A DNA stretch of 48,037 nucleotides from a virus. Shown one piece after another: positions 1-48,037 of the stretch. Positions within the stretch are counted from its first letter, which is position 1. Each line of letters opens with the position of its first letter. The translations under genes were made by a program, and so were the position numbers. The DNA lies in IMG/VR virus record IMGVR_UViG_3300022562_000539, positions 1-48,037 of that record. The stretch is one strand, 5' to 3'. The notes below the pieces were generated by a model that was not told where the DNA came from, made no database searches, and saw nothing but the letters and a program-made list of their open reading frames with translations.

Positions 1-144
1 ATGAGCCTAGTAAGGAGTTCAGTAGTTTAACTTCAAAGCGTAAGCCACGTTGATGCTACTCACGTAAACTGACACTAACGGCAATCGCGGATAAAGTGAG
101 CCGAGTCTGGCAAGTAGCGAAAGTTGCAAAGTAAACAGTAAACA
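1..144. repeat. Terminal direct repeat, left copy
   Basis: These 144 bases recur identically at 47894-48037. The repeat contains a 9-codon reading frame (1-30, MSLVRSSVV) without a convincing ribosome-binding site. It is either a genuine short terminal redundancy or the overlap left when a circular or permuted genome was assembled. Rightward promoters at 47627 and 47713 read into the right copy, so in a circular map this sequence is part of the leader of the first gene. Confidence 0.95.
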
Positions 145-156
145 TAGGTTCACAAG
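145..156 (+). promoter_or_regulatory. Ribosome-binding region of the first gene
   Basis: The bases between the repeat and the ATG at 157 contain only a weak AGG about eight bases upstream of the start. With the repeat and the region 47745-47893 they would form an early leader of about 300 nt if the molecule is circular. Confidence 0.4.
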
Positions 157-603
157 ATGGCAGGATTTAACCCACTCAAGTCACTAGAAAATGCTTTAAA
201 TAACTTTCGTAAGGAAGTGCTTGAGCGTTTTGATTCAATGCAAGCGACACAAAAAGAAATGCAAGCGACACAAAAAGAAATGCAAGCGACACAAAAAGAA
301 ATGCAAGCGACACTAAATGCTAACAACGAAATGCTTCACTACCTTGTAGCTGAAGTTAGTCGCTTCAAGAACGAAAGCGGTGAGCTTATGTTATCTGCTT
401 TTGCTTTTTGCACTATCCACGGCGTAACCTTTACTCACGGTGACTTGTTTACTTATGGCGGTAAAGCAACACGTTACTCTCGTAAACATGGTTTTAGAAT
501 CGAAAGTGTACAAGACCCACGCTTTGGTGCAGTTAACCTTTATGAGGCTGAGGTTTTAGAGCGAGTGATACTAGGGTTTACTGATGATGATTACAAGGTT
601 TAA
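157..603 (+). CDS. Unknown early protein with heptad repeat
   Basis: This 148-residue protein is the first gene after the presumed early leader. Residues 1-27 look helical. Residues 28-50 are a tandem array of the heptad MQATQKE in three identical copies followed by a partial fourth, so a short coiled coil is likely. The C-terminal half (from about residue 68) is mixed and globular, with aromatic and basic residues, and I do not recognise a family. The DNA repeat unit is 21 bases, so gain or loss of units keeps the frame. Position suggests an early host-takeover or regulatory role, but that is inference. It is followed closely by a 34-residue membrane mini-gene and thyX. Confidence 0.7.
   Translation: MAGFNPLKSLENALNNFRKEVLERFDSMQATQKEMQATQKEMQATQKEMQATLNANNEMLHYLVAEVSRFKNESGELMLSAFAFCTIHGVTFTHGDLFTYGGKATRYSRKHGFRIESVQDPRFGAVNLYEAEVLERVILGFTDDDYKV
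238..315 (+). repeat. 21-bp in-frame tandem repeat
   Basis: There are three perfect copies of a 21-base unit at 238-258, 259-279 and 280-300, and a partial copy from 301. The unit encodes the heptad MQATQKE. Perfect identity suggests recent expansion by slippage or recombination. Confidence 0.95.
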
Positions 604-636
604 ACTTATGGATGAAGGACACAGAGGGAGCGGTAG

Positions 637-741
637 ATGAAGTATACGATTGGTTTAATGACAGCAGCTTTCATAGCAGCAATTGGGTTATCGTTAAGAA
701 ACAATGAAACATGCACAACTACCTACACGGAACAAAACTAA
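637..741 (+). CDS. Small membrane protein (34 aa)
   Basis: The frame encodes a 34-residue protein starting MKYTIGLMTAAFIAAIGLSL, with one hydrophobic segment at residues 4-20 and a short polar tail containing one cysteine. An AGAGGGAG ribosome-binding site lies about ten bases upstream of the ATG. Its TAA stop overlaps the ATG of thyX (TAATG), which supports translation of both and suggests coupling. No family is recognisable. It could be a holin-like or host-envelope peptide, but nothing in the sequence decides this. Confidence 0.6.
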   Translation: MKYTIGLMTAAFIAAIGLSLRNNETCTTTYTEQN

Positions 742-1574
742 TGAGTAACTTAACGCATTTTCAACCATCAGCAAAAGTAATCTGTGACTCTTCTGCTTTC
801 TGCTCTCGCTTAACTACGATGGTTGTTGAGTTTCACCGCTACGTATTGGCTGAGTTTAACACCCATCGCATGTTTAGCCGTAACGGTGCAAGCTCTCGTG
901 CTATACCAGTTCACAAGATGATTGAAAAAGCACGGGTAAGCAACGTACAGCCTCTTGAGTGGGGGCAGAATCAAACAGGAATGCAGGCGTTTACAGAACT
1001 CACTGGTGAGCATTTAGCATACGCTCAGCAAGCGTGGAACATCGCCAGAGCGCGAGCTATAGACGTTGCTGAGGCGATGGTTGACGCCAACGTTCATAAG
1101 CAAATTGTAAACAGAATACTTGAGCCTTTTCTTCCTATGACTATGGTTGTGACTGGTGATGAAAGAGCATACGCTAACTTTTTTAGCCAGCGTTGCCACC
1201 CTATGGCAGCACCTGAAATCAAAGCTCTGGCTTATCGTATGCAAGAAGCTTACGCTGCATCTAAGCCACTTGAGAAAAAGGTAGGCGATTGGCACTTACC
1301 GTTTTACCGAAGAGAGCTTGCGGGGCTTTCGATTCTTGATTGTGTTAAAGCTTGTGTAGCGAGGTGTGCAAGAGTAAGCTATGATAACCATGATGGCAAC
1401 ACCAGTATAGAGGCTGACTTGAGCTTATACGAAAAGTTGGCTAGCGCTAGTCCTCCACACTTGTCACCTATGGAGCATGTAGCTGAAGTTAAAACAGACA
1501 TGTTGCGATTGGATACTGGCAACTTTAAACTACCTTGGTATCAACACAGAAAACAACTAGAGCACTCAAGATGA
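741..1574 (+). CDS. thyX: FAD-dependent thymidylate synthase
   Basis: This flavin-dependent enzyme would make dTMP from dUMP, with methylenetetrahydrofolate as carbon donor and NADPH as reductant. The 277-residue protein carries the ThyX signature as THRMFSRNGASSRAIP near residues 40-55 (H-R-x-x-S-R-N-x-x-S-S-R). It also has a C-terminal region with CARVSYD and SPMEH. In canonical ThyX the SPxEH stretch precedes the RHR motif; here the order is reversed, as I recall for a phage branch of the family. An upstream in-frame ATG at 711 exists, but the ATG at 741 overlaps the preceding stop and is preferred. The gene ends in an ATGA overlap with the next. It belongs with dNMP kinase, MazG and RNR in a nucleotide-supply set. 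Confidence 0.85.
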   Translation: MSNLTHFQPSAKVICDSSAFCSRLTTMVVEFHRYVLAEFNTHRMFSRNGASSRAIPVHKMIEKARVSNVQPLEWGQNQTGMQAFTELTGEHLAYAQQAWNIARARAIDVAEAMVDANVHKQIVNRILEPFLPMTMVVTGDERAYANFFSQRCHPMAAPEIKALAYRMQEAYAASKPLEKKVGDWHLPFYRRELAGLSILDCVKACVARCARVSYDNHDGNTSIEADLSLYEKLASASPPHLSPMEHVAEVKTDMLRLDTGNFKLPWYQHRKQLEHSR

Positions 1575-2485
1575 ACTTAAGCTACATAATGAACTCGGCT
1601 GCAAGGGACGTAAAAGCAGCCGAAGAATACAACAAAGGTAAACTGCCCAGCATACGTCCATCTCGCGCTGGTCTTACTCTACTTCAGTTAGTAATGGCTG
1701 ACGTAATCTTCCCCAAGTTAGCCGCTTTACCTGAGCCTAAATGGAAAGCGAAAGCTGACCCATACGTGGGGTCAATGCGATTGTTAACTGGGCATCTGTT
1801 TGAGAAGGTTGTACAAAGTAGACTTGAAGCTGATTACTTGGGTACTTCTACTCAGGTCTTGACCCAGCAAGAGTTAACCCTTGATAGTATAACAGGCTCA
1901 TGTGATATAATGCTTAGAGATGACGAACGTAAAAAGATTCAAGTCATCGAGTGTAAAGCGCTCAAGGCTCACACAGTTGACGAAGTTAAGAAGCAAAAGT
2001 TATACTGTGATAACTACGGTTATCTAACCCAGTTAGCAATCTACACCTTAGCTGCTCAAGAAAAGTATCCAACCTACGACGTTACCGCAGCTTGGTACGT
2101 CTGGATAAAGCAACAAGAAAAGCATACGAAAGTTCCTTTTCCACTTGAGATAACAGAGTTGACAGAATTGAGAACTGAGGTTAAGCTGAAAGTGCAAGAG
2201 TACCAAGAATTCATACAAGAGTTTGATGCAGGTAACCTTGAGTCAGCTACACGTAAGTTAATCGAACGCACAGAAGACCTACCGCTAAAAGTCTGGAGTG
2301 GCGGTTATCTAAAGGGAAGTTGCGATATGCATTTTAACCCTTACTCACGACTCCTGCTACAAGAAGACGGTACACTACTTGACAACTGCGAACCAAACTT
2401 GCTACTATTAATTAGAGCAGCGAAAGAAGGTTACGAAAGTCAAGCCGCTATTCAACTGTCAACAATAATGCAGCTTCTACAGTAA
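1571..2485 (+). CDS. RecB/Cas4-like PD-(D/E)XK exonuclease
   Basis: This is a likely DNA exonuclease for host DNA degradation or recombination, in the role of T7 gp6. The 304-residue protein has a PD-(D/E)XK core: GSCDIMLRD supplies the acidic residue near 116 and VIECKALK the E-x-K pair near 134-136. An upstream helix with TGHLFEKVV matches the acidic motif I region of RecB-family nucleases. The start at 1571 overlaps the thyX stop (ATGA). A longer frame from 1535 exists but lies deeper inside thyX. The C-terminal third (CDMHFNPYSR and after) may bind DNA or a partner. Family assignment rests on motif reading, not on a search. Confidence 0.7.
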   Translation: MNLSYIMNSAARDVKAAEEYNKGKLPSIRPSRAGLTLLQLVMADVIFPKLAALPEPKWKAKADPYVGSMRLLTGHLFEKVVQSRLEADYLGTSTQVLTQQELTLDSITGSCDIMLRDDERKKIQVIECKALKAHTVDEVKKQKLYCDNYGYLTQLAIYTLAAQEKYPTYDVTAAWYVWIKQQEKHTKVPFPLEITELTELRTEVKLKVQEYQEFIQEFDAGNLESATRKLIERTEDLPLKVWSGGYLKGSCDMHFNPYSRLLLQEDGTLLDNCEPNLLLLIRAAKEGYESQAAIQLSTIMQLLQ

Positions 2486-2538
2486 CTTGAGCGCTGCACA
2501 ACTGCAAACTTTAATCAATCTAATCGGAGCTTAATCAA

Positions 2539-3126
2539 ATGCCACGTCAAAACAATCGCTCATACAGCAACAGCAGCAACCGTAACAATAACTCAGGTAA
2601 CAGAGGCAACCGAGGCGGTAGAGGCGGTAACGGAGGCGGCAAGTTCTCCAGAGCTAACAACTACAACATGCTCAACTTTGGTACTGCTTTCTTAGATGAA
2701 ACCCAAAACACTAGTTACGAGTTTAAAGCTCGCTTGATGCTGAAGACCTACAACGGTGAGCAAGTTAACGTATGGGACGGCGACGGTAAAGGTGAGAACG
2801 AGTTTACCCCAGAGGAGGCAGCAGCAATTCTTGCTAAAGCACTTCTCGAAGGTCGCGCCATTAACGTCTGTTTCTTTTCTAACGATGATGGAAGCTGGGG
2901 CGGTAACGCTCGCATTGACATCAATGGTATTGAGTTAGACGCTGAACCTGAAGAGAAACCTGCTGCTCGCAAGGCATCTACCAAAACTTCTGCTAAGTCT
3001 AAGACCACAAGCAAGCGCACTTATGAAGTTCCTCCTGCTTCTGACGATGACGATGAAGAAGATGATACAGAAGATGATGAGGACGATTATGAGGATGAAG
3101 TAGCTGGCGACAGACTGATTTACTAG
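2539..3126 (+). CDS. Candidate single-stranded DNA-binding protein
   Basis: The 195-residue protein has three parts. An Asn/Gly/Arg-rich N-terminus (residues 1-40, RGG-type) is followed by a compact central region (about 45-135) with alternating hydrophobic residues and aromatics. It ends in a Ser/Lys/Thr-rich linker and a very acidic stretch (about 165-185) terminating DRLIY. An acidic tail behind an OB-like core is typical of phage SSBs such as T7 gp2.5, and the neighbours (exonuclease, dNMP kinase, later DNA polymerase) fit. I cannot show an OB fold from sequence alone. A ribosome-binding site is poor (GGAGC ten bases upstream). A hairpin follows the stop. Confidence 0.5.
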   Translation: MPRQNNRSYSNSSNRNNNSGNRGNRGGRGGNGGGKFSRANNYNMLNFGTAFLDETQNTSYEFKARLMLKTYNGEQVNVWDGDGKGENEFTPEEAAAILAKALLEGRAINVCFFSNDDGSWGGNARIDINGIELDAEPEEKPAARKASTKTSAKSKTTSKRTYEVPPASDDDDEEDDTEDDEDDYEDEVAGDRLIY

Positions 3127-3133
3127 ACAACTC

Positions 3134-3151
3134 AGGTGGCTCGTGCCACCT
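3134..3151 (+). terminator. Intergenic hairpin after SSB-like gene
   Basis: A 7-bp stem AGGTGGC/GCCACCT closes a four-base loop and is followed by TTAAC. It is short of a classical U-tract, so it may be a weak terminator, a 3' end stabiliser or an RNA-processing site. Similar hairpins follow at 4283 and 5626. Confidence 0.55.
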
Positions 3152-3183
3152 TTAACACAATAAACTAACGAGGATAATCGAAC

Positions 3184-3714
3184 ATGTCTGCTGATTCAAT
3201 CGTATTGCTGGGTAACACTGGCGCTGGTAAAGATACAACCTTTGTTGCCCTCAACGCAGCTAACCCAACCAGGTATTATAACGCTAAGTTTGCTTTACTC
3301 TCGAAAACCATCACAGCCAAGGTATTTAATCTAGAGGTGCGAGAACTAGAGGACAAGGAGCTTAGAGCTAAACCAAGTAAAACCTACGCGGGTTTGTCTG
3401 CTATCGACCTTCTTACTGTGTTGTACAAAGGCATCACCCCAAGCTTGGAGCAAGCCCATGTAACCTTTTTGTTAAACCTTATCCCCGATGGTAAGATACC
3501 AGTCTTTACCGACATACGACGCGAACATGAGCTTATGGCAGTATTGAGAAACTACGAGCACACAGTCATCATTAAGCTTGAGTCCGACACAGCGCCAGAG
3601 GGCGAGAACGACGGAGACATTAGCTCCCTGTACCCTGACTACATTATCGAACGCGACTCATACACCCCAGAACAAATAGCAGCCTTAGTGGAGAAATTAG
3701 CATATGAATTTTAA
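3184..3714 (+). CDS. Deoxynucleoside monophosphate kinase-like protein
   Basis: This is a P-loop kinase expected to phosphorylate dNMPs for phage DNA synthesis. The 176-residue protein opens with IVLLGNTGAGKDT (Walker A, residues 6-18), the GxxGxGKDT form seen in phage dNMP kinases. It later has IPVFTDIRREHE near residues 101-112, matching the conserved (T/S)D-x-R strand, and VIIKLESD near 125. The length fits small phage dNMP kinases. A clear GAGG ribosome-binding site precedes the ATG. The end overlaps the next gene by 11 bases. Substrate specificity cannot be inferred. Confidence 0.7.
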   Translation: MSADSIVLLGNTGAGKDTTFVALNAANPTRYYNAKFALLSKTITAKVFNLEVRELEDKELRAKPSKTYAGLSAIDLLTVLYKGITPSLEQAHVTFLLNLIPDGKIPVFTDIRREHELMAVLRNYEHTVIIKLESDTAPEGENDGDISSLYPDYIIERDSYTPEQIAALVEKLAYEF

Positions 3715-4264
3715 ACAGTACGTAACCAGTCTAGTTGACTTAAACTACGACAAGATACAAAGCAGGCATCATAGCGAATATTACGCAGCAATAAACATCG
3801 GTTTAGTTGAAGAGTTGCTTGAGTTAGGGGAAGCTGAAGGTATAGACGCTAGCGTGAAAGAGACAGGAGACATAATAGCTTACACAACTCTTATCATCGT
3901 TAGCAACCAGTTAAGTAACGGGTTACACCTTTACTCAAACGATATCATGGACAGCTTAGTAACGGAAGCTTCTGACACGCTAACTTATGCTTTTAGTAAC
4001 CGTCCATCACCTGAGTATCCAACACACCTTGCGCTACAAGTAGCATCTACAGCTAAAAGGTTCTTTCGTGAGGGTGAGGTAATAACAGATGTATTCGTAG
4101 CTAACGTTGCTGCGATGGCTTACGAAAACACAAGACTAATCTTAGAGCATCGTTACTTACCCCAAATGCTTACGGTTGAGGAAGTGCTAAAAGCTAACAT
4201 CGACAAGCTGAGGAAACGTAGACAAAATGGTGTACTATTCCAAGGTAGGGGAGACAACCGTTAA
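3704..4264 (+). CDS. MazG-like nucleotide pyrophosphohydrolase
   Basis: This is a likely all-alpha NTP pyrophosphohydrolase, hydrolysing nucleoside triphosphates or alarmone-like substrates to tune the nucleotide pool. The 186-residue protein has the helix EELLELGEAEG followed by KETGDIIAY (residues about 29-65), matching the E-E-x-x-E ... E-x-x-D metal-binding pattern. The remainder is helical and may supply a second repeat or dimer interface. It overlaps the dNMP kinase gene by 11 bases and so is probably coupled to it. MazG-type genes are frequent in cyanophages, where control of starvation signals has been proposed. Confidence 0.65.
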   Translation: MNFKQYVTSLVDLNYDKIQSRHHSEYYAAINIGLVEELLELGEAEGIDASVKETGDIIAYTTLIIVSNQLSNGLHLYSNDIMDSLVTEASDTLTYAFSNRPSPEYPTHLALQVASTAKRFFREGEVITDVFVANVAAMAYENTRLILEHRYLPQMLTVEEVLKANIDKLRKRRQNGVLFQGRGDNR

Positions 4265-4282
4265 ATAGACCACCAATCAACT

Positions 4283-4302
4283 AAGGCGGCGCGAGTCGCC
4301 TT
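4283..4302 (+). terminator. Intergenic hairpin after MazG-like gene
   Basis: The stem AAGGCGGC/GTCGCCTT has one G.U pair and a GCGA tetraloop, followed by TGATTTAA. It is the second of three similar hairpins in this operon, each just upstream of a ribosome-binding site. It may be a partial terminator or a processing site. Confidence 0.6.
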
Positions 4303-4324
4303 TGATTTAAACACAGGAGATAAT

Positions 4325-5077
4325 ATGACCAACGATACAATAGAGAATGACATCAAGAGTGACAAAAGTGTCATGTCAATCGCTACAGACTTACAGACGT
4401 TTCAAGACAAAAGACGCTTTCCCGACTGGACACCCAAAGCACCTACCACCAGCTACATACGTACCGACTCAGCAACAGAGCAAGTAGTACAGAACTGTTT
4501 GCACTTCTTAGAGCTTGAGTTACAAGTAGCTGACTGGTGCGTGAATGCCGATGTGGAAGAAGCTATTAAACCCTTCCTGCTTATTAACGCGCTAGACGAA
4601 GACAAACACGACACTGCGCTGCGTATGCTATCAGCCTACTACGGAAGCCAGGAACCAACAGAAGCTGCCTACAAACTAATGAGTGAATGGCGAACTATCG
4701 ACGCTCCAGAGATAGCTACAATATACTCGCTTGAGATGGGTGTTTTCTTTAGCATCCTACCTACGCTAATTAAACACGGTGATGTGTATGCTGCTACTGT
4801 GGCTATGTGGATTAACGACGATGAGAGGGTGCATGTAGAAACAAACCTTCGCATTATGCGTGAGATTGGGCAAAAGGTAACTGAGCAACTAGCTCTTCTT
4901 GTGTTTGAAACTGTTGTTTACATTTATGCTCCCTTGGGTGCTCAAGCTTCTCAGGACGCTGCTAAGAGGGCAGTTAAACGTTTGTTGTCAGGTAAAGACA
5001 ATGAGATGCTAAAGGACAGTTTACCGATTACTATCGCCTACTTTGAGCAGCGAAATAACGCTGCAATAGTTTATTAG
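4325..5077 (+). CDS. Ribonucleotide reductase small-subunit-like ferritin-fold protein
   Basis: This protein probably supplies the radical for the class I RNR large subunit encoded at 44286-45770. The 250-residue sequence shows a ferritin-type metal pattern: ELELQVAD near residues 60-67, E92-x-x-H95 in DEDKHD, E137 in LEMGVF, and E167-x-x-H170 in DDERVHV. In E. coli NrdB the radical tyrosine lies four residues after the equivalent of H95; here that residue is leucine (L99). The protein is also shorter than usual NrdB (about 350). It could therefore use a metal-centred radical, or be a different ferritin-like protein. An AGGAGA site lies just upstream of the ATG. The role is inferred from motif plus the presence of the large subunit. 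Confidence 0.55.
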   Translation: MTNDTIENDIKSDKSVMSIATDLQTFQDKRRFPDWTPKAPTTSYIRTDSATEQVVQNCLHFLELELQVADWCVNADVEEAIKPFLLINALDEDKHDTALRMLSAYYGSQEPTEAAYKLMSEWRTIDAPEIATIYSLEMGVFFSILPTLIKHGDVYAATVAMWINDDERVHVETNLRIMREIGQKVTEQLALLVFETVVYIYAPLGAQASQDAAKRAVKRLLSGKDNEMLKDSLPITIAYFEQRNNAAIVY

Positions 5078-5085
5078 AGGTACAC

Positions 5086-5211
5086 ATGAGTTTATTTCAA
5101 AAGTGGCTGTTGTTTATGGTCGTAGTCTACGGTTTATGTGCAGCAGGCATTATCTGCGAGAGTAGCGCTACTACTAAAACTACTATTGACAGCTCAGCCA
5201 ACACACGCTAA
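5086..5211 (+). CDS. Small membrane protein (41 aa)
   Basis: The frame starts nine bases after the preceding stop and has an AGAGGT ribosome-binding site. It encodes MSLFQKWLLFMVVVYGLCAA and a further 21 residues. One hydrophobic segment spans residues 6-23, followed by a Ser/Thr-rich tail of about 18 residues. It could be an uncleaved signal anchor or a membrane peptide. No lipobox is convincing. It is too short for usual length cut-offs but its spacing and ribosome-binding site fit the operon. Confidence 0.55.
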   Translation: MSLFQKWLLFMVVVYGLCAAGIICESSATTKTTIDSSANTR

Positions 5212-5241
5212 TATAGAGACAACAACATAAGAGGAGAACAC

Positions 5242-5622
5242 ATGTTAACTTTAACCCCAGAACGTAGCTTTAGAATCAAGTCTAACTTTGACACACACGT
5301 CAACAAAGTCTACGATATGATACGCTTGAACTACACCGAACTGCTGCAAGTAATTCCTGATGCATCACCCAGCGTAGAGCAAACTAAAGGTTTAGCGCTT
5401 GAGGTTTTCCAGAAGGTTACTGGCTTCTTTACAGAAAGCCGCAACAAAGAAGAGTTTGCTGAACTGATGGTAGGTTACGCTCAAAAATTTATCTACACAG
5501 GTTTGTTTGATGGTAAGCGAGCGGGTACTTTCTTTTCTGAAGTAATCGAGGTTGTTCAAAGCTGCCTGATGTCTACTAAAGAACTGATGGAAGCGCCAAC
5601 CGAAACAGAACCAACAGAGTAA
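5242..5622 (+). CDS. Unknown helical protein (126 aa)
   Basis: I do not recognise this protein. It is predicted mostly helical with no transmembrane segment, no cysteine cluster and an acidic Thr/Glu tail (residues 117-126). A strong AGAGGAGA ribosome-binding site precedes the ATG. It is co-oriented with replication genes and followed by a GAAA-tetraloop hairpin. Confidence 0.65.
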   Translation: MLTLTPERSFRIKSNFDTHVNKVYDMIRLNYTELLQVIPDASPSVEQTKGLALEVFQKVTGFFTESRNKEEFAELMVGYAQKFIYTGLFDGKRAGTFFSEVIEVVQSCLMSTKELMEAPTETEPTE

Positions 5623-5625
5623 ACT

Positions 5626-5643
5626 AAGCGGCGAAAGCCGCTT
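5626..5643 (+). terminator. Intergenic GAAA-tetraloop hairpin
   Basis: The stem AAGCGGC/GCCGCTT closes a GAAA tetraloop and is followed by TT. Flanking ACTAAG and CTTAGT can extend the pairing. It is the third hairpin of this type in the replication operon and lies 38 bases upstream of the next ATG. Confidence 0.65.
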
Positions 5644-5680
5644 TTAACTTAGTCAACCAAAACACAAAGAGGAAAGACTG

Positions 5681-5890
5681 ATGGAATTTGATTTATCTAA
5701 CGTTAACTTAAATGACCTACAGCGACAAGGCTGGACGATTCAAGGGTATTTAGCTTACCAACACCTGTTGAAGTTAGACAAAGGCACTGATATCGAGAGT
5801 ATTCTTTCGGAGTATATGAACCCAAGAAGCCCTAAGTCAATCATGCTGTACAAACACCAGTTAGAGAAGATTAAACAGGAGTTAGGTTAA
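5681..5890 (+). CDS. Unknown small protein (69 aa)
   Basis: The 69-residue protein is likely helical and soluble with a Lys-rich C-terminus. I recognise no domain. A GAGGAAAG ribosome-binding site precedes the ATG, and the TAA stop overlaps the ATG of the endonuclease gene (TAATG), suggesting coupled translation. A partner or regulator of the nuclease is possible but unproven. Confidence 0.6.
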   Translation: MEFDLSNVNLNDLQRQGWTIQGYLAYQHLLKLDKGTDIESILSEYMNPRSPKSIMLYKHQLEKIKQELG

Positions 5891-6222
5891 TGAGCAAGGG
5901 CAGCAAGCTGGAGGAGAAATTTCTTGTGTTATTTACAGAAGCTGCCCCTGATATCAAGATACTGCGGTGGCAAAGGGTAATCAAAGGTAGGCGTTTTGAG
6001 TTTGACTTTTGTTTACCTGACCAGCGTATTTTAATCGAGATACAGGGAGCGGTGTTTACGGGAGGGCGACATACTAGAGGGATGGGGTATACAGCCGACT
6101 GTGAGAAAAGCAGGCTAGCGCAGTTTGACGGGTGGGATGTACTATGCTACACTGGAAAACAGATAAACACAAAAGAGGTAGAACGACTGATAGAGTATGC
6201 TAGAGCTAAAGTTAACGGATGA
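5890..6222 (+). CDS. VSR/DUF559-like small endonuclease
   Basis: This is a probable PD-(D/E)XK nuclease of 110 residues. The core reads FEFDFCLPDQRILIEIQG: the aspartate in FDF and the E-I-Q triad take the places of D and E-x-K. A following GGRHTRG loop and DCEKSRLA helix are typical of small phage endonucleases of this type. It may nick host DNA or resolve replication junctions, the role of T7 gp3, but the family is distinct from T7 endonuclease I as far as I can see. It is coupled to the 69-residue gene upstream and overlaps the HNH gene by 26 bases. Confidence 0.65.
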   Translation: MSKGSKLEEKFLVLFTEAAPDIKILRWQRVIKGRRFEFDFCLPDQRILIEIQGAVFTGGRHTRGMGYTADCEKSRLAQFDGWDVLCYTGKQINTKEVERLIEYARAKVNG

Positions 6223-6685
6223 GGAGCGGGAGTTAAGAAACAGTTACTGTAGAAAGCAGAGAGCAAAGCAGCTACATTTAGTTACTTCTGAAGAAAGGAG
6301 TGCTGTTAACAAGTATAGAAACAATAAACATCAGCTTAATCCTCTGTTGTATTGTATATCAAGCTGGCGTGGTAGTGCAAAGGCTAGAGGTATAGAATGG
6401 AGTTTAAGTGAGTATTATTTACTAGCGTTAATGTCAAACACGACAGTCTGTCCTATACTAGGTGTAACGCTAGTCTACGAACGTTATAACGGCACTGGTA
6501 AACATAACCCAGCTAGAGCGTCTTTAGACCGAATCGACAATACAAAAGCATACACAGAAGATAATGTGAGAATCGTTAGCTGGGCGTTTAATTTACTAAA
6601 GGGTACATTGACAGATGCTCAAGTTTTAAGTTACGCTAGATGTATTGTAAAAAACTTAGGAGACAGCAACAATGTCATTCTCTGA
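6197..6685 (+). CDS. HNH-type homing endonuclease-like protein
   Basis: The 162-residue protein has a C-terminal half with CPILGVTLVYE, ASLDRIDN, AYTEDNVRIVSW and FNLLKG. This series of Cys-Pro, DRID, YT-x-x-N and N-x-x-K elements is characteristic of phage HNH-family nucleases. The N-terminal 50 residues are basic and probably bind DNA. It sits immediately before DNA polymerase and overlaps it by 14 bases, a common place for free-standing homing nucleases. A second protein with the same element order is encoded at 19288-19893. No intron boundary is visible in the polymerase gene. The start overlaps the preceding gene and has no strong ribosome-binding site. Confidence 0.65.
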   Translation: MLELKLTDEERELRNSYCRKQRAKQLHLVTSEERSAVNKYRNNKHQLNPLLYCISSWRGSAKARGIEWSLSEYYLLALMSNTTVCPILGVTLVYERYNGTGKHNPARASLDRIDNTKAYTEDNVRIVSWAFNLLKGTLTDAQVLSYARCIVKNLGDSNNVIL

Positions 6686-8741
6686 CCAAAGATTTTACGA
6701 CAGCAACCGCGTTTACAAACTTCCCCTAACCAAAATAGCTGTAGTTGACACAGAAACGTTAGGTTTAGATGCACGTTGGAATCCTGCACTACCTGTTTAC
6801 TGCACTTGCATTTTAGAAGTCGCTCAAGACGGTAAGCAGAAAGTCAAGCGCTACTACAACGTAACTAAGGCTATTGAACGGTTACAGGAGCTTCTAGCTG
6901 ACAAATGGTTGCTGGTGATGCACAACGCCAAACACGACTTAAGTATCCTTAACATCCGTGGCTTAAACCATACTATCGTGCCTGGAGAGTTATCTATAGC
7001 TGACACGATGGTAATGGAGTATACGATAGATTCAACCCGCGATAGCTACAGCTTACAGTCGTTGACAGGCGCTAAAGATAACGTGATAGCATCGTTTGTA
7101 GAGAAAGGGTTACTAGACAAAGTGATACCGCCTACAGAATTCTGGAGTATCGATTGGTCAACCAACACAGAAGCAGTGAAGCTTATCGCCGATTATTGTG
7201 TTTCAGACGTTAAAGCAACGTTAATGCTCTATAAAGCGCAAGCTAAAGAATACAACAATGAGCCACGGTTTATCAATACGTTGGCTTGCTTAGAGTTTCC
7301 AATGCTGTCAGTGCTGAGTGAGCTTGAGGTATCTGGCAGCGCGGTTGACATGTCATCGCTTGCTTCCATAACACAAGACTTATACGCTGACAAAGACCAG
7401 CTTGAGAAACAGATAGCTGTAGAAGCTGGAATGCTACCTACGTTAAAGTGGAGCGATAAGAAGAACAGATATGTACCATACGTTAAGACCTATACAAACG
7501 GTGCTATTGAACGTTACAAGCAAGCGAGCACTGACGAGTGGAAAGGCTATCGTAACAAGAACAATTTGCTTAAGCACTACCTTGATAACGATGGATGTGC
7601 GCTCACTATGTGGGAAGGACACATCCCCTCTGATACTGATGGATGTTTTATTTATGACCATTGCCCTCTCGTCAAGTTCAACAGTAGTGCAGCTACTGGT
7701 CACGTTTGGTGGTTACTTAACCGATATTGTCCGGATGTATTAGAGGCTGCTGAGTCAACGAAAGTTGGCAAGCCTAAGCTAGACAAAAGCTTCATAGCTG
7801 ACATAAGCGAGCAAATACCAGAGAACCTGCCCATCGCTAAGATAACCCAGGTTAATAAAACGCTGTCGATGGTAGAAGGCATTAGTAAGCACATTCAACA
7901 CAATCATCGAATACACCCTAGCTTTCAAAACACTCGCACCAGAACTACACGCCTAAGCTGCACAAATCCTAACCTACAACAGATGACGCGAGTAGGAACC
8001 ATCATAAACGGCACTGACTACGGTAAGCGAATTCGCTCGTTGTTTTCTGCTGAATCTGGTAACAAGATACTTGTGGCTGACCTTGACAGGATAGAGATTG
8101 CAGTGTTAGCATTCTTCTTAGATGCGATGTGCGGGGACTCCAGTCTCAAAAGTACAGTGAATGACCCTACAGTGGACGTGCATCAAGCGAACGCTGACTT
8201 GTGGGGCGTAAGTAGGGTAGTAGCAAAGACCATCATATTTCTTCTTGTGTATGGCGGTCAACCTCCGTTGATGTTCAAGCGTGGCTTAACTAAAACCCTA
8301 GAAGAAGCCAAGCAAACATTCGACACTGTGAACCGTAACCAACCAGCGATACAGCAGGCTAAGTTAAAAGTCTACAAGCGTATCGAGAAGGTAGGATACA
8401 TCAGCAATCCCTTTAGGGCACGCGGTCGGTATCCTGAGCTTATGGGCAGTAAATGGGAGCGCCTACGCGGTGAGCGTCAGTCTTTCAACTACCTGATTCA
8501 AAAGACAGCGCGAGACGTGATGCACCTCCTAGCAATTCACTCGTTGCCAATTATCAAAAGCTTCAACGCTAAGATAGTAAACCTAGTTCACGATGAGCTT
8601 GTAGTTGAGTGTCCAGAGGTTGAGGCTGAGTTTCTCAAAGCAGCACTAAATGCTCTTTGGAACAACCGTCTGGACTTGCTAGCAGGTACTAGAGTTAACG
8701 GAGATTGGAACATAGGTAACAACTGGGCAGAAGCTAAATAA
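6672..8741 (+). CDS. DNA polymerase, family A (T7 type)
   Basis: This is the replicative polymerase with 3'-5' proofreading; 689 residues compares with about 704 in T7. Exonuclease motifs are VVDTETLG (about residue 25), MHNAKHD (about 83) and YCVSD (about 178). Polymerase motif A is VADLDRIEIAVLA (about 469), motif B is RVVAKTIIFLLVYGG (about 515-529) and motif C is LVHDELV (about 639). Motif B has phenylalanine at the site equivalent to E. coli Pol I F762, where T7 has tyrosine. All catalytic acids are present. The start has an AGGAGAC ribosome-binding site inside the HNH gene. The end is followed by a strong hairpin. No thioredoxin-binding loop was identified with certainty. Confidence 0.92.
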   Translation: MSFSDQRFYDSNRVYKLPLTKIAVVDTETLGLDARWNPALPVYCTCILEVAQDGKQKVKRYYNVTKAIERLQELLADKWLLVMHNAKHDLSILNIRGLNHTIVPGELSIADTMVMEYTIDSTRDSYSLQSLTGAKDNVIASFVEKGLLDKVIPPTEFWSIDWSTNTEAVKLIADYCVSDVKATLMLYKAQAKEYNNEPRFINTLACLEFPMLSVLSELEVSGSAVDMSSLASITQDLYADKDQLEKQIAVEAGMLPTLKWSDKKNRYVPYVKTYTNGAIERYKQASTDEWKGYRNKNNLLKHYLDNDGCALTMWEGHIPSDTDGCFIYDHCPLVKFNSSAATGHVWWLLNRYCPDVLEAAESTKVGKPKLDKSFIADISEQIPENLPIAKITQVNKTLSMVEGISKHIQHNHRIHPSFQNTRTRTTRLSCTNPNLQQMTRVGTIINGTDYGKRIRSLFSAESGNKILVADLDRIEIAVLAFFLDAMCGDSSLKSTVNDPTVDVHQANADLWGVSRVVAKTIIFLLVYGGQPPLMFKRGLTKTLEEAKQTFDTVNRNQPAIQQAKLKVYKRIEKVGYISNPFRARGRYPELMGSKWERLRGERQSFNYLIQKTARDVMHLLAIHSLPIIKSFNAKIVNLVHDELVVECPEVEAEFLKAALNALWNNRLDLLAGTRVNGDWNIGNNWAEAK

Positions 8742-8768
8742 AACTTAATGCGGTAGGTTCCCCACATT

Positions 8769-8797
8769 GACCCTCTTGTAGCAACTACAGGAGGGTC
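8769..8797 (+). terminator. Strong hairpin that also contains the next gene's SD
   Basis: A 13-bp stem (8769-8781 with 8785-8797, one G.U pair) closes a CAA loop and is followed by TTTA. It ends the DNA polymerase transcript. Its 3' arm contains AGGAGGG (8789-8795), eight bases before the TTG start at 8804, so the ribosome-binding site of the first structural gene is buried in the stem of any read-through mRNA. Confidence 0.8.
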
Positions 8798-8803
8798 TTT
8801 ACA

Positions 8804-9817
8804 TTGGGAGCAGTTACAGCAGGCGTTGCTGTTGCTGGCGGTTTACTAGGGCTTAACCAAAAACAGAAGGAAGCTAAGCAGCAAAAGCAACTGTTAGAGA
8901 AACAGGACGCAGCACAGCGGATGCAGGCTGACTTACAGCTATTCAGCCTACTACAGCAGCGACAGTCAGACAACTTAAACAATCTGCTTACGGAGTCAAT
9001 GCAAAAGCAGCAGTACATGCAAACTCAAGCCACGCTTGATGCGCAAGCACTACAGCAGCAATTAGCTCTAACACAATCAGGATTAGCTAACGAAGTAAAC
9101 AAAGCAGCAGGCGACGCCGGAACAGTACAGAAGCAAATGGCTGCTGAGTCCTCGCGCTCGGACGCTAGGCTTCAAGCAGGTGCTCAAGCTGTACAGGAGT
9201 TTGCTAACGCAAGTAGCGAAGAACAAGGTGTGATTAGTTCTGTGTTAAAGCAACTTCAGCAAACTGGAAGTAACCAAAACTCTATCGCTCTGTTGTTAGA
9301 CTATGCAGCCTCAGCAGGAGGCGTTAATGAGGCAATGCAGATGCTTTCAGGCGGTACAGGCTACGAAGCTACAGAGGCAGCAGCTAACGTGGCTAGGGCG
9401 TCTCAGCTAGGAGATACTAAGACAGATTTAGCTAAGGCATCAGCCAAGGCTGGTATGAATTTAGCCGATGTGCAGTACGGGTTAGCTAACGCGCAAGCAG
9501 CGATTGAAAAGCAAGGCAACGATATGAATTACCGAAGCAGCCAAGCTAACGATGCTGCTGTGTATGAAACTAACCAAGCTGGACTATCAGCAGCGAGAGC
9601 AGCGAACAACGCCAACTACAGCATCATGAACTCTACAAACAAACTACAACAGCAGTCTAAATACTTAAGCTCTATCGCCAACGAGAGCGCTATTAAACAG
9701 GGTTCAGCAATTAACTCTGAGATACTGGCGCTACAAAGTAGCAACATACGAGCACCAGGATTCTTAGACTATGTTGGCGTAGGTTTACAGGGATACACTA
9801 ACTTTAGGAGCTTATAA
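8804..9817 (+). CDS. Internal virion protein, gp14-like
   Basis: The 337-residue protein begins with a hydrophobic Gly/Ala/Val-rich segment (residues 2-17) followed by a long Gln/Ala-rich helical region (about 18-230), then Asn/Ala-rich repeats. This resembles T7 gp14-type internal core proteins that are ejected and inserted into the host envelope. The start codon is TTG with AGGAGGG eight bases upstream, embedded in the preceding hairpin. No earlier start is plausible because the frame would run into the polymerase terminator. It is followed by the two large tail/core genes. Assignment rests on composition and position. Confidence 0.6.
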   Translation: MGAVTAGVAVAGGLLGLNQKQKEAKQQKQLLEKQDAAQRMQADLQLFSLLQQRQSDNLNNLLTESMQKQQYMQTQATLDAQALQQQLALTQSGLANEVNKAAGDAGTVQKQMAAESSRSDARLQAGAQAVQEFANASSEEQGVISSVLKQLQQTGSNQNSIALLLDYAASAGGVNEAMQMLSGGTGYEATEAAANVARASQLGDTKTDLAKASAKAGMNLADVQYGLANAQAAIEKQGNDMNYRSSQANDAAVYETNQAGLSAARAANNANYSIMNSTNKLQQQSKYLSSIANESAIKQGSAINSEILALQSSNIRAPGFLDYVGVGLQGYTNFRSL

Positions 9818-9868
9818 TGATGACCAATGCTACCGTAGAGATTACGACAAAGGGGGACTAACGAGAGT

Positions 9869-12800
9869 ATGCAGTCACGTATGGTAGGTACTGACTCAGG
9901 CTTAAACATGATTGATAACGCCAGTGAATCGGTGGTAAAGACTGCTACAGATGCAGCCTCGCAAAGCACCGCACTCACCAGCAACTTTCTAACTGAGTCA
10001 CAGCAGAGAACAAAACAGATACTAGACCTACAGACACAAATGGAAGCTGTAAGGTCACAGAAACCAGTAAATAACCCGTTAGGCGCTATAACAGAGTCGG
10101 TTGGGAAACTATTGATACAGCAACAACAGCTTAAAGCGAAGAAAGCTGTTGAAGCTGAGAAGGTTAACCAAACTGTCAAGGGTACGCGGTTAAAATCAGC
10201 GTTAGCTAACAATGAGATTGCTAACAAGGAAACACAGAAAATAGCAGACGAAAGTAACCTGATTATCAGAGGTGATACGGAAGCTCAACTAGTAAGCCTG
10301 TACCAGCAAGAGCCAGGTGTGGAAAGGTTTAGAAGCCAAGGCGCTAAAATCATCAGTGACGCTATTGACAGAGGCTTATCTTCAAAAGACACAGTAGAGC
10401 TGATGCGAGATTTCGTTAATAAGCCAGCGATGGAAAGACACGACGCTAGAGGCAAGCGCTTAGATGATGAGATGCAAAAGCTTCAAGATGCCAAGGTAGA
10501 CCAGATAACAGAGACCCAACGTTTGTTGATGCAACCTTCTATAGCTACCCTCCGTAACCTACCGCCAACAGAACAAGCGAAACCTTATCTTGACGCAATC
10601 TCTAACAATATCAAGAGTGTTATAGCTAACCCATCGTTAACAGAAGAGCAGCGGTATAGGATATCAACTGCTCTAATCAGAGAAGCCAGAGAAGCATACG
10701 GCACGAAAGCAGAAGCGTTTTCTAAAATCAATAGTAACCTAGATAAGATGGCTAACTATCTGCAACTAGGTAAGCAAGCTCGTGCAGAGTTTGAAGCTGA
10801 CGGCAACCTTGATAAGTACAAAGGTAAGATAAGGTATGCTAAGGAATTATACGGCGACTGGGGCGATGCGATGGCGCAACCAGGCGAAGCTGAGAAGTTT
10901 AAGGCTGACATCGCCAGCAACGTTAACACTACCCAACGTTTAGAAACTGAAGTTAAACAGCGTCTTGGTGTTAACTTAAACTTTACCGAACAAGAAACAC
11001 AGATGATTGCTAAACGTATGCTTACTAACCCTGCTTACCTAATCGAAATGAAGAAGTCACCAGAGTTTAGTAGTAACCGAAGTGTTCAGGCTGCGATTAC
11101 CTTAGCTGAGAGTTACGAAGCCTACAGCAAAGATAAGGTAGAGCTTGAGAACTGGAAAGCAGATGAAGGCGTTAACTATGCCAACCTAAACTTAAGAGTA
11201 GCAACCAACAGAGCGCAGCTTATAGAAAGCATCGCCCGTGCCACTGCTGCTCAAAAGTCGGGAACTATCACACCAGAGCAGCAAGCCACGTTAAACTTCA
11301 ACCAACGCGCCTTGCAAAACATGCCTGAGTTACAGTTTATCGTTGACCAGATGGCGCAGAAACTTAAGCCTAACGGCTCCGGTAACATTGACCCTAATGA
11401 GCTTAAGAAAGCTGCTGATTTGACAGAGCAAGGGTTAATAGGCGTCATGAATGCTACTAACGCTAAGGTGAGACAAAGAGAGCAAGCGTTAATTGATAAG
11501 TACCCAGCGCTGCAACAATACAACATGATGCGCCCTCGTGATGTGTTGACAAAGGAAGCGTCGGGAGAACAGAAGCAACTTGACCAGCGTTTAGAGAATG
11601 CTCGCCAGTTAATTCAACAACAGCAGATACAGCAGTCTCAACCTCAGCAATACGGACAACAGTCCCCTTTTGATGCTGCGTCTACTTTGGGAGCCGAAAT
11701 AGACGCCAACGGTTTGCTCAAGATAGCACCTAGACAAAGGCTCAACACAACAACCTATAACGGAAAAACCCTAGTCACTCCGGTGCTAGGGCAAAAGACT
11801 GTTGTTACTTCGGCTTGGCATGACAGCCGCGATGGTGGGCGTAGAAAACATGCAGGTGGTGACTTTGACGCTAAGATGGGTACTCATGCTGTGGCTATGG
11901 TATCTGGCACTGTAGGCTACATAGGCGAAGACCCTAAAGGCTACGGTGGCTACATGGATATCATAGGTGATAATGGCTTTGTCTACCGATACGGTCATCA
12001 AGGGGGATTTAAGTTTAAACCAGGGCAACAAGTTAAACCAGGTGACATAGTATCAGTAAGCGATGGCTCAGGCGTAGGTGACCCTCACTTGCACTTCGAG
12101 GTACAACCAAAAGCTAATTACGATTCTAACGGTAGATACCAGCCTGCATTCGGTGAATCAGCTACGATTGACCCATTAGAACACTTGGCTAAAATGAACG
12201 CCAATAACTCTTCTGTGTTAATGCCAAGGATGAAAACCAGCGCGGGAGCCAGAAGCAACCCACGTTACAAAGTACCAAATGACGCTGCTTTACTCCCCCA
12301 AGGTGGCGCGTTAATGGCTAACACAGTTCAATTCATAGGTAGCAACCCACGTAACGCAAGAGGTGTTATGACAAACCAACGACCAATACGCACAGGCAGC
12401 TTACCTTGGAATATAGGCGAGGTAGGCAAAACACAATATGATTACAACGATGACATGGGATACGCGAAGCTACGCGCTAATCCACAGTTTCTAAAAGCAA
12501 TCGTTGACTCCGCACGAGAGCTACAAGTTCCTCAAGAGTGGATTGCTGACATCATACGCCAGGAGTCTGGAGAGAAAATGAGCGTTAGCGACAGGTCGAA
12601 TGGAGGCTTAAACGTCGGCTTGTTTGGATTCGGTAACGACAGTTTTAATGACATCCGCACTAGCCAAATAAACAAGATGAACGAAGTACAGCAAGTGCAA
12701 CTATTCACTCGATACATGAAGGATAACGGATGGATGAAGCACGTAGCTCAGCGTGGCGGTGCAGCCGATATCAGCCAATTTTGGGCAATACTTCGGATGG

Positions 12801-13060
12801 GCACGGGATGGAGAAACAGAGTGTTAAAAGACAGCGTTGGATTCTTAGACCAACGTATGAACGATACTGGTGTACTGTGGCGGGATGAACTAAAGCTACT
12901 AGGAAAGTGGGCTGGTAGAAGCTACGGCATACCAGGAACCAGAAGCAGACAGTTGAGAAGTTCAGCCGTCACAGAAGACCAGCACGCGAGTTGCAAAATA
13001 TGTCAACAGATGTTAAACAGCGGCTCTAGTATTTTACCTCACTCCCACGATATAGGCTAA
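9869..13060 (+). CDS. Internal virion protein with M23 peptidase and lysozyme-like region
   Basis: This 1063-residue virion protein probably opens the cell wall for DNA entry. Residues 1-600 are helical and Gln-rich. An M23 metallopeptidase domain spans about 635-750, with KHAGGDFD (His and Asp zinc ligands near 661-665) and HLHFE (near 739). A second putative peptidoglycan-active region spans about 875-985 with VPQEWIADIIRQESG, a lytic-transglycosylase-like helix. T7 gp16 carries a transglycosylase; combining it with M23 in one protein is less usual. A GGGGG stretch lies 13 bases upstream of the ATG and a weaker GAGAG closer. A 14-codon frame sits between it and the previous gene. Confidence 0.75.
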   Translation: MQSRMVGTDSGLNMIDNASESVVKTATDAASQSTALTSNFLTESQQRTKQILDLQTQMEAVRSQKPVNNPLGAITESVGKLLIQQQQLKAKKAVEAEKVNQTVKGTRLKSALANNEIANKETQKIADESNLIIRGDTEAQLVSLYQQEPGVERFRSQGAKIISDAIDRGLSSKDTVELMRDFVNKPAMERHDARGKRLDDEMQKLQDAKVDQITETQRLLMQPSIATLRNLPPTEQAKPYLDAISNNIKSVIANPSLTEEQRYRISTALIREAREAYGTKAEAFSKINSNLDKMANYLQLGKQARAEFEADGNLDKYKGKIRYAKELYGDWGDAMAQPGEAEKFKADIASNVNTTQRLETEVKQRLGVNLNFTEQETQMIAKRMLTNPAYLIEMKKSPEFSSNRSVQAAITLAESYEAYSKDKVELENWKADEGVNYANLNLRVATNRAQLIESIARATAAQKSGTITPEQQATLNFNQRALQNMPELQFIVDQMAQKLKPNGSGNIDPNELKKAADLTEQGLIGVMNATNAKVRQREQALIDKYPALQQYNMMRPRDVLTKEASGEQKQLDQRLENARQLIQQQQIQQSQPQQYGQQSPFDAASTLGAEIDANGLLKIAPRQRLNTTTYNGKTLVTPVLGQKTVVTSAWHDSRDGGRRKHAGGDFDAKMGTHAVAMVSGTVGYIGEDPKGYGGYMDIIGDNGFVYRYGHQGGFKFKPGQQVKPGDIVSVSDGSGVGDPHLHFEVQPKANYDSNGRYQPAFGESATIDPLEHLAKMNANNSSVLMPRMKTSAGARSNPRYKVPNDAALLPQGGALMANTVQFIGSNPRNARGVMTNQRPIRTGSLPWNIGEVGKTQYDYNDDMGYAKLRANPQFLKAIVDSARELQVPQEWIADIIRQESGEKMSVSDRSNGGLNVGLFGFGNDSFNDIRTSQINKMNEVQQVQLFTRYMKDNGWMKHVAQRGGAADISQFWAILRMGTGWRNRVLKDSVGFLDQRMNDTGVLWRDELKLLGKWAGRSYGIPGTRSRQLRSSAVTEDQHASCKICQQMLNSGSSILPHSHDIG

Positions 13061-13104
13061 CATATGACTATTAGAGAATCGCTTCAAAGGAGGACTTAAG
13101 CGCG

Positions 13105-15741
13105 ATGCCAAATAAACTCAAGCCACATCAAACGATAGACGACCCAGACTTACAGCTAGTAAGTAGCTTCGGTGGGCTATCATCAGCTAGCTATAACCGC
13201 ACAGGTGATGTAGTTTACCAAGATAAGTTAGTAAACGCTTACGTAGCTAACAACGGTGAAATAGTCAAACGCGCAGGCTCAAAAGTTAACACTGGTATTT
13301 CGTATTACGATAGCGCCACAGGTAACGGTGTTAAACGGTTTACATTTGATAACACAAATTACATGATAGCTAAGGTTGGTCGCTCGCTAATTGTTACAGC
13401 AAGTACGACGGACAACTACATAGGCTATAGAACCTATGGAAACATATTCTCAGATGCCGGTGCTAATGATGTGCCTTCATTTGCTGTGAGAGTCGAGAGC
13501 AGTTACTGTCATGTGTTGATAGCGACGGCTAACTGTCAGATGGTAACAATCACGATAGTAAAGAACATCCTTACAGCGCCTAGCGTGGCAAGCAATACCC
13601 TATCAGCCACCTTAAGAATACCTGTGTATGGTAGCAATATCTTAAGCAACTCCAACACCATCATACGTCAGGGTAACACGCTATTTCAACCAGGTAGTTT
13701 AACGCACTCATTAGCATCAGTATCTCTAAACTCTCCATTCGTTCCCACTTTAGACCTTGGTAAAATGATCAGGTCACATTCGTTTTTCTTGCTACGTGTA
13801 GTTGATGCTGAGTACATGCCAGGGCTTTATATGGTGAATACTGCTGTACGCAGAAATAGCGTGCCACTAGATGTTAACGTTCAAGTACCTGCTGAATTGC
13901 AATCAAACGCTATAATCAATGAGCCAACACAAGATTTAAGTGAACATACATTAAGAGTATACGCTAACAACACACTGCAAACTAAGGTAACTAATAGGCA
14001 ACCAGCGTCTAACACAGAATGGGACTTCAGTGATGGAGGTTATCAAGCAGGCGCGGGAATGTTTACTAGTCAATCACCATCTTTTGTTAGCTTCGGTGGG
14101 TTAATAACCGGCGGTACAGCTACCACGGTACAAATGGCGAGACTGCGTAACGTACTGCTAGGTGTGCCTATAACAGACATGAGCTGCTATGTTGATAAGA
14201 TTCAAAAGTTACCCACGTATCACGACGCAGCAACAGCCACCATTATATCAGGATATCCCAAGTATTTTTCATTTGCGTCACCTGGAGTTAACTTAAGTCT
14301 TTCTAGCGTAGTGGAGTTAATCCACGTTGGCAATACTACCTTTAACCTAAACTCCACAGTAATCGTAAACCTAGATACTAACGATGCAGCGATTACCATA
14401 GGTGACGGCTACTGTTTCCCCCTATATGGCTACAGATACGCATCTGTAGACGGGAGTTTCCCTGATACCGTGGCTTTCGTAGGCAACAGGTTAGTTATCA
14501 CAGGTAAGATATCTAGAGTTGTATTCTCTAACGCTGATTGGAACTACAGAGGTATTAGTTTCAATAACCTACAGATTAGCTCTATAAACTTCAGCGAAAC
14601 GTCAGCATTCAGCGTGACGATAGGACAAGAGACATCCAATATCAAAGGCTTTGAGAGCGTTAACGGTGTAGCTGTGATAGCCACAGATAACGGTATCTAT
14701 CGTATCAGCGCTAGCAGTAACGCTAACCAACCAGCTAACTCAAGTGATGCGATTGTGACTAGGGTATCTAACGAAATCGTAATAAACAACCAGTGCTTTT
14801 CTGTGTTTGGCAATCGTATTTATTATGCGTCTTCCAACGGTTTGTTTGCACTTCAGTACTCAAACGAAACACAAGAGCTAGTTAATGAAAGCTTGAGTAC
14901 CAATGTAAACGATAAGTTTGTTGCAGTTAATAGCCTCAGCTACGTAGAAGACATGCGCTCATTTATGATGACGTTTACAGGTACTAGCGAGGTGCTGGCG
15001 TTGAATGTTGATACTGAATGTTTCTACAGCATTAAGTTTGCCACATCTTTGTTACCTACGATAGATGACTATGGTTTTTACTTCAACGTACCGGGTGATG
15101 GTGTTACATACATGCTCGTCTGTACGTTTGATAAATCGTCTACCAGTGACCTAAGTAACTTCAACTTCAGCTACACTTTACCCGGACGCTGGTGTAGTGT
15201 AACTAACCTACCGAGTTCTGTAGATGCTCTAGTTTGCCCTTCTGAGCTTGTGCAACTGCTCACAACAGAGAAAGTAGTACAAACATCAGGAAGCAATCAT
15301 GTTAGGTCACTAACGGGCAAAAGCTTCATGATACAGGAGTATACTGCTGGTCAGGTACTCCCCATAGACGCGTATGTCGTAAGCAAAGCATTCTACGGCA
15401 GTAGGTTAGACCAGAGTAGCAGAATAGCTAGCGTTAACATAATGCTTGCAGGCGTGGGGTCGGTTGCAGTAGCAGTTGTACACCCAACTAATGATTACAC
15501 AGACCGTGCAACAAGGATAGACGTATGGAATATCAACAGCAACAATTATCAAGGTGAGCCGATGTTAAATGCTGCTTACCCTAAATACAACATTCGCTCT
15601 AGCTCAGGCGATACTAACGTGATTAAGCTACGACAGCTAGGTATATCAGAGGCTTGGTCACTAGCGCTTAAGATAACTGATGTAAGTTTGCTAGGGTTTC
15701 AGTTTATTACAAACGTAAAAAGCCGCAAGAGGCTTAGGTAA
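13105..15741 (+). CDS. Tail tubular protein B-like (nozzle)
   Basis: The 878-residue beta-rich protein has an N-terminal segment (DDPDLQLVSSFGGLSSAS, then NAYVANNGEIVKRAGS near residues 47-62) resembling the start of T7 gp12-type tail tubular proteins, which form the nozzle of the short tail. Its large size and Ser/Asn/Val-rich composition fit. A strong AAAGGAGG site precedes the ATG by about ten bases. The last codons contain the 5' arm of a terminator acting on the opposite strand. Unlike in T7, this gene is separated from tail tubular protein A (28876) by over 13 kb in this map. Confidence 0.65.
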   Translation: MPNKLKPHQTIDDPDLQLVSSFGGLSSASYNRTGDVVYQDKLVNAYVANNGEIVKRAGSKVNTGISYYDSATGNGVKRFTFDNTNYMIAKVGRSLIVTASTTDNYIGYRTYGNIFSDAGANDVPSFAVRVESSYCHVLIATANCQMVTITIVKNILTAPSVASNTLSATLRIPVYGSNILSNSNTIIRQGNTLFQPGSLTHSLASVSLNSPFVPTLDLGKMIRSHSFFLLRVVDAEYMPGLYMVNTAVRRNSVPLDVNVQVPAELQSNAIINEPTQDLSEHTLRVYANNTLQTKVTNRQPASNTEWDFSDGGYQAGAGMFTSQSPSFVSFGGLITGGTATTVQMARLRNVLLGVPITDMSCYVDKIQKLPTYHDAATATIISGYPKYFSFASPGVNLSLSSVVELIHVGNTTFNLNSTVIVNLDTNDAAITIGDGYCFPLYGYRYASVDGSFPDTVAFVGNRLVITGKISRVVFSNADWNYRGISFNNLQISSINFSETSAFSVTIGQETSNIKGFESVNGVAVIATDNGIYRISASSNANQPANSSDAIVTRVSNEIVINNQCFSVFGNRIYYASSNGLFALQYSNETQELVNESLSTNVNDKFVAVNSLSYVEDMRSFMMTFTGTSEVLALNVDTECFYSIKFATSLLPTIDDYGFYFNVPGDGVTYMLVCTFDKSSTSDLSNFNFSYTLPGRWCSVTNLPSSVDALVCPSELVQLLTTEKVVQTSGSNHVRSLTGKSFMIQEYTAGQVLPIDAYVVSKAFYGSRLDQSSRIASVNIMLAGVGSVAVAVVHPTNDYTDRATRIDVWNINSNNYQGEPMLNAAYPKYNIRSSSGDTNVIKLRQLGISEAWSLALKITDVSLLGFQFITNVKSRKRLR

Positions 15742-15754
15742 CTTCTTGCGGCTT
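15720..15754 (-). terminator. Leftward terminator inside the end of the nozzle gene
   Basis: The 11-bp arms 15720-15730 (AAGCCGCAAGA) and 15744-15754 (TCTTGCGGCTT) pair, and on the minus strand the hairpin is followed by a run of T. It terminates the leftward KilAC-type gene. Its 5' part overlaps the last codons of the rightward gene, so one sequence serves coding and opposite-strand termination. Confidence 0.75.
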
Positions 15755-15758
15755 AGGC

Positions 15759-16517
15759 TTATTTAGCTAGCCATAGCTTGAGTTGTTGGTTTAACCATTG
15801 CACACCGGCTGGAGTTAAGCAGCAAGTGAATCTCTCTTTCCCACCTATGCTCACTCCCGCTGGTTTTAACACAAAGAATCCTGAGTCAACATAACACTGG
15901 TATGGCTGGTGTGACCTGTCTTTGAGGCGATAGATAACTTTCTTATCGCGCAACAGTTGAAACAAATCGTTGCGACCAATGCAGCCTAGGTCTTTGGCAA
16001 AGTCGCCTATTAACACTAGTCCGTCACGCTCGATGAAGTCATCAGCTAGGATAGCTTTTGGTTTAAGCTGCTGCACCTCTAGCTGTGCTGCTTCAAGTAA
16101 CCTAGCTGAGGCTTGGAGAGCACGAGCCATTAGCATCTCATCAGATTCTTTAGCTATAGGCGACCAGCCACATACGTTTTGTATCATGACCCTTAGCCCC
16201 ACATTTGCCAACGCTTTGTACATACGTTTAGCTTCTTCAGTAACTCTTGCACCCGTATCAAATGCGTAGTACTCAAGTATTACAGCTAGAGCAGTATCAG
16301 GTATTCCAACCTCAGAAAACCTATCACCCTCAAACCCATGCTCCATAAGCTTTTGAGATAGTTTCGACTGAGTTTTCCTATCACTCGAAAAAGCCTCAGT
16401 TAAGGTAGGTTGTGCTACACCCGCTAGCTTAGCAGCGCCACGTATGCTGCAATACCCGATACCGTTGCTGTCTACTTTCAGGTCACTTTTGATTGATGCC
16501 AATGTAATCTGTGTCAT
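15759..16517 (-). CDS. KilAC-type antirepressor/regulatory protein
   Basis: This 252-residue protein probably binds DNA and regulates transcription. The N-terminal part (GYCSIRGAAKLAGVAQPTL, residues about 20-38) is helix-turn-helix-like. The middle (DTGARVTEEAKRMYKAL, VGLRVMIQNVCGW) is a type I recall from cyanobacterial and cyanophage proteins. The C-terminal 100 residues (LVLIGDFAKDLG, FVLKPAG, CCLTPAGVQWLNQQL) match the KilAC antirepressor C-terminal domain. A paralogue with the same order is at 45834-46607. A CGAGGA ribosome-binding site precedes the ATG. Antirepressor domains occur in lytic as well as temperate phages. Confidence 0.7.
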   Translation of the reverse strand: MTQITLASIKSDLKVDSNGIGYCSIRGAAKLAGVAQPTLTEAFSSDRKTQSKLSQKLMEHGFEGDRFSEVGIPDTALAVILEYYAFDTGARVTEEAKRMYKALANVGLRVMIQNVCGWSPIAKESDEMLMARALQASARLLEAAQLEVQQLKPKAILADDFIERDGLVLIGDFAKDLGCIGRNDLFQLLRDKKVIYRLKDRSHQPYQCYVDSGFFVLKPAGVSIGGKERFTCCLTPAGVQWLNQQLKLWLAK

Positions 16518-16603
16518 TTGTATGTCCTCGTTGGTTTTGTTTTGCTTGAGAATGCAGCTAGGTTGAACGATAGAATAGGCTCAACCCTGGCATTTTATCT
16601 ACT

Positions 16604-16660
16604 CTACTGCTCTGTGTTTAATGTGTTAGCAATGGCTTCGTAAGCTTCTCTTAAGTTCAT
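16604..16660 (-). CDS. Tiny coupled ORF (18 aa)
   Basis: The frame encodes MNLREAYEAIANTLNTEQ and has an excellent AAGGAG site eight bases upstream. Its ATG overlaps the TGA of the preceding 51-residue frame (ATGA). The near-ideal ribosome-binding site and 4-base overlap argue that it is translated. It may be a real microprotein or a regulatory leader; function unknown. Confidence 0.45.
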   Translation of the reverse strand: MNLREAYEAIANTLNTEQ

Positions 16661-16812
16661 TTGTTTACTCCTTCGTAAGCTTGATTCATTTGTTGTCTAT
16701 GCTCTAGCATTCTAGCGTTTGACTTGTCAACCTGTGCTACGTCGTTCATTACCATTGATACCTTTATAACACAAAAGATAATGATAGCTACCAGTGTGCA
16801 TTTGTTATTCAT
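16657..16812 (-). CDS. Small membrane protein (51 aa)
   Basis: This frame encodes MNNKCTLVAIIIFCVIKVSM followed by a polar helical tail rich in Gln, Asn and Arg. A single transmembrane segment spans about residues 5-22. The ribosome-binding site is weak, but the frame is coupled through ATGA to the 18-residue frame downstream, and both point the same way as the surrounding genes. A plus-strand frame covering part of this DNA (16724-16918) is probably its shadow. Confidence 0.5.
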   Translation of the reverse strand: MNNKCTLVAIIIFCVIKVSMVMNDVAQVDKSNARMLEHRQQMNQAYEGVNK

Positions 16813-16989
16813 GTCGCTGTTGTTGGGTATATGTTTACTTAAGTCCCCTTCGGGTGAGGTCGGTTTGCTTTTGATTCGTACAACACCTATGTTACTTGTG
16901 ATGTTGCATCTTAGTTAACTTAGGTACACCCTGTAGCGTATGCATCCACAACAGGGCGCGAGAGGTAGCAGCTAGGGCTGCTGTGTATA
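16813..16989. other. Short non-coding stretch
   Basis: A 6-bp stem AGCAGC/GCTGCT (16967-16982) lies just past the end of the leftward coiled-coil gene. It lacks a T run, so terminator function is doubtful. A 17-codon minus frame without a ribosome-binding site is also present. I see nothing else. Confidence 0.4.
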
Positions 16990-18309
16990 CTAGGCGGATA
17001 CCTTATCTACTGCTTGCTCTATCCAATCCATCTTGACGTTATAGGTTGTCATCAGATTACGGAAGGCTTGAGCGTATTCACCGTAGCTTAGGAACTCAAC
17101 GTCACTCAGTGCTAACTGGAAGCTAAGCATTCTGTCCTTACCCAGCTTACGCTCTACAATGTTCATCGCCTCAGCTATCACCTCCTGCTTGCCATCGATA
17201 AGCAGTGCCATCATCGCATCAACCGCATCGCTGTTGTCATCTTCCCATTCGTCGCACTCATCGTCAGCCTCTACCTCAGCTACCACCTCAACCGCAGGCT
17301 CAACGACTTGTGCTTGGTTAGCAGTGAGCGTGGTGATTACTTGTTTCTGTAAGTCAAGCGCTTGTTGTTGTTTCTTAACCGTATCGTTAGCGTGTTGTAA
17401 TGCCTCGGCATACTCAGCCACCTCGTTAGTCTTGTCAGCAAGCTGCTTACGTAGCGCCTCAATCTCAGCTTGTGCTTCCTTAAGTAGCAGGTCAGCAGAT
17501 GCTTCTTTTGGTACGCTTGTTGGTGCTGGCTCATCAACCTTGTCGCTTGTGTGTGTCGTAGGTTTCTTAGCCTTAGCTTCCTTCTTAACCTCTTGCTTAG
17601 GCTCACGAGTCTTGACTGTGCCTGCCTTGAACTCGTTAACTATCCGTCGGCATTCTTCTTGCAACACCTTCGCAGCCTTGTTAAGTACAACTTGTAACTC
17701 TATGTTGTGAGATTCCCTTGCCTGCTTGAGGAGCGATTGCATCGTGCGGTACACAGGTTTGCTGTTGTTGGCTTGAGCTTCGATGGATTGGATGAGGTTT
17801 TCGATGGTGGAAGTTGCGCTTGTCATGTCGTTGTCCTTTGTTGATTTGTTTTCTGCAGTTGTCTTTTGTTTACCTGCTCCATCTACTGTAGCTTTCTTTG
17901 TTCTCGTTTGTCTAGTGCCTTGTGCCACTTCCTCAACTGTCACATCTGCTGCCTGATTGGAGCATCCCTTGCTACCATTGTGCCCCACATCGTCGGTTGC
18001 ATCTGGTGCAACACGTTCGTTGCTCTTGGTGTTGCATTCTTGTAGCTCAGGTATGCTAGCGTAGAATAAGCTACCGCCTGATATCTGAGGTATTGACCAC
18101 TCGTCGAGCGTCGCTTGGTCATAGTCTCTTGGTTCAGCGACTGCACTCAGGTCTACTAAGTCTAGCATCTCAAGTTCCATCAAGTAATCATGTAGCTGCT
18201 TGGGTGTGATGTTGAAAGCCATGCCTAACACAAAGAAGTTAGCGTAGTTTCCGTTGTCTTTGATTACTGTAGCGAGAGCTTGGAGGGTAGGAACTTGTGC
18301 GTTTGTCAT
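16990..18309 (-). CDS. Unknown coiled-coil protein with possible internal start
   Basis: The 439-residue protein is not one I recognise. Residues 1-75 look like a small globular domain with LYLMELEMLDL-like helices. Residues 76-165 are low complexity. A helical and Lys-rich segment is followed by a long coiled coil (about 275-330, with EIEALRKQLADK), an acidic linker and a compact C-terminal domain (about 370-439). An in-frame ATG at 17826 (residue 162) has its own AAAGGA site at good spacing and a start context similar to the first ATG, so a 278-residue product is likely too. A TTGACA promoter with a weak -10 lies upstream at 18345-18373. Confidence 0.65.
   Translation of the reverse strand: MTNAQVPTLQALATVIKDNGNYANFFVLGMAFNITPKQLHDYLMELEMLDLVDLSAVAEPRDYDQATLDEWSIPQISGGSLFYASIPELQECNTKSNERVAPDATDDVGHNGSKGCSNQAADVTVEEVAQGTRQTRTKKATVDGAGKQKTTAENKSTKDNDMTSATSTIENLIQSIEAQANNSKPVYRTMQSLLKQARESHNIELQVVLNKAAKVLQEECRRIVNEFKAGTVKTREPKQEVKKEAKAKKPTTHTSDKVDEPAPTSVPKEASADLLLKEAQAEIEALRKQLADKTNEVAEYAEALQHANDTVKKQQQALDLQKQVITTLTANQAQVVEPAVEVVAEVEADDECDEWEDDNSDAVDAMMALLIDGKQEVIAEAMNIVERKLGKDRMLSFQLALSDVEFLSYGEYAQAFRNLMTTYNVKMDWIEQAVDKVSA
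17826..17846 (-). promoter_or_regulatory. Internal ribosome-binding site and start
   Basis: On the minus strand an AAAGGAC stretch lies about eight bases before an in-frame ATG at 17826 (codon 162 of the 439-codon gene). Codons following it (ATG ACA AGC GC) mirror those at the main start (ATG ACA AAC GC). The site would give a 278-residue isoform lacking the N-terminal domain. Confidence 0.5.
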
Positions 18310-18344
18310 GTGTTTGAATCCTTTTGTGTTTGCTTGTGAATCTA

Positions 18345-18373
18345 ACTTAACTTGTTCGCTTTCGATTTGTCAA
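18345..18373 (-). promoter_or_regulatory. Leftward promoter upstream of coiled-coil gene
   Basis: A perfect -35 TTGACA (complement of 18368-18373) is followed 17 bases later by a weak -10 (TTAAGT, 18345-18350). A second TTGACA lies within the conserved motif at 18381-18404 just upstream. Confidence 0.5.
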
Positions 18374-18380
18374 CTTGTGT

Positions 18381-18404
18381 GTGCCACTTTGTCAACTGGC
18401 ACAC
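18381..18404. promoter_or_regulatory. Candidate operator, copy 1
   Basis: A 24-base motif (GTGCCACTTT, then GTCAACTGGCACAC) shares all but two positions with 19029-19052. It has dyad arms GTGCCA/TGGCAC. Both copies lie immediately upstream of a leftward promoter, suggesting a shared regulator. Confidence 0.6.
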
Positions 18405-18414
18405 TCACGCTTGG

Positions 18415-18945
18415 TTAGCTGAAGTATTCATTATATACACTGTCAACTTCCAGCCATTCGATTAATGTGTTGAGCCTGTGCCACGTTGCCTCGCAGTATA
18501 CATTACCGTACTGTTTGCATGTATCAGGGTGGAACTTGGGAAGATTGCGCTTGATGTGCTTGGCTGCTGCTTTCTTGCCCTTCTCACGTTGGATTTCGAT
18601 AACCTCTTGCGCTATTACATCAGCTTGCGCCTCACTGTTAGCATTGTACTCTACCTTTGGTGCTTGTTGCTCAGGTTCAGGCTCAGGCTGCTGCTGTGTT
18701 TGTGCTGACTCTAACTCTTGGATGCGTGCTGCTTGCTTGGCTATCGTAGCCTTGGCTGCTGCTAGCTCATCACGAAGCATCTGCAGCTCATCCATTTCTT
18801 GTGTTTGTTGCTTGCTGTCTGAGTTGCCTGTAATACGGTTGTATTCTGCTTGTAATGCTGCCTTCGTGGCGTTGAGCTTCACTTGTAGTACAACTCCGTT
18901 GTTGCGGTAGTTTTTGAGAGCAGACTGAAGTTCTTTGTAAGACAT
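18415..18945 (-). CDS. Coiled-coil protein with possible J-domain-like end
   Basis: The 176-residue protein has an N-terminal helical region (SALKNYRNNG, residues about 7-40), a coiled coil (about 47-85), a Gln/Glu/Pro linker, and a C-terminal helical pair. The C-terminal segment has KKAAAKHIKRNLPKFHPDT followed by a second helix (EATWHRLNTLIEWL). An HPD tripeptide between two helices is the signature of J domains, so a degenerate DnaJ-like function is possible. A GTG at 19002 could extend the frame, but it lies upstream of the predicted transcription start from the promoter at 18993-19021, so ATG 18945 is chosen. Confidence 0.55.
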   Translation of the reverse strand: MSYKELQSALKNYRNNGVVLQVKLNATKAALQAEYNRITGNSDSKQQTQEMDELQMLRDELAAAKATIAKQAARIQELESAQTQQQPEPEPEQQAPKVEYNANSEAQADVIAQEVIEIQREKGKKAAAKHIKRNLPKFHPDTCKQYGNVYCEATWHRLNTLIEWLEVDSVYNEYFS

Positions 18946-18992
18946 ATGTTTAACCTGTGTTTGCGTTTGGTGGTTTGCTTTTGACCCCTCAA

Positions 18993-19021
18993 ATATAACC
19001 ACAAGTTTGCCCTAGCGTCAA
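18993..19021 (-). promoter_or_regulatory. Leftward promoter
   Basis: On the minus strand TTGACG (19016-19021) and TTATAT (18993-18998) are separated by 17 bases. Transcription would start near 18986, upstream of the ATG at 18945. The candidate operator copy 2 lies directly upstream. Confidence 0.65.
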
Positions 19022-19028
19022 CCCCCTT

Positions 19029-19052
19029 GTGCCACTTTTTCAACTGTCACAC
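19029..19052. promoter_or_regulatory. Candidate operator, copy 2
   Basis: This 24-base motif matches 18381-18404 at 22 positions. It sits just upstream of the promoter at 18993-19021, the same relation as copy 1 has to its promoter. Confidence 0.6.
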
Positions 19053-19085
19053 CCCCTCCTTCAGTAAACCAAGGGTTGCGAGGGT

Positions 19086-19191
19086 GAGCATAAATGCTTA
19101 GGTATAAATACCTGAGTATAAATGCCTATGACAGTTACTGAAGTGGCATAGGTATAGTAACCTAGGTATAGTTGCCTAGGCATAAATGCTT
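19086..19191. repeat. Iteron array: 3+3 palindromic 14-mers
   Basis: Six 14-base near-palindromic units follow the consensus RGGTATARWTRCCT. Three are contiguous (19086-19099, 19100-19113, 19114-19127) and three contiguous after a 22-base gap (19150-19163, 19164-19177, 19178-19191). Examples are AGGTATAAATACCT and AGGCATAAATGCTT. Such arrays are typical of initiator-binding origins, centromere-like partition sites or multi-operator repressor sites. The 19003-19287 interval holds no gene. Confidence 0.85.
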
Positions 19192-19287
19192 ACAAGAGCC
19201 AAAGCGAACGGGGGAAAAGGGGGCGGCTAAGGTCACAGAGGATGGTAGCAGGAGGATTTATACTAAAGTTTCCTCCCACAAAGCACG

Positions 19288-19893
19288 CTAGCTATTTAAT
19301 TCACCACGAAGGTAAGAAACTAAACGTTCCGCTGTTTCGAGGGTATGATGCACCTTTAGCCCATTAGCTTGTGCTGACATAAAAACACAATTAGACTGAG
19401 TATAACCTAACTCTGGTATATGACGGTCAACGTGTGCATTTGAACCTTCGCCAAAATAGACAAGAGGTATATCAAGCATAGGGCAGGAGGGAGTAGCGAG
19501 GGCTAGCTTTATTAAAAAGTCAACTGTCAAATCAAACGGGATACCTTTAACACTTGCTCTATTTGATATATCCCTGTGTCGCTGCTTCATGGCTGCTGTT
19601 AACAAATCGTCTGTTTCTTTTACTTTAACCCTGCTGATAAGGCTTCTAGGCGCTATAGGTTTCTTTGTCCGTTTACGCTCCAGTTCGCTAAGATATCTCT
19701 CAAAAGTCCTAACCCTTCTGTACTCTCTAGCTTTGTTTTCAGCTACTTTAATCTCAGGCTCTTTCTCCTGCTTCCTTTTCATCCGGGTGTAGCCTAAATT
19801 AACCAAGCGCTTTTCTTCATCTGATAACCTGTAAGTTGCTTCTGCTTTTACGAAAGCAGCGTATTGGTCTAACGTTAATTGAACTACTTGCAT
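19288..19893 (-). CDS. HNH-type endonuclease-like protein, second copy
   Basis: The 201-residue protein has a basic N-terminal half (KRLVNLGYTRMKRKQEKE, arginine-rich to residue 90) and a C-terminal nuclease-like half. Elements are CPMLDIPLVYF, AHVDRHIPE, GYTQSNCVFMS and ANGLKVHH, the same order as in the HNH gene at 6197. The DRH in place of DRID and loss of the tryptophan suggest divergence, so activity is uncertain. It has its own extended -10 promoter (19923-19928) and an AAAGGTGG ribosome-binding site, typical of an autonomous mobile gene placed between operons. Confidence 0.6.
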   Translation of the reverse strand: MQVVQLTLDQYAAFVKAEATYRLSDEEKRLVNLGYTRMKRKQEKEPEIKVAENKAREYRRVRTFERYLSELERKRTKKPIAPRSLISRVKVKETDDLLTAAMKQRHRDISNRASVKGIPFDLTVDFLIKLALATPSCPMLDIPLVYFGEGSNAHVDRHIPELGYTQSNCVFMSAQANGLKVHHTLETAERLVSYLRGELNS

Positions 19894-19922
19894 AATACCA
19901 CCTTTCTTAAGTTGACCCTTTT

Positions 19923-19928
19923 ATTATA
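19923..19928 (-). promoter_or_regulatory. Extended -10 promoter for HNH gene
   Basis: The minus strand reads TGATATAAT, an extended -10 with the consensus hexamer. Transcription would begin near 19916 and cross an AAAGGTGG site before the ATG at 19893. Confidence 0.6.
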
Positions 19929-19945
19929 TCACACGGGGGAGACAA

Positions 19946-20551
19946 ATGCCACAAGACGGTAAAAAACTTATAGCTTACATGGAAAACAAAGGCTGGCGCA
20001 TCAGTGCTATTAACATTCTCTACCTTGAGGATGCTAACGCTGATACTTGGGAACCTCTGCCAGAGCAGCCTGACCAGTGGAACGACGTAAGGATTCTAGT
20101 TCGCAATACTGGCGAAATCATCATGAGCGCAGAAGCCACGGTTGAGCCTGGACGCTATTACACCGAGAATCGCATTGACCCGTTGGGAGCCTTTAGGATT
20201 GCTAACGATGTTCAGTTCAAGGACGCTTGGCAAATTGGCTCACATAAGACTCAGTATCCGGCGTTAGTTCAAGTAGAAGATGTCAAAGGTTACCGAGATG
20301 GCAACGAAGACTTCATGCGACCAGGTGACGTTGTTACAGAGGGTATGTACGGTATTAACCATCACACCACAGGAGACAATGCAAATGCAGCACCACCCAC
20401 CTTAGTAGGACGCTGGTCTGCTGGGTGCTTAGTTGGTCGTTATGCGTCTACTCACTATAATGTGTTTATGCCAACGCTTATTAACTCTGGTAGAAAACGT
20501 TTCGATGCCGCAGTAATCCCAGGTGATACCTTTGCAAAGTTCCGACCATAA
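19946..20551 (+). CDS. Putative peptidoglycan hydrolase (L,D-transpeptidase-like), lysis candidate
   Basis: The 201-residue protein carries the order RPGDVV, GMYGINHH, a short insert, then WSAGCLVGR and FMPTL (about residues 125-180). I recall this H...SAGC pattern from a phage and cyanobacterial cell-wall family resembling L,D-transpeptidase-type catalytic sites, with Cys as nucleophile and His as partner. No signal peptide is present, so a holin or another route would be needed. A GGGGGAG ribosome-binding site precedes the ATG. It heads a three-gene rightward operon. No other gene in the window looks like a free endolysin. Confidence 0.55.
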   Translation: MPQDGKKLIAYMENKGWRISAINILYLEDANADTWEPLPEQPDQWNDVRILVRNTGEIIMSAEATVEPGRYYTENRIDPLGAFRIANDVQFKDAWQIGSHKTQYPALVQVEDVKGYRDGNEDFMRPGDVVTEGMYGINHHTTGDNANAAPPTLVGRWSAGCLVGRYASTHYNVFMPTLINSGRKRFDAAVIPGDTFAKFRP

Positions 20552-20582
20552 ACGGTTGATGCCAAAATAGCGAGAGTAAGTA

Positions 20583-20945
20583 ATGACGAAACAAATAGTT
20601 TACCGAAAGATTACCATACCTGCTGGGGTTCAACCTGTTAATAACGACGCTTACAACTTGATTATTGACAAGGGGACAGAAGAGATGACTCTTATGTTCA
20701 CCCGACCTCCCAGCGGTAGTTACAACATCTACGTAATCACTAAGACACCTTACAGCATAGGACGCGATACGCCTAACCAATTTGGTAACACTACGTTAAG
20801 TAGCTCAGCAGCGCATACGTTTAAAACACCTACGCTATTTCACAAGGGTCTTACGTGGACATACTACATTGACCCACCACAGTCATTCGATATAGTCGTG
20901 GAGTATTTCTGCTTACGAGACACCGACAGTTACCTATACAACTAG
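20583..20945 (+). CDS. Unknown beta-rich protein (120 aa)
   Basis: The 120-residue protein appears to be a beta sandwich, with alternating hydrophobic residues, many Thr/Tyr/Pro and no cysteine cluster. It begins after a GCGAGAG site, 31 bases past the lysis candidate. It could be a minor virion or decoration protein. I recognise no family. Confidence 0.55.
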   Translation: MTKQIVYRKITIPAGVQPVNNDAYNLIIDKGTEEMTLMFTRPPSGSYNIYVITKTPYSIGRDTPNQFGNTTLSSSAAHTFKTPTLFHKGLTWTYYIDPPQSFDIVVEYFCLRDTDSYLYN

Positions 20946-21030
20946 AGTGTACAGAAAACATGCAGCATCTCTAGCTAGCCAACGTGCTGCACAACTAACC
21001 TAAGTAACAAATCACAGGAGAAAAAGACAA

Positions 21031-21330
21031 ATGCCAAGTAAAAAAGTGGCGACAGAAGAACAAGAAGCCATTGTTAAAGAAAAGGGAACCGAGTTTGAGG
21101 TGCAAGAGCGTCAATCGCTGGAAGAGGCAGCAGGACTGGTAACCATTGAAACCGGAAACACCAGCCAGGTTCGCTCGTTGATTTCCGTGAGTGACGATGA
21201 CAAAGAACTGATTACCTCTGCTCTCAATGTGTTAGCTGATGTGATTGAGCGTAAGATTTCTGACTCTAGCACCAAGCGCTACCTCGTGCTGTTGCTGGTG
21301 TTTATCAAGTCAGCATTGATTACAATCTAG
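21031..21330 (+). CDS. Unknown protein with hydrophobic C-terminus (99 aa)
   Basis: The first 80 residues are charged and helical. The last 16 (YLVLLLVFIKSALITI) are strongly hydrophobic and could anchor the protein in a membrane. An AGGAGAAA site precedes the ATG. Because it closes the operon headed by the lysis candidate, a role in lysis (tail-anchored holin-like or regulator) is conceivable, but a single short C-terminal segment is not diagnostic. A bidirectional terminator follows. Confidence 0.55.
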   Translation: MPSKKVATEEQEAIVKEKGTEFEVQERQSLEEAAGLVTIETGNTSQVRSLISVSDDDKELITSALNVLADVIERKISDSSTKRYLVLLLVFIKSALITI

Positions 21331-21347
21331 TTTACAAAAGTCCCAAT

Positions 21348-21390
21348 AGTAAGAAACCCCGGACGTTAGGTTGTGCCGGGGTTTACTATT
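21348..21390. terminator. Bidirectional terminator
   Basis: Arms AAACCCCGG (21354-21362) and CCGGGGTTT (21376-21384) form a GC-rich stem extended by AATAGT/ACTATT with a small bulge. T-rich sequence follows on the plus strand and a matching run on the minus. It separates the rightward operon ending at 21330 from the leftward gene ending at 21404. Confidence 0.75.
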
Positions 21391-21403
21391 TTAACACAGA
21401 GAA

Positions 21404-21529
21404 TTAGCGTTTAGTCTTCTTATGTTTCTTTATCCACTCTCGCTCTTCTTTGGCACATTTACGGCACAATAGTAAGCCATAGCAAAGTTCTCTATCAGAA
21501 GTGTCTAAGCAAATGTAACAAGTGTTCAT
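21404..21529 (-). CDS. Small zinc-ribbon-like protein (41 aa)
   Basis: The frame from the ATG at 21529 encodes MNTCYICLD near the start and later LLCRKCAKEE, giving two C-x-x-C pairs (residues about 4-7 and 22-25), followed by a Lys-rich tail. A single zinc-binding knuckle that contacts nucleic acid or protein is likely. An upstream start would extend the frame to 21601, but the predicted transcription start (near 21550) excludes it. Its own consensus extended -10 promoter suggests independent expression. Confidence 0.55.
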   Translation of the reverse strand: MNTCYICLDTSDRELCYGLLLCRKCAKEEREWIKKHKKTKR

Positions 21530-21556
21530 TGGTGTTTCTTTATTAAGTACTTTTGT

Positions 21557-21562
21557 ATTATA
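21557..21562 (-). promoter_or_regulatory. Extended -10 promoter for zinc-ribbon gene
   Basis: The minus strand reads TGCTATAAT. A TTGACA lies upstream but 26 bases away, out of register, so the extended -10 probably suffices. Confidence 0.6.
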
Positions 21563-21601
21563 GCATAAGTTGCCCCCACATCGGCTATTGTCAATAAGCA
21601 A

Positions 21602-22106
21602 CAGTCGTCGTTAGCGTACTACAAGTTTCAAGTAACGTAGCATAAGCTAGTAAACAAGAGTAAGTTAACAAGAGAATACTAGAGTATTATATATAATAAC
21701 TTAAGTAGGTAGCTAACGTTAGCTCTGTAAGCTATAGCCAGTGAGCGTTTGCAGCCTTAAGCTATCTACTGTTCATGTTTCTGTGTTTAAGCAAACGCTT
21801 ACTGCATAAGCACTTTATAAGAAAATACAAGAGAAGTACCTACGCATAAACCTACGTCAGTGGCTGAAGTCAGCTAAAAGCGTAGGTTTCTAATAGGGGT
21901 AGGAGGGGTTAAACGTTCGTTATTTTAGCAGCCGATTCTAGAGCCTCTACAGCCCTCGTTACCCCCTCAAATGACCTACGATAGGTTAGCAACATTTAAG
22001 GCATCCTTAAGGTACCTTAGCGTTTGGATTCTCAATAAGGCTATCAAACGTACTACAAGATTACATTCGCCCACTTTTTAACCTACGTTAACTACAAGGA
22101 AAACAA
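21602..22106. other. Structured non-coding region upstream of packaging operon
   Basis: No convincing gene is present in about 500 bases. Features are an AT-rich stretch with TATAAT (21692-21697) and a perfect 14-bp palindrome AGCTAACGTTAGCT (21711-21724). An inverted repeat pairs AGCGTTTGC with GCAAACGCT (21744-21752, 21791-21799). Another, AAACCTACG/CGTAGGTTT (21848-21856, 21881-21889), encloses a GCTGA/TCAGC hairpin. CCTACG occurs at 21839, 21851, 21975 and 22082, and inverted at 21881. It probably holds the late promoter and may hold a packaging or control site. Confidence 0.6.
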
Positions 22107-22541
22107 ATGGGAAGCAGTAAGAAACCAAAGAAAGTAGCGTACACAGACCCAACGGTAGCAGCCAAACAGAAGATGACTGAAATGTCGAACGCTTACCAAA
22201 GTAACCTAGCCAACATTCAGCAGCAGTCGCAGCAGTCTATCGAACAAATTAACCAGAGTAACCAAGTTGCCCAGCAAGCGCTACAAAAGCAACTGCAACA
22301 AGCAGAAGCGGACAAAGTGAACTACCAGCAGTCGCTGCAAGCTTACCTGCAACAGTTAAACACAATGCAGACAAACTACAACAATGCTCTAGCTGCGAAG
22401 GATGCAAACACTAAAGCAGCACAGGACTTGCAAACGAATGAGATTAACTCAAACAACCTAATGAACAACTTGCTGGCGTCTTCTGCCTTAGCTAAGCAAG
22501 GTTTTGCCCAGCGTACCCGTCGTAGAGGTGTGATAGCATGA
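22107..22541 (+). CDS. Gln-rich protein before terminase, possible small terminase subunit
   Basis: The 144-residue protein is basic at both ends, with a long Gln/Asn-rich coiled coil in between (about 20-120). It starts after an AAGGAAA site and overlaps terL by the ATGA arrangement. Position directly upstream of the large terminase suggests the small subunit, which often oligomerises by coiled coil. However, no helix-turn-helix is evident and the composition also resembles virion core proteins such as the product of 8804, so this is tentative. Confidence 0.5.
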   Translation: MGSSKKPKKVAYTDPTVAAKQKMTEMSNAYQSNLANIQQQSQQSIEQINQSNQVAQQALQKQLQQAEADKVNYQQSLQAYLQQLNTMQTNYNNALAAKDANTKAAQDLQTNEINSNNLMNNLLASSALAKQGFAQRTRRRGVIA

Positions 22542-24364
22542 GTCGCTCTGTAAGCTTAAGCTCACTTCAAAGTTCCCCACTTGGCAGAGGTGCGCTGCTG
22601 CAATCGACAAAGCAGGAGGTAGCTAAGATGCAAGTCCAAAGGCGACGTACGACATCAAGCGGCAGCAGTGAGTTAGCGGTACGCGCACTCAGTGACATTA
22701 CAGCCTTTGCAGAACTCATTGGCTTTCATGGTGGCTGGTCTAACTTCAGTAGCTGTCATGAAGAGTTAGCTAAGTTTATTACCAAGCCTCAAGTAGACCC
22801 AGAGTGTCAGCAGAGGCTAGCGTTTGAAGGGGACGAATACGAAGGTCATTTGCGCCGTATGGTACTAATGCCACGAGGTCATTTAAAGTCTACTATCGGC
22901 ACTGTCCTCTATGTGTTATGGCGTGTGTATAGGAACCCTGAGATACGTGTGATGGTTGGCTGTAACCTACAGTCTTTGGCTTACTCATTCATACGAGAGT
23001 TGCGGTCGCATCTGGAAAACCCAGAGCTACAAGACGTATGGAACAAGCGCCCCCACCTCAAAGGCTCACTGATACCAGCGATACAGAAGAAATCAAACGC
23101 TCGTAACTTTAACCTAGACACAGACGCAGAAGACCGAAAGGTGATATGGAATAACGTAGCGCTACAGGTAGTACGCGAAGGGAAGTTTAAAGAGCCTACG
23201 ATATACGCCACTAGTGTAGGAACTACCATCACTGGGATGCACTTCGACCTGATTATCCTTGATGACCTTGTAGACTTTCGTAACGTAGAGAGCGAGCAGA
23301 AAAAGCAACAGGTAGAGGAATGGATAGCTGACGTTGAGTCCGTCGTTAACCCGCCTAGGCTTGTGCAGATAGAGTCTGAATTCATTGTGTTTAATGATAT
23401 CCTAGGTGGAGAGGTGCTCGTTAACGGCACAAGATACGCGGTAGACGATTACTATGGACAAGTTATCGAAAAGCAGCAAGAGCTAGGTTACCATGTACAC
23501 TCTCGCAACATATACAGCAACGGTAAGAATTCAGATGATGGCTACTTGTGGAACGAGCGCTACAACGACAAGGTCGTTACTAGCTTACGTTCGCGTTTGA
23601 GTCCAAGACGCTTTAGCTCACAGTATCTAAACACAGTGTATGAGAAAGATGCTCACCTGTTTAACGTAGGTGCGATAGCTATCGTAGAAGACTCAGCAAT
23701 CTTTAGGAACAATGGCAGATTGTGTATTAGACTTCCGAACGGCAGAGTAGAAATACTTCAGCCTATTATCGCTCTTGACCCTGCATTCAGCACTAGTAAA
23801 ACTGGTGACGATTGCGGAATAGTAGTCGGTAGCAAACTTAAAGACGGTAGTTTGGTTGTCATTGACGCTGCTGTGGACAGGATGACCGCTGCTGAGGTTG
23901 TAGAGAAGGTAAGAGACTTTGCAGCCAAGTATGATACGTTGCGGATGTACTCCGAGTTAAACGGGGTAGGGGCATTAGTGCCTGAGATATTTGCACCTCA
24001 AGTATTTAAGGTTAACGGTAGAAGCTTAATCGTTAACACTCACTACGAGCAACGACCAAAAGAAAGCAAGATACAGGGTGTGCTTGAGTTACCTATTAAC
24101 TCAGGTAAGTTTATCTTTTGTGAACGGGTAAAAGGTCAGGAAAGGTTATGGAAGCAGTTGTCCAACTATCCCGGCGTAAGGCACGATGACTTTATGGATT
24201 CTCTAGTAACTCTCTACGAAAAAGCCACAGCTTCAAGAGAGGTATACAAATATGAGACTCAGTTGACAGAGTTTAACGGAGTACCACTGAAACTAGACTT
24301 TAGAAAGGATAACAGAAGGGAGGGATACTTAGGTGGCTATAGGGCAGTACAACCAGTCGAATAA
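22538..24364 (+). CDS. terL: Terminase large subunit
   Basis: This is the DNA packaging motor ATPase and nuclease, 608 residues. The ATPase domain has VLMPRGHLKST (Walker A-like, about residues 105-115; the deviant PRGHxKS form of T7-type terminases) and LIILDDLVD (Walker B, about 236). The nuclease domain has IIALDPAFS (about 410), MYSELNGVG and HDDFMDSL (about 549), placing its acidic residues. It is coupled to the upstream gene (ATGA) and overlaps the portal gene by 32 bases. The T7-like type would normally cut at concatemer junctions and produce direct terminal repeats. Confidence 0.9.
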   Translation: MSRSVSLSSLQSSPLGRGALLQSTKQEVAKMQVQRRRTTSSGSSELAVRALSDITAFAELIGFHGGWSNFSSCHEELAKFITKPQVDPECQQRLAFEGDEYEGHLRRMVLMPRGHLKSTIGTVLYVLWRVYRNPEIRVMVGCNLQSLAYSFIRELRSHLENPELQDVWNKRPHLKGSLIPAIQKKSNARNFNLDTDAEDRKVIWNNVALQVVREGKFKEPTIYATSVGTTITGMHFDLIILDDLVDFRNVESEQKKQQVEEWIADVESVVNPPRLVQIESEFIVFNDILGGEVLVNGTRYAVDDYYGQVIEKQQELGYHVHSRNIYSNGKNSDDGYLWNERYNDKVVTSLRSRLSPRRFSSQYLNTVYEKDAHLFNVGAIAIVEDSAIFRNNGRLCIRLPNGRVEILQPIIALDPAFSTSKTGDDCGIVVGSKLKDGSLVVIDAAVDRMTAAEVVEKVRDFAAKYDTLRMYSELNGVGALVPEIFAPQVFKVNGRSLIVNTHYEQRPKESKIQGVLELPINSGKFIFCERVKGQERLWKQLSNYPGVRHDDFMDSLVTLYEKATASREVYKYETQLTEFNGVPLKLDFRKDNRREGYLGGYRAVQPVE

Positions 24365-26162
24365 CTACAGACAGCGGCAACTAGAGCTAGGGCTGGATGG
24401 TAACTACGAGCGCAGCGTATACGACAACATAGAGCAAGAGCGTCTGACACGTTCTGGCTTAAACGACAAATGGATTCAGTTGTGGCATCTGTATAAAACC
24501 AAGCCACTGAGGGTAGAGAGTGAGGGCGAATGGCACTCTAAGTTAAACGATGGTAAGGTGTTCGAGGTTGTAGAGACTGTAGGTAGCTACATACGTAACG
24601 CTTTATTCTACAGCGACCAATGGGTGAACCTAGAAGCAAGAGAGCCAGGGTTAGCTGAGATAGTACCTATCGCTAACTCGTTCTTCATCGACAGCTTAAA
24701 CAACAGCAACTTTAAACGAGAGTTTAGAGTTTACTTGGTTCAACTTCTACTTACTGGTAACTCAGCAATGAATGTTACTTGGGATAAAGACATGGGTTTG
24801 ATTTTTGAAACGCTACCTATCCATAACACTTACGTTGATTCGTCGCGTAGGTTTGATAGTCGTTTTAGCTTTAGTTACTATGAAACACAGATGAATTATC
24901 CTGAGTTTCTTTCCATGTGGAGCAAGTTTAACGAGCTAGAGATTGACGACCCAGAAGCAGCATTTGACACTCTAGCTAATTCCACAGAATCAGAAGATAT
25001 TGAAAAAGTTAACCTAAGAGACACTATCAAGCCAGTAAGCGAGCGTTTGATAAACCTGGTTCAATACTACTGCCCTATCGAAGGCGAACTATACTACATG
25101 GTTAACGACGTGTGTATAGGTTGCCATGAGGTAAAGGATTGCCCGTGGGTGTTCGCTACCTTGTTTGAGACGCCAGAGTCTGCTTATGGTATGTCACTGA
25201 TTGAAAGCAGCATCGGTTTGATACTCGAAGATAATGTGTTAATGAACCGAAGGCTCGACAACATAGCAGTAAGCGTGGACAACATGTGGCTGTTTGTTGA
25301 CGATGGAGTCACCAACCCAGAAGACATCCGTACACAACCAGGTAAGGTAATCGTAGTAGGTAGACCAGATTCACTTACTCCGCTACATCCTCCAGCTAAC
25401 AACTTCAATGTCACGTATACAGAAGCTCAAATGCTGGAGCAGAAAATTGACCGTAACATTGGTACAGGTGCAGGCATTTCAGCCAATGCTTACCGAACAG
25501 GCGAGCGCGTCACAGCTACAGAAATCAGAAGCGTTAAAGATGCCGGAGGTAACAGGCTTACTGACCTTTACGAACATATAGAGGCTACCGCTATCTTACC
25601 GATACTTTACAAAGCTTATGAGCTACTTAAGAAGAACACGAAAAAGAAAACGATAGTCAAGTTGTCAAACAACAGTGAACCTGGCAACGCTGGTTACTTT
25701 GAGATGTTGCCTCAAGACCTTCGCTATGATTATCGTGTTAGACTTTCCGCTACCAAAAGCATCATTAACCGCGATAGGAACATTCAGCTACTAACGGACT
25801 TCCTGACGTTGACTGCTAACGTTCCACAGTTCCAGCAGATGATTAACTATCAGAATCTGTTCTACGACTTGCTGGTTAAGTTTGGTTTTGATGACCCAGG
25901 TAGATACATCATGCAGCAGCAACCGAGCGTAGCGAGTACAGCAACGCCTGACGCAGGAATGCCCACTACCCCATTATCAGAAGCTAACGCCACTATGGAA
26001 GACATAGCACCAGGTGCAAACGTCATGCAAGGGCTTCAAGCTTCTGGGCAGTTACCTGAGTTAATGAACCAGTTAGCCACAGGACAGCCACCAACAGAAG
26101 GGGAACCACTAGACGATAACATGAATACCATGTTAACTGGATTAGCTAACGCGCCGATGTAA
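24333..26162 (+). CDS. Portal (head-tail connector) protein
   Basis: The 609-residue protein matches the pattern of podoviral portal proteins: a helical N-terminus with WIQLWHLYKTKP, a segment VETVGSYIRNALF, a middle section with YYCPIEGELYY, and a long C-terminal helix and Gln/Met-rich tail. It forms the dodecameric ring through which DNA is packaged and to which the tail attaches. The start is GTG with GGGAGGGA nine to sixteen bases upstream, inside terL. Neighbouring genes (terminase, scaffold-like, capsid) support the call. Confidence 0.85.
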   Translation: MAIGQYNQSNNYRQRQLELGLDGNYERSVYDNIEQERLTRSGLNDKWIQLWHLYKTKPLRVESEGEWHSKLNDGKVFEVVETVGSYIRNALFYSDQWVNLEAREPGLAEIVPIANSFFIDSLNNSNFKREFRVYLVQLLLTGNSAMNVTWDKDMGLIFETLPIHNTYVDSSRRFDSRFSFSYYETQMNYPEFLSMWSKFNELEIDDPEAAFDTLANSTESEDIEKVNLRDTIKPVSERLINLVQYYCPIEGELYYMVNDVCIGCHEVKDCPWVFATLFETPESAYGMSLIESSIGLILEDNVLMNRRLDNIAVSVDNMWLFVDDGVTNPEDIRTQPGKVIVVGRPDSLTPLHPPANNFNVTYTEAQMLEQKIDRNIGTGAGISANAYRTGERVTATEIRSVKDAGGNRLTDLYEHIEATAILPILYKAYELLKKNTKKKTIVKLSNNSEPGNAGYFEMLPQDLRYDYRVRLSATKSIINRDRNIQLLTDFLTLTANVPQFQQMINYQNLFYDLLVKFGFDDPGRYIMQQQPSVASTATPDAGMPTTPLSEANATMEDIAPGANVMQGLQASGQLPELMNQLATGQPPTEGEPLDDNMNTMLTGLANAPM

Positions 26163-26171
26163 GGAGAGCTT

Positions 26172-26849
26172 ATGAATTTACAACAAACCGAAGTAGACAA
26201 CAGCAACTTAGAGACGTTTAACAACACTCGTTACAACGCTGATAGCTTGACTGGCGTTAACAAGAGAGGCACTATCACAGGTTATGTGTTAAACAACGAG
26301 CAACCTGATGTAGAAGCGAGTGAAGTGAGCGAACCTACCACACCAGCACCAGCAACTACAGAACCGGAAACCGAAGAAGAAACCGTAGATAACGAAGAAA
26401 CACAAGAAGAGGATAACTCCCCTTTTGCGTCTCAGTTTGAGTCTACGTTCGGTATCAAGCCTAATGAAGCCATCGAACTTGTAAACAACCTTCAAGCGTT
26501 TAGAGATGAACAGACGCTTATGAGGCACTGGCAAGTTGACCCAACTGCTTACGATGAGCGTATGCAAAAGGTGAAAGAGTTTTACAACACGTTGCCTGAA
26601 GACGGTCGTGAACAGTTTAACACTGTAGAAGGTGCTACAGTCATATGGGAACATTTGCAGAAGACCGGAGCAGTAAAACCAACACAAGAAACAAACAGTA
26701 GTTCCCGCAGGTCGCGTTTGTCTCGTCAACCACAGAAGCCTGCATATGATTACACCCGTGCTGATATCCTCTCGATGTCTGACGCTGAATACAAAAAGCA
26801 GCTACCCAAGATAACCGAGGCATATAGAAACGGTAGAGTAAAAGAATAA
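26172..26849 (+). CDS. Capsid scaffold-like protein
   Basis: The 225-residue protein is acidic and Thr/Glu/Pro-rich in residues 40-90, with a helical C-terminal half ending in basic residues. This organisation and its place between portal and capsid fit a scaffolding protein (T7 gp9 role) that guides procapsid assembly and leaves before DNA packaging. An AAGGAGAG site precedes the ATG closely. No enzymatic motif is visible. Confidence 0.7.
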   Translation: MNLQQTEVDNSNLETFNNTRYNADSLTGVNKRGTITGYVLNNEQPDVEASEVSEPTTPAPATTEPETEEETVDNEETQEEDNSPFASQFESTFGIKPNEAIELVNNLQAFRDEQTLMRHWQVDPTAYDERMQKVKEFYNTLPEDGREQFNTVEGATVIWEHLQKTGAVKPTQETNSSSRRSRLSRQPQKPAYDYTRADILSMSDAEYKKQLPKITEAYRNGRVKE

Positions 26850-26865
26850 CTAAAGGAGAAAACCA

Positions 26866-27957
26866 TTGACATTTTCAAACGCTAACAATAGCACTCTCAA
26901 CTTACAGGCGCAACTTCGCGGCGCACCGTTTCTTAAATCAGATGTAGCAAACTGGGTCAAGAAGCAGTGGTCTACGATGGTCAAGCGAGAAATTGACCAA
27001 GACTTACTGATGCGCCAGTTTGTTACTTTGATTTCGTTTGCAGACGGCAAGAAGGGTGACAGAATCGTTGTACCCTCTCTTGGTCGCTTAGGCGTCAACA
27101 CCAAGGTTGCTGGTCAGCCCGTGTTTTTACAGAAGACACCGACTGATACTTGGAGCATCACTGTAGACCAATACAAGGAAGTCAGCTTCTTTATTGAAGA
27201 CTTTGTGGAAATGATGCTAGACCCAAGCGGACTTCTGTCTTCCAATCTAGCTAAAGAAGCATCTTACGCAATCAAACGGGACTTAGACGCTTTCTTACTT
27301 GGGTTACGCGCAGCCGTTCAAGACTTAGGTGGCACTCAAGTCATTTACTCAAGCTCTGACCGTACAATCGGAGCGAGTGCAGTATCTAAGCCTTTCACGC
27401 TGGACGTATTCCTACGTGCTAAGTTGGCTCTGGATAACTTCGACATTCCTGCTTCTGACCGTGTGCTAATTATCAGCCCAACACAATACACTCAACTGCT
27501 AGCGCTTGATAAGATTCAGTCGATGTTCTACCGAACTAACGCGCCATTGATGTCTGGCGTTATTGGTTCATTCATGGGTACTCCAGTTTATATGAGCACC
27601 ATGATTAACGCTAACTCTGCAACTGGGTTTATGAATGGTACGACTGCTATTCCTACACCCGGAGTTAGCGCTACTGGAATGCTTTACTACCCAACGCAGG
27701 ATAACGCTACTTCCCTGCCTACAACCTGGAACACCACGACCAACACAACCCTTGAAACTCAGCAAGTGCATACTGCTATCTACATGCACAAAGACGCTTT
27801 TGCTCTCGCTATGATGCAGGAGCCGAAGACAGAATCCTCTCGTGAAACTCTTTACTTGAGTGATGCTGTCGTGATGTCTACCATTTACGGAGCGCGTATG
27901 TGGGCTGACAAGAGCGCGGTGCTTATACACACCAACGCAAGCGTCCCAACTACGTAG
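26866..27957 (+). CDS. Major capsid protein
   Basis: The 363-residue protein shows the HK97-fold style of podoviral capsid proteins. An N-terminal arm is followed by WSTMVKREIDQDLLMRQFV, GDRIVVPSLGR, then VDQYKEVSFFIEDF (E-loop and spine helix area), and a C-terminal AVLIHTNAS stretch. The start codon is TTG at 26866 with AAAGGAGAA upstream. No internal frameshift signal was evident. An inverted repeat covers the end of the gene. Confidence 0.85.
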   Translation: MTFSNANNSTLNLQAQLRGAPFLKSDVANWVKKQWSTMVKREIDQDLLMRQFVTLISFADGKKGDRIVVPSLGRLGVNTKVAGQPVFLQKTPTDTWSITVDQYKEVSFFIEDFVEMMLDPSGLLSSNLAKEASYAIKRDLDAFLLGLRAAVQDLGGTQVIYSSSDRTIGASAVSKPFTLDVFLRAKLALDNFDIPASDRVLIISPTQYTQLLALDKIQSMFYRTNAPLMSGVIGSFMGTPVYMSTMINANSATGFMNGTTAIPTPGVSATGMLYYPTQDNATSLPTTWNTTTNTTLETQQVHTAIYMHKDAFALAMMQEPKTESSRETLYLSDAVVMSTIYGARMWADKSAVLIHTNASVPTT

Positions 27958-27967
27958 AACGCTTGCG
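27936..27967. terminator. Hairpin at the end of the capsid gene
   Basis: Arms CGCAAGCGT (27936-27944) and ACGCTTGCG (27959-27967) flank the capsid stop codon. The 9-bp stem is GC-rich but has no T run, so it may be a partial terminator between the capsid gene and the convergent LAGLIDADG gene. Confidence 0.5.
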
Positions 27968-27973
27968 AGCAGT

Positions 27974-28402
27974 TTATTCGTGATGGAAGTTCCAACGTTT
28001 AAGCTGTTGTAAGCCTAATTTAGCAGATTCAGCTATTGCCCTCTTCTCAGCGTTGGGGGCTTTTTCATATAGCTGCCACTGCTCAAGAAAAAACTCCTGC
28101 TGTGGACGTTTGCTTACTAACTCAAGTTTGCTTAACACCTCGTAAGCTTTTTTATTCTCCCAGGCTAACCGTACCATTTTAACGTTGGTTGTGCTATGGC
28201 GATTGAGAACTGTATAATAACCGCCGAAATAATCATGAGCAGCTTTTAACACAGATACATCACCTGTATGGAGCGCCGCTATAAACTTGTTACCTCTGCT
28301 TTTAGCACCAACTTTAGGAACGTAGACAAGTATAGTGCCTTCGCCGTCAAAGTAACCTGAGATATAAGCAATCGTTTTTTCTTCTGTCCAACTTTCAAAC
28401 AT
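27974..28402 (-). CDS. LAGLIDADG-type homing endonuclease-like protein
   Basis: The 142-residue protein begins TIAYISGYFDGEGTILVYV, the first LAGLIDADG-type motif (residues about 9-27, acidic residue in DGEG). One clear copy is present, so it would act as a homodimer. The following beta strands (FIAALHTGDVSVLKAAHDYFGG) match the DNA-binding face of the fold. It sits on the opposite strand between capsid and tail-tube genes. It has a GAGGAAT ribosome-binding site and an upstream TGCTACGAT that may be its promoter. It looks like a mobile insertion in a conserved gene pair. Confidence 0.75.
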   Translation of the reverse strand: MFESWTEEKTIAYISGYFDGEGTILVYVPKVGAKSRGNKFIAALHTGDVSVLKAAHDYFGGYYTVLNRHSTTNVKMVRLAWENKKAYEVLSKLELVSKRPQQEFFLEQWQLYEKAPNAEKRAIAESAKLGLQQLKRWNFHHE

Positions 28403-28440
28403 ATGTAATTCCTCATCGTGTTTTTACTATCGTAGCACAA

Positions 28441-28462
28441 AGCCCTGGCAGTTGCCAAGGCT
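28441..28462 (-). terminator. Leftward terminator after lipoprotein gene
   Basis: Arms 28441-28449 and 28454-28462 pair with one G.U and an AACT loop on the minus strand, followed by TTGTG. It ends the lipoprotein gene transcript before the LAGLIDADG gene. The T run is imperfect. Confidence 0.55.
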
Positions 28463-28469
28463 AGTTGTG

Positions 28470-28874
28470 TTAATAACGCTCTGGTAAATTGTTGTCTACC
28501 TGCTTCATTAGTTTGTCTAGTACCATCAGATAAAAGCTACGAGCGGTTATAATCTCTGGTTGGTTGCCACTCTTGTAAGCTTCATAGTACCAATAGACAC
28601 AGTAACCAAGCGCTTGCTTATTGTTGCCGTTGTACAGAAGTTCAGAGCAGAACTTAGCGTCTGAGTTTGTCCTAATAGCTTCTGCTGCTGAGTCAGCTAT
28701 CTGTTTTACTGTGTAAGTCTCAGGTTTTAACTGGGTAGTCTGTTTAGTTGCTGCCGAACCTACCGTAGAGGTGGCAACTGATTTGACGGGTACTTCAGTT
28801 AAACCTACCGTAGGAGTTGCGGCTAGACATCCAACCACTAACCCTAGTATTGAAAGTTTCAGATGAGTGTTCAT
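28470..28874 (-). CDS. Predicted secreted lipoprotein (moron)
   Basis: The 134-residue protein starts MNTHLKLSILGLVVGCLAA: a short basic N-terminus, a hydrophobic stretch and a VVGC lipobox with Cys16 as the predicted lipidated residue. A Ser/Thr/Val linker follows, then a helical domain with two cysteines (FCSELLY, YCVYWYYE) that may form a disulfide. An AAGGTAA site lies close to the ATG. It is an independent gene on the strand opposite the late operon. Lipoprotein morons in other phages exclude superinfecting phages or alter the envelope; that is the leading guess here, not shown. Its start codon is one base from the tail-tube start on the other strand. Confidence 0.65.
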   Translation of the reverse strand: MNTHLKLSILGLVVGCLAATPTVGLTEVPVKSVATSTVGSAATKQTTQLKPETYTVKQIADSAAEAIRTNSDAKFCSELLYNGNNKQALGYCVYWYYEAYKSGNQPEIITARSFYLMVLDKLMKQVDNNLPERY

Positions 28875-28875
28875 T

Positions 28876-29514
28876 ATGGTTACCTTAGAATTTTACAATT
28901 ATGTACTGTCGTTGATTGGCGAGCAACCCATGCTCTCTTCTGACGGTGACTTGGGTAGTCTTTTAGCCAACTCTGTTTATTCTAGCACGCTTGCCATAGT
29001 TCAGTCAAGTAGAGCTACTTTTTTTGAGCGTATGTTCACTGCTACCGCTACTAATAATGATTACCTAGTTCCAGCGTTTAGTCTACCTAATGAACTTGTG
29101 CAGCTATACTCCATGTGGCTAGTCACACCTCAGTCTGACCTAATAGAGATGCACAGGCAACCACTCCAGTCGCTAACGTACGGCAATCATTACTTCAGCT
29201 ACGACATCATAGGTAATGACGTTTACTTCAGCAGAAACGTAGTAAGACCCACCGATGTTAAACTGCGTGGTCTATTCGTACCTAACACAAAGATTGCTGA
29301 TGACGTGGTTAGCCCAATACCTCAGCCAGCTATACCAGCAGTAGCTCACGGTGCTGCTTCTATTATGTGTTTGTCTTACGTTGACGATGCGAACGCAGCA
29401 GCTAGTCACAAGAAGATATCAGACGAACTTACCCTACTCCTGAGACAGCAGTACGGAGCAAGCAGAGGCAGAAACTTCAACTTAAACCCTAGTGTAGGTG
29501 GAGCATTCGTATAA
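28876..29514 (+). CDS. Tail tubular protein A-like (adaptor)
   Basis: The 212-residue protein has an N-terminal helix NYVLSLIGEQPM followed by SDGDLGSLLANSVYSSTLAIVQ, and RATFFERMF, matching the T7 gp11-type adaptor that joins portal and tail. The C-terminal Ala-rich helix (AHGAASIMCLSYVDDANAAA) fits too. ATG 28876 and an in-frame GTG at 28867 are both possible; neither has a strong ribosome-binding site. The stop overlaps the NblA ATG (TAATG). Confidence 0.8.
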   Translation: MVTLEFYNYVLSLIGEQPMLSSDGDLGSLLANSVYSSTLAIVQSSRATFFERMFTATATNNDYLVPAFSLPNELVQLYSMWLVTPQSDLIEMHRQPLQSLTYGNHYFSYDIIGNDVYFSRNVVRPTDVKLRGLFVPNTKIADDVVSPIPQPAIPAVAHGAASIMCLSYVDDANAAASHKKISDELTLLLRQQYGASRGRNFNLNPSVGGAFV

Positions 29515-29783
29515 TGGATAAGCTAACTATTGAACAAGAGTTTACTATACAGTCGTTTAACAGTCAAGTAAACGGTATGTCTAGAGAGCAAGCTATAGCT
29601 TTTTTGAAAGACTTATACCGTAGTTACATTGTTCAGAAGGCATTATACAACAGCCTGCTAAAAGAAGCTTGGAACATAGGAGCACCAATCATGGACGGCA
29701 GTAAACCAACGTCTATCGAGTCCATCACTGATAACATCGACATTGGTAGCTTAAAGGGAGATGGACTCAATGAGCCTAATTAA
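29514..29783 (+). CDS. nblA: NblA-like phycobilisome degradation protein
   Basis: NblA is a small adaptor that binds phycobiliproteins and hands the antenna to Clp protease. This 89-residue protein has LTIEQEFTIQSFNSQV, MSREQAIAFLKDLY and LLKEAWNI (residues 4-53), following the NblA consensus LxLEQxFxIRSFxxQV, MSxEQAxxFLxxLY, LLKxxWG almost residue for residue. It extends about 30 residues beyond typical NblA (about 60). The gene is buried between tail-tube and virion-core genes, overlapping both (TAATG upstream, 14 bases downstream), so it is co-translated with late structural genes. Phage nblA genes are known in other cyanophages. It points to a phycobilisome-containing host. Confidence 0.85.
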   Translation: MDKLTIEQEFTIQSFNSQVNGMSREQAIAFLKDLYRSYIVQKALYNSLLKEAWNIGAPIMDGSKPTSIESITDNIDIGSLKGDGLNEPN

Positions 29784-32700
29784 CGATAAGCAGCGTGATA
29801 ACGCACAACAAAAGAAGCCTACTGCAAAACCTATCAAGGTATCATCTCCACAACAGCTTGAGGTAGGCACGGTAGGAACAGGTAACGAGTTCCAACCAGC
29901 AGGCGATTTAGGAGCAGCGCCGGAATTACAAGAGCCTTCATTTGTGCAAGAGCAGCAGCCGTCAGCGCCTCCCGTAGAGAGTGCTGCTGATTTTAACTTA
30001 ACTCAACCAGTAACATCTAAAGCTTTCGTGCCTCAGAATCCTCTTGAGTCTGTAGGCAGCACTCCAATAAACGTATGGGAAAAGTTAGCTGACGGTCAGT
30101 CGCCTTATTCACCAGAAATCTTAAGTACTCGCAAGCCTACAGTTTACGATTCTTCTACTGTAACTTCAGACGCTGCTGCATTAAACAGAGTAGGGTTCGC
30201 TAGTGTTAGAGGGTCACTTCAAACTTACGATAAAAGGAAACAAGAAGCAGCACAAGCAGAGCAAGCTTACCAGCAACGTTTAAACACAAGAAGTGAGAAC
30301 GTTAATATACCTAGGCAAAGCCAGCCTTGGGGAGGTATGGTGGGTCAAGCGTTCAATGACCTACTATTCGGAAGTAAACAAGCACAAGAGGAAGCAGAAA
30401 AGCAAGGTGTAGTTAACCCATTCAGACTTCAGTATGGGCGTCAGGGTGCTGGTGTGGGCGGTTGGTTAAAGTATGTTTTAGGTACTCCCTTAAACGCCAG
30501 TATAGGCGCAGTAGCTGACTTAAACCAAGCTACTGTAAACGTGCTAAAAACTGCTGGTGTAAGCGACGAAGCAGCTAAACGCTTCGCCACTGGTGGGGTA
30601 TTAGGTTTAGCGATGGATGCCACGTTAGGAAAAAAGAAAACCGATGAAGTCTTTAAAGCTATCAGACCTCAACAAGACTGGAGTAAAACCCAAGGTCGCT
30701 CTGCTCTTTTGGATGCTATAACCCACGGTGAGCAGTACGGTGACATCAATGACCCGAAGGGAAACAGCAAAGGTGTATTTTATAGGGCGGCGCGACCTAG
30801 ACGAAGCCAACAAGAAACAGAAGCAGCACGGCTAGGTAAAGCTGACGTATTCAACGTTGGAGGCATTGGGCAGGCGATTAAAGACGACCCTGTTGGCGCT
30901 GGTTATGAGATACTTGTTAATGTGTTAGACCCAGCAGGTAACAAACTAGGTGACCTAGTTATGGAAGGTATGCGAGGGTTGAGTAGGACTTCTAAAGTAG
31001 CGGGAAATACAACTAAGGCAGAAACAGCAGCAGTAAAGAAAGCCCAACAGCAGCAGCTATTGCTTCCACCTGGTAAAGTCAAAAGTATCCCTGTAGATGA
31101 CCAGTTGCGAGAGTTGTTTGGTAATAAAATTCCTAAGCCTCCAGCACCTCAAGCTTTGATTGCACCAGCACAAGAACTACCTAAGCTTCCATACAGCACT
31201 CCTAAAGAAGGCTTCCCTAGAATAAACTTAGGTGAAGGTATACCAGTTACGGGTACTAGAGTAATTACCCCTGACGCTGGTAAACTACCCGCCTCTGCCA
31301 CATCAGCCGGAGCTACTCGCCGTACTCCACATAAGTTTATATCATTCCCAAGTGACGCAGAAGAGTTATCAAAAGTAGAGCGTCAGCTTGACCCGTGGAG
31401 TGCTTCGTCTGTAGATGCTGACAGCACTATTCCAACGACGCATCGGACAGCAGCTACTGAAAATGAACCTGTGAGGATGGGAGCTACTTTAGAAAATGCA
31501 GCAGAGAGTGGATTACCCAAGTTAAAACCAGGTGCTTTCCAACCAGAGAATATTGAAGACTTTTGGTTAAATGATAGCGTAGGTGTAATTGATGCTAAGT
31601 TTGAACCCATAACCACAGCAGCAGCTAACCCAACTAAGGTTCCTCGCGTATACAATGGTGACTTTAGAGTAACACAGAAAGCGTTACCTCCGGCGCTAGA
31701 TAACGTAGGTAAATTAGCTTTTGAAGATGTCGTAGGCACTCCATCAGAGGTAGCGTTAAAAGTAGGCATAGGTAAGCCAAGCAGCGAGCCTATAAAGTTT
31801 GCTGACGAAATTAACATCCAAGGTGTAGATGCTCCTATCGTAGATGAGCCACCATCGGCACCAGAAGCACCAGCTACCAAACCAACAAAACAACCTGAGC
31901 GCGTAGAGTGGAAAACCAGAGAAGACCAACCTTTGAACAAGATAACCTGGGTTAAGGATGGTTTATCAAACGGCAGCGTAAGAAGAATTGACCCGCAGAA
32001 GCTAGATAAACTGTGGACGTTTGACAGAGTAGAGAAACAAGGTATAGGTGGCATAGGTAACCGATACGAGGAAGCAACTCGCTTTCTACAAAAGAATAAC
32101 GTAGAAGGTGGCACAGGAATTAAGATGCCTGAGATAGTTGTCAGAAGTGACGGAAGTGTAAATTTTGTAGACGGTCGCCACAGATTTGCAACCCTAAGAG
32201 ACTTAGGCTTCACAGAGATTCCTGTAGTAGTGAGAGGCGCTAAGTACCTACCGGATGAAGTAAGGACTTTAACAAAAGCAGCAAGCGAAATTACCCCAAA
32301 AGCTACCGTTGACACGCTTGAGCAAGCAGCAGAGCAGTTAGCAATGCATAAGGCTGTTATACAAGCACCATTACAGCAATTAGATAACCTATTCGATACG
32401 GTAGTAGATTTTGGTAGGCGTCAGATAGATGAGATGCCTTTTAGCGAAATGACACCAGATGGTATCTATGACGCGCTAGTTAACCAAGCTAAGTTAAACT
32501 TACCTAAGCTGGCTGAGAAAGTTATTGCTAAAAACTATGGTGACGATATAGCACAGGCTTTAGTACACGCAGACTACCACACCTTAGAAGACCTATTAAG
32601 TAAGGGCAGCGTTGATTTACAGAAGTTTGTTTCTGACGTATCAGAAATAAACAACGGATTAGTAAACGCTAAAATACCAGGTCAAGCGCTAGTGGGAAAA

Positions 32701-33621
32701 ATCGAAGGTAACAAAGTGTCTCTCGCAAACACAATAAAGTTTCCTTCTAAAGTGTTGCATGGAACCGCGCTAGCTGATTGGTCACCAAACTACAGCTTAA
32801 GGGTATCCGGCAGCAGAGGTGAGCTAGGCTCCGGTTTATATGTCACTAACAGAATGTCAGTAGCTGAAGACTACGCCGGATCTATCTTGAGTGAGAACGT
32901 AAACCCAGGCGCGAACGTAAAAGACATAGCACCAAGCGTTTATGAACTGACGCACAACTTAGGAAGCACTTTCAGCGCTAGAGGCAAGCTAGCACCATCG
33001 TCACCGTTAGTGAAATCTATTGTAAGCTCTTTACCAGAGAAGATACAAGACAACGTAAGGATATCAATCAACAGAGACAAGAGCACCTCGTTAGTAGGCA
33101 TTCTAAACAAAGCAGAAGCCGCTCTAGTCAGGTCAAGCATAGAGCCTACTGAACAGGTGTTGAAAGACTTAAGTAGTAACGTGAGTGAAGCACTAAGGCA
33201 GTTAGGATACGACAGCGTGTATGACAGCAAGAGTGGCTTTGGTCTTGTGTTAGACGAAAGTAAAATCAAAATAAACAAGAGCAAGCCAGTATCTAAACCA
33301 ACTTCTGCAACTCAGGCTGCACTGGCAAGATATAACGCCGATGCTTACGCAGCCAAGTTTTACCCAGAGCGACTTACCACCGACGCGAACCTCAGAGACT
33401 CTGCTTATAAACTCCTGTCTCAAATGGAAGACAAGGTAGATGGTAAGTTAGCTGAAGTACAGCAGGAGATAATTAAGCGAGGGTTGGATAAGCAGCAAAC
33501 TGTATTACCACCTAAGAACTCTTTGAAAAAAGGCGTAAGCATGAACGACAGTAAACCAGCAAAGGTTGACGAACTAATGGATAGTATCGAACCTAAGTCA
33601 ACTAACCCGTGTGAATTTTAA
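29770..33621 (+). CDS. Polyvalent-type virion protein with ParB-like and ART-like regions
   Basis: The 1283-residue protein starts at ATG 29770, with AAAGGGAG nine bases upstream. Residues 1-230 are Pro/Gln/Ala-rich. A Pro-rich middle (about 420-700) precedes a ParB/sulfiredoxin-like region (about 712-825) with FVDGRHRFATLRDLG near 800. Residues about 990-1168 resemble an ADP-ribosyltransferase: LHGTALADW (His), GSGLYVTN with a later DYAG (Tyr), and GYDSVYDSKSGFGLVLDES (acidic). This H-Y-E/D order is found in phage polyvalent proteins delivered with DNA. Its position among virion core genes suggests it is in the particle and may modify host proteins or counter defences early. Catalytic competence is unproven. 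Confidence 0.65.
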   Translation: MSLINDKQRDNAQQKKPTAKPIKVSSPQQLEVGTVGTGNEFQPAGDLGAAPELQEPSFVQEQQPSAPPVESAADFNLTQPVTSKAFVPQNPLESVGSTPINVWEKLADGQSPYSPEILSTRKPTVYDSSTVTSDAAALNRVGFASVRGSLQTYDKRKQEAAQAEQAYQQRLNTRSENVNIPRQSQPWGGMVGQAFNDLLFGSKQAQEEAEKQGVVNPFRLQYGRQGAGVGGWLKYVLGTPLNASIGAVADLNQATVNVLKTAGVSDEAAKRFATGGVLGLAMDATLGKKKTDEVFKAIRPQQDWSKTQGRSALLDAITHGEQYGDINDPKGNSKGVFYRAARPRRSQQETEAARLGKADVFNVGGIGQAIKDDPVGAGYEILVNVLDPAGNKLGDLVMEGMRGLSRTSKVAGNTTKAETAAVKKAQQQQLLLPPGKVKSIPVDDQLRELFGNKIPKPPAPQALIAPAQELPKLPYSTPKEGFPRINLGEGIPVTGTRVITPDAGKLPASATSAGATRRTPHKFISFPSDAEELSKVERQLDPWSASSVDADSTIPTTHRTAATENEPVRMGATLENAAESGLPKLKPGAFQPENIEDFWLNDSVGVIDAKFEPITTAAANPTKVPRVYNGDFRVTQKALPPALDNVGKLAFEDVVGTPSEVALKVGIGKPSSEPIKFADEINIQGVDAPIVDEPPSAPEAPATKPTKQPERVEWKTREDQPLNKITWVKDGLSNGSVRRIDPQKLDKLWTFDRVEKQGIGGIGNRYEEATRFLQKNNVEGGTGIKMPEIVVRSDGSVNFVDGRHRFATLRDLGFTEIPVVVRGAKYLPDEVRTLTKAASEITPKATVDTLEQAAEQLAMHKAVIQAPLQQLDNLFDTVVDFGRRQIDEMPFSEMTPDGIYDALVNQAKLNLPKLAEKVIAKNYGDDIAQALVHADYHTLEDLLSKGSVDLQKFVSDVSEINNGLVNAKIPGQALVGKIEGNKVSLANTIKFPSKVLHGTALADWSPNYSLRVSGSRGELGSGLYVTNRMSVAEDYAGSILSENVNPGANVKDIAPSVYELTHNLGSTFSARGKLAPSSPLVKSIVSSLPEKIQDNVRISINRDKSTSLVGILNKAEAALVRSSIEPTEQVLKDLSSNVSEALRQLGYDSVYDSKSGFGLVLDESKIKINKSKPVSKPTSATQAALARYNADAYAAKFYPERLTTDANLRDSAYKLLSQMEDKVDGKLAEVQQEIIKRGLDKQQTVLPPKNSLKKGVSMNDSKPAKVDELMDSIEPKSTNPCEF

Positions 33622-33630
33622 GGAGAACTT

Positions 33631-36600
33631 ATGACAGCTTGTTCTAACACAAAACAACCAGACGCGCCGGAGTTAAAGCAGTCTATACCAGGTAGTTCTA
33701 TAGCAGCAAGGGTAAGCGAATTCTACAGCAAGTTGAAAGACAGAGCAGGTGTAGTCCCGCTACCAAAAGAAATTGAGGCTTCTATAGCTCAAGAGTATCA
33801 GGTGCTTAGCTCTGCTGCTGCTCACATACCCAACATAACCAAGTATAACAAAATCGAAAGTATGTTAGCTTCTGCTCTTGGGTGGAAGTCGCTACTATGG
33901 CACGCGCCAACAGGGAAGATGACAGAGGCTGGGGCGATGCGTCAGTTCTTTATGGAAAAAGCGTCCATCGCCTCTAACCTGATAGAGTCAGCAGCACTTT
34001 ACAAAGCGCTTCCTGACATTCAAAAACTCTACGGTGAACTTAAAGCAACTTTCCCCAGCATGAACGAGGGTCAACTACAAGAGATACTTTACGACCAAAT
34101 AGCTGTAGGTTCTTTTCCTAGGCTGCAAAACATCTACGACAGTCCAGTTATCAAATATCAACTTGAGCAACGCTACAACGAACACATCAGTAGATTAGCT
34201 TCACTTGGGTTAAACAACCAACAGATTGCAACTCTCGATAACATGGCAGGTAGGGTATCAGGACATCTTGAAGCACTGCGTAAGCTAACCGCTGAACAAG
34301 GGCTTGATATTTCTGTGTTACGCAATGGTGGCTATTTTCCCCTGCAAGCTGATGAAGAAATCAGACGTTTCTTAAACAAGGAGCAAGCATTACCTAGCGC
34401 AGGCGCAGCAGATTATAACTCGGCAAACTTTTTCAAACGCACACGGGTTTCTAACGTTCCGATTGTTTACGACTTAGAGAACACTGCTGAAATGTTAGGT
34501 ATATCAAAACTAGAGTTAGCACACTACCTAAGCCAGCCAAACTACTTAAGCAAGCTCTTAAAAGATAACTTAAGCGAGCCTCAGCTAGAGAGAGCTTTCA
34601 ACAACGGTTGGCTTCAACAAATGCCAGCGCTTAGTGATGAGTTGACAGAGTTCTTTAACGAGAGCTTAGATTTACCTACGAAAAATTTAGCTGAGGCTAT
34701 CATACTAGACCCTGTGAAGGCAGTGCAAGAGTATAGTAATGATTTAACCAAGGCTGTTAAAAACAGTAGCTTATTTAAAGAACTGTTTACTACAGGCATT
34801 GACAACGGCTGGGTTATAACCGAAGCGCAAATGAAAACTCTCGCTAACCAAGGAGACTATATAAACCTTGGTAGCAACAAAGTGTTGCAAGAGTTAGTTA
34901 GCAGTAACGACTTACGCGACGGACTAAAGAGCATGTACGTACATCGAACAGTGGCTGACCAGATGGTAGCTGTGATGAAGCTTAACACCAGTTGGTCAGA
35001 CCTTAGTACAGCAGCTAGAGTCTGGCAAAGTTACACTAGCACTTTCAGAAAGATGGCTATCATAGGTACAGGCGGGTTGCCTTACGTGCAAAGGGTGTTT
35101 GCTCAAGACGCTCTATCACTCTACACAGCCACAGGTAGCCTAGGTTATTTTCACATAGGTTTAGCCGACATTTACCGCATCGCAGCTAATCAAACTTTTG
35201 ACGTGTTGGATAACACAAAGAAATTCGCTTCTGTTGGGGGGACTAACTACACCAAGCGAGAGTTGTTTGAAGCGTATTTCCTCAAGCGCGGTTCATCGTT
35301 CGTAGCAGGTACTCAGGAAAAAAACGCTAGTGAGGTGTTTACAAATCCCGCTACTTTCTTTAAGAACTACTTACCCTCGATACAAAGGTACGTTCATCTT
35401 ACTAACGAATACCATAAAACCCACAGCAGCCCGTTTACAGGAGCTATGATGACTGCTGTAGATTTGGCTACTCGCACAGCAGGCTCTCTCCTAGATACTC
35501 CCTACAAATTGTTAGCGTCACTGAACATTCAAATAGACACTGCTGCAAGGTGGGCGGCTATCCAAGAGTTAGCAACCAACGGCAAGAGAAACTGGGTAGA
35601 CTTAGACGAACTGATACGACACACCGATGAATACTTTAACATACAAGAGGATGCTGGTAGTCTAGGTAGAGCCTACGGTAGTGTAGGGGTTCCGTTTGCA
35701 GCGTTTGCTATTAACGCACCCGGAAGCGCCCTACGTCATGCCATAAGAAACCCTTGGAGCGCTGGGCGTATGGGTTTACTTTACTCTCAAGCTGACATGG
35801 GTAGAGAGTTAAGCGATGAGGAAATGTCACAGTGGCAAAAAGACTCATACGCTATCTCACTGTACACCGACCCTGACACAGGCAACAGATATGCTGTGAT
35901 GCCAGGTACTGTTGATTTCTACCTCGACACTGCCACACAGGCTAAGGAGTTCGCAGAAGACATTGGCAGAAGCTTTGGTCTAAACGTAGGTAGCAAGAAG
36001 GAAATCTACGAGCAAGAGCGCGACCCTGGGAAACCTGTAGGTGATTTCTTCCGTGGCTTGTTTAAAGACACCTACGCATACGACGCTATAGTTAACGGTG
36101 TGCTAGAGCGTAACCCGTTGACTTTCGATGACATAAGCAAAGAAACTAGCAGCTTGTTTGGTGTGCCAATGAAAAAGAGTATACGCAATGCGCTAGTAGC
36201 TTTATTTCCACTGCTGCGAAAGGGAGATGAGTTAGCACCATTCAGCGGTACACGCTCAACGTTAGACCCTATAACACAATTACCAATTGACCCTGGTTCT
36301 CCTTCGTGGACAGGATACACGCCTACAGACAGTGGACAGAAGCGACCAAACAAAGCAATAGAAACCGACGCTCTTTCCTGGCTTGCGCAGAACGTCACAG
36401 GATTAACAGTAACGGAAGTGTCACCTGTTAAAAACCTAATCAGCAACTACAAGAACTTTTCGACTGTAGACACTGACCTGTCGGAATCCATAAACAAAAC
36501 CGAAGACGCCATACTAACCCAACCAGATGAAACGAAAAAGCAAGCGCTGATAAACAATATGCAGTACTTGCAAAGACTTCGCGTATGGGTTAATTTTCAG

Positions 36601-36756
36601 AAGTGGCAGATTGACCAGCACGCCAAAGAATACGGTATTCCTAAAGTCCAACTCGTAGAGCAACTAAGGCAAGGTATAGACATCCCACGTAACAAAGATT
36701 TAGACATGCAACTGTACATTCAACAGAGGTTAAAAGAACAACAAAATGGCAACTAG
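33631..36756 (+). CDS. Large internal virion protein, gp16-like
   Basis: The 1041-residue protein is largely helical, with a C-terminal region rich in aromatic residues (RNPWSAGRMGLLYSQADMGR, then DPDTGNRYAVMPG near residues 705-760). Size, position after tail-tube genes and before the fibre, and helical character suit the T7 gp16-type ejected core protein. No lysozyme motif is evident here; cell wall activities appear in the product of 9869. An AAGGAGAA site precedes the ATG. It overlaps the fibre gene by 11 bases. Confidence 0.55.
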   Translation: MTACSNTKQPDAPELKQSIPGSSIAARVSEFYSKLKDRAGVVPLPKEIEASIAQEYQVLSSAAAHIPNITKYNKIESMLASALGWKSLLWHAPTGKMTEAGAMRQFFMEKASIASNLIESAALYKALPDIQKLYGELKATFPSMNEGQLQEILYDQIAVGSFPRLQNIYDSPVIKYQLEQRYNEHISRLASLGLNNQQIATLDNMAGRVSGHLEALRKLTAEQGLDISVLRNGGYFPLQADEEIRRFLNKEQALPSAGAADYNSANFFKRTRVSNVPIVYDLENTAEMLGISKLELAHYLSQPNYLSKLLKDNLSEPQLERAFNNGWLQQMPALSDELTEFFNESLDLPTKNLAEAIILDPVKAVQEYSNDLTKAVKNSSLFKELFTTGIDNGWVITEAQMKTLANQGDYINLGSNKVLQELVSSNDLRDGLKSMYVHRTVADQMVAVMKLNTSWSDLSTAARVWQSYTSTFRKMAIIGTGGLPYVQRVFAQDALSLYTATGSLGYFHIGLADIYRIAANQTFDVLDNTKKFASVGGTNYTKRELFEAYFLKRGSSFVAGTQEKNASEVFTNPATFFKNYLPSIQRYVHLTNEYHKTHSSPFTGAMMTAVDLATRTAGSLLDTPYKLLASLNIQIDTAARWAAIQELATNGKRNWVDLDELIRHTDEYFNIQEDAGSLGRAYGSVGVPFAAFAINAPGSALRHAIRNPWSAGRMGLLYSQADMGRELSDEEMSQWQKDSYAISLYTDPDTGNRYAVMPGTVDFYLDTATQAKEFAEDIGRSFGLNVGSKKEIYEQERDPGKPVGDFFRGLFKDTYAYDAIVNGVLERNPLTFDDISKETSSLFGVPMKKSIRNALVALFPLLRKGDELAPFSGTRSTLDPITQLPIDPGSPSWTGYTPTDSGQKRPNKAIETDALSWLAQNVTGLTVTEVSPVKNLISNYKNFSTVDTDLSESINKTEDAILTQPDETKKQALINNMQYLQRLRVWVNFQKWQIDQHAKEYGIPKVQLVEQLRQGIDIPRNKDLDMQLYIQQRLKEQQNGN

Positions 36757-37783
36757 TGTTTTTACTTCAACAACAGTAACTGGTACTTCTTATGTGTTAA
36801 GCGTACCTCAGCTACAACTCAGCAGTGACTTAAGTGTTAAGGATTTCGTAGTAACTCACGACGGCTCAGACAAAACGTCTCTCTACACCAAAACATCAGC
36901 AACTCAAATATCATACGCTGGTGCAAACGTGGTGCTAGGAACCTATGTACAAGCTTTCCGTGAGACTCCCTTAAGTGATGCTGAAGTTACTTTCATCAGC
37001 AACACTACATCGCTGGCTTTATCAAACGCTTTGTCTAAACTTAAGAAGCGCGTAGATGAGCTTGAGGGATATGTAGACTTTCAAAGCTCACTCATTAAAG
37101 CAGGTGGCGTTAGTCCAGGCGTTTACCCAATTCTAGCTGCTGCTTACGGTTCTAGCTGGAGTTCTGATACGGTATCTGCTGCCAGTCGTAGCGCAGTGTA
37201 CGCCGTTCTAAACCAAATCCTAACAGGCAACTACACGCAACCAGGCAACATAGACTTTACTGGAACAACTACCGTACTTACGCAACAAAGTACTGACGCT
37301 TCCACTAAAAACGCTAACACACTGTTTGTGAAAAATGCAACTGATGCTAGGGTGCGTTTGGTTGCAACTAGAACTTCTCAAGTTAGCATATCAACTAGTA
37401 CTAGAGTTGACGTACCAGTTAACACAGTTATCGTTGACCGCGACAGCTTCAACACTACTACATTTACCTGGACTTGTCCGGCTGCTGGTACGTATCGTTT
37501 CGATTTGTTTGTGCTGCCTGTAGCAACTGGAGGTACAGTCCCATCGAAAACCACCGTCACTGGTTTAATGCAGGTTAACGGTGGTAATCATTACTTCTTA
37601 GGTATAGCAGAAATGCAAAGAGAGTTTGCCTGTGCTAATGGGTCTTATATTCTAACTCTAGCAGCAGGCGACACAGTTAAACCTAGGGTTCTAATAGACC
37701 CTATAGGTGGCACAGGGTACACTTACAGCTTAGCAGCAAACGCGGAATACAGACCTGAGTTTACTATTACTCGGTTGTCTTAA
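36746..37783 (+). CDS. Short tail fibre with C1q-like tip
   Basis: The 345-residue protein has an N-terminal segment resembling the gp17-type attachment domain (residues 1-105, with LYTKTSATQISYAGANVVLG and VQAFRETPLSDAE). A short coiled coil follows (SNALSKLKKRVDELEGYV). The C-terminal domain (about 215-345) has FTWTCPAAGTYRFDLFVLP and ILTLAAGDTVKPRVLI, a beta-jelly-roll pattern of the C1q/TNF type used for receptor recognition. It is much shorter than T7 gp17. It begins inside the preceding gene and ends in a 4-base convergent overlap with the primase-helicase gene. Confidence 0.7.
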   Translation: MATSVFTSTTVTGTSYVLSVPQLQLSSDLSVKDFVVTHDGSDKTSLYTKTSATQISYAGANVVLGTYVQAFRETPLSDAEVTFISNTTSLALSNALSKLKKRVDELEGYVDFQSSLIKAGGVSPGVYPILAAAYGSSWSSDTVSAASRSAVYAVLNQILTGNYTQPGNIDFTGTTTVLTQQSTDASTKNANTLFVKNATDARVRLVATRTSQVSISTSTRVDVPVNTVIVDRDSFNTTTFTWTCPAAGTYRFDLFVLPVATGGTVPSKTTVTGLMQVNGGNHYFLGIAEMQREFACANGSYILTLAAGDTVKPRVLIDPIGGTGYTYSLAANAEYRPEFTITRLS

Positions 37784-39474
37784 TAAACGTCATCGTCATC
37801 GTCTGTGTCTTCCTGTGTTTCATAGTCACGCTTCTTGTCTACCTTAGCTTCTATCTCAGCTAGCTGCCAATCAACGAACGACAACGTTATATCACAGTAG
37901 TCACCTATAAGTCGCTCTTGCTTCACTGTTTCTATAAACGTAAGTTTCTTGATTGGGTCTTTGGCAGCAGTAAGAATCACATCAGCATACATCGTCAAGC
38001 CTTGGCTACCATAAGCATCAGACATCATCGGTCTATAGATGGTTCTTCTGTTTTGGTTCTGAGGTTTTTTGATGTGCGATACTAGCACGACGCACACCTG
38101 ATGTTTTCTGGCGATGGCTTTTAAGTCCTTACACGTCTGTTGCAAACTGTTGGCTTCTAGGTTTTCACTTATCGCTAGCAAGTGGTCAACAGCAACTAAG
38201 TCTGGTTTCATTCCGGCAGCACTCAACTCAAGCAAGTAGCTGTCGAGTCTATCAACCGACATCTTACCGAAGTTATCAACCATCGTTAACCAAGACAAAA
38301 CCCTGGTTGTTTCGTCAACTACCTTTTCAAAGTACGACTTATCCAGATACAGCAGGTAGTTAGGGTCATGCAGTGGCTCGGAACGTACAACTCGCATCAG
38401 CTTAAGCGCTACCTCTTCTGCTGACATTTCCGCACTGACGCAAAACACACGCTTCTTTTGTGTTATCGCCTCAAGCATGAAGTGTTCTACCAGCGTTGAT
38501 TTACCCTGACCTGAGTCACCCATAACACCTATTAACTTTCCTGGCATCAGCTTTACGCATCGGTCAAGCGTTGCAGAGAAGTTGATTCTGATGTGGTCTT
38601 GCATCTTTAGCACGTCAAGAAACACCGCTAGTCTTTCACCGATGTCTTGAGACGTGAGAAGGTTGCTGTTAAAAACTGGTGCAGCAGTGTCAACGTGTGC
38701 GGGAAAGTCTAAAACGCCAGCGTCTAACCATTCACTAACATCTTTGTGTTTTTGGGGAATCAGCAGTTTATAGATTACAGAGTCAGGGGCAGTTTCTGTT
38801 ACTGCTTTCACAAAAGCTTCTTTCGCCTTGTCGCCTGCATCATCGTTATCAAGAGCAAGCACTACCTTTTTATCCTGTAGGAATCTTACAGCGTAGGCAG
38901 CAGCGCGTTTAGCGAAAGTAGCACCGCATAAGCCTAACACAGAAATATCTGACCTTCCGTAGAGAGCAGTCGCAGCACGTAGGGCGTCTGTCCATCCTTC
39001 GGTAATTAATACAGTCGTTGTAGACTTGGTTATTGTGTTGATACCGAAGAAAGGAGTTTTCAACTTGCTGCCTTTAGTAGTCCTCATCTCTCTGGTAAGC
39101 TTTCCGTTCGAGATGTCAACTTCACGATACTGAGCGCCTACCTCTTGACCATTGCTGTCGGTAATTGGCACACGGACACTAAGCACGTCATCCTTACTAA
39201 CTAGCGTGACTCCATACTTCTTAGCTACTTCAGGTCTAATGTTGCGCTTGGTCAATATGGTTTCTAAGGTATGTTCTGGCATTCTGTACTCCCTTCCATC
39301 TTCGTTAGTCGCTTGTTGCTGTCCCTTGTCGCTGTAGTTCCTGTCTGCTATAAAGTACCCGCATGAAAAACAATAAGCTCCACCGTCGCTATACTGTACG
39401 AGGTTATTGCCTTCGTTGTCTCTTCCGCTTTCGCGGCAGCTAGGGCATTGAACCCTAGCTACTACCTCTTTCAT
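37780..39474 (-). CDS. Primase-helicase, T7 gp4-type
   Basis: This bifunctional enzyme would unwind DNA and prime lagging strands. The 564-residue length equals T7 gp4 (566). A zinc ribbon uses C10, C13, C35 and C38. The TOPRIM primase has LITEGWTDAL (about 155) and LALDNDDAGD (about 206). The RecA-like helicase has MGDSGQGKST (Walker A, about 315), LVAVDHLLAI (Walker B, about 425) and a sensor region GLTMYADVILTA. The C-terminus is Asp-rich (TDDDDDVY), likely to contact DNA polymerase as in T7. A GGAGG site precedes the ATG. It is encoded opposite to DNA polymerase. Confidence 0.92.
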   Translation of the reverse strand: MKEVVARVQCPSCRESGRDNEGNNLVQYSDGGAYCFSCGYFIADRNYSDKGQQQATNEDGREYRMPEHTLETILTKRNIRPEVAKKYGVTLVSKDDVLSVRVPITDSNGQEVGAQYREVDISNGKLTREMRTTKGSKLKTPFFGINTITKSTTTVLITEGWTDALRAATALYGRSDISVLGLCGATFAKRAAAYAVRFLQDKKVVLALDNDDAGDKAKEAFVKAVTETAPDSVIYKLLIPQKHKDVSEWLDAGVLDFPAHVDTAAPVFNSNLLTSQDIGERLAVFLDVLKMQDHIRINFSATLDRCVKLMPGKLIGVMGDSGQGKSTLVEHFMLEAITQKKRVFCVSAEMSAEEVALKLMRVVRSEPLHDPNYLLYLDKSYFEKVVDETTRVLSWLTMVDNFGKMSVDRLDSYLLELSAAGMKPDLVAVDHLLAISENLEANSLQQTCKDLKAIARKHQVCVVLVSHIKKPQNQNRRTIYRPMMSDAYGSQGLTMYADVILTAAKDPIKKLTFIETVKQERLIGDYCDITLSFVDWQLAEIEAKVDKKRDYETQEDTDDDDDVY

Positions 39475-39525
39475 TCGTTAAACCTCCATGACTTAAGTTG
39501 CTGTAGAGAATGGAAGCGCTAGCAG

Positions 39526-40164
39526 CTAGAGTTCCATTAGTGAACCAACGCCTACGCTGTCCAAGTAGTCACAGATATATACTAGCGTAGTTGGAAGGTG
39601 ACTGTCAACTGTTATCTCTAAACCAAACAAACGTGAGAGGGTGTAGGCGGCTTGAGTAGCGCAGGTATAAGGCAGATGAAAACTTCCACGCTTGATTGTT
39701 GCGCCTCCTACGTTGAAATCTAACCTGAACCTTTGTAGGTCTGGTCGTAAGCAGTGGTAGAACCAGTGACCAAGGTATTTAAGGCAGTCTCTACAGTTCA
39801 GTTTCCTATCGTTTGTGACATCGTTATCAAGTATGAACCGCGCTTGCAATCTGGATTCAATCGGTAACTCTGACAAGTCGCACGAGTAGAGGTAAGTTAA
39901 CGCTCTATCAGACACTACCTCTCTCGCATACTCATCGTAATCAATGCAGGTCATACCTTCTGTAGAGATTTCGTAGACAAGGTTACCTAAGCGAATTGCA
40001 CAATGGTTAGCTAGTACCTCCTGTATTCCAAAGCATCGCTGATAGTCATAAGTAGCTCTCGCTGGGTAACCATCGCTAACCCAGTAGTATCGGTAGAAGA
40101 AAATCTCAAGCCAATCAATGTTGTCTACTGCTGATTGTGTTGGTCTAACTATCGTATTTTCCAT
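39526..40164 (-). CDS. Unknown protein (212 aa)
   Basis: The 212-residue protein is mixed alpha/beta, rich in Tyr, Cys and Asp, without a motif I can name. Features are CLKYLGHWFYHCLRPD and RGSFHLPYTCATQAAYTLSRL. Cysteines are scattered and not in obvious zinc pairs. The ATG is preceded by AGGAGAGAATCGAA, the same leader seen before the gene at 40998, suggesting a duplicated leader. It belongs to the leftward operon ending with primase-helicase. Confidence 0.6.
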   Translation of the reverse strand: MENTIVRPTQSAVDNIDWLEIFFYRYYWVSDGYPARATYDYQRCFGIQEVLANHCAIRLGNLVYEISTEGMTCIDYDEYAREVVSDRALTYLYSCDLSELPIESRLQARFILDNDVTNDRKLNCRDCLKYLGHWFYHCLRPDLQRFRLDFNVGGATIKRGSFHLPYTCATQAAYTLSRLFGLEITVDSHLPTTLVYICDYLDSVGVGSLMEL

Positions 40165-40182
40165 TTTCGATTCTCTCCTTAT
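40165..40182 (-). repeat. Duplicated ribosome-binding leader, copy 1
   Basis: AAGGAGAGAATCGAA precedes the ATG at 40164; the same bases precede the ATG at 40998. It is an identical SD-leader pair in one operon, probably from duplication or strong selection for translation. Confidence 0.7.
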
Positions 40183-40227
40183 GTTTACTTGTTCATGTAA
40201 TCTCTTCTTTTTTGTGTTGGCATAAGT

Positions 40228-40998
40228 TTATCCTTGAGTTTGCTTGTAACGAAAATCCGAGAACTGTCTGTTTACTATAGCCCACCCATCCTGACAAGTG
40301 TCTATGGCGTAGGCTGCTTGTTTTCTTGTGGCATATCGCCACGATGGTAAATTCTCCTTAAGCGTCTCGAACAAAGCAACTAACTGCTCTCTACTTAATG
40401 ATGTCTTATGAGAGGCTGCTTTGTCAAGTAGCGTGTTGATATCGTTCACCCCAGCTTCATACTCTTCCTCATGGATGTCTCGGTAGTTCTTCCAGATTAC
40501 ATACACACGAAGCAAATTACGAATGTAGATGTTAGTAAACAAACTATGGTAACTCTTGGGGTTAGGGGCTGAGCGTAGGTCAAGAGACTCTAGGATTAGT
40601 TTCCTCCAGTCTAACCCAAACGCTACTTGAAGACCCTTAGCAAACATGAATCGCAACATGTAAGCTTTCATAGACAGCAGAAACTTAACAGGGTCACCTA
40701 CGCTGTCGTTGCGAATAAAACTTATGAAGTCTATAATATAGTTGTCTACGGATAAAATAGTATCTCTATGCTTACGCTTGCTCAACACAATAAGACCAAT
40801 AAGCGCTCCCTTCAGCGCCTCGTAAGTTGGCATAGACAAGCGTTCTTGAGTCCTAACGCTGTGATACAGTACCGAGAAATCTTGTGGATAAATGCACAGG
40901 TTTATAAACGACAGCACCTTTGAGGGTGTGCGGTTGAATATATCCGGCATTTTGTTTACCAGCGCTTCTCGTTTCATCAAGTTGTTATAGTGTGCCAT
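40228..40998 (-). CDS. Unknown helical protein (256 aa)
   Basis: The 256-residue protein is helical and basic, rich in aromatic residues (LINLCIYPQDFSVLYH, MKAYMLRFMFAKG). It lacks recognisable motifs or a convincing transmembrane segment. The start chosen at 40998 has AAGGAGAG eight or nine bases upstream; an upstream extension to 41064 lacks a ribosome-binding site. A hairpin lies between it and the coiled-coil gene upstream. Its leader sequence is nearly identical to that of the next gene. Confidence 0.6.
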   Translation of the reverse strand: MAHYNNLMKREALVNKMPDIFNRTPSKVLSFINLCIYPQDFSVLYHSVRTQERLSMPTYEALKGALIGLIVLSKRKHRDTILSVDNYIIDFISFIRNDSVGDPVKFLLSMKAYMLRFMFAKGLQVAFGLDWRKLILESLDLRSAPNPKSYHSLFTNIYIRNLLRVYVIWKNYRDIHEEEYEAGVNDINTLLDKAASHKTSLSREQLVALFETLKENLPSWRYATRKQAAYAIDTCQDGWAIVNRQFSDFRYKQTQG

Positions 40999-41058
40999 CT
41001 TCGATTCTCTCCTTGTGTTCCATGTAAACTTGGTGGTGCCAGCGCTACAAACGGAACA

Positions 41059-41078
41059 AGCCACCCGCTTAGGTGGCT
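41059..41078 (-). terminator. Leftward hairpin between operon genes
   Basis: AGCCACC (41059-41065) and GGTGGCT (41072-41078) form a 7-bp stem. On the minus strand it is followed by TGTTCC. The weak T run suggests a partial terminator or RNA stabiliser. Confidence 0.55.
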
Positions 41079-41103
41079 AAAGGTTTATCTGAGGGGGCTT
41101 AGG

Positions 41104-41691
41104 TTAGTATCCTGCAATCTCCGCTACCGATTCCAAGAGGTTCTTATGCACAGCGTTAACCGTCATACGTAACTTTTGCACTTCAGCTTTCAGTTGCTCA
41201 TTCTCTCCGATATAGTAATCGTTCGATTTTTCCAGTTCTGCTCTCTTAAGTTCGAGGTCAGTATAGTACGTTAGGTTTCTCTTGTAGTTGCTTTCGAGTT
41301 CTTCTATACGCTCTTGCTTCTTCATGTTAAGTTCAGCTAGTTGTCCGTTAGTAATCCTAACTGACTTTAACTCAGAATTGAGCACAAGATTTTCGTCGCA
41401 GGCTTCATTGTAGAGTCTCCTGAAGTCCTCTTTGACCATCGTCATCTCTTCAAGCTCGCTGAAGATTTCGCACAGAGTACTAAAGGTGAAAGTTTGAAGC
41501 TTTAGAATGTTGTGGTGAGATTTACGCAGCGCTCGGTTATCGGTGATAAGCTCAAGGTTATGGTTCAAAGCTTGAGTATACCTGTCCAAGTCTTTATCAG
41601 ACTCACGCTCTAGTTGTTCTATGTAGGCTGCTTGTTTTACAATCGTTGAGGCGACTGCTCCTTGTATCCAACGTCTGATTGCTTTAAACAT
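41104..41691 (-). CDS. Coiled-coil protein (195 aa)
   Basis: The protein begins with an amphipathic helix (MFKAIRRWIQGAVASTIVKQ) that could lie on a membrane. It continues almost entirely as coiled coil with heptad patterns (IEQLERESDKDLDRY, LNMKKQERIEELES). No enzymatic motif is visible. A TAGGAGT ribosome-binding site precedes the ATG. It may be a scaffold for the neighbouring membrane proteins, but that is inference. Confidence 0.6.
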   Translation of the reverse strand: MFKAIRRWIQGAVASTIVKQAAYIEQLERESDKDLDRYTQALNHNLELITDNRALRKSHHNILKLQTFTFSTLCEIFSELEEMTMVKEDFRRLYNEACDENLVLNSELKSVRITNGQLAELNMKKQERIEELESNYKRNLTYYTDLELKRAELEKSNDYYIGENEQLKAEVQKLRMTVNAVHKNLLESVAEIAGY

Positions 41692-41723
41692 GGTGTGAAC
41701 TCCTAAATATGTAAACTTGAGAT

Positions 41724-42056
41724 TTAACCGAAGTGATAAAAGTAAACGTCTTCTAACTGAAACCTAGTGAACTTCTGATACTTAGGAAGCCATTTACCAC
41801 TGTCTTTTAATATCGTCACGAGTTCTTTTTTGCTCAAGGCTTTCGTTTGTGATAAAGGCTTCATTTGAGATGGTTGTACGTGTACAGGCGTCTCTGATTC
41901 AGCTACACTAACATCAGCTGACAAATTAGGAACTTCGGATACTTCAAAACTATCGCAAGTGGGTTCTTCGGCAACAGTGGTACACTTAGACTTAGGTGAA
42001 TAAGTTAACCAACATAACGTCCAAAAAACAAGAGTAAAAAGGTAGACAGACAGCAT
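41724..42056 (-). CDS. Membrane-anchored protein with SAP/HeH-like tail (110 aa)
   Basis: Residues 3-19 (SVYLFTLVFWTLCWLTY) form one transmembrane helix. A 60-residue Ser/Glu/Pro linker leads to a basic C-terminal region (LSKKELVTILKDSGKWLPKYQKFTRFQLEDVY, described in parts) resembling helix-extended-helix SAP or Rho-N-like DNA-binding domains. The protein could tether DNA to the membrane. Its promoter (-10 at 42087) overlaps a 3+3 repeat array. It is the first gene of a leftward operon that reaches primase-helicase. Confidence 0.55.
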   Translation of the reverse strand: MLSVYLFTLVFWTLCWLTYSPKSKCTTVAEEPTCDSFEVSEVPNLSADVSVAESETPVHVQPSQMKPLSQTKALSKKELVTILKDSGKWLPKYQKFTRFQLEDVYFYHFG

Positions 42057-42086
42057 AATGCTCTCTCATGTGTTAGGTACTCCTGT

Positions 42087-42092
42087 ATTATA
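42087..42092 (-). promoter_or_regulatory. Leftward extended -10 promoter
   Basis: The minus strand reads TGTTATAAT. A -35-like TTCCAC 18 bases upstream lies in the GGAACY repeat block at 42103-42129, so binding there would directly affect transcription of the gene at 41724 and those after it. Confidence 0.65.
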
Positions 42093-42102
42093 ACACAGAT
42101 AG

Positions 42103-42193
42103 CGGAACTTGTGGAACCTTCGGAACTAAAAGTTACAAATGCTGTTTTTCATGTGTTTTAGCCCCTTTAGTTCCGTTAGTTCCGTTAGTTCCG
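42103..42193. repeat. Inverted 3+3 array of 9-mers
   Basis: Three contiguous 9-mers (CGGAACTTG, TGGAACCTT, CGGAACTAA; 42103-42129) face three identical TTAGTTCCG units (42167-42193). The two 27-base blocks form an imperfect inverted repeat around a 37-base AT-rich centre. The left block overlaps the -35 region of the promoter at 42087. Confidence 0.85.
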
Positions 42194-42197
42194 GTGG

Positions 42198-43637
42198 TTA
42201 CAACCCTTGCTGCTGCGTGGTTACATGTTTGGTTACTAAATTTAGCCCTAGTTCCGTGTATAGGTTTCTGCCTTCCTCGTAACGCCTACCTTCCATGCCC
42301 CAGCCGTCTTTTATAACGCTGCTGATGGACTTGCCGTGAAAGTGAACCATCGTATATCCTATGTAATTCAAAACGTCTCGGTGGTAATCAGCACGAGCGG
42401 CTATACGCCCTAGTTTTTTAAACTGTCGCAACTCTGCCGTATCGTCAATAAGAGCGTAAACGCTTGATAAACTAACCTGTTTCTTACCCTCATCAGGCGT
42501 ATCAAATTCAATAGTAACATGAGCCTCTTGTGTGTTGTCGTCAACCATAGAATCTATCTGATTTCTTAAGCTTTCTAACTCTTGGTTTACTTTTTTATCC
42601 ATCTTCGGTTCCTCTACTTTTTGTACTACTGTCTGCCTGCTTTTAATAGCTGACGTTATCTCTGACCATCCAGGCAGCTTTGCAGGGCTTTCGTCAACTA
42701 AACAAGGTCTAACCATCGCGGCTAAAAGCTGCTCAACTACCTTGTCTCGATTGTGTTTTGTGGCAAGCCTGCCTAAGCGAATAAACGTGATTCCTTCCCG
42801 TAAGTCGCTCATACCTTCAAGCCCTAGCATACGGACTTGTCCACCTTGGGAAAGTAGCCACAGTCTAATACCAACCTTCCTGCACTCCATCAGCAACTGA
42901 GGCATGGTGCTAGCGAAGAACTTTTTACCAAGGTTACTTACAATCGATGGTAGCTCATCAATGTAAACATCCACGTCATCGAAGTTAGTATCACCTTTGT
43001 AATATCGCTCGTAGCGCTCGTTCATCAACACAAGAAGAGCCTTAAGTGTCTGGGCAATAGTTGGCTTAACTTTGACACTTTCGATATCAGCCCAAGTCAC
43101 TTCCTCATCATCTGGTGTACCATAGTTTCTTCCGCCACCTAGCACCGCATTAAATCCAGCGAAGTCATTCGGCTTAGCATGAGGGTGGATGGCATAACGC
43201 TTGTTCGCTTTCAAAACCACGCCAAGGTATTCTGCTAGGGATGTCTTACCTGAGCCAGGTTCACCCATGATGATTACGTTAGGAAATTTGTCTCGGTCGT
43301 TGCCTATGGTGCTGAAGTCAAACCACTCAACGTGAGTATCTTCTACCTCTGCTTCTACTACTTCCTGCTTTGGTAAACCAAATAGCTTACGCTGGCGCTG
43401 AATACCGGAGTTAACCCTGAAGTCTTCGATAGCAGCGTCATTCTCCTTTTGTGTTTTAACGCTAACTTGACCAGCGACAGCTAAAGCGAGAGCACCAAGA
43501 AGAGAAGCTACTTTCGTATTTTCTTTCTGTTGCAATGGCACGCTAGATACTAATCCTACAGCAGCAATTAAACAGATGTAGCCAGTAACTTTGGCTCTTA
43601 TACCCTGAAGTAAATGATAGTAAAACTCTTGGTTCAT
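42198..43637 (-). CDS. Membrane-anchored FtsK/TraD-like ATPase
   Basis: The 479-residue protein is a likely DNA-pumping or coupling ATPase. Two transmembrane segments occupy about residues 12-32 and 42-60. A cytoplasmic ATPase follows with VIIMGEPGSGKTSL (Walker A, about 124), AIHPHAKPNDF, a segment MNERYERYYKG, VYIDELPSIV (Walker B, about 220) and RLWLLSQGGQVRMLG. I recall the same order of motifs (PHAxPxD, RY, DExP, LSQG, LGxEG) in plasmid- or element-encoded ATPases of cyanobacteria. The C-terminal domain (about 395-479) is helical and may bind DNA. The start at 43637 has a GGGAG site. It follows two small membrane proteins with minimal spacing. An unusual gene for a T7-like podovirus. Confidence 0.7.
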   Translation of the reverse strand: MNQEFYYHLLQGIRAKVTGYICLIAAVGLVSSVPLQQKENTKVASLLGALALAVAGQVSVKTQKENDAAIEDFRVNSGIQRQRKLFGLPKQEVVEAEVEDTHVEWFDFSTIGNDRDKFPNVIIMGEPGSGKTSLAEYLGVVLKANKRYAIHPHAKPNDFAGFNAVLGGGRNYGTPDDEEVTWADIESVKVKPTIAQTLKALLVLMNERYERYYKGDTNFDDVDVYIDELPSIVSNLGKKFFASTMPQLLMECRKVGIRLWLLSQGGQVRMLGLEGMSDLREGITFIRLGRLATKHNRDKVVEQLLAAMVRPCLVDESPAKLPGWSEITSAIKSRQTVVQKVEEPKMDKKVNQELESLRNQIDSMVDDNTQEAHVTIEFDTPDEGKKQVSLSSVYALIDDTAELRQFKKLGRIAARADYHRDVLNYIGYTMVHFHGKSISSVIKDGWGMEGRRYEEGRNLYTELGLNLVTKHVTTQQQGL

Positions 43638-43638
43638 T

Positions 43639-43977
43639 TTACAAACTCCCGATAACAAATCCTAAGATGACGATAGATAACCAAACAAAAGCATTGAACC
43701 TTCGCTCGTGTGTACTTAGGTAAGAATACAACGCCATCGATAACGGAGCTAACACAATAAAGATTGCGATTGAAACAAACACGCTGCTGTAAGTTGCGGC
43801 GATTATCCGCACCAGTTTAAAAACTAGCGACGAAAAGCACAACCAACTAATACACTTCAAAACAGAAGATACTTTACTCTCGTTGCTGTCTTTAACCTCT
43901 CGCCACACGCGACTGGTGCTGTCGCCTAATATGTGACCTGTGTTTTCTACTTGACGTGGCTCATCTGAGTATCCCAT
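43639..43977 (-). CDS. Membrane protein with three helices (112 aa)
   Basis: After a 40-residue polar N-terminus there are three hydrophobic segments: CISWLCFSSLVFKLVRIIA, VFVSIAIFIVLAPLSMALY and FVWLSIVILGFVIGSL. No family is recognisable. A GAAGGAGAA site precedes the ATG. The gene overlaps the preceding one by 17 bases and abuts the ATPase gene, so the three are probably translated together and may form one complex. Confidence 0.65.
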   Translation of the reverse strand: MGYSDEPRQVENTGHILGDSTSRVWREVKDSNESKVSSVLKCISWLCFSSLVFKLVRIIAATYSSVFVSIAIFIVLAPLSMALYSYLSTHERRFNAFVWLSIVILGFVIGSL

Positions 43978-44188
43978 TTGTATTCTCCTTCGGTTGTGTT
44001 ATGTAAACGTTTCCTGTCGTTCCTACGTTAAACTGTGGCTGTATGCATGGCGGTTCCTGCTTAGTCAACAAATAACCAATCACCACAGATTGAGCTAGAA
44101 AACCAAACGCCAATAAACCAGCGCCATATTCTCTAGTTTCTTTTACTCGACCATACGCGACTATCCGTCTACCAAAACCTTTGCTCAT
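43961..44188 (-). CDS. Small membrane protein, first gene of ATPase module (75 aa)
   Basis: The protein has a basic N-terminus, one transmembrane helix (GAGLLAFGFLAQSVVIGYLL, about residues 22-42) and a polar tail of about 30 residues. It has no visible Shine-Dalgarno sequence; the start codon lies three bases after the T run of an intrinsic-terminator-like hairpin. A strong promoter (44256-44284) lies upstream. Translation may thus depend on hairpin formation or on leaderless-like initiation. Confidence 0.55.
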   Translation of the reverse strand: MSKGFGRRIVAYGRVKETREYGAGLLAFGFLAQSVVIGYLLTKQEPPCIQPQFNVGTTGNVYITQPKENTNGILR

Positions 44189-44196
44189 AATAAAAA

Positions 44197-44216
44197 CTGC
44201 CAGCTTGCGCTAGCAG
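44197..44216 (-). terminator. Intrinsic terminator/attenuator between promoter and start codon
   Basis: On the minus strand the arms CTGCTAGC and GCTGGCAG (one G.U pair) close a GCAA tetraloop, followed by TTTTT. It lies between the promoter at 44256-44284 and the ATG at 44188, so it can attenuate the membrane-ATPase operon, or end RNR read-through. Confidence 0.7.
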
Positions 44217-44255
44217 CCTCGTTCACAACATGTGCAACTTTTTACTCTTGCACCT

Positions 44256-44284
44256 ATTGTAACTTATCAGTTATCGTTTGTCAA
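44256..44284 (-). promoter_or_regulatory. Strong leftward promoter of the ATPase module
   Basis: TTGACA (44279-44284) and TACAAT (44256-44261) are separated by 17 bases on the minus strand. It begins two bases after the RNR gene ends. The predicted transcript starts near 44249 and meets the hairpin at 44197-44216 before the first ATG. Confidence 0.8.
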
Positions 44285-44285
44285 G

Positions 44286-45770
44286 CTATCCGGCGCATTC
44301 ACAAGCTGGCTCATTAGAGTAAACTTGGCAGCTAGCGCCATTTAGCAAAGCGTCTACATCAAAGCTAGCGATTTCTTCCTGCTTCACATCTTGCCACAGT
44401 GCATCCTTACGCAAACTATCTACGTTCATGTTAAAAGGTAAACGATAGTACAGCGACTTAATACGTGAGTAGACAGGGTTGTTGTAATACTTCACCAATT
44501 GTTTAGCGTCGAAAGTTTTACCATAAAAGCAGTGGCTATGACGATGACCTAACCCAGTTGCATCAAGAATTCGTTGGAAGCCATTTGAAACCAAAGCGTA
44601 AGCTTCGTATGGTGTTTCATCGATAGTCCATGTACGCGGGTTATAGTTTATTTGGTTATCACCTTTGATAGCAGATTTAACGATGGTTGATACTGCTTGC
44701 TCATGCTTTAAACCAATCACAGGTTGTATTTCAGGACTCACATGAAAACCATCGTAATCATAAGTACGTTGTGCAGTGCTGACTGTTGGCTGAATGCAGA
44801 AGGCAGCACGAACCTTATCACGCATCGCTCGTGATGCAAAAAAGTAACCTTCAAGTAACGCTCGTAGAAACACAGAAGAGGGTGAGGTCGAGGATGCTAA
44901 AAAAGCTAGAGCATCTGGTAGCGAATCGTCTGAGGCGTCCATAGCAGAAGCAATATCACTACCTAACTCTTCGTAAGTAATCCCAAGCTTACCGAGGATA
45001 GAAGCCAACCCCAGCACCCCTAAACCAAACTGACGATTTAATACGCTGGTACATTGTAATGGCGTACCCCTGAGAGCTGACTGTGTTATGCAAAAGTAAT
45101 CATACATCTCATAAGTTGACTTAAGGAAATCGTCGGGAAAGTTGTCAACGAAATCTTGCAACGTGGAATAAGCAGCCAAGTTGTGAGCGCCAAGAATACA
45201 CGAGCCACGAGAGGGAATCTCTACCTCTGTACACAGGTTAACTAGTAGCGGTTCACCTTCGATAGGCTCTGGCTTTTTAACCAAGAAGCATTTGAAATTG
45301 TTGTACGCATCAGCTAACTGCTTCGTGAGTTTTTTGTTGCGGATAAACCGCTCGCTCTCGAATGTGCCATGCATCGGAATCCATACACCCTTGTACGCGC
45401 TGTCAAACTTGGCGTCTAAAAACTCTTGTAAGTCTGGGTGGTCGTAGTTAAGGTAAGCGATACCAGCGCCGTTCTTCTTTTCTTCCCTACGCATGGTACT
45501 TATGATAGCATCGAAAGGCTTCATGAAACTAACGGCACCACTGCTAACTCCGCCAGTGCCTAGCTTAGAGCCGCGTGGTCGTAACTTGCTAAAGTCAACA
45601 GAAGGTGCACCTTGATAAGCTAGCACCTGATAACTCCAAGCGTGAGCGTCTGCTATACTTTCGATGCTGTCTTGCGCTTGGTAGGTATTGCAACTAGCGC
45701 CTATTGATTTACTGCTGCTGTTGACTAATGCTTGAATTCTGCTGCTGGGGATAAACTTCTGCGATTTCAT
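44286..45770 (-). CDS. nrdA: Class I ribonucleotide reductase large subunit, compact form
   Basis: This subunit reduces ribonucleotides to deoxyribonucleotides. The 494-residue protein keeps the catalytic barrel: C27 (SCNTYQAQDS; E. coli C225), NLCTE near 177 (N437, C439, E441), GSCILGAHN (C462), and the tyrosine pair in SLYYRLP near 436 (Y730/Y731). C490 and C492 (ACECAG) form the C-terminal redox pair. It lacks the ATP-cone and roughly 200 N-terminal residues, so allosteric activity control is probably lost. NLCxE and the tyrosine pair mark class I rather than B12-dependent class II, so a radical-generating small subunit is required (candidate at 4325). ATG 45770 has an AGGAT site; ATG 45785 has none. 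Confidence 0.85.
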   Translation of the reverse strand: MKSQKFIPSSRIQALVNSSSKSIGASCNTYQAQDSIESIADAHAWSYQVLAYQGAPSVDFSKLRPRGSKLGTGGVSSGAVSFMKPFDAIISTMRREEKKNGAGIAYLNYDHPDLQEFLDAKFDSAYKGVWIPMHGTFESERFIRNKKLTKQLADAYNNFKCFLVKKPEPIEGEPLLVNLCTEVEIPSRGSCILGAHNLAAYSTLQDFVDNFPDDFLKSTYEMYDYFCITQSALRGTPLQCTSVLNRQFGLGVLGLASILGKLGITYEELGSDIASAMDASDDSLPDALAFLASSTSPSSVFLRALLEGYFFASRAMRDKVRAAFCIQPTVSTAQRTYDYDGFHVSPEIQPVIGLKHEQAVSTIVKSAIKGDNQINYNPRTWTIDETPYEAYALVSNGFQRILDATGLGHRHSHCFYGKTFDAKQLVKYYNNPVYSRIKSLYYRLPFNMNVDSLRKDALWQDVKQEEIASFDVDALLNGASCQVYSNEPACECAG

Positions 45771-45833
45771 ATGTATCCTGTTCACGATAGTTCAATGGAA
45801 GCAGGTCGCCACTCCTGCTGTAAGCGAATGTTA

Positions 45834-46607
45834 TTAGGCTATCTTTGACGACAGCCACTCAGCACCAGCTTTGGTAATCAACGTGGAAAACTCAGTGTAG
45901 ACCAAATCGCCACGATTGTTTTTCACATCAGTCATCTTCTCAACGAACTTACCGCTATTAATGTGTTTAGCATAGGCTCTGTTTCTTCGCTTGCCGTTGC
46001 CTTGGTATTCACTAAACATAATACCTAAGTCAACCAACTTTCGTGTCAAGGTTGTGCGTCCTATGCCAATAGCACCAGCGAAGTCATTCAACTTAATCAA
46101 ACCAGCAGGGTCAGCTATTGTGTCCCATGCAATGGCTCGTGGCGTTAGGTCGCTTACTTCAGTCACTAAGGTATCAATCTCTTGCTGTGCATTTTCTAAA
46201 GCTATCTCTGCTTCCAACCAACGTTGAGCCATCTCTCGTCGCGTTAGCTTTTCCTCTGGCTTAGCCACTGCTGTTGAAACTACACTATAGCCAGCAAGCT
46301 GATGAAGATACATCCGAACACCAACTTGAGCGAACTTAACTAACACATCAGGAGCATCTTTTGAGAGCCAATCAACAATGGTTGTTTCGTCAATTAACCG
46401 TCCCACTCGGAACCCTTTGACAGTAGGCATTTCGATTGTTTTAGCATCTGTTTTTCGTCCCACTCGGTCGCGTACTGTTGACCTTGCAACTCCACTCATG
46501 CGAGCATAACCATTGATGCTTGTAAAGCTTTCTCCGGTCGCTGTGTTGACGTAAACCTCAATGCCGTTGTTTTCGTAACGTGTGATGTTAGCAGTGTTAT
46601 CTTGCAT
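45834..46607 (-). CDS. KilAC-type antirepressor/regulatory protein, second copy
   Basis: The 257-residue protein has an N-terminal segment with SINGYARMSGVARSTVRDR (helix-turn-helix-like, about residues 22-42). Its middle (VKFAQVGVRMYLHQLAGYS) aligns with the equivalent part of the protein at 15759. The C-terminal KilAC-type domain has LIKLNDFAGAIGIGRTTL and LVYTEFSTLITKAGAEWL. The start at 46607 has a CAGGAGT site; a longer frame to 46646 has none. It overlaps the preceding gene by 11 bases. Two KilAC paralogues in opposite parts of the map may control different operons. Confidence 0.7.
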   Translation of the reverse strand: MQDNTANITRYENNGIEVYVNTATGESFTSINGYARMSGVARSTVRDRVGRKTDAKTIEMPTVKGFRVGRLIDETTIVDWLSKDAPDVLVKFAQVGVRMYLHQLAGYSVVSTAVAKPEEKLTRREMAQRWLEAEIALENAQQEIDTLVTEVSDLTPRAIAWDTIADPAGLIKLNDFAGAIGIGRTTLTRKLVDLGIMFSEYQGNGKRRNRAYAKHINSGKFVEKMTDVKNNRGDLVYTEFSTLITKAGAEWLSSKIA

Positions 46608-46914
46608 CTTTAACTCCTGTTTGATAACCTTTGTATTCAGTCTCAAGTTGCTGTAGTTGGCGTTGCTGGTAGCTGCTGTTGCTACCTGTGAAGATTAAGC
46701 TTACTGTAGTGATAGTGCCTACGAAGGCGATAGGTAAAAGAATCAACCACGCTTTGTTAGGTAGGTAAGGCGCAGCTTCGTTAGCAGGAGTTGGGGTGTA
46801 AACTTCCTCTTGTGTGAGTGCTTGCGTTGCTGGCTTCGGTTTTGGTTGAGTTTTGGCAGCTTCTGTGGAGGCTGCTTTTTTATTGGCTTCGTTAGCTTCT
46901 TGTGGCATTTGCAT
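46597..46914 (-). CDS. Single-pass membrane protein (105 aa)
   Basis: A Pro/Ala/Lys-rich N-terminal half (about residues 1-52) precedes one transmembrane helix (AWLILLPIAFVGTITTVSLIF, about 54-74) and a short Gln-rich tail. There is no ribosome-binding site before the first ATG, which lies just after a terminator-like hairpin (46920-46937). An ATG six bases downstream is an alternative. The tail overlaps the start of the KilAC gene. Function unknown. Confidence 0.55.
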   Translation of the reverse strand: MQMPQEANEANKKAASTEAAKTQPKPKPATQALTQEEVYTPTPANEAAPYLPNKAWLILLPIAFVGTITTVSLIFTGSNSSYQQRQLQQLETEYKGYQTGVKDAR

Positions 46915-46919
46915 TTAAA

Positions 46920-46937
46920 AGCCAGCGTGTGCTGGCT
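46920..46937 (-). terminator. Hairpin directly before a start codon
   Basis: On the minus strand the stem AGCCAGC/GCTGGCT has an ACAC loop and is followed by TTTAAATG. It ends the small gene at 46969 and immediately precedes the ATG at 46914, the same architecture as at 44188. Confidence 0.65.
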
Positions 46938-46968
46938 AACTTAGGTGGATTGTAGCTTAAGTAAGAGC

Positions 46969-47139
46969 TTATGGCTCTAGTTGGATTACCTTTGCTTGGA
47001 AGAAGCGCGGGTACAGTGGACTCGATAACGCTCGGTTGCTTCTACGGTTTCCGTAGGCTGTGTTGTTGGTTGTCGTGTAGTCAACGTAACCTGTCATCAT
47101 ATCGTTAGCATCCAACGTTGGAAGCTTGATGGTTGGCAT
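46969..47139 (-). CDS. Small first gene of the leftward operon (56 aa)
   Basis: The protein starts MPTIKLPTLDANDMMTGYVD and ends SPLYPRFFQAKVIQLEP. It appears beta-rich and soluble. The ATG at 47139 has an ACGAGG site about 11 bases upstream and lies about 70 nt into the transcript predicted from the promoter at 47216-47244. A longer frame reaching 47292 runs past that promoter and is not used. As the first gene of the early leftward transcript it may be an early regulator or host-interacting protein; no family is recognised. Confidence 0.55.
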   Translation of the reverse strand: MPTIKLPTLDANDMMTGYVDYTTTNNTAYGNRRSNRALSSPLYPRFFQAKVIQLEP

Positions 47140-47215
47140 TTGTCTGTGTACCTCGTAACTTGTGCAACTAAGCTTGTGTGGTACCGCAACTTCTGCTTTC
47201 CTTAGCTTCCATTTC

Positions 47216-47244
47216 ATTCTAACGCATCTCAACAGAAGTGTCAA
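47216..47244 (-). promoter_or_regulatory. Leftward early promoter
   Basis: TTGACA (47239-47244) and TAGAAT (47216-47221) are separated by 17 bases on the minus strand. The transcript would start near 47209. Confidence 0.8.
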
Positions 47245-47279
47245 GGGTTTTTCTAAAGAAAGTTTCTTTTGTTTACCAC

Positions 47280-47308
47280 TTGACAAAAGCAAACTAATGT
47301 GCTACCCT
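47280..47308 (+). promoter_or_regulatory. Rightward promoter 1
   Basis: TTGACA (47280-47285), 17-base spacer, TACCCT (47303-47308), preceded by TGC (extended -10). It is divergent to the promoter at 47216-47244. Confidence 0.6.
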
Positions 47309-47626
47309 TCTTAGTTACTAACGCTAGCTAACGTATGCTTACTACTTTAGTTAACCCACGTTAGCTAACGCTGCTTAAGTTACAGCTATAGTAAAAATAA
47401 AAGAATACTAAAGCAACGTAGCAAGAGTAAACGTTAGCCACAGCAGCGTTAGCACTTTTTTACTTCGTAAAGTTTACGATAGTGCAACACAATGATGAGA
47501 GCCTTAGAAGCAATGGGTAGCGTTTGCCCGGCAAGAGTGTCTAGCTTAAGCAACGTCACCAAGAGTGCCTTTCTCTGTGTTGAGCTTAAGCAACTTGAAC
47601 GAAGTGAAAAAACTTTTGTAAAACCC
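47309..47626. other. Non-coding control region with palindromes
   Basis: No convincing gene is present. A near-palindrome ACGCTAGCTAACGT (47321-47334) and ACGTTAGCTAACG (47358-47370) resemble the 14-bp palindrome at 21711. The 12-base AGCTTAAGCAAC occurs at 47543-47554 and 47583-47594, 40 bases apart, with a palindromic GCTTAAGC core. These are candidate operator sites between promoters. Confidence 0.55.
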
Positions 47627-47655
47627 TTGACAAACTCTTGTACCTTTGCTACTAT
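47627..47655 (+). promoter_or_regulatory. Rightward promoter 2
   Basis: TTGACA (47627-47632), 17-base spacer, TACTAT (47650-47655) with an extended TGC. The start would be near 47662. It faces the contig end, so it can serve gene 157 only if the ends join. Confidence 0.8.
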
Positions 47656-47712
47656 AGGAGAGTGAGCAAATGAAGCAAGAGTTGCAGGTAGCAGAGAACT
47701 TAAGTTACGCAC

Positions 47713-47742
47713 TTGACAAACGACAGCCGATTGTGCTACATT
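47713..47742 (+). promoter_or_regulatory. Rightward promoter 3
   Basis: TTGACA (47713-47718), 18-base spacer, TACATT (47737-47742), extended by TGC. The start would be near 47750, upstream of a leader with alternative hairpins. Confidence 0.75.
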
Positions 47743-47744
47743 AA

Positions 47745-47893
47745 GAGAGTAGAGCAAGTGCAACGGTTCTACAAACGAAACTTAAGTGACACAGACAGCA
47801 CTAGATGCGTCCAAGCTAGGTCAACAAATTAAGTTTCGTTTGAAACTTAAGCTAAGTTCTACAAATGGTCTAGCCGCTTTAGTTGGGTTACTG
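47745..47893 (+). promoter_or_regulatory. Early leader with mutually exclusive RNA pairings
   Basis: Segment A (47773-47785, AAACGAAACTTAA) is the perfect complement of segment B (47829-47841, TTAAGTTTCGTTT). The 5' part of B also pairs with segment C (47842-47850, GAAACTTAA) in a tight hairpin with a GTTT loop. A:B and B:C cannot form together. A direct repeat GTTCTACAAA (47766-47775, 47856-47865) flanks the area. Confidence 0.65.
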
Positions 47894-48037
47894 ATGAGCC
47901 TAGTAAGGAGTTCAGTAGTTTAACTTCAAAGCGTAAGCCACGTTGATGCTACTCACGTAAACTGACACTAACGGCAATCGCGGATAAAGTGAGCCGAGTC
48001 TGGCAAGTAGCGAAAGTTGCAAAGTAAACAGTAAACA
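47894..48037. repeat. Terminal direct repeat, right copy
   Basis: Identical to positions 1-144. See the left copy for interpretation. Confidence 0.95.

Follow-up and report, generated by a model that had tools for sequence, protein, structure and literature searches.

The large 'tail protein' of Saffermanviridae (A4L_27, PfWMP3_26, PfWMP4_32 and TR020; phrog_33290 and phrog_832) has been annotated in several ways. Orthologs are labelled 'ParB-like partition nuclease' (for the WMP3-type family) and 'RNA polymerase ADP-ribosylase' in PHROGs, and one is labelled 'mono-ADP-ribosyltransferase-like' in GenBank. The A-4L products of ORF27 and ORF26 correspond to chains B and A, respectively, in PDB entry 9k3a ('Cyanophage A4 pre-ejectosome with C1 symmetry'), and the A-4L ortholog is thereby placed in the virion core. 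We found no paper on 9k3a or on A4L cryo-EM in the open literature and no discussion there of ADP-ribosyltransferases (ARTs) in these cyanophage ejectosomes, most subscription journals being outside the scope of this search. Among N4-like phages, Roseovarius Plymouth podovirus 1 carries an ART in a protein annotated as virion RNA polymerase, and this prototype scores above the cut-off of the ART-PolyVal family (PF18760). Phage T4 Alt is a virion-borne ADP-ribosyltransferase that is injected with the DNA (PMC5512222).

Here we analysed the whole 48,037-base IMG/VR virus record IMGVR_UViG_3300022562_000539 (the window). Matches to phage families were found for its terminase, portal and capsid proteins; those of the portal protein and of the gene at 33631 are to freshwater cyanobacterial podoviruses, namely Saffermanviridae (A-4L, Pf-WMP3, Pf-WMP4, LPP-1 and others) and Mastigocladus phage CHP58. 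The window phage appears to be a T7-shaped cyanobacterial virus that carries a 1,283-residue enzyme-domain protein in its DNA-injection machine. The original prediction, that this virion protein combines ParB-like and ART-like regions as polyvalent proteins from elsewhere do, was largely right, yet the find is not unprecedented given the PHROGs labels and the polyvalent concept, which indeed dates from 2017 (PMC5512222). What is new is that the ParB-like module was found only in the window phage among 14 orthologs, that no T7-type polymerase was detected in these phages, which favours host RNA polymerase as the putative target, and that a single terminal cysteine is present in 14/14 orthologs.

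A probable large protein of the ejection core

The open reading frame (29761-33621) comprises 1286 codons. The start that aligns with those of the orthologs (MSLIN/MGLIN/MSIIK) is at 29770, so the product is 1283 residues long, as originally stated; all domain and residue numbers, from 727-828 to 1284, nevertheless count from 29761 (1286-residue numbering). Every motif quoted in the original prediction (DGRHR, HGT, GLYVT, GYD and LVLDES) was found in the protein. The next gene, at 33631, encodes the ortholog of A-4L ORF26, and in each annotated relative the preceding gene encodes a large protein at the matching position; the window shares the gene order of Saffermanviridae. Our ortholog set contains 14 proteins of 1030 to 1717 residues (20,519 residues in total), many of which are closely related and do not represent 14 independent cases. 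The metagenomic contig L013 was assigned to the set by its ART match, an upstream M23 gene and similar ends; its next gene differs.

With the A-4L ortholog resolved as part of a pre-ejectosome structure, the virion location of this family is more than a guess. Homology with this ortholog (9k3a_B) supports assigning the window protein to the ejection core of a T7-like virion, as had been proposed, and we infer that the protein is ejected. The database label 'tail fiber; host specificity' carried by the 33631-36756 family is probably a misnomer, as the counterpart of that protein in A-4L is also a pre-ejectosome chain.

Elsewhere in the window, at 8804-15741, a 337-aa gp14-like gene, the M23 core protein gene and a gene for an 878-aa protein adjoin the DNA polymerase gene. 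These three genes are separate from the terminase-to-fibre block, and relatives differ in this respect; the 878-aa protein presents a weak match to TR020 and CHP58. A further gene at 44286-45785 resembles the large subunit of ribonucleotide reductase, but its separate stretches match different families and it may be split or interrupted.

Table 1. Coordinates of the core proteins, domains and residues discussed in the text.
Feature	Position	Strand	Basis
Ejection-core (pre-ejectosome) polyvalent protein, 1283 aa	29770..33621	+	ORF open from 29761, 1286 aa; A-4L ortholog is PDB 9k3a chain B
ParB/Srx-like domain, residues 727-828	31939..32244	+	Nodularia phage identity; PF02195 and profile matches
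DGRHR motif, residues 804-808	32170..32184	+	Kept in Nodularia phage; DGRHR/DGRHT in Burkholderia plasmid relatives
ART-like domain, residues 994-1204	32740..33372	+	Ortholog-profile match
Predicted catalytic His1000 (strand 1, HGT)	32758..32760	+	In 14/14 orthologs
Predicted catalytic Tyr1027 (strand 2, GELGSGLY)	32839..32841	+	Invariant among aligned orthologs
Predicted helical insertion between ART strands 4 and 5	33004..33201	+	AF2 helices, overall confidence low
Predicted catalytic Asp1151 (strand 5, GYD)	33211..33213	+	Asp in 12/14 orthologs
Sole cysteine, Cys1284, third from C-terminus (NPCEF)	33610..33612	+	One Cys per ortholog
Neighbouring ejection-core protein, 1041 aa	33631..36756	+	Single Cys, at residue 4; A-4L counterpart is chain A of 9k3a
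M23-peptidase core protein, 1063 aa	9869..13060	+	Only Cys are CxxC near C-terminus, then PH; A-4L ortholog in 9k2v

The ART-like domain

A profile of nine orthologs, built with the window protein left out, matched the ART-like region of the window with an E value of 1.1e-14 (hhalign). The ortholog family profile also matched the ARTs of N4-like virion RNA polymerases (E = 5.4e-7) with a score of 48.9, whereas the highest of 60 column shuffles scored 15.3. This alignment, which spans strands 1-4 only, assigns H1000 to its strand by comparison with known ARTs, and the strand-5 residue D1151 fits by motif. Six-frame searches of whole genomes with ART-PolyVal picked the corresponding gene in CHP58 (1.3e-6), L013 (2.3e-6) and A-4L (0.0035), with E values calculated per genome and all matches under the curated cut-off. 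The window protein itself scored 14.7 bits against PF18760, below the cut-off of 31.2, and its domain is therefore described as ART-like and not as a member of PF18760. Overall, the profile comparisons bear out the ART-like region that had been predicted, and suggest that residues ~994-1204 are probably a divergent ADP-ribosyltransferase domain with predicted activity.

The predicted catalytic triad consists of H1000 and Y1027, with D1151 of GYD as the third member on motif grounds. Although the H-Y-acid pattern of the original prediction held for His and Tyr (GLYVT at residues 1025-1029), the acid is better assigned to the Asp of GYD (1149-1151, from 33205) than to LVLDES further on, which is probably not catalytic, since GYD fits the H-Y-D triad published for the polyvalent-type (Tox-ART-HYD2) ART clade (PMC5512222). 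This Asp is replaced by His in WMP4 and by Thr in TR020. The window and the Saffermanviridae proteins share the ART-like domain with invariant His and Tyr and a single C-terminal Cys, but their ART regions are only 19-26% identical. The HGT, strand-2 and GYD patterns are likewise shared with the ART-PolyVal domain of the N4-like virion RNA polymerases; in contrast, the window ART scores under the family cut-off and presents a longer helical insertion between strands 4 and 5 that is missing from those ARTs, and the window protein has no polymerase module. Protein 32 of Pf-WMP4 (L009 4364-8743) possesses a second ART, matched by PF03496 above its curated cut-off, beside the H-Y type domain; this extra ART is not a feature of the window.

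AF2 modelled the ART region with low confidence (pLDDT 45.6). The best Foldseek match of this model was 9k3a_B (E = 2e-3, probability 0.99), and VIA aligned it to residues 1422-1625 of that chain, the modelled ART region of A-4L, with a Z of 7.8; A-4L is, however, one row of the alignment behind the model. With this weak model, neither Foldseek nor VIA gave a known or solved ART among the matches listed. The other VIA matches (bromodomains, primases and other chains) fit mainly the helical insertion and were set aside.

The ParB/Srx-like domain

Over residues 727-828, identity is 45% with protein 2AV2_23 of Nodularia phage vB_NpeS-2AV2 (tblastn, E = 1e-13) and 33-34% with short Burkholderia plasmid proteins. 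The Nodularia protein comprises 538 aa, originates from a 139-kb phage and, unlike the window protein, presented no ART match in a Pfam scan. PF02195 (ParB_N) matched a single place in the whole window genome (E = 0.00135, under the cut-off); on the window protein it scored 14.2-14.4 bits, below the cut-off of 26.3, and we therefore use the term ParB-like. The hhalign score of the region against the ParB_N profile was 29.1, and none of 60 column shuffles scored above 16.3. Both the D/E-G-x-x-R pocket motif and the downstream strand are present, with DGRHR aligned with SbnI and ParB_N sequences. These results support the ParB/Srx-like assignment of residues ~727-828, which the original prediction had made from DGRHR. 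An AF2 model from single-sequence input was unusable (pLDDT 36). The predicted folds are both backed by sequence profiles, and the structure models are poor.

The other 13 orthologs yielded background scores with the ParB-like profiles, and the module was found only in the window phage within our sample; elsewhere it may have been lost or may be too divergent for these profiles. In particular, we did not locate such a region in the WMP3-type family, despite its ParB label in PHROGs. One stretch of A-4L near VDNHAIYEAA looked ParB-like by eye but gave background scores in profile comparison and was dropped. A scan of genome contigs with the ParB-like pair detected no relative. PFIN (PF22162, plasmid fertility inhibition) was considered as the family of the domain and rejected, as it matched the Burkholderia plasmid relatives only. 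The occurrence of the module in both the window phage and an unrelated cyanophage suggests that cargo domains may be exchanged among ejection proteins.

A proposed ejected cargo and its possible target

We propose that the three large ejection-core proteins (the M23 peptidase, 29770-33621 and 33631-36756) would be housed in the virion core and leave it together with the DNA. The N-terminal part of 29770-33621 would be structural and its C-terminal part would act as a cargo bay for a probable mono-ADP-ribosyltransferase, to which a ParB/Srx-like domain was added in the window phage. The cargo would enter the host during infection; there, the ART may use NAD+ to modify a host protein, most likely RNA polymerase, and the ParB-like domain may bind or nick DNA, or hydrolyse nucleotides. 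The particle could then deliver host-modifying enzymes along with the DNA. Taken as a whole, this reading is modestly favoured. It is based on homology, synteny, the conserved H-Y(-D) residues and the presence of the A-4L ortholog in a solved pre-ejectosome; the near absence of cysteine, as in gp15 and gp16 of T7 and P-SSP7, the second ART of Pf-WMP4 and the PHROGs labels also count for it. Counted against it are the under-threshold Pfam matches, the poor AF2 model with no known ART among its matches, the loss of the Asp in WMP4 and TR020, the coverage of strands 1-4 only in the match of the family profile to ARTs, and the choice of target by analogy with T4 Alt.

The enzyme activity and the host target of the window protein are what we infer from these comparisons. 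We searched for RNA polymerases of the T7 type only: T7 and P-SSP7, the positive controls, were found, and none was detected in the window phage, A-4L, WMP3 or WMP4. For this reason host RNA polymerase is favoured as the likely ART target. T4 Alt acts on host RNA polymerase, and an injected ART with the same target would fit phages that lack a T7-type polymerase. The comparison with Alt is an analogy; Alt has an R-S-E active site, is packed in the head of T4 and is no ejectosome component. The idea bears on how phages without their own RNA polymerase take control of cyanobacterial transcription: with an ART in the injection machine, host modification would precede any phage gene expression. 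The A-4L structure and isolates make the idea testable now.

Alternatively, the ART-like fold may have been retained for a structural role in the pre-ejectosome, its enzyme activity being lost or weak. The ART region is indeed modelled in the A-4L pre-ejectosome, it contains a large helical insertion, and two orthologs have lost the strand-5 Asp. However, His and Tyr are found in every ortholog despite the low identity, Asp is retained in 12/14, and WMP4, which lacks it, carries a second canonical ART; we consider this explanation rather unlikely. A more improbable alternative is that both domains disable host defence instead of reprogramming transcription. Host-conflict roles have been proposed for polyvalent proteins (PMC5512222) and the ParB-like domain has its closest plasmid relatives in proteins that match the PFIN family, but we found no supporting context, and the window itself yielded no PFIN match. 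That the short motifs converged by chance is already disfavoured and highly improbable: although every single-protein Pfam match is under its curated cut-off, both profile tests exceeded all column shuffles by far, at the expected places, and the ortholog match reached 1e-14.

The ejected-cargo reading could be extended, quite speculatively, to the ejectosome of polymerase-less T7-like cyanophages in general. This would be a modular effector-delivery device in which one large protein bears exchangeable enzyme domains (H-Y-D ART, R-S-E ART and ParB-like nuclease), the nearly Cys-free chain of this protein suits passage through the tail and its single terminal Cys links it to the two partners via a shared metal or disulfide site.

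In all 14 orthologs the one cysteine occupies the second or third position from the C-terminal end. Cysteine makes up 1.03% of the other window proteins on average, a rate at which ~13 would be expected in a protein of 1283 aa. Neighbours of the 33631 type contain one Cys, at residue 4-8, in 6/7 phages (TR020 has two more), and the M23 protein presents CxxC near its C-terminus in 7/8, plus two more cysteines in CHP58 and L013. Gp15 and gp16 of T7 and P-SSP7 contain none. Judging from this small set, low cysteine content seems to be common to ejection proteins in general, and the terminal cysteine is particular to the ortholog lineage of the window phage. As a guess, the cysteine ends of the three core proteins might form a shared metal or disulfide joint. 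In all three, the cysteines lie almost only at the ends: C-terminal in the large protein, Cys4 in its neighbour and CxxC...PH in the M23 protein.

Follow-up and report, generated by a model that had tools for sequence, protein, structure and literature searches.

Three tightly packed membrane-protein genes of a podovirus, the last of which encodes an FtsK-like ATPase, are best read as a TraB/Spd-like, membrane-anchored translocase of double-stranded DNA that would spread or maintain extrachromosomal elements along cyanobacterial filaments and that would have been captured by phages. The reading is drawn by analogy with the plasmid systems of Streptomyces, and we give it a probability of about 0.5. 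The evidence comes from the architecture of the module, its relatives on plasmids and in other phages, short repeats clustered at the ATPase 3' end, and the distribution of the ATPase among genomes.

The window, by which we mean the whole stretch of DNA analysed, is a single virus record 48,037 bp long, whose exact direct terminal repeat of 144 bp makes it very probable that the genome is complete. The terminase of the window shares 34-38% identity with those of the Saffermanviridae Arthronema virus TR020, Pf-WMP3, A-4L, PP and LPP-1, and the matches of its portal, capsid, scaffold and tail genes agree with a podovirus gene set of that type. Placed by homology and not by formal demarcation, the window is thus a Saffermanviridae-related podovirus, and not the standard T7-like phage that had been supposed. 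The recorded hosts of its nearest terminase relatives are filamentous cyanobacteria, and the host of the window phage is probably a filamentous cyanobacterium as well. Most Saffermanviridae are reported to be capable of lysogeny although they have no identifiable integrase (phage Dor1 genome note; PMC11812291). No integrase was found among the window ORFs scanned, and two genes of anti-repressor type are present. The product of one of them (15759-16517) is BstA-like in its N-terminal part and carries a KilAC (ANT) domain at its C-terminus, and a second ANT protein is encoded at 45834-46646; both are lysogeny-type regulators in a podovirus. The window also contains a 21-bp unit in tandem (237-317; 3.9 copies at 98%) within the ORF at 157-603, and two adjoining tandem arrays with a 14-bp period (19090-19184) between the ORFs at 18415-19002 and 19288-19893.

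The module and its surroundings consist of the following features, in which all transmembrane segments (TMs) of module proteins were called by hydropathy alone:

44284-44256, minus strand: sigma-70-like promoter TTGACA-17-TACAAT (11/12 match), upstream of gene 1
44220-44193, minus strand: terminator- or attenuator-like hairpin, 12-bp stem followed by T5 (a U-run)
43961-44188, minus strand: gene 1, 75-aa one-TM protein (ORF and hydropathy; small one-TM genes recur upstream of relatives' ATPase)
43639-43977, minus strand: gene 2, 112-aa three-TM protein (ORF, hydropathy and the relatives' three-TM profile)
42198-43637, minus strand: gene 3, 479-aa FtsK/HerA-type membrane ATPase (from the ATG) with two TMs
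42103-42256, both orientations: clt-like repeat cluster, with three tandem TTAGTTCCG (42167-42193) and AGTTCCG at 42251, 42121 and 42103
42087-42115, minus strand: promoter-like site TCCACA-17-TATAAT with extended -10, for the downstream gene set, at the repeat cluster
41724-42056, minus strand: 110-aa protein with a hydrophobic N-terminus, a possible accessory candidate (ORF and hydropathy)
41104-41691, minus strand: 195-aa coiled-coil-like protein

The ORFs and hydropathy bear out the three tightly packed membrane-protein genes of the original prediction, all of them on the minus strand: genes 1 and 2 overlap, and gene 2 ends 1 nt ahead of the ATPase ATG. The attenuator-like hairpin is equally real (z = -3.5 for the region); it is followed by TTTTTATTATG, whose ATG is the start of gene 1, so that hairpin and U-run abut the start codon. 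The strong promoter assigned to the module stands in part, as an 11/12 sigma-70 match does lie ahead of gene 1, but matches of this type are no commoner over the region than in shuffled sequences (7 against 8.3 expected). Searches of PADLOC, NCBIfam and Rfam returned no family for the module.

In the ATPase, both TMs (residues 17-35 and 42-60) lie N-terminal to a motor core of about residues 100-330, which contains the Walker A motif GEPGSGKT (125-132) and is followed by a disordered linker (337-434) and an HTH-like C-terminal segment (438-465). In the AlphaFold model, residues 110-260, which make up most of the core, reach pLDDT 71-93, with the linker poor and the C-terminal end intermediate; the HTH-like helices belong to a low-confidence part of the model (pLDDT about 60-78) and have no PDB match. 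The best PDB fold match of the protein is the FtsK motor on double-stranded DNA (6t8g, E 4.8e-7), whereas at the sequence level Pfam FtsK_SpoIIIE (PF01580) scores 16.9 bits, below its 24-bit cut-off, and NCBIfam TraB gives no match. The window ATPase is therefore an FtsK-like motor by fold, and by sequence no member of TraB. Across the family, ATPases end in at least three C-terminal kinds, namely HTH-like (GxxGRxYxxGK), winged-helix-like and zinc ribbon.

Relatives were sought in several collections. Neither the window ATPase nor, in tblastn, four family ATPases matched any of 50,697 phage records, the module is absent from sequenced Saffermanviridae, and scans of viral contigs with the single window ATPase or a 6-row profile, like a genome scan with a 3-row profile, returned no matches; closer subfamily alignments used as profiles did recover family members. 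On plasmids, the window ATPase directly matches proteins of Annamia, Pseudanabaena, Allocoleopsis, Nostoc and Moorena, and through these relatives plasmids of Tolypothrix, Calothrix and Planktothrix, as well as the 6.4-kb Nostoc plasmid pDU1, are reached. The plasmids of Annamia, Planktothrix and Nostoc, pDU1 included, are cryptic ones from filamentous cyanobacteria. Together with the FtsK fold, these homologues confirm the proposed resemblance to FtsK/TraD-like pumps of cyanobacterial plasmids. Family ATPases also occur on chromosome-sized contigs (G175:C3, G345:C1, G133:C1, G074:C1, G347:C1), which suggests integrated elements.

Small membrane genes accompany the ATPase in these relatives. 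In 14 of 41 family members a small gene with two or more TMs adjoins the start of the ATPase, as against 5 of 106 other large control genes (p=1e-5), and several relatives have an operon that runs, in this order, through regulator-like, soluble, one-TM, coiled-coil, three-TM and ATPase genes. In relatives the coiled-coil gene sits between the one-TM and three-TM genes, and the 195-aa protein of the window is a putative counterpart only. When a profile was built from the three-TM proteins of 11 relatives, with the window left out, the 112-aa protein was its sole match among 89 window ORFs (E 0.0006), a modest result in that E becomes 0.02 in a larger ORF set. Since small membrane genes thus recur with the ATPase, the relatives do not show the lack of conservation that the original prediction had named as its weak point. 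Its other weak point, a clear homology to a lysis or entry apparatus, yielded one weak holin match of the 112-aa protein (phrog_5308, E 0.003) and nothing else. That match, and a weak match of the ATPase core to the terminase family phrog_2666 (2e-8), speak for a phage-specific role of the module in DNA entry, packaging or lysis. We regard such a role as very unlikely, as the window has its own portal and endolysin-like genes outside the module and a separate terminase gene (22538-24364), which agrees with the earlier view that the ATPase is not needed for packaging, and as homologues lie on plasmids without virion genes and are missing from sequenced Saffermanviridae. The module could also be the remnant of an inovirus, with an extrusion ATPase of pI/Zot type, a coat-like one-TM protein and a pVI-like three-TM protein, and the sizes of the module proteins resemble those of Ff pVI (112 aa) and a small coat protein. 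However, neither Pfam nor PHROGs gives a Zot match for the module, no inovirus match was obtained, the best fold is that of FtsK, and the TM order of pI is opposite to that of the module ATPase, whose TMs precede the motor; this idea, already disfavoured, is extremely unlikely and was rejected for want of Zot support.

The module is not unique to this phage, as other IMG/VR phages and plasmids carry family members. Family ATPases are found in two unrelated kinds of IMG/VR phage, one with a tail sheath and one siphovirus-like. The former, IMGVR_UViG_3300035670_000442 (43 kb; portal, capsid and tail sheath), encodes a 474-aa ATPase, 30% identical to that of the window, whose gene is overlapped by a multi-TM gene of 125 aa. 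The latter, IMGVR_UViG_3300042312_000581 with two sisters, has terminase, portal, tape measure and RecT genes, and its ATPase is closest to that of a Pseudanabaena plasmid, with which it pairs in the ATPase tree (96/91), while the window and the tail-sheath phage belong to another supported set. To explain this topology, carriage must have switched between plasmids and phages at least twice. A further 73-kb IMG/VR contig (L071, 5203-6828), virus or plasmid, has a family ATPase that follows a two-TM gene and is itself followed by a ParA gene.

Carriage by phages as well as plasmids would also suit a membrane-bound ATPase complex that keeps phage or plasmid DNA from entering. Such an exclusion or defence function could account for the weak PADLOC matches that relatives show to mad8, a MADS-system component (E 5e-10 to 2e-8), and for the plasmids co-resident in Annamia, which keep their partner genes while the ATPase core differs. 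But the window ATPase matches mad8 at E 0.005 only, over a short Walker A stretch, no other MADS parts occur among the module genes or in the neighbourhoods inspected, and both the restriction to filaments and the repeats at the gene's own 3' end would be left unexplained, so that we hold this function to be quite unlikely; the defence idea was rejected, the mad8 matches being all that speaks for it in the searches. The Annamia plasmids themselves (L001, 19650-21053; L015, 9001-10365; L016, 1886-3253) share near-identical membrane partners, ATPase N-terminal TM part and C-terminal zinc ribbon, with the ATPase core swapped between two distinct types.

The repeat cluster, which the original prediction had overlooked, overlaps the last 59 nt of the ATPase gene. 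AGTTCCG is the top 7-mer cluster of the window genome, with 6 copies against a maximum of 4 in 40 Markov genomes, and 6 of the 15 GTTCCG copies in the genome fall within the 154 bp of the cluster. Clusters of at least four copies occur at the ATPase 3' end in 17 of 40 family members, compared with 18 of 161 control genes (p=2e-5), and in the same ATPase genes the 3' end (17/39) exceeds the gene body (1/39) and the 5' end (7/39); the 7-mer and 200-bp settings were picked after the pattern was first sighted, so these p-values are somewhat optimistic, and more than half of the family is without a detectable cluster. The motif varies among subfamilies, with 13 copies of CGTTTCA in the tail-sheath phage and 9 of CGGAAC in G074, with GTAGAC/GTCTAC in three genomes and with CAAGACA in Pseudanabaena. 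Members with like C-terminal ends seem to share motifs (GTTCCG in the window and L050; GTCTAC in L047, L065 and L051). Copies within genes fall in several reading frames and on both strands; therefore the repeats are DNA features, and coding (peptide) repeats of the linker were rejected. It is possible, on balance doubtful, that the repeats merely serve the downstream operon as operator or iteron, or mark a replication site, the module acting without sequence recognition, an explanation which is compatible with the others. In the window phage the cluster surrounds and overlaps a promoter-like site and could serve as an operator, whereas in relatives the clusters are located where the ATPase gene codes for the linker, or just past the gene, and the downstream genes vary.

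The distribution of the family points to filamentous hosts, for which HetR was used as a proxy; HetR is widespread in filamentous species, non-heterocystous ones included, and at least one unicellular strain has it (PMC2821919). A family ATPase was found in 24 of 386 cyanobacterial species genomes, with a survey profile that was built from filamentous-host copies and could miss diverged members elsewhere. Of these 24, 23 are HetR-positive, against 80 HetR-positive genomes in all 386 (p=2e-16). The sole HetR-negative one is a weak match (G352, E 3e-11) which was kept in the counts and is probably no family member, because upstream TM genes are missing. In one order with both kinds of genome, all 41 ATPase-positive genomes (31 of them outside the first genome draw) are HetR-positive, compared with a background of 139/244 (p=5e-12). 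Among genomes with a DUF3854 plasmid Rep, the ATPase is present in 21/68 HetR-positive and 0/54 HetR-negative genomes (p=1e-6), and at sizes of at least 4 Mb in 21/66 and 0/18 (p=0.004); the association is confounded by clade and genome size, with p=0.06 in the 4-5.5 Mb class alone. Annamia dubia, which carries the module on three plasmids, offers an independent contrast, since its genus is reported to be the only one of the Chroococcales with true filaments (PMC10751749).

These counts bear on the main rival, a stability device in which an FtsK/SpoIIIE-like pump clears or pulls element DNA at the septum as it closes within the same dividing cell, or places the element at the membrane, with no transfer to separate cells. 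The FtsK fold and the ParA/ParM and Rep genes in the plasmid neighbourhoods of relatives accord with it, Streptomyces spd genes affect stability too (PMC4170104), and it would work equally well for an extrachromosomal prophage. The association with HetR and filaments is, however, unexpected of a general partition aid, as is the lack of the ATPase in all 54 HetR-negative genomes of the DUF3854 type, and we consider a same-cell role rather improbable.

The closest known parallel to a spreading machine is provided by the TraB/Spd systems and clt sites of the Streptomyces plasmids pSVH1, pIJ101, pJV1 and pWTY27. Both have an FtsK-like motor with N-terminal TMs (two in pWTY27 TraA; PMC3583192) and small, diverse membrane proteins in one unit with the motor gene, as are the Spd proteins required for intramycelial spread (PMC4170104; PMC12857230). 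In both, repeats of 7-9 bp lie at the 3' end of the motor gene (tra there, the ATPase here) or next to it, and both occur on small plasmids of multicellular filamentous hosts (PMC4170104, PMC3583192, PMC12857230). In pWTY27, clt comprises 16 bp of traA and the following 159 bp, and its four 7-bp repeats are bound by TraA; the clt of pJV1 has nine 9-bp repeats, and the C-terminal domain of pSVH1 TraB reads 8-bp motifs (PMC3583192). Correspondingly, the TTAGTTCCG cluster at the ATPase 3' end, with its family-wide enrichment, is a putative binding site. The module differs in its Gram-negative-type envelope, its occurrence in phages as well, its C-terminal segment that varies by subfamily, and in that transfer is here a prediction; as it has no TraB membership by sequence, it is classed as working like TraB/Spd and not as part of it. 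With FtsK/SpoIIIE translocases it shares the motor fold, the membrane anchor and a proposed C-terminal DNA reader, and it is set apart by its two N-terminal TMs, carriage on mobile elements, restricted cis repeats and partner genes. VirD4/TcpA coupling proteins are likewise FtsK/HerA superfamily ATPases with N-terminal TMs, and one relative is annotated as 'type IV secretory system conjugative DNA transfer'. But no type IV secretion system or relaxase adjoins the module, none being annotated, nor VirB4, in the inspected regions of pDU1, pANN4383.01 and pMIC7113.06, and most plasmid carriers are typed non-mobilizable, on which grounds a coupling protein was rejected. A further comparison is with pDU1 of Nostoc sp. 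PCC 7524, a plasmid for which just nine genes are annotated: this classical shuttle-vector plasmid encodes a family ATPase and a 49-aa TM gene overlapping its start (L012, 1418-2690), but has this one short TM partner only and no detectable repeat cluster. We found no functional description of its ATPase gene in the literature searched.

In the TraB/Spd-like reading, the ATPase would form a hexameric FtsK-like motor held in the membrane, probably at septa, by its own two TMs and the one-TM and three-TM partners. Its C-terminal segment, on a flexible linker, would recognise the 7-9-bp repeats found where its own gene ends, so that the ATPase would act on its element in cis. The motor would then pass double-stranded element DNA through the septum into the next cell of the filament, as TraB and Spd do for Streptomyces plasmids. 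On plasmids, the module would secure spread and upkeep along the chain of cells; in the window phage, the cargo to be spread or maintained would be a non-integrated prophage or replicating genome. Among the four roles first listed for the module, DNA movement and maintenance of an extrachromosomal state are thus favoured, and exclusion and DNA entry less so. More tentatively, and again by analogy, some cyanophages living as non-integrated prophages might pass DNA from cell to cell along the filament without lysis by means of a plasmid-derived, TraB-like septal pump with a clt-like site. This would add a third way for a virus to spread, next to burst and inheritance by lysogens, and one that arose in another multicellular bacterial lineage independently of the Streptomyces system. 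The literature searched yielded no experiment that demonstrated DNA transfer within cyanobacterial filaments.

If the reading is true, multicellular cyanobacteria would have their own equivalent of the intramycelial spreading machine of Streptomyces, widespread on cryptic plasmids, including the pDU1 replicon of Nostoc shuttle vectors, and phages would have acquired it on repeated occasions. A plasmid gene family that is so far unannotated would be given a function, and integrase-less cyanophage lysogens a candidate way to persist in filaments; the module would also be a directly testable example of viral DNA that passes from one cell to its neighbour with no lysis.
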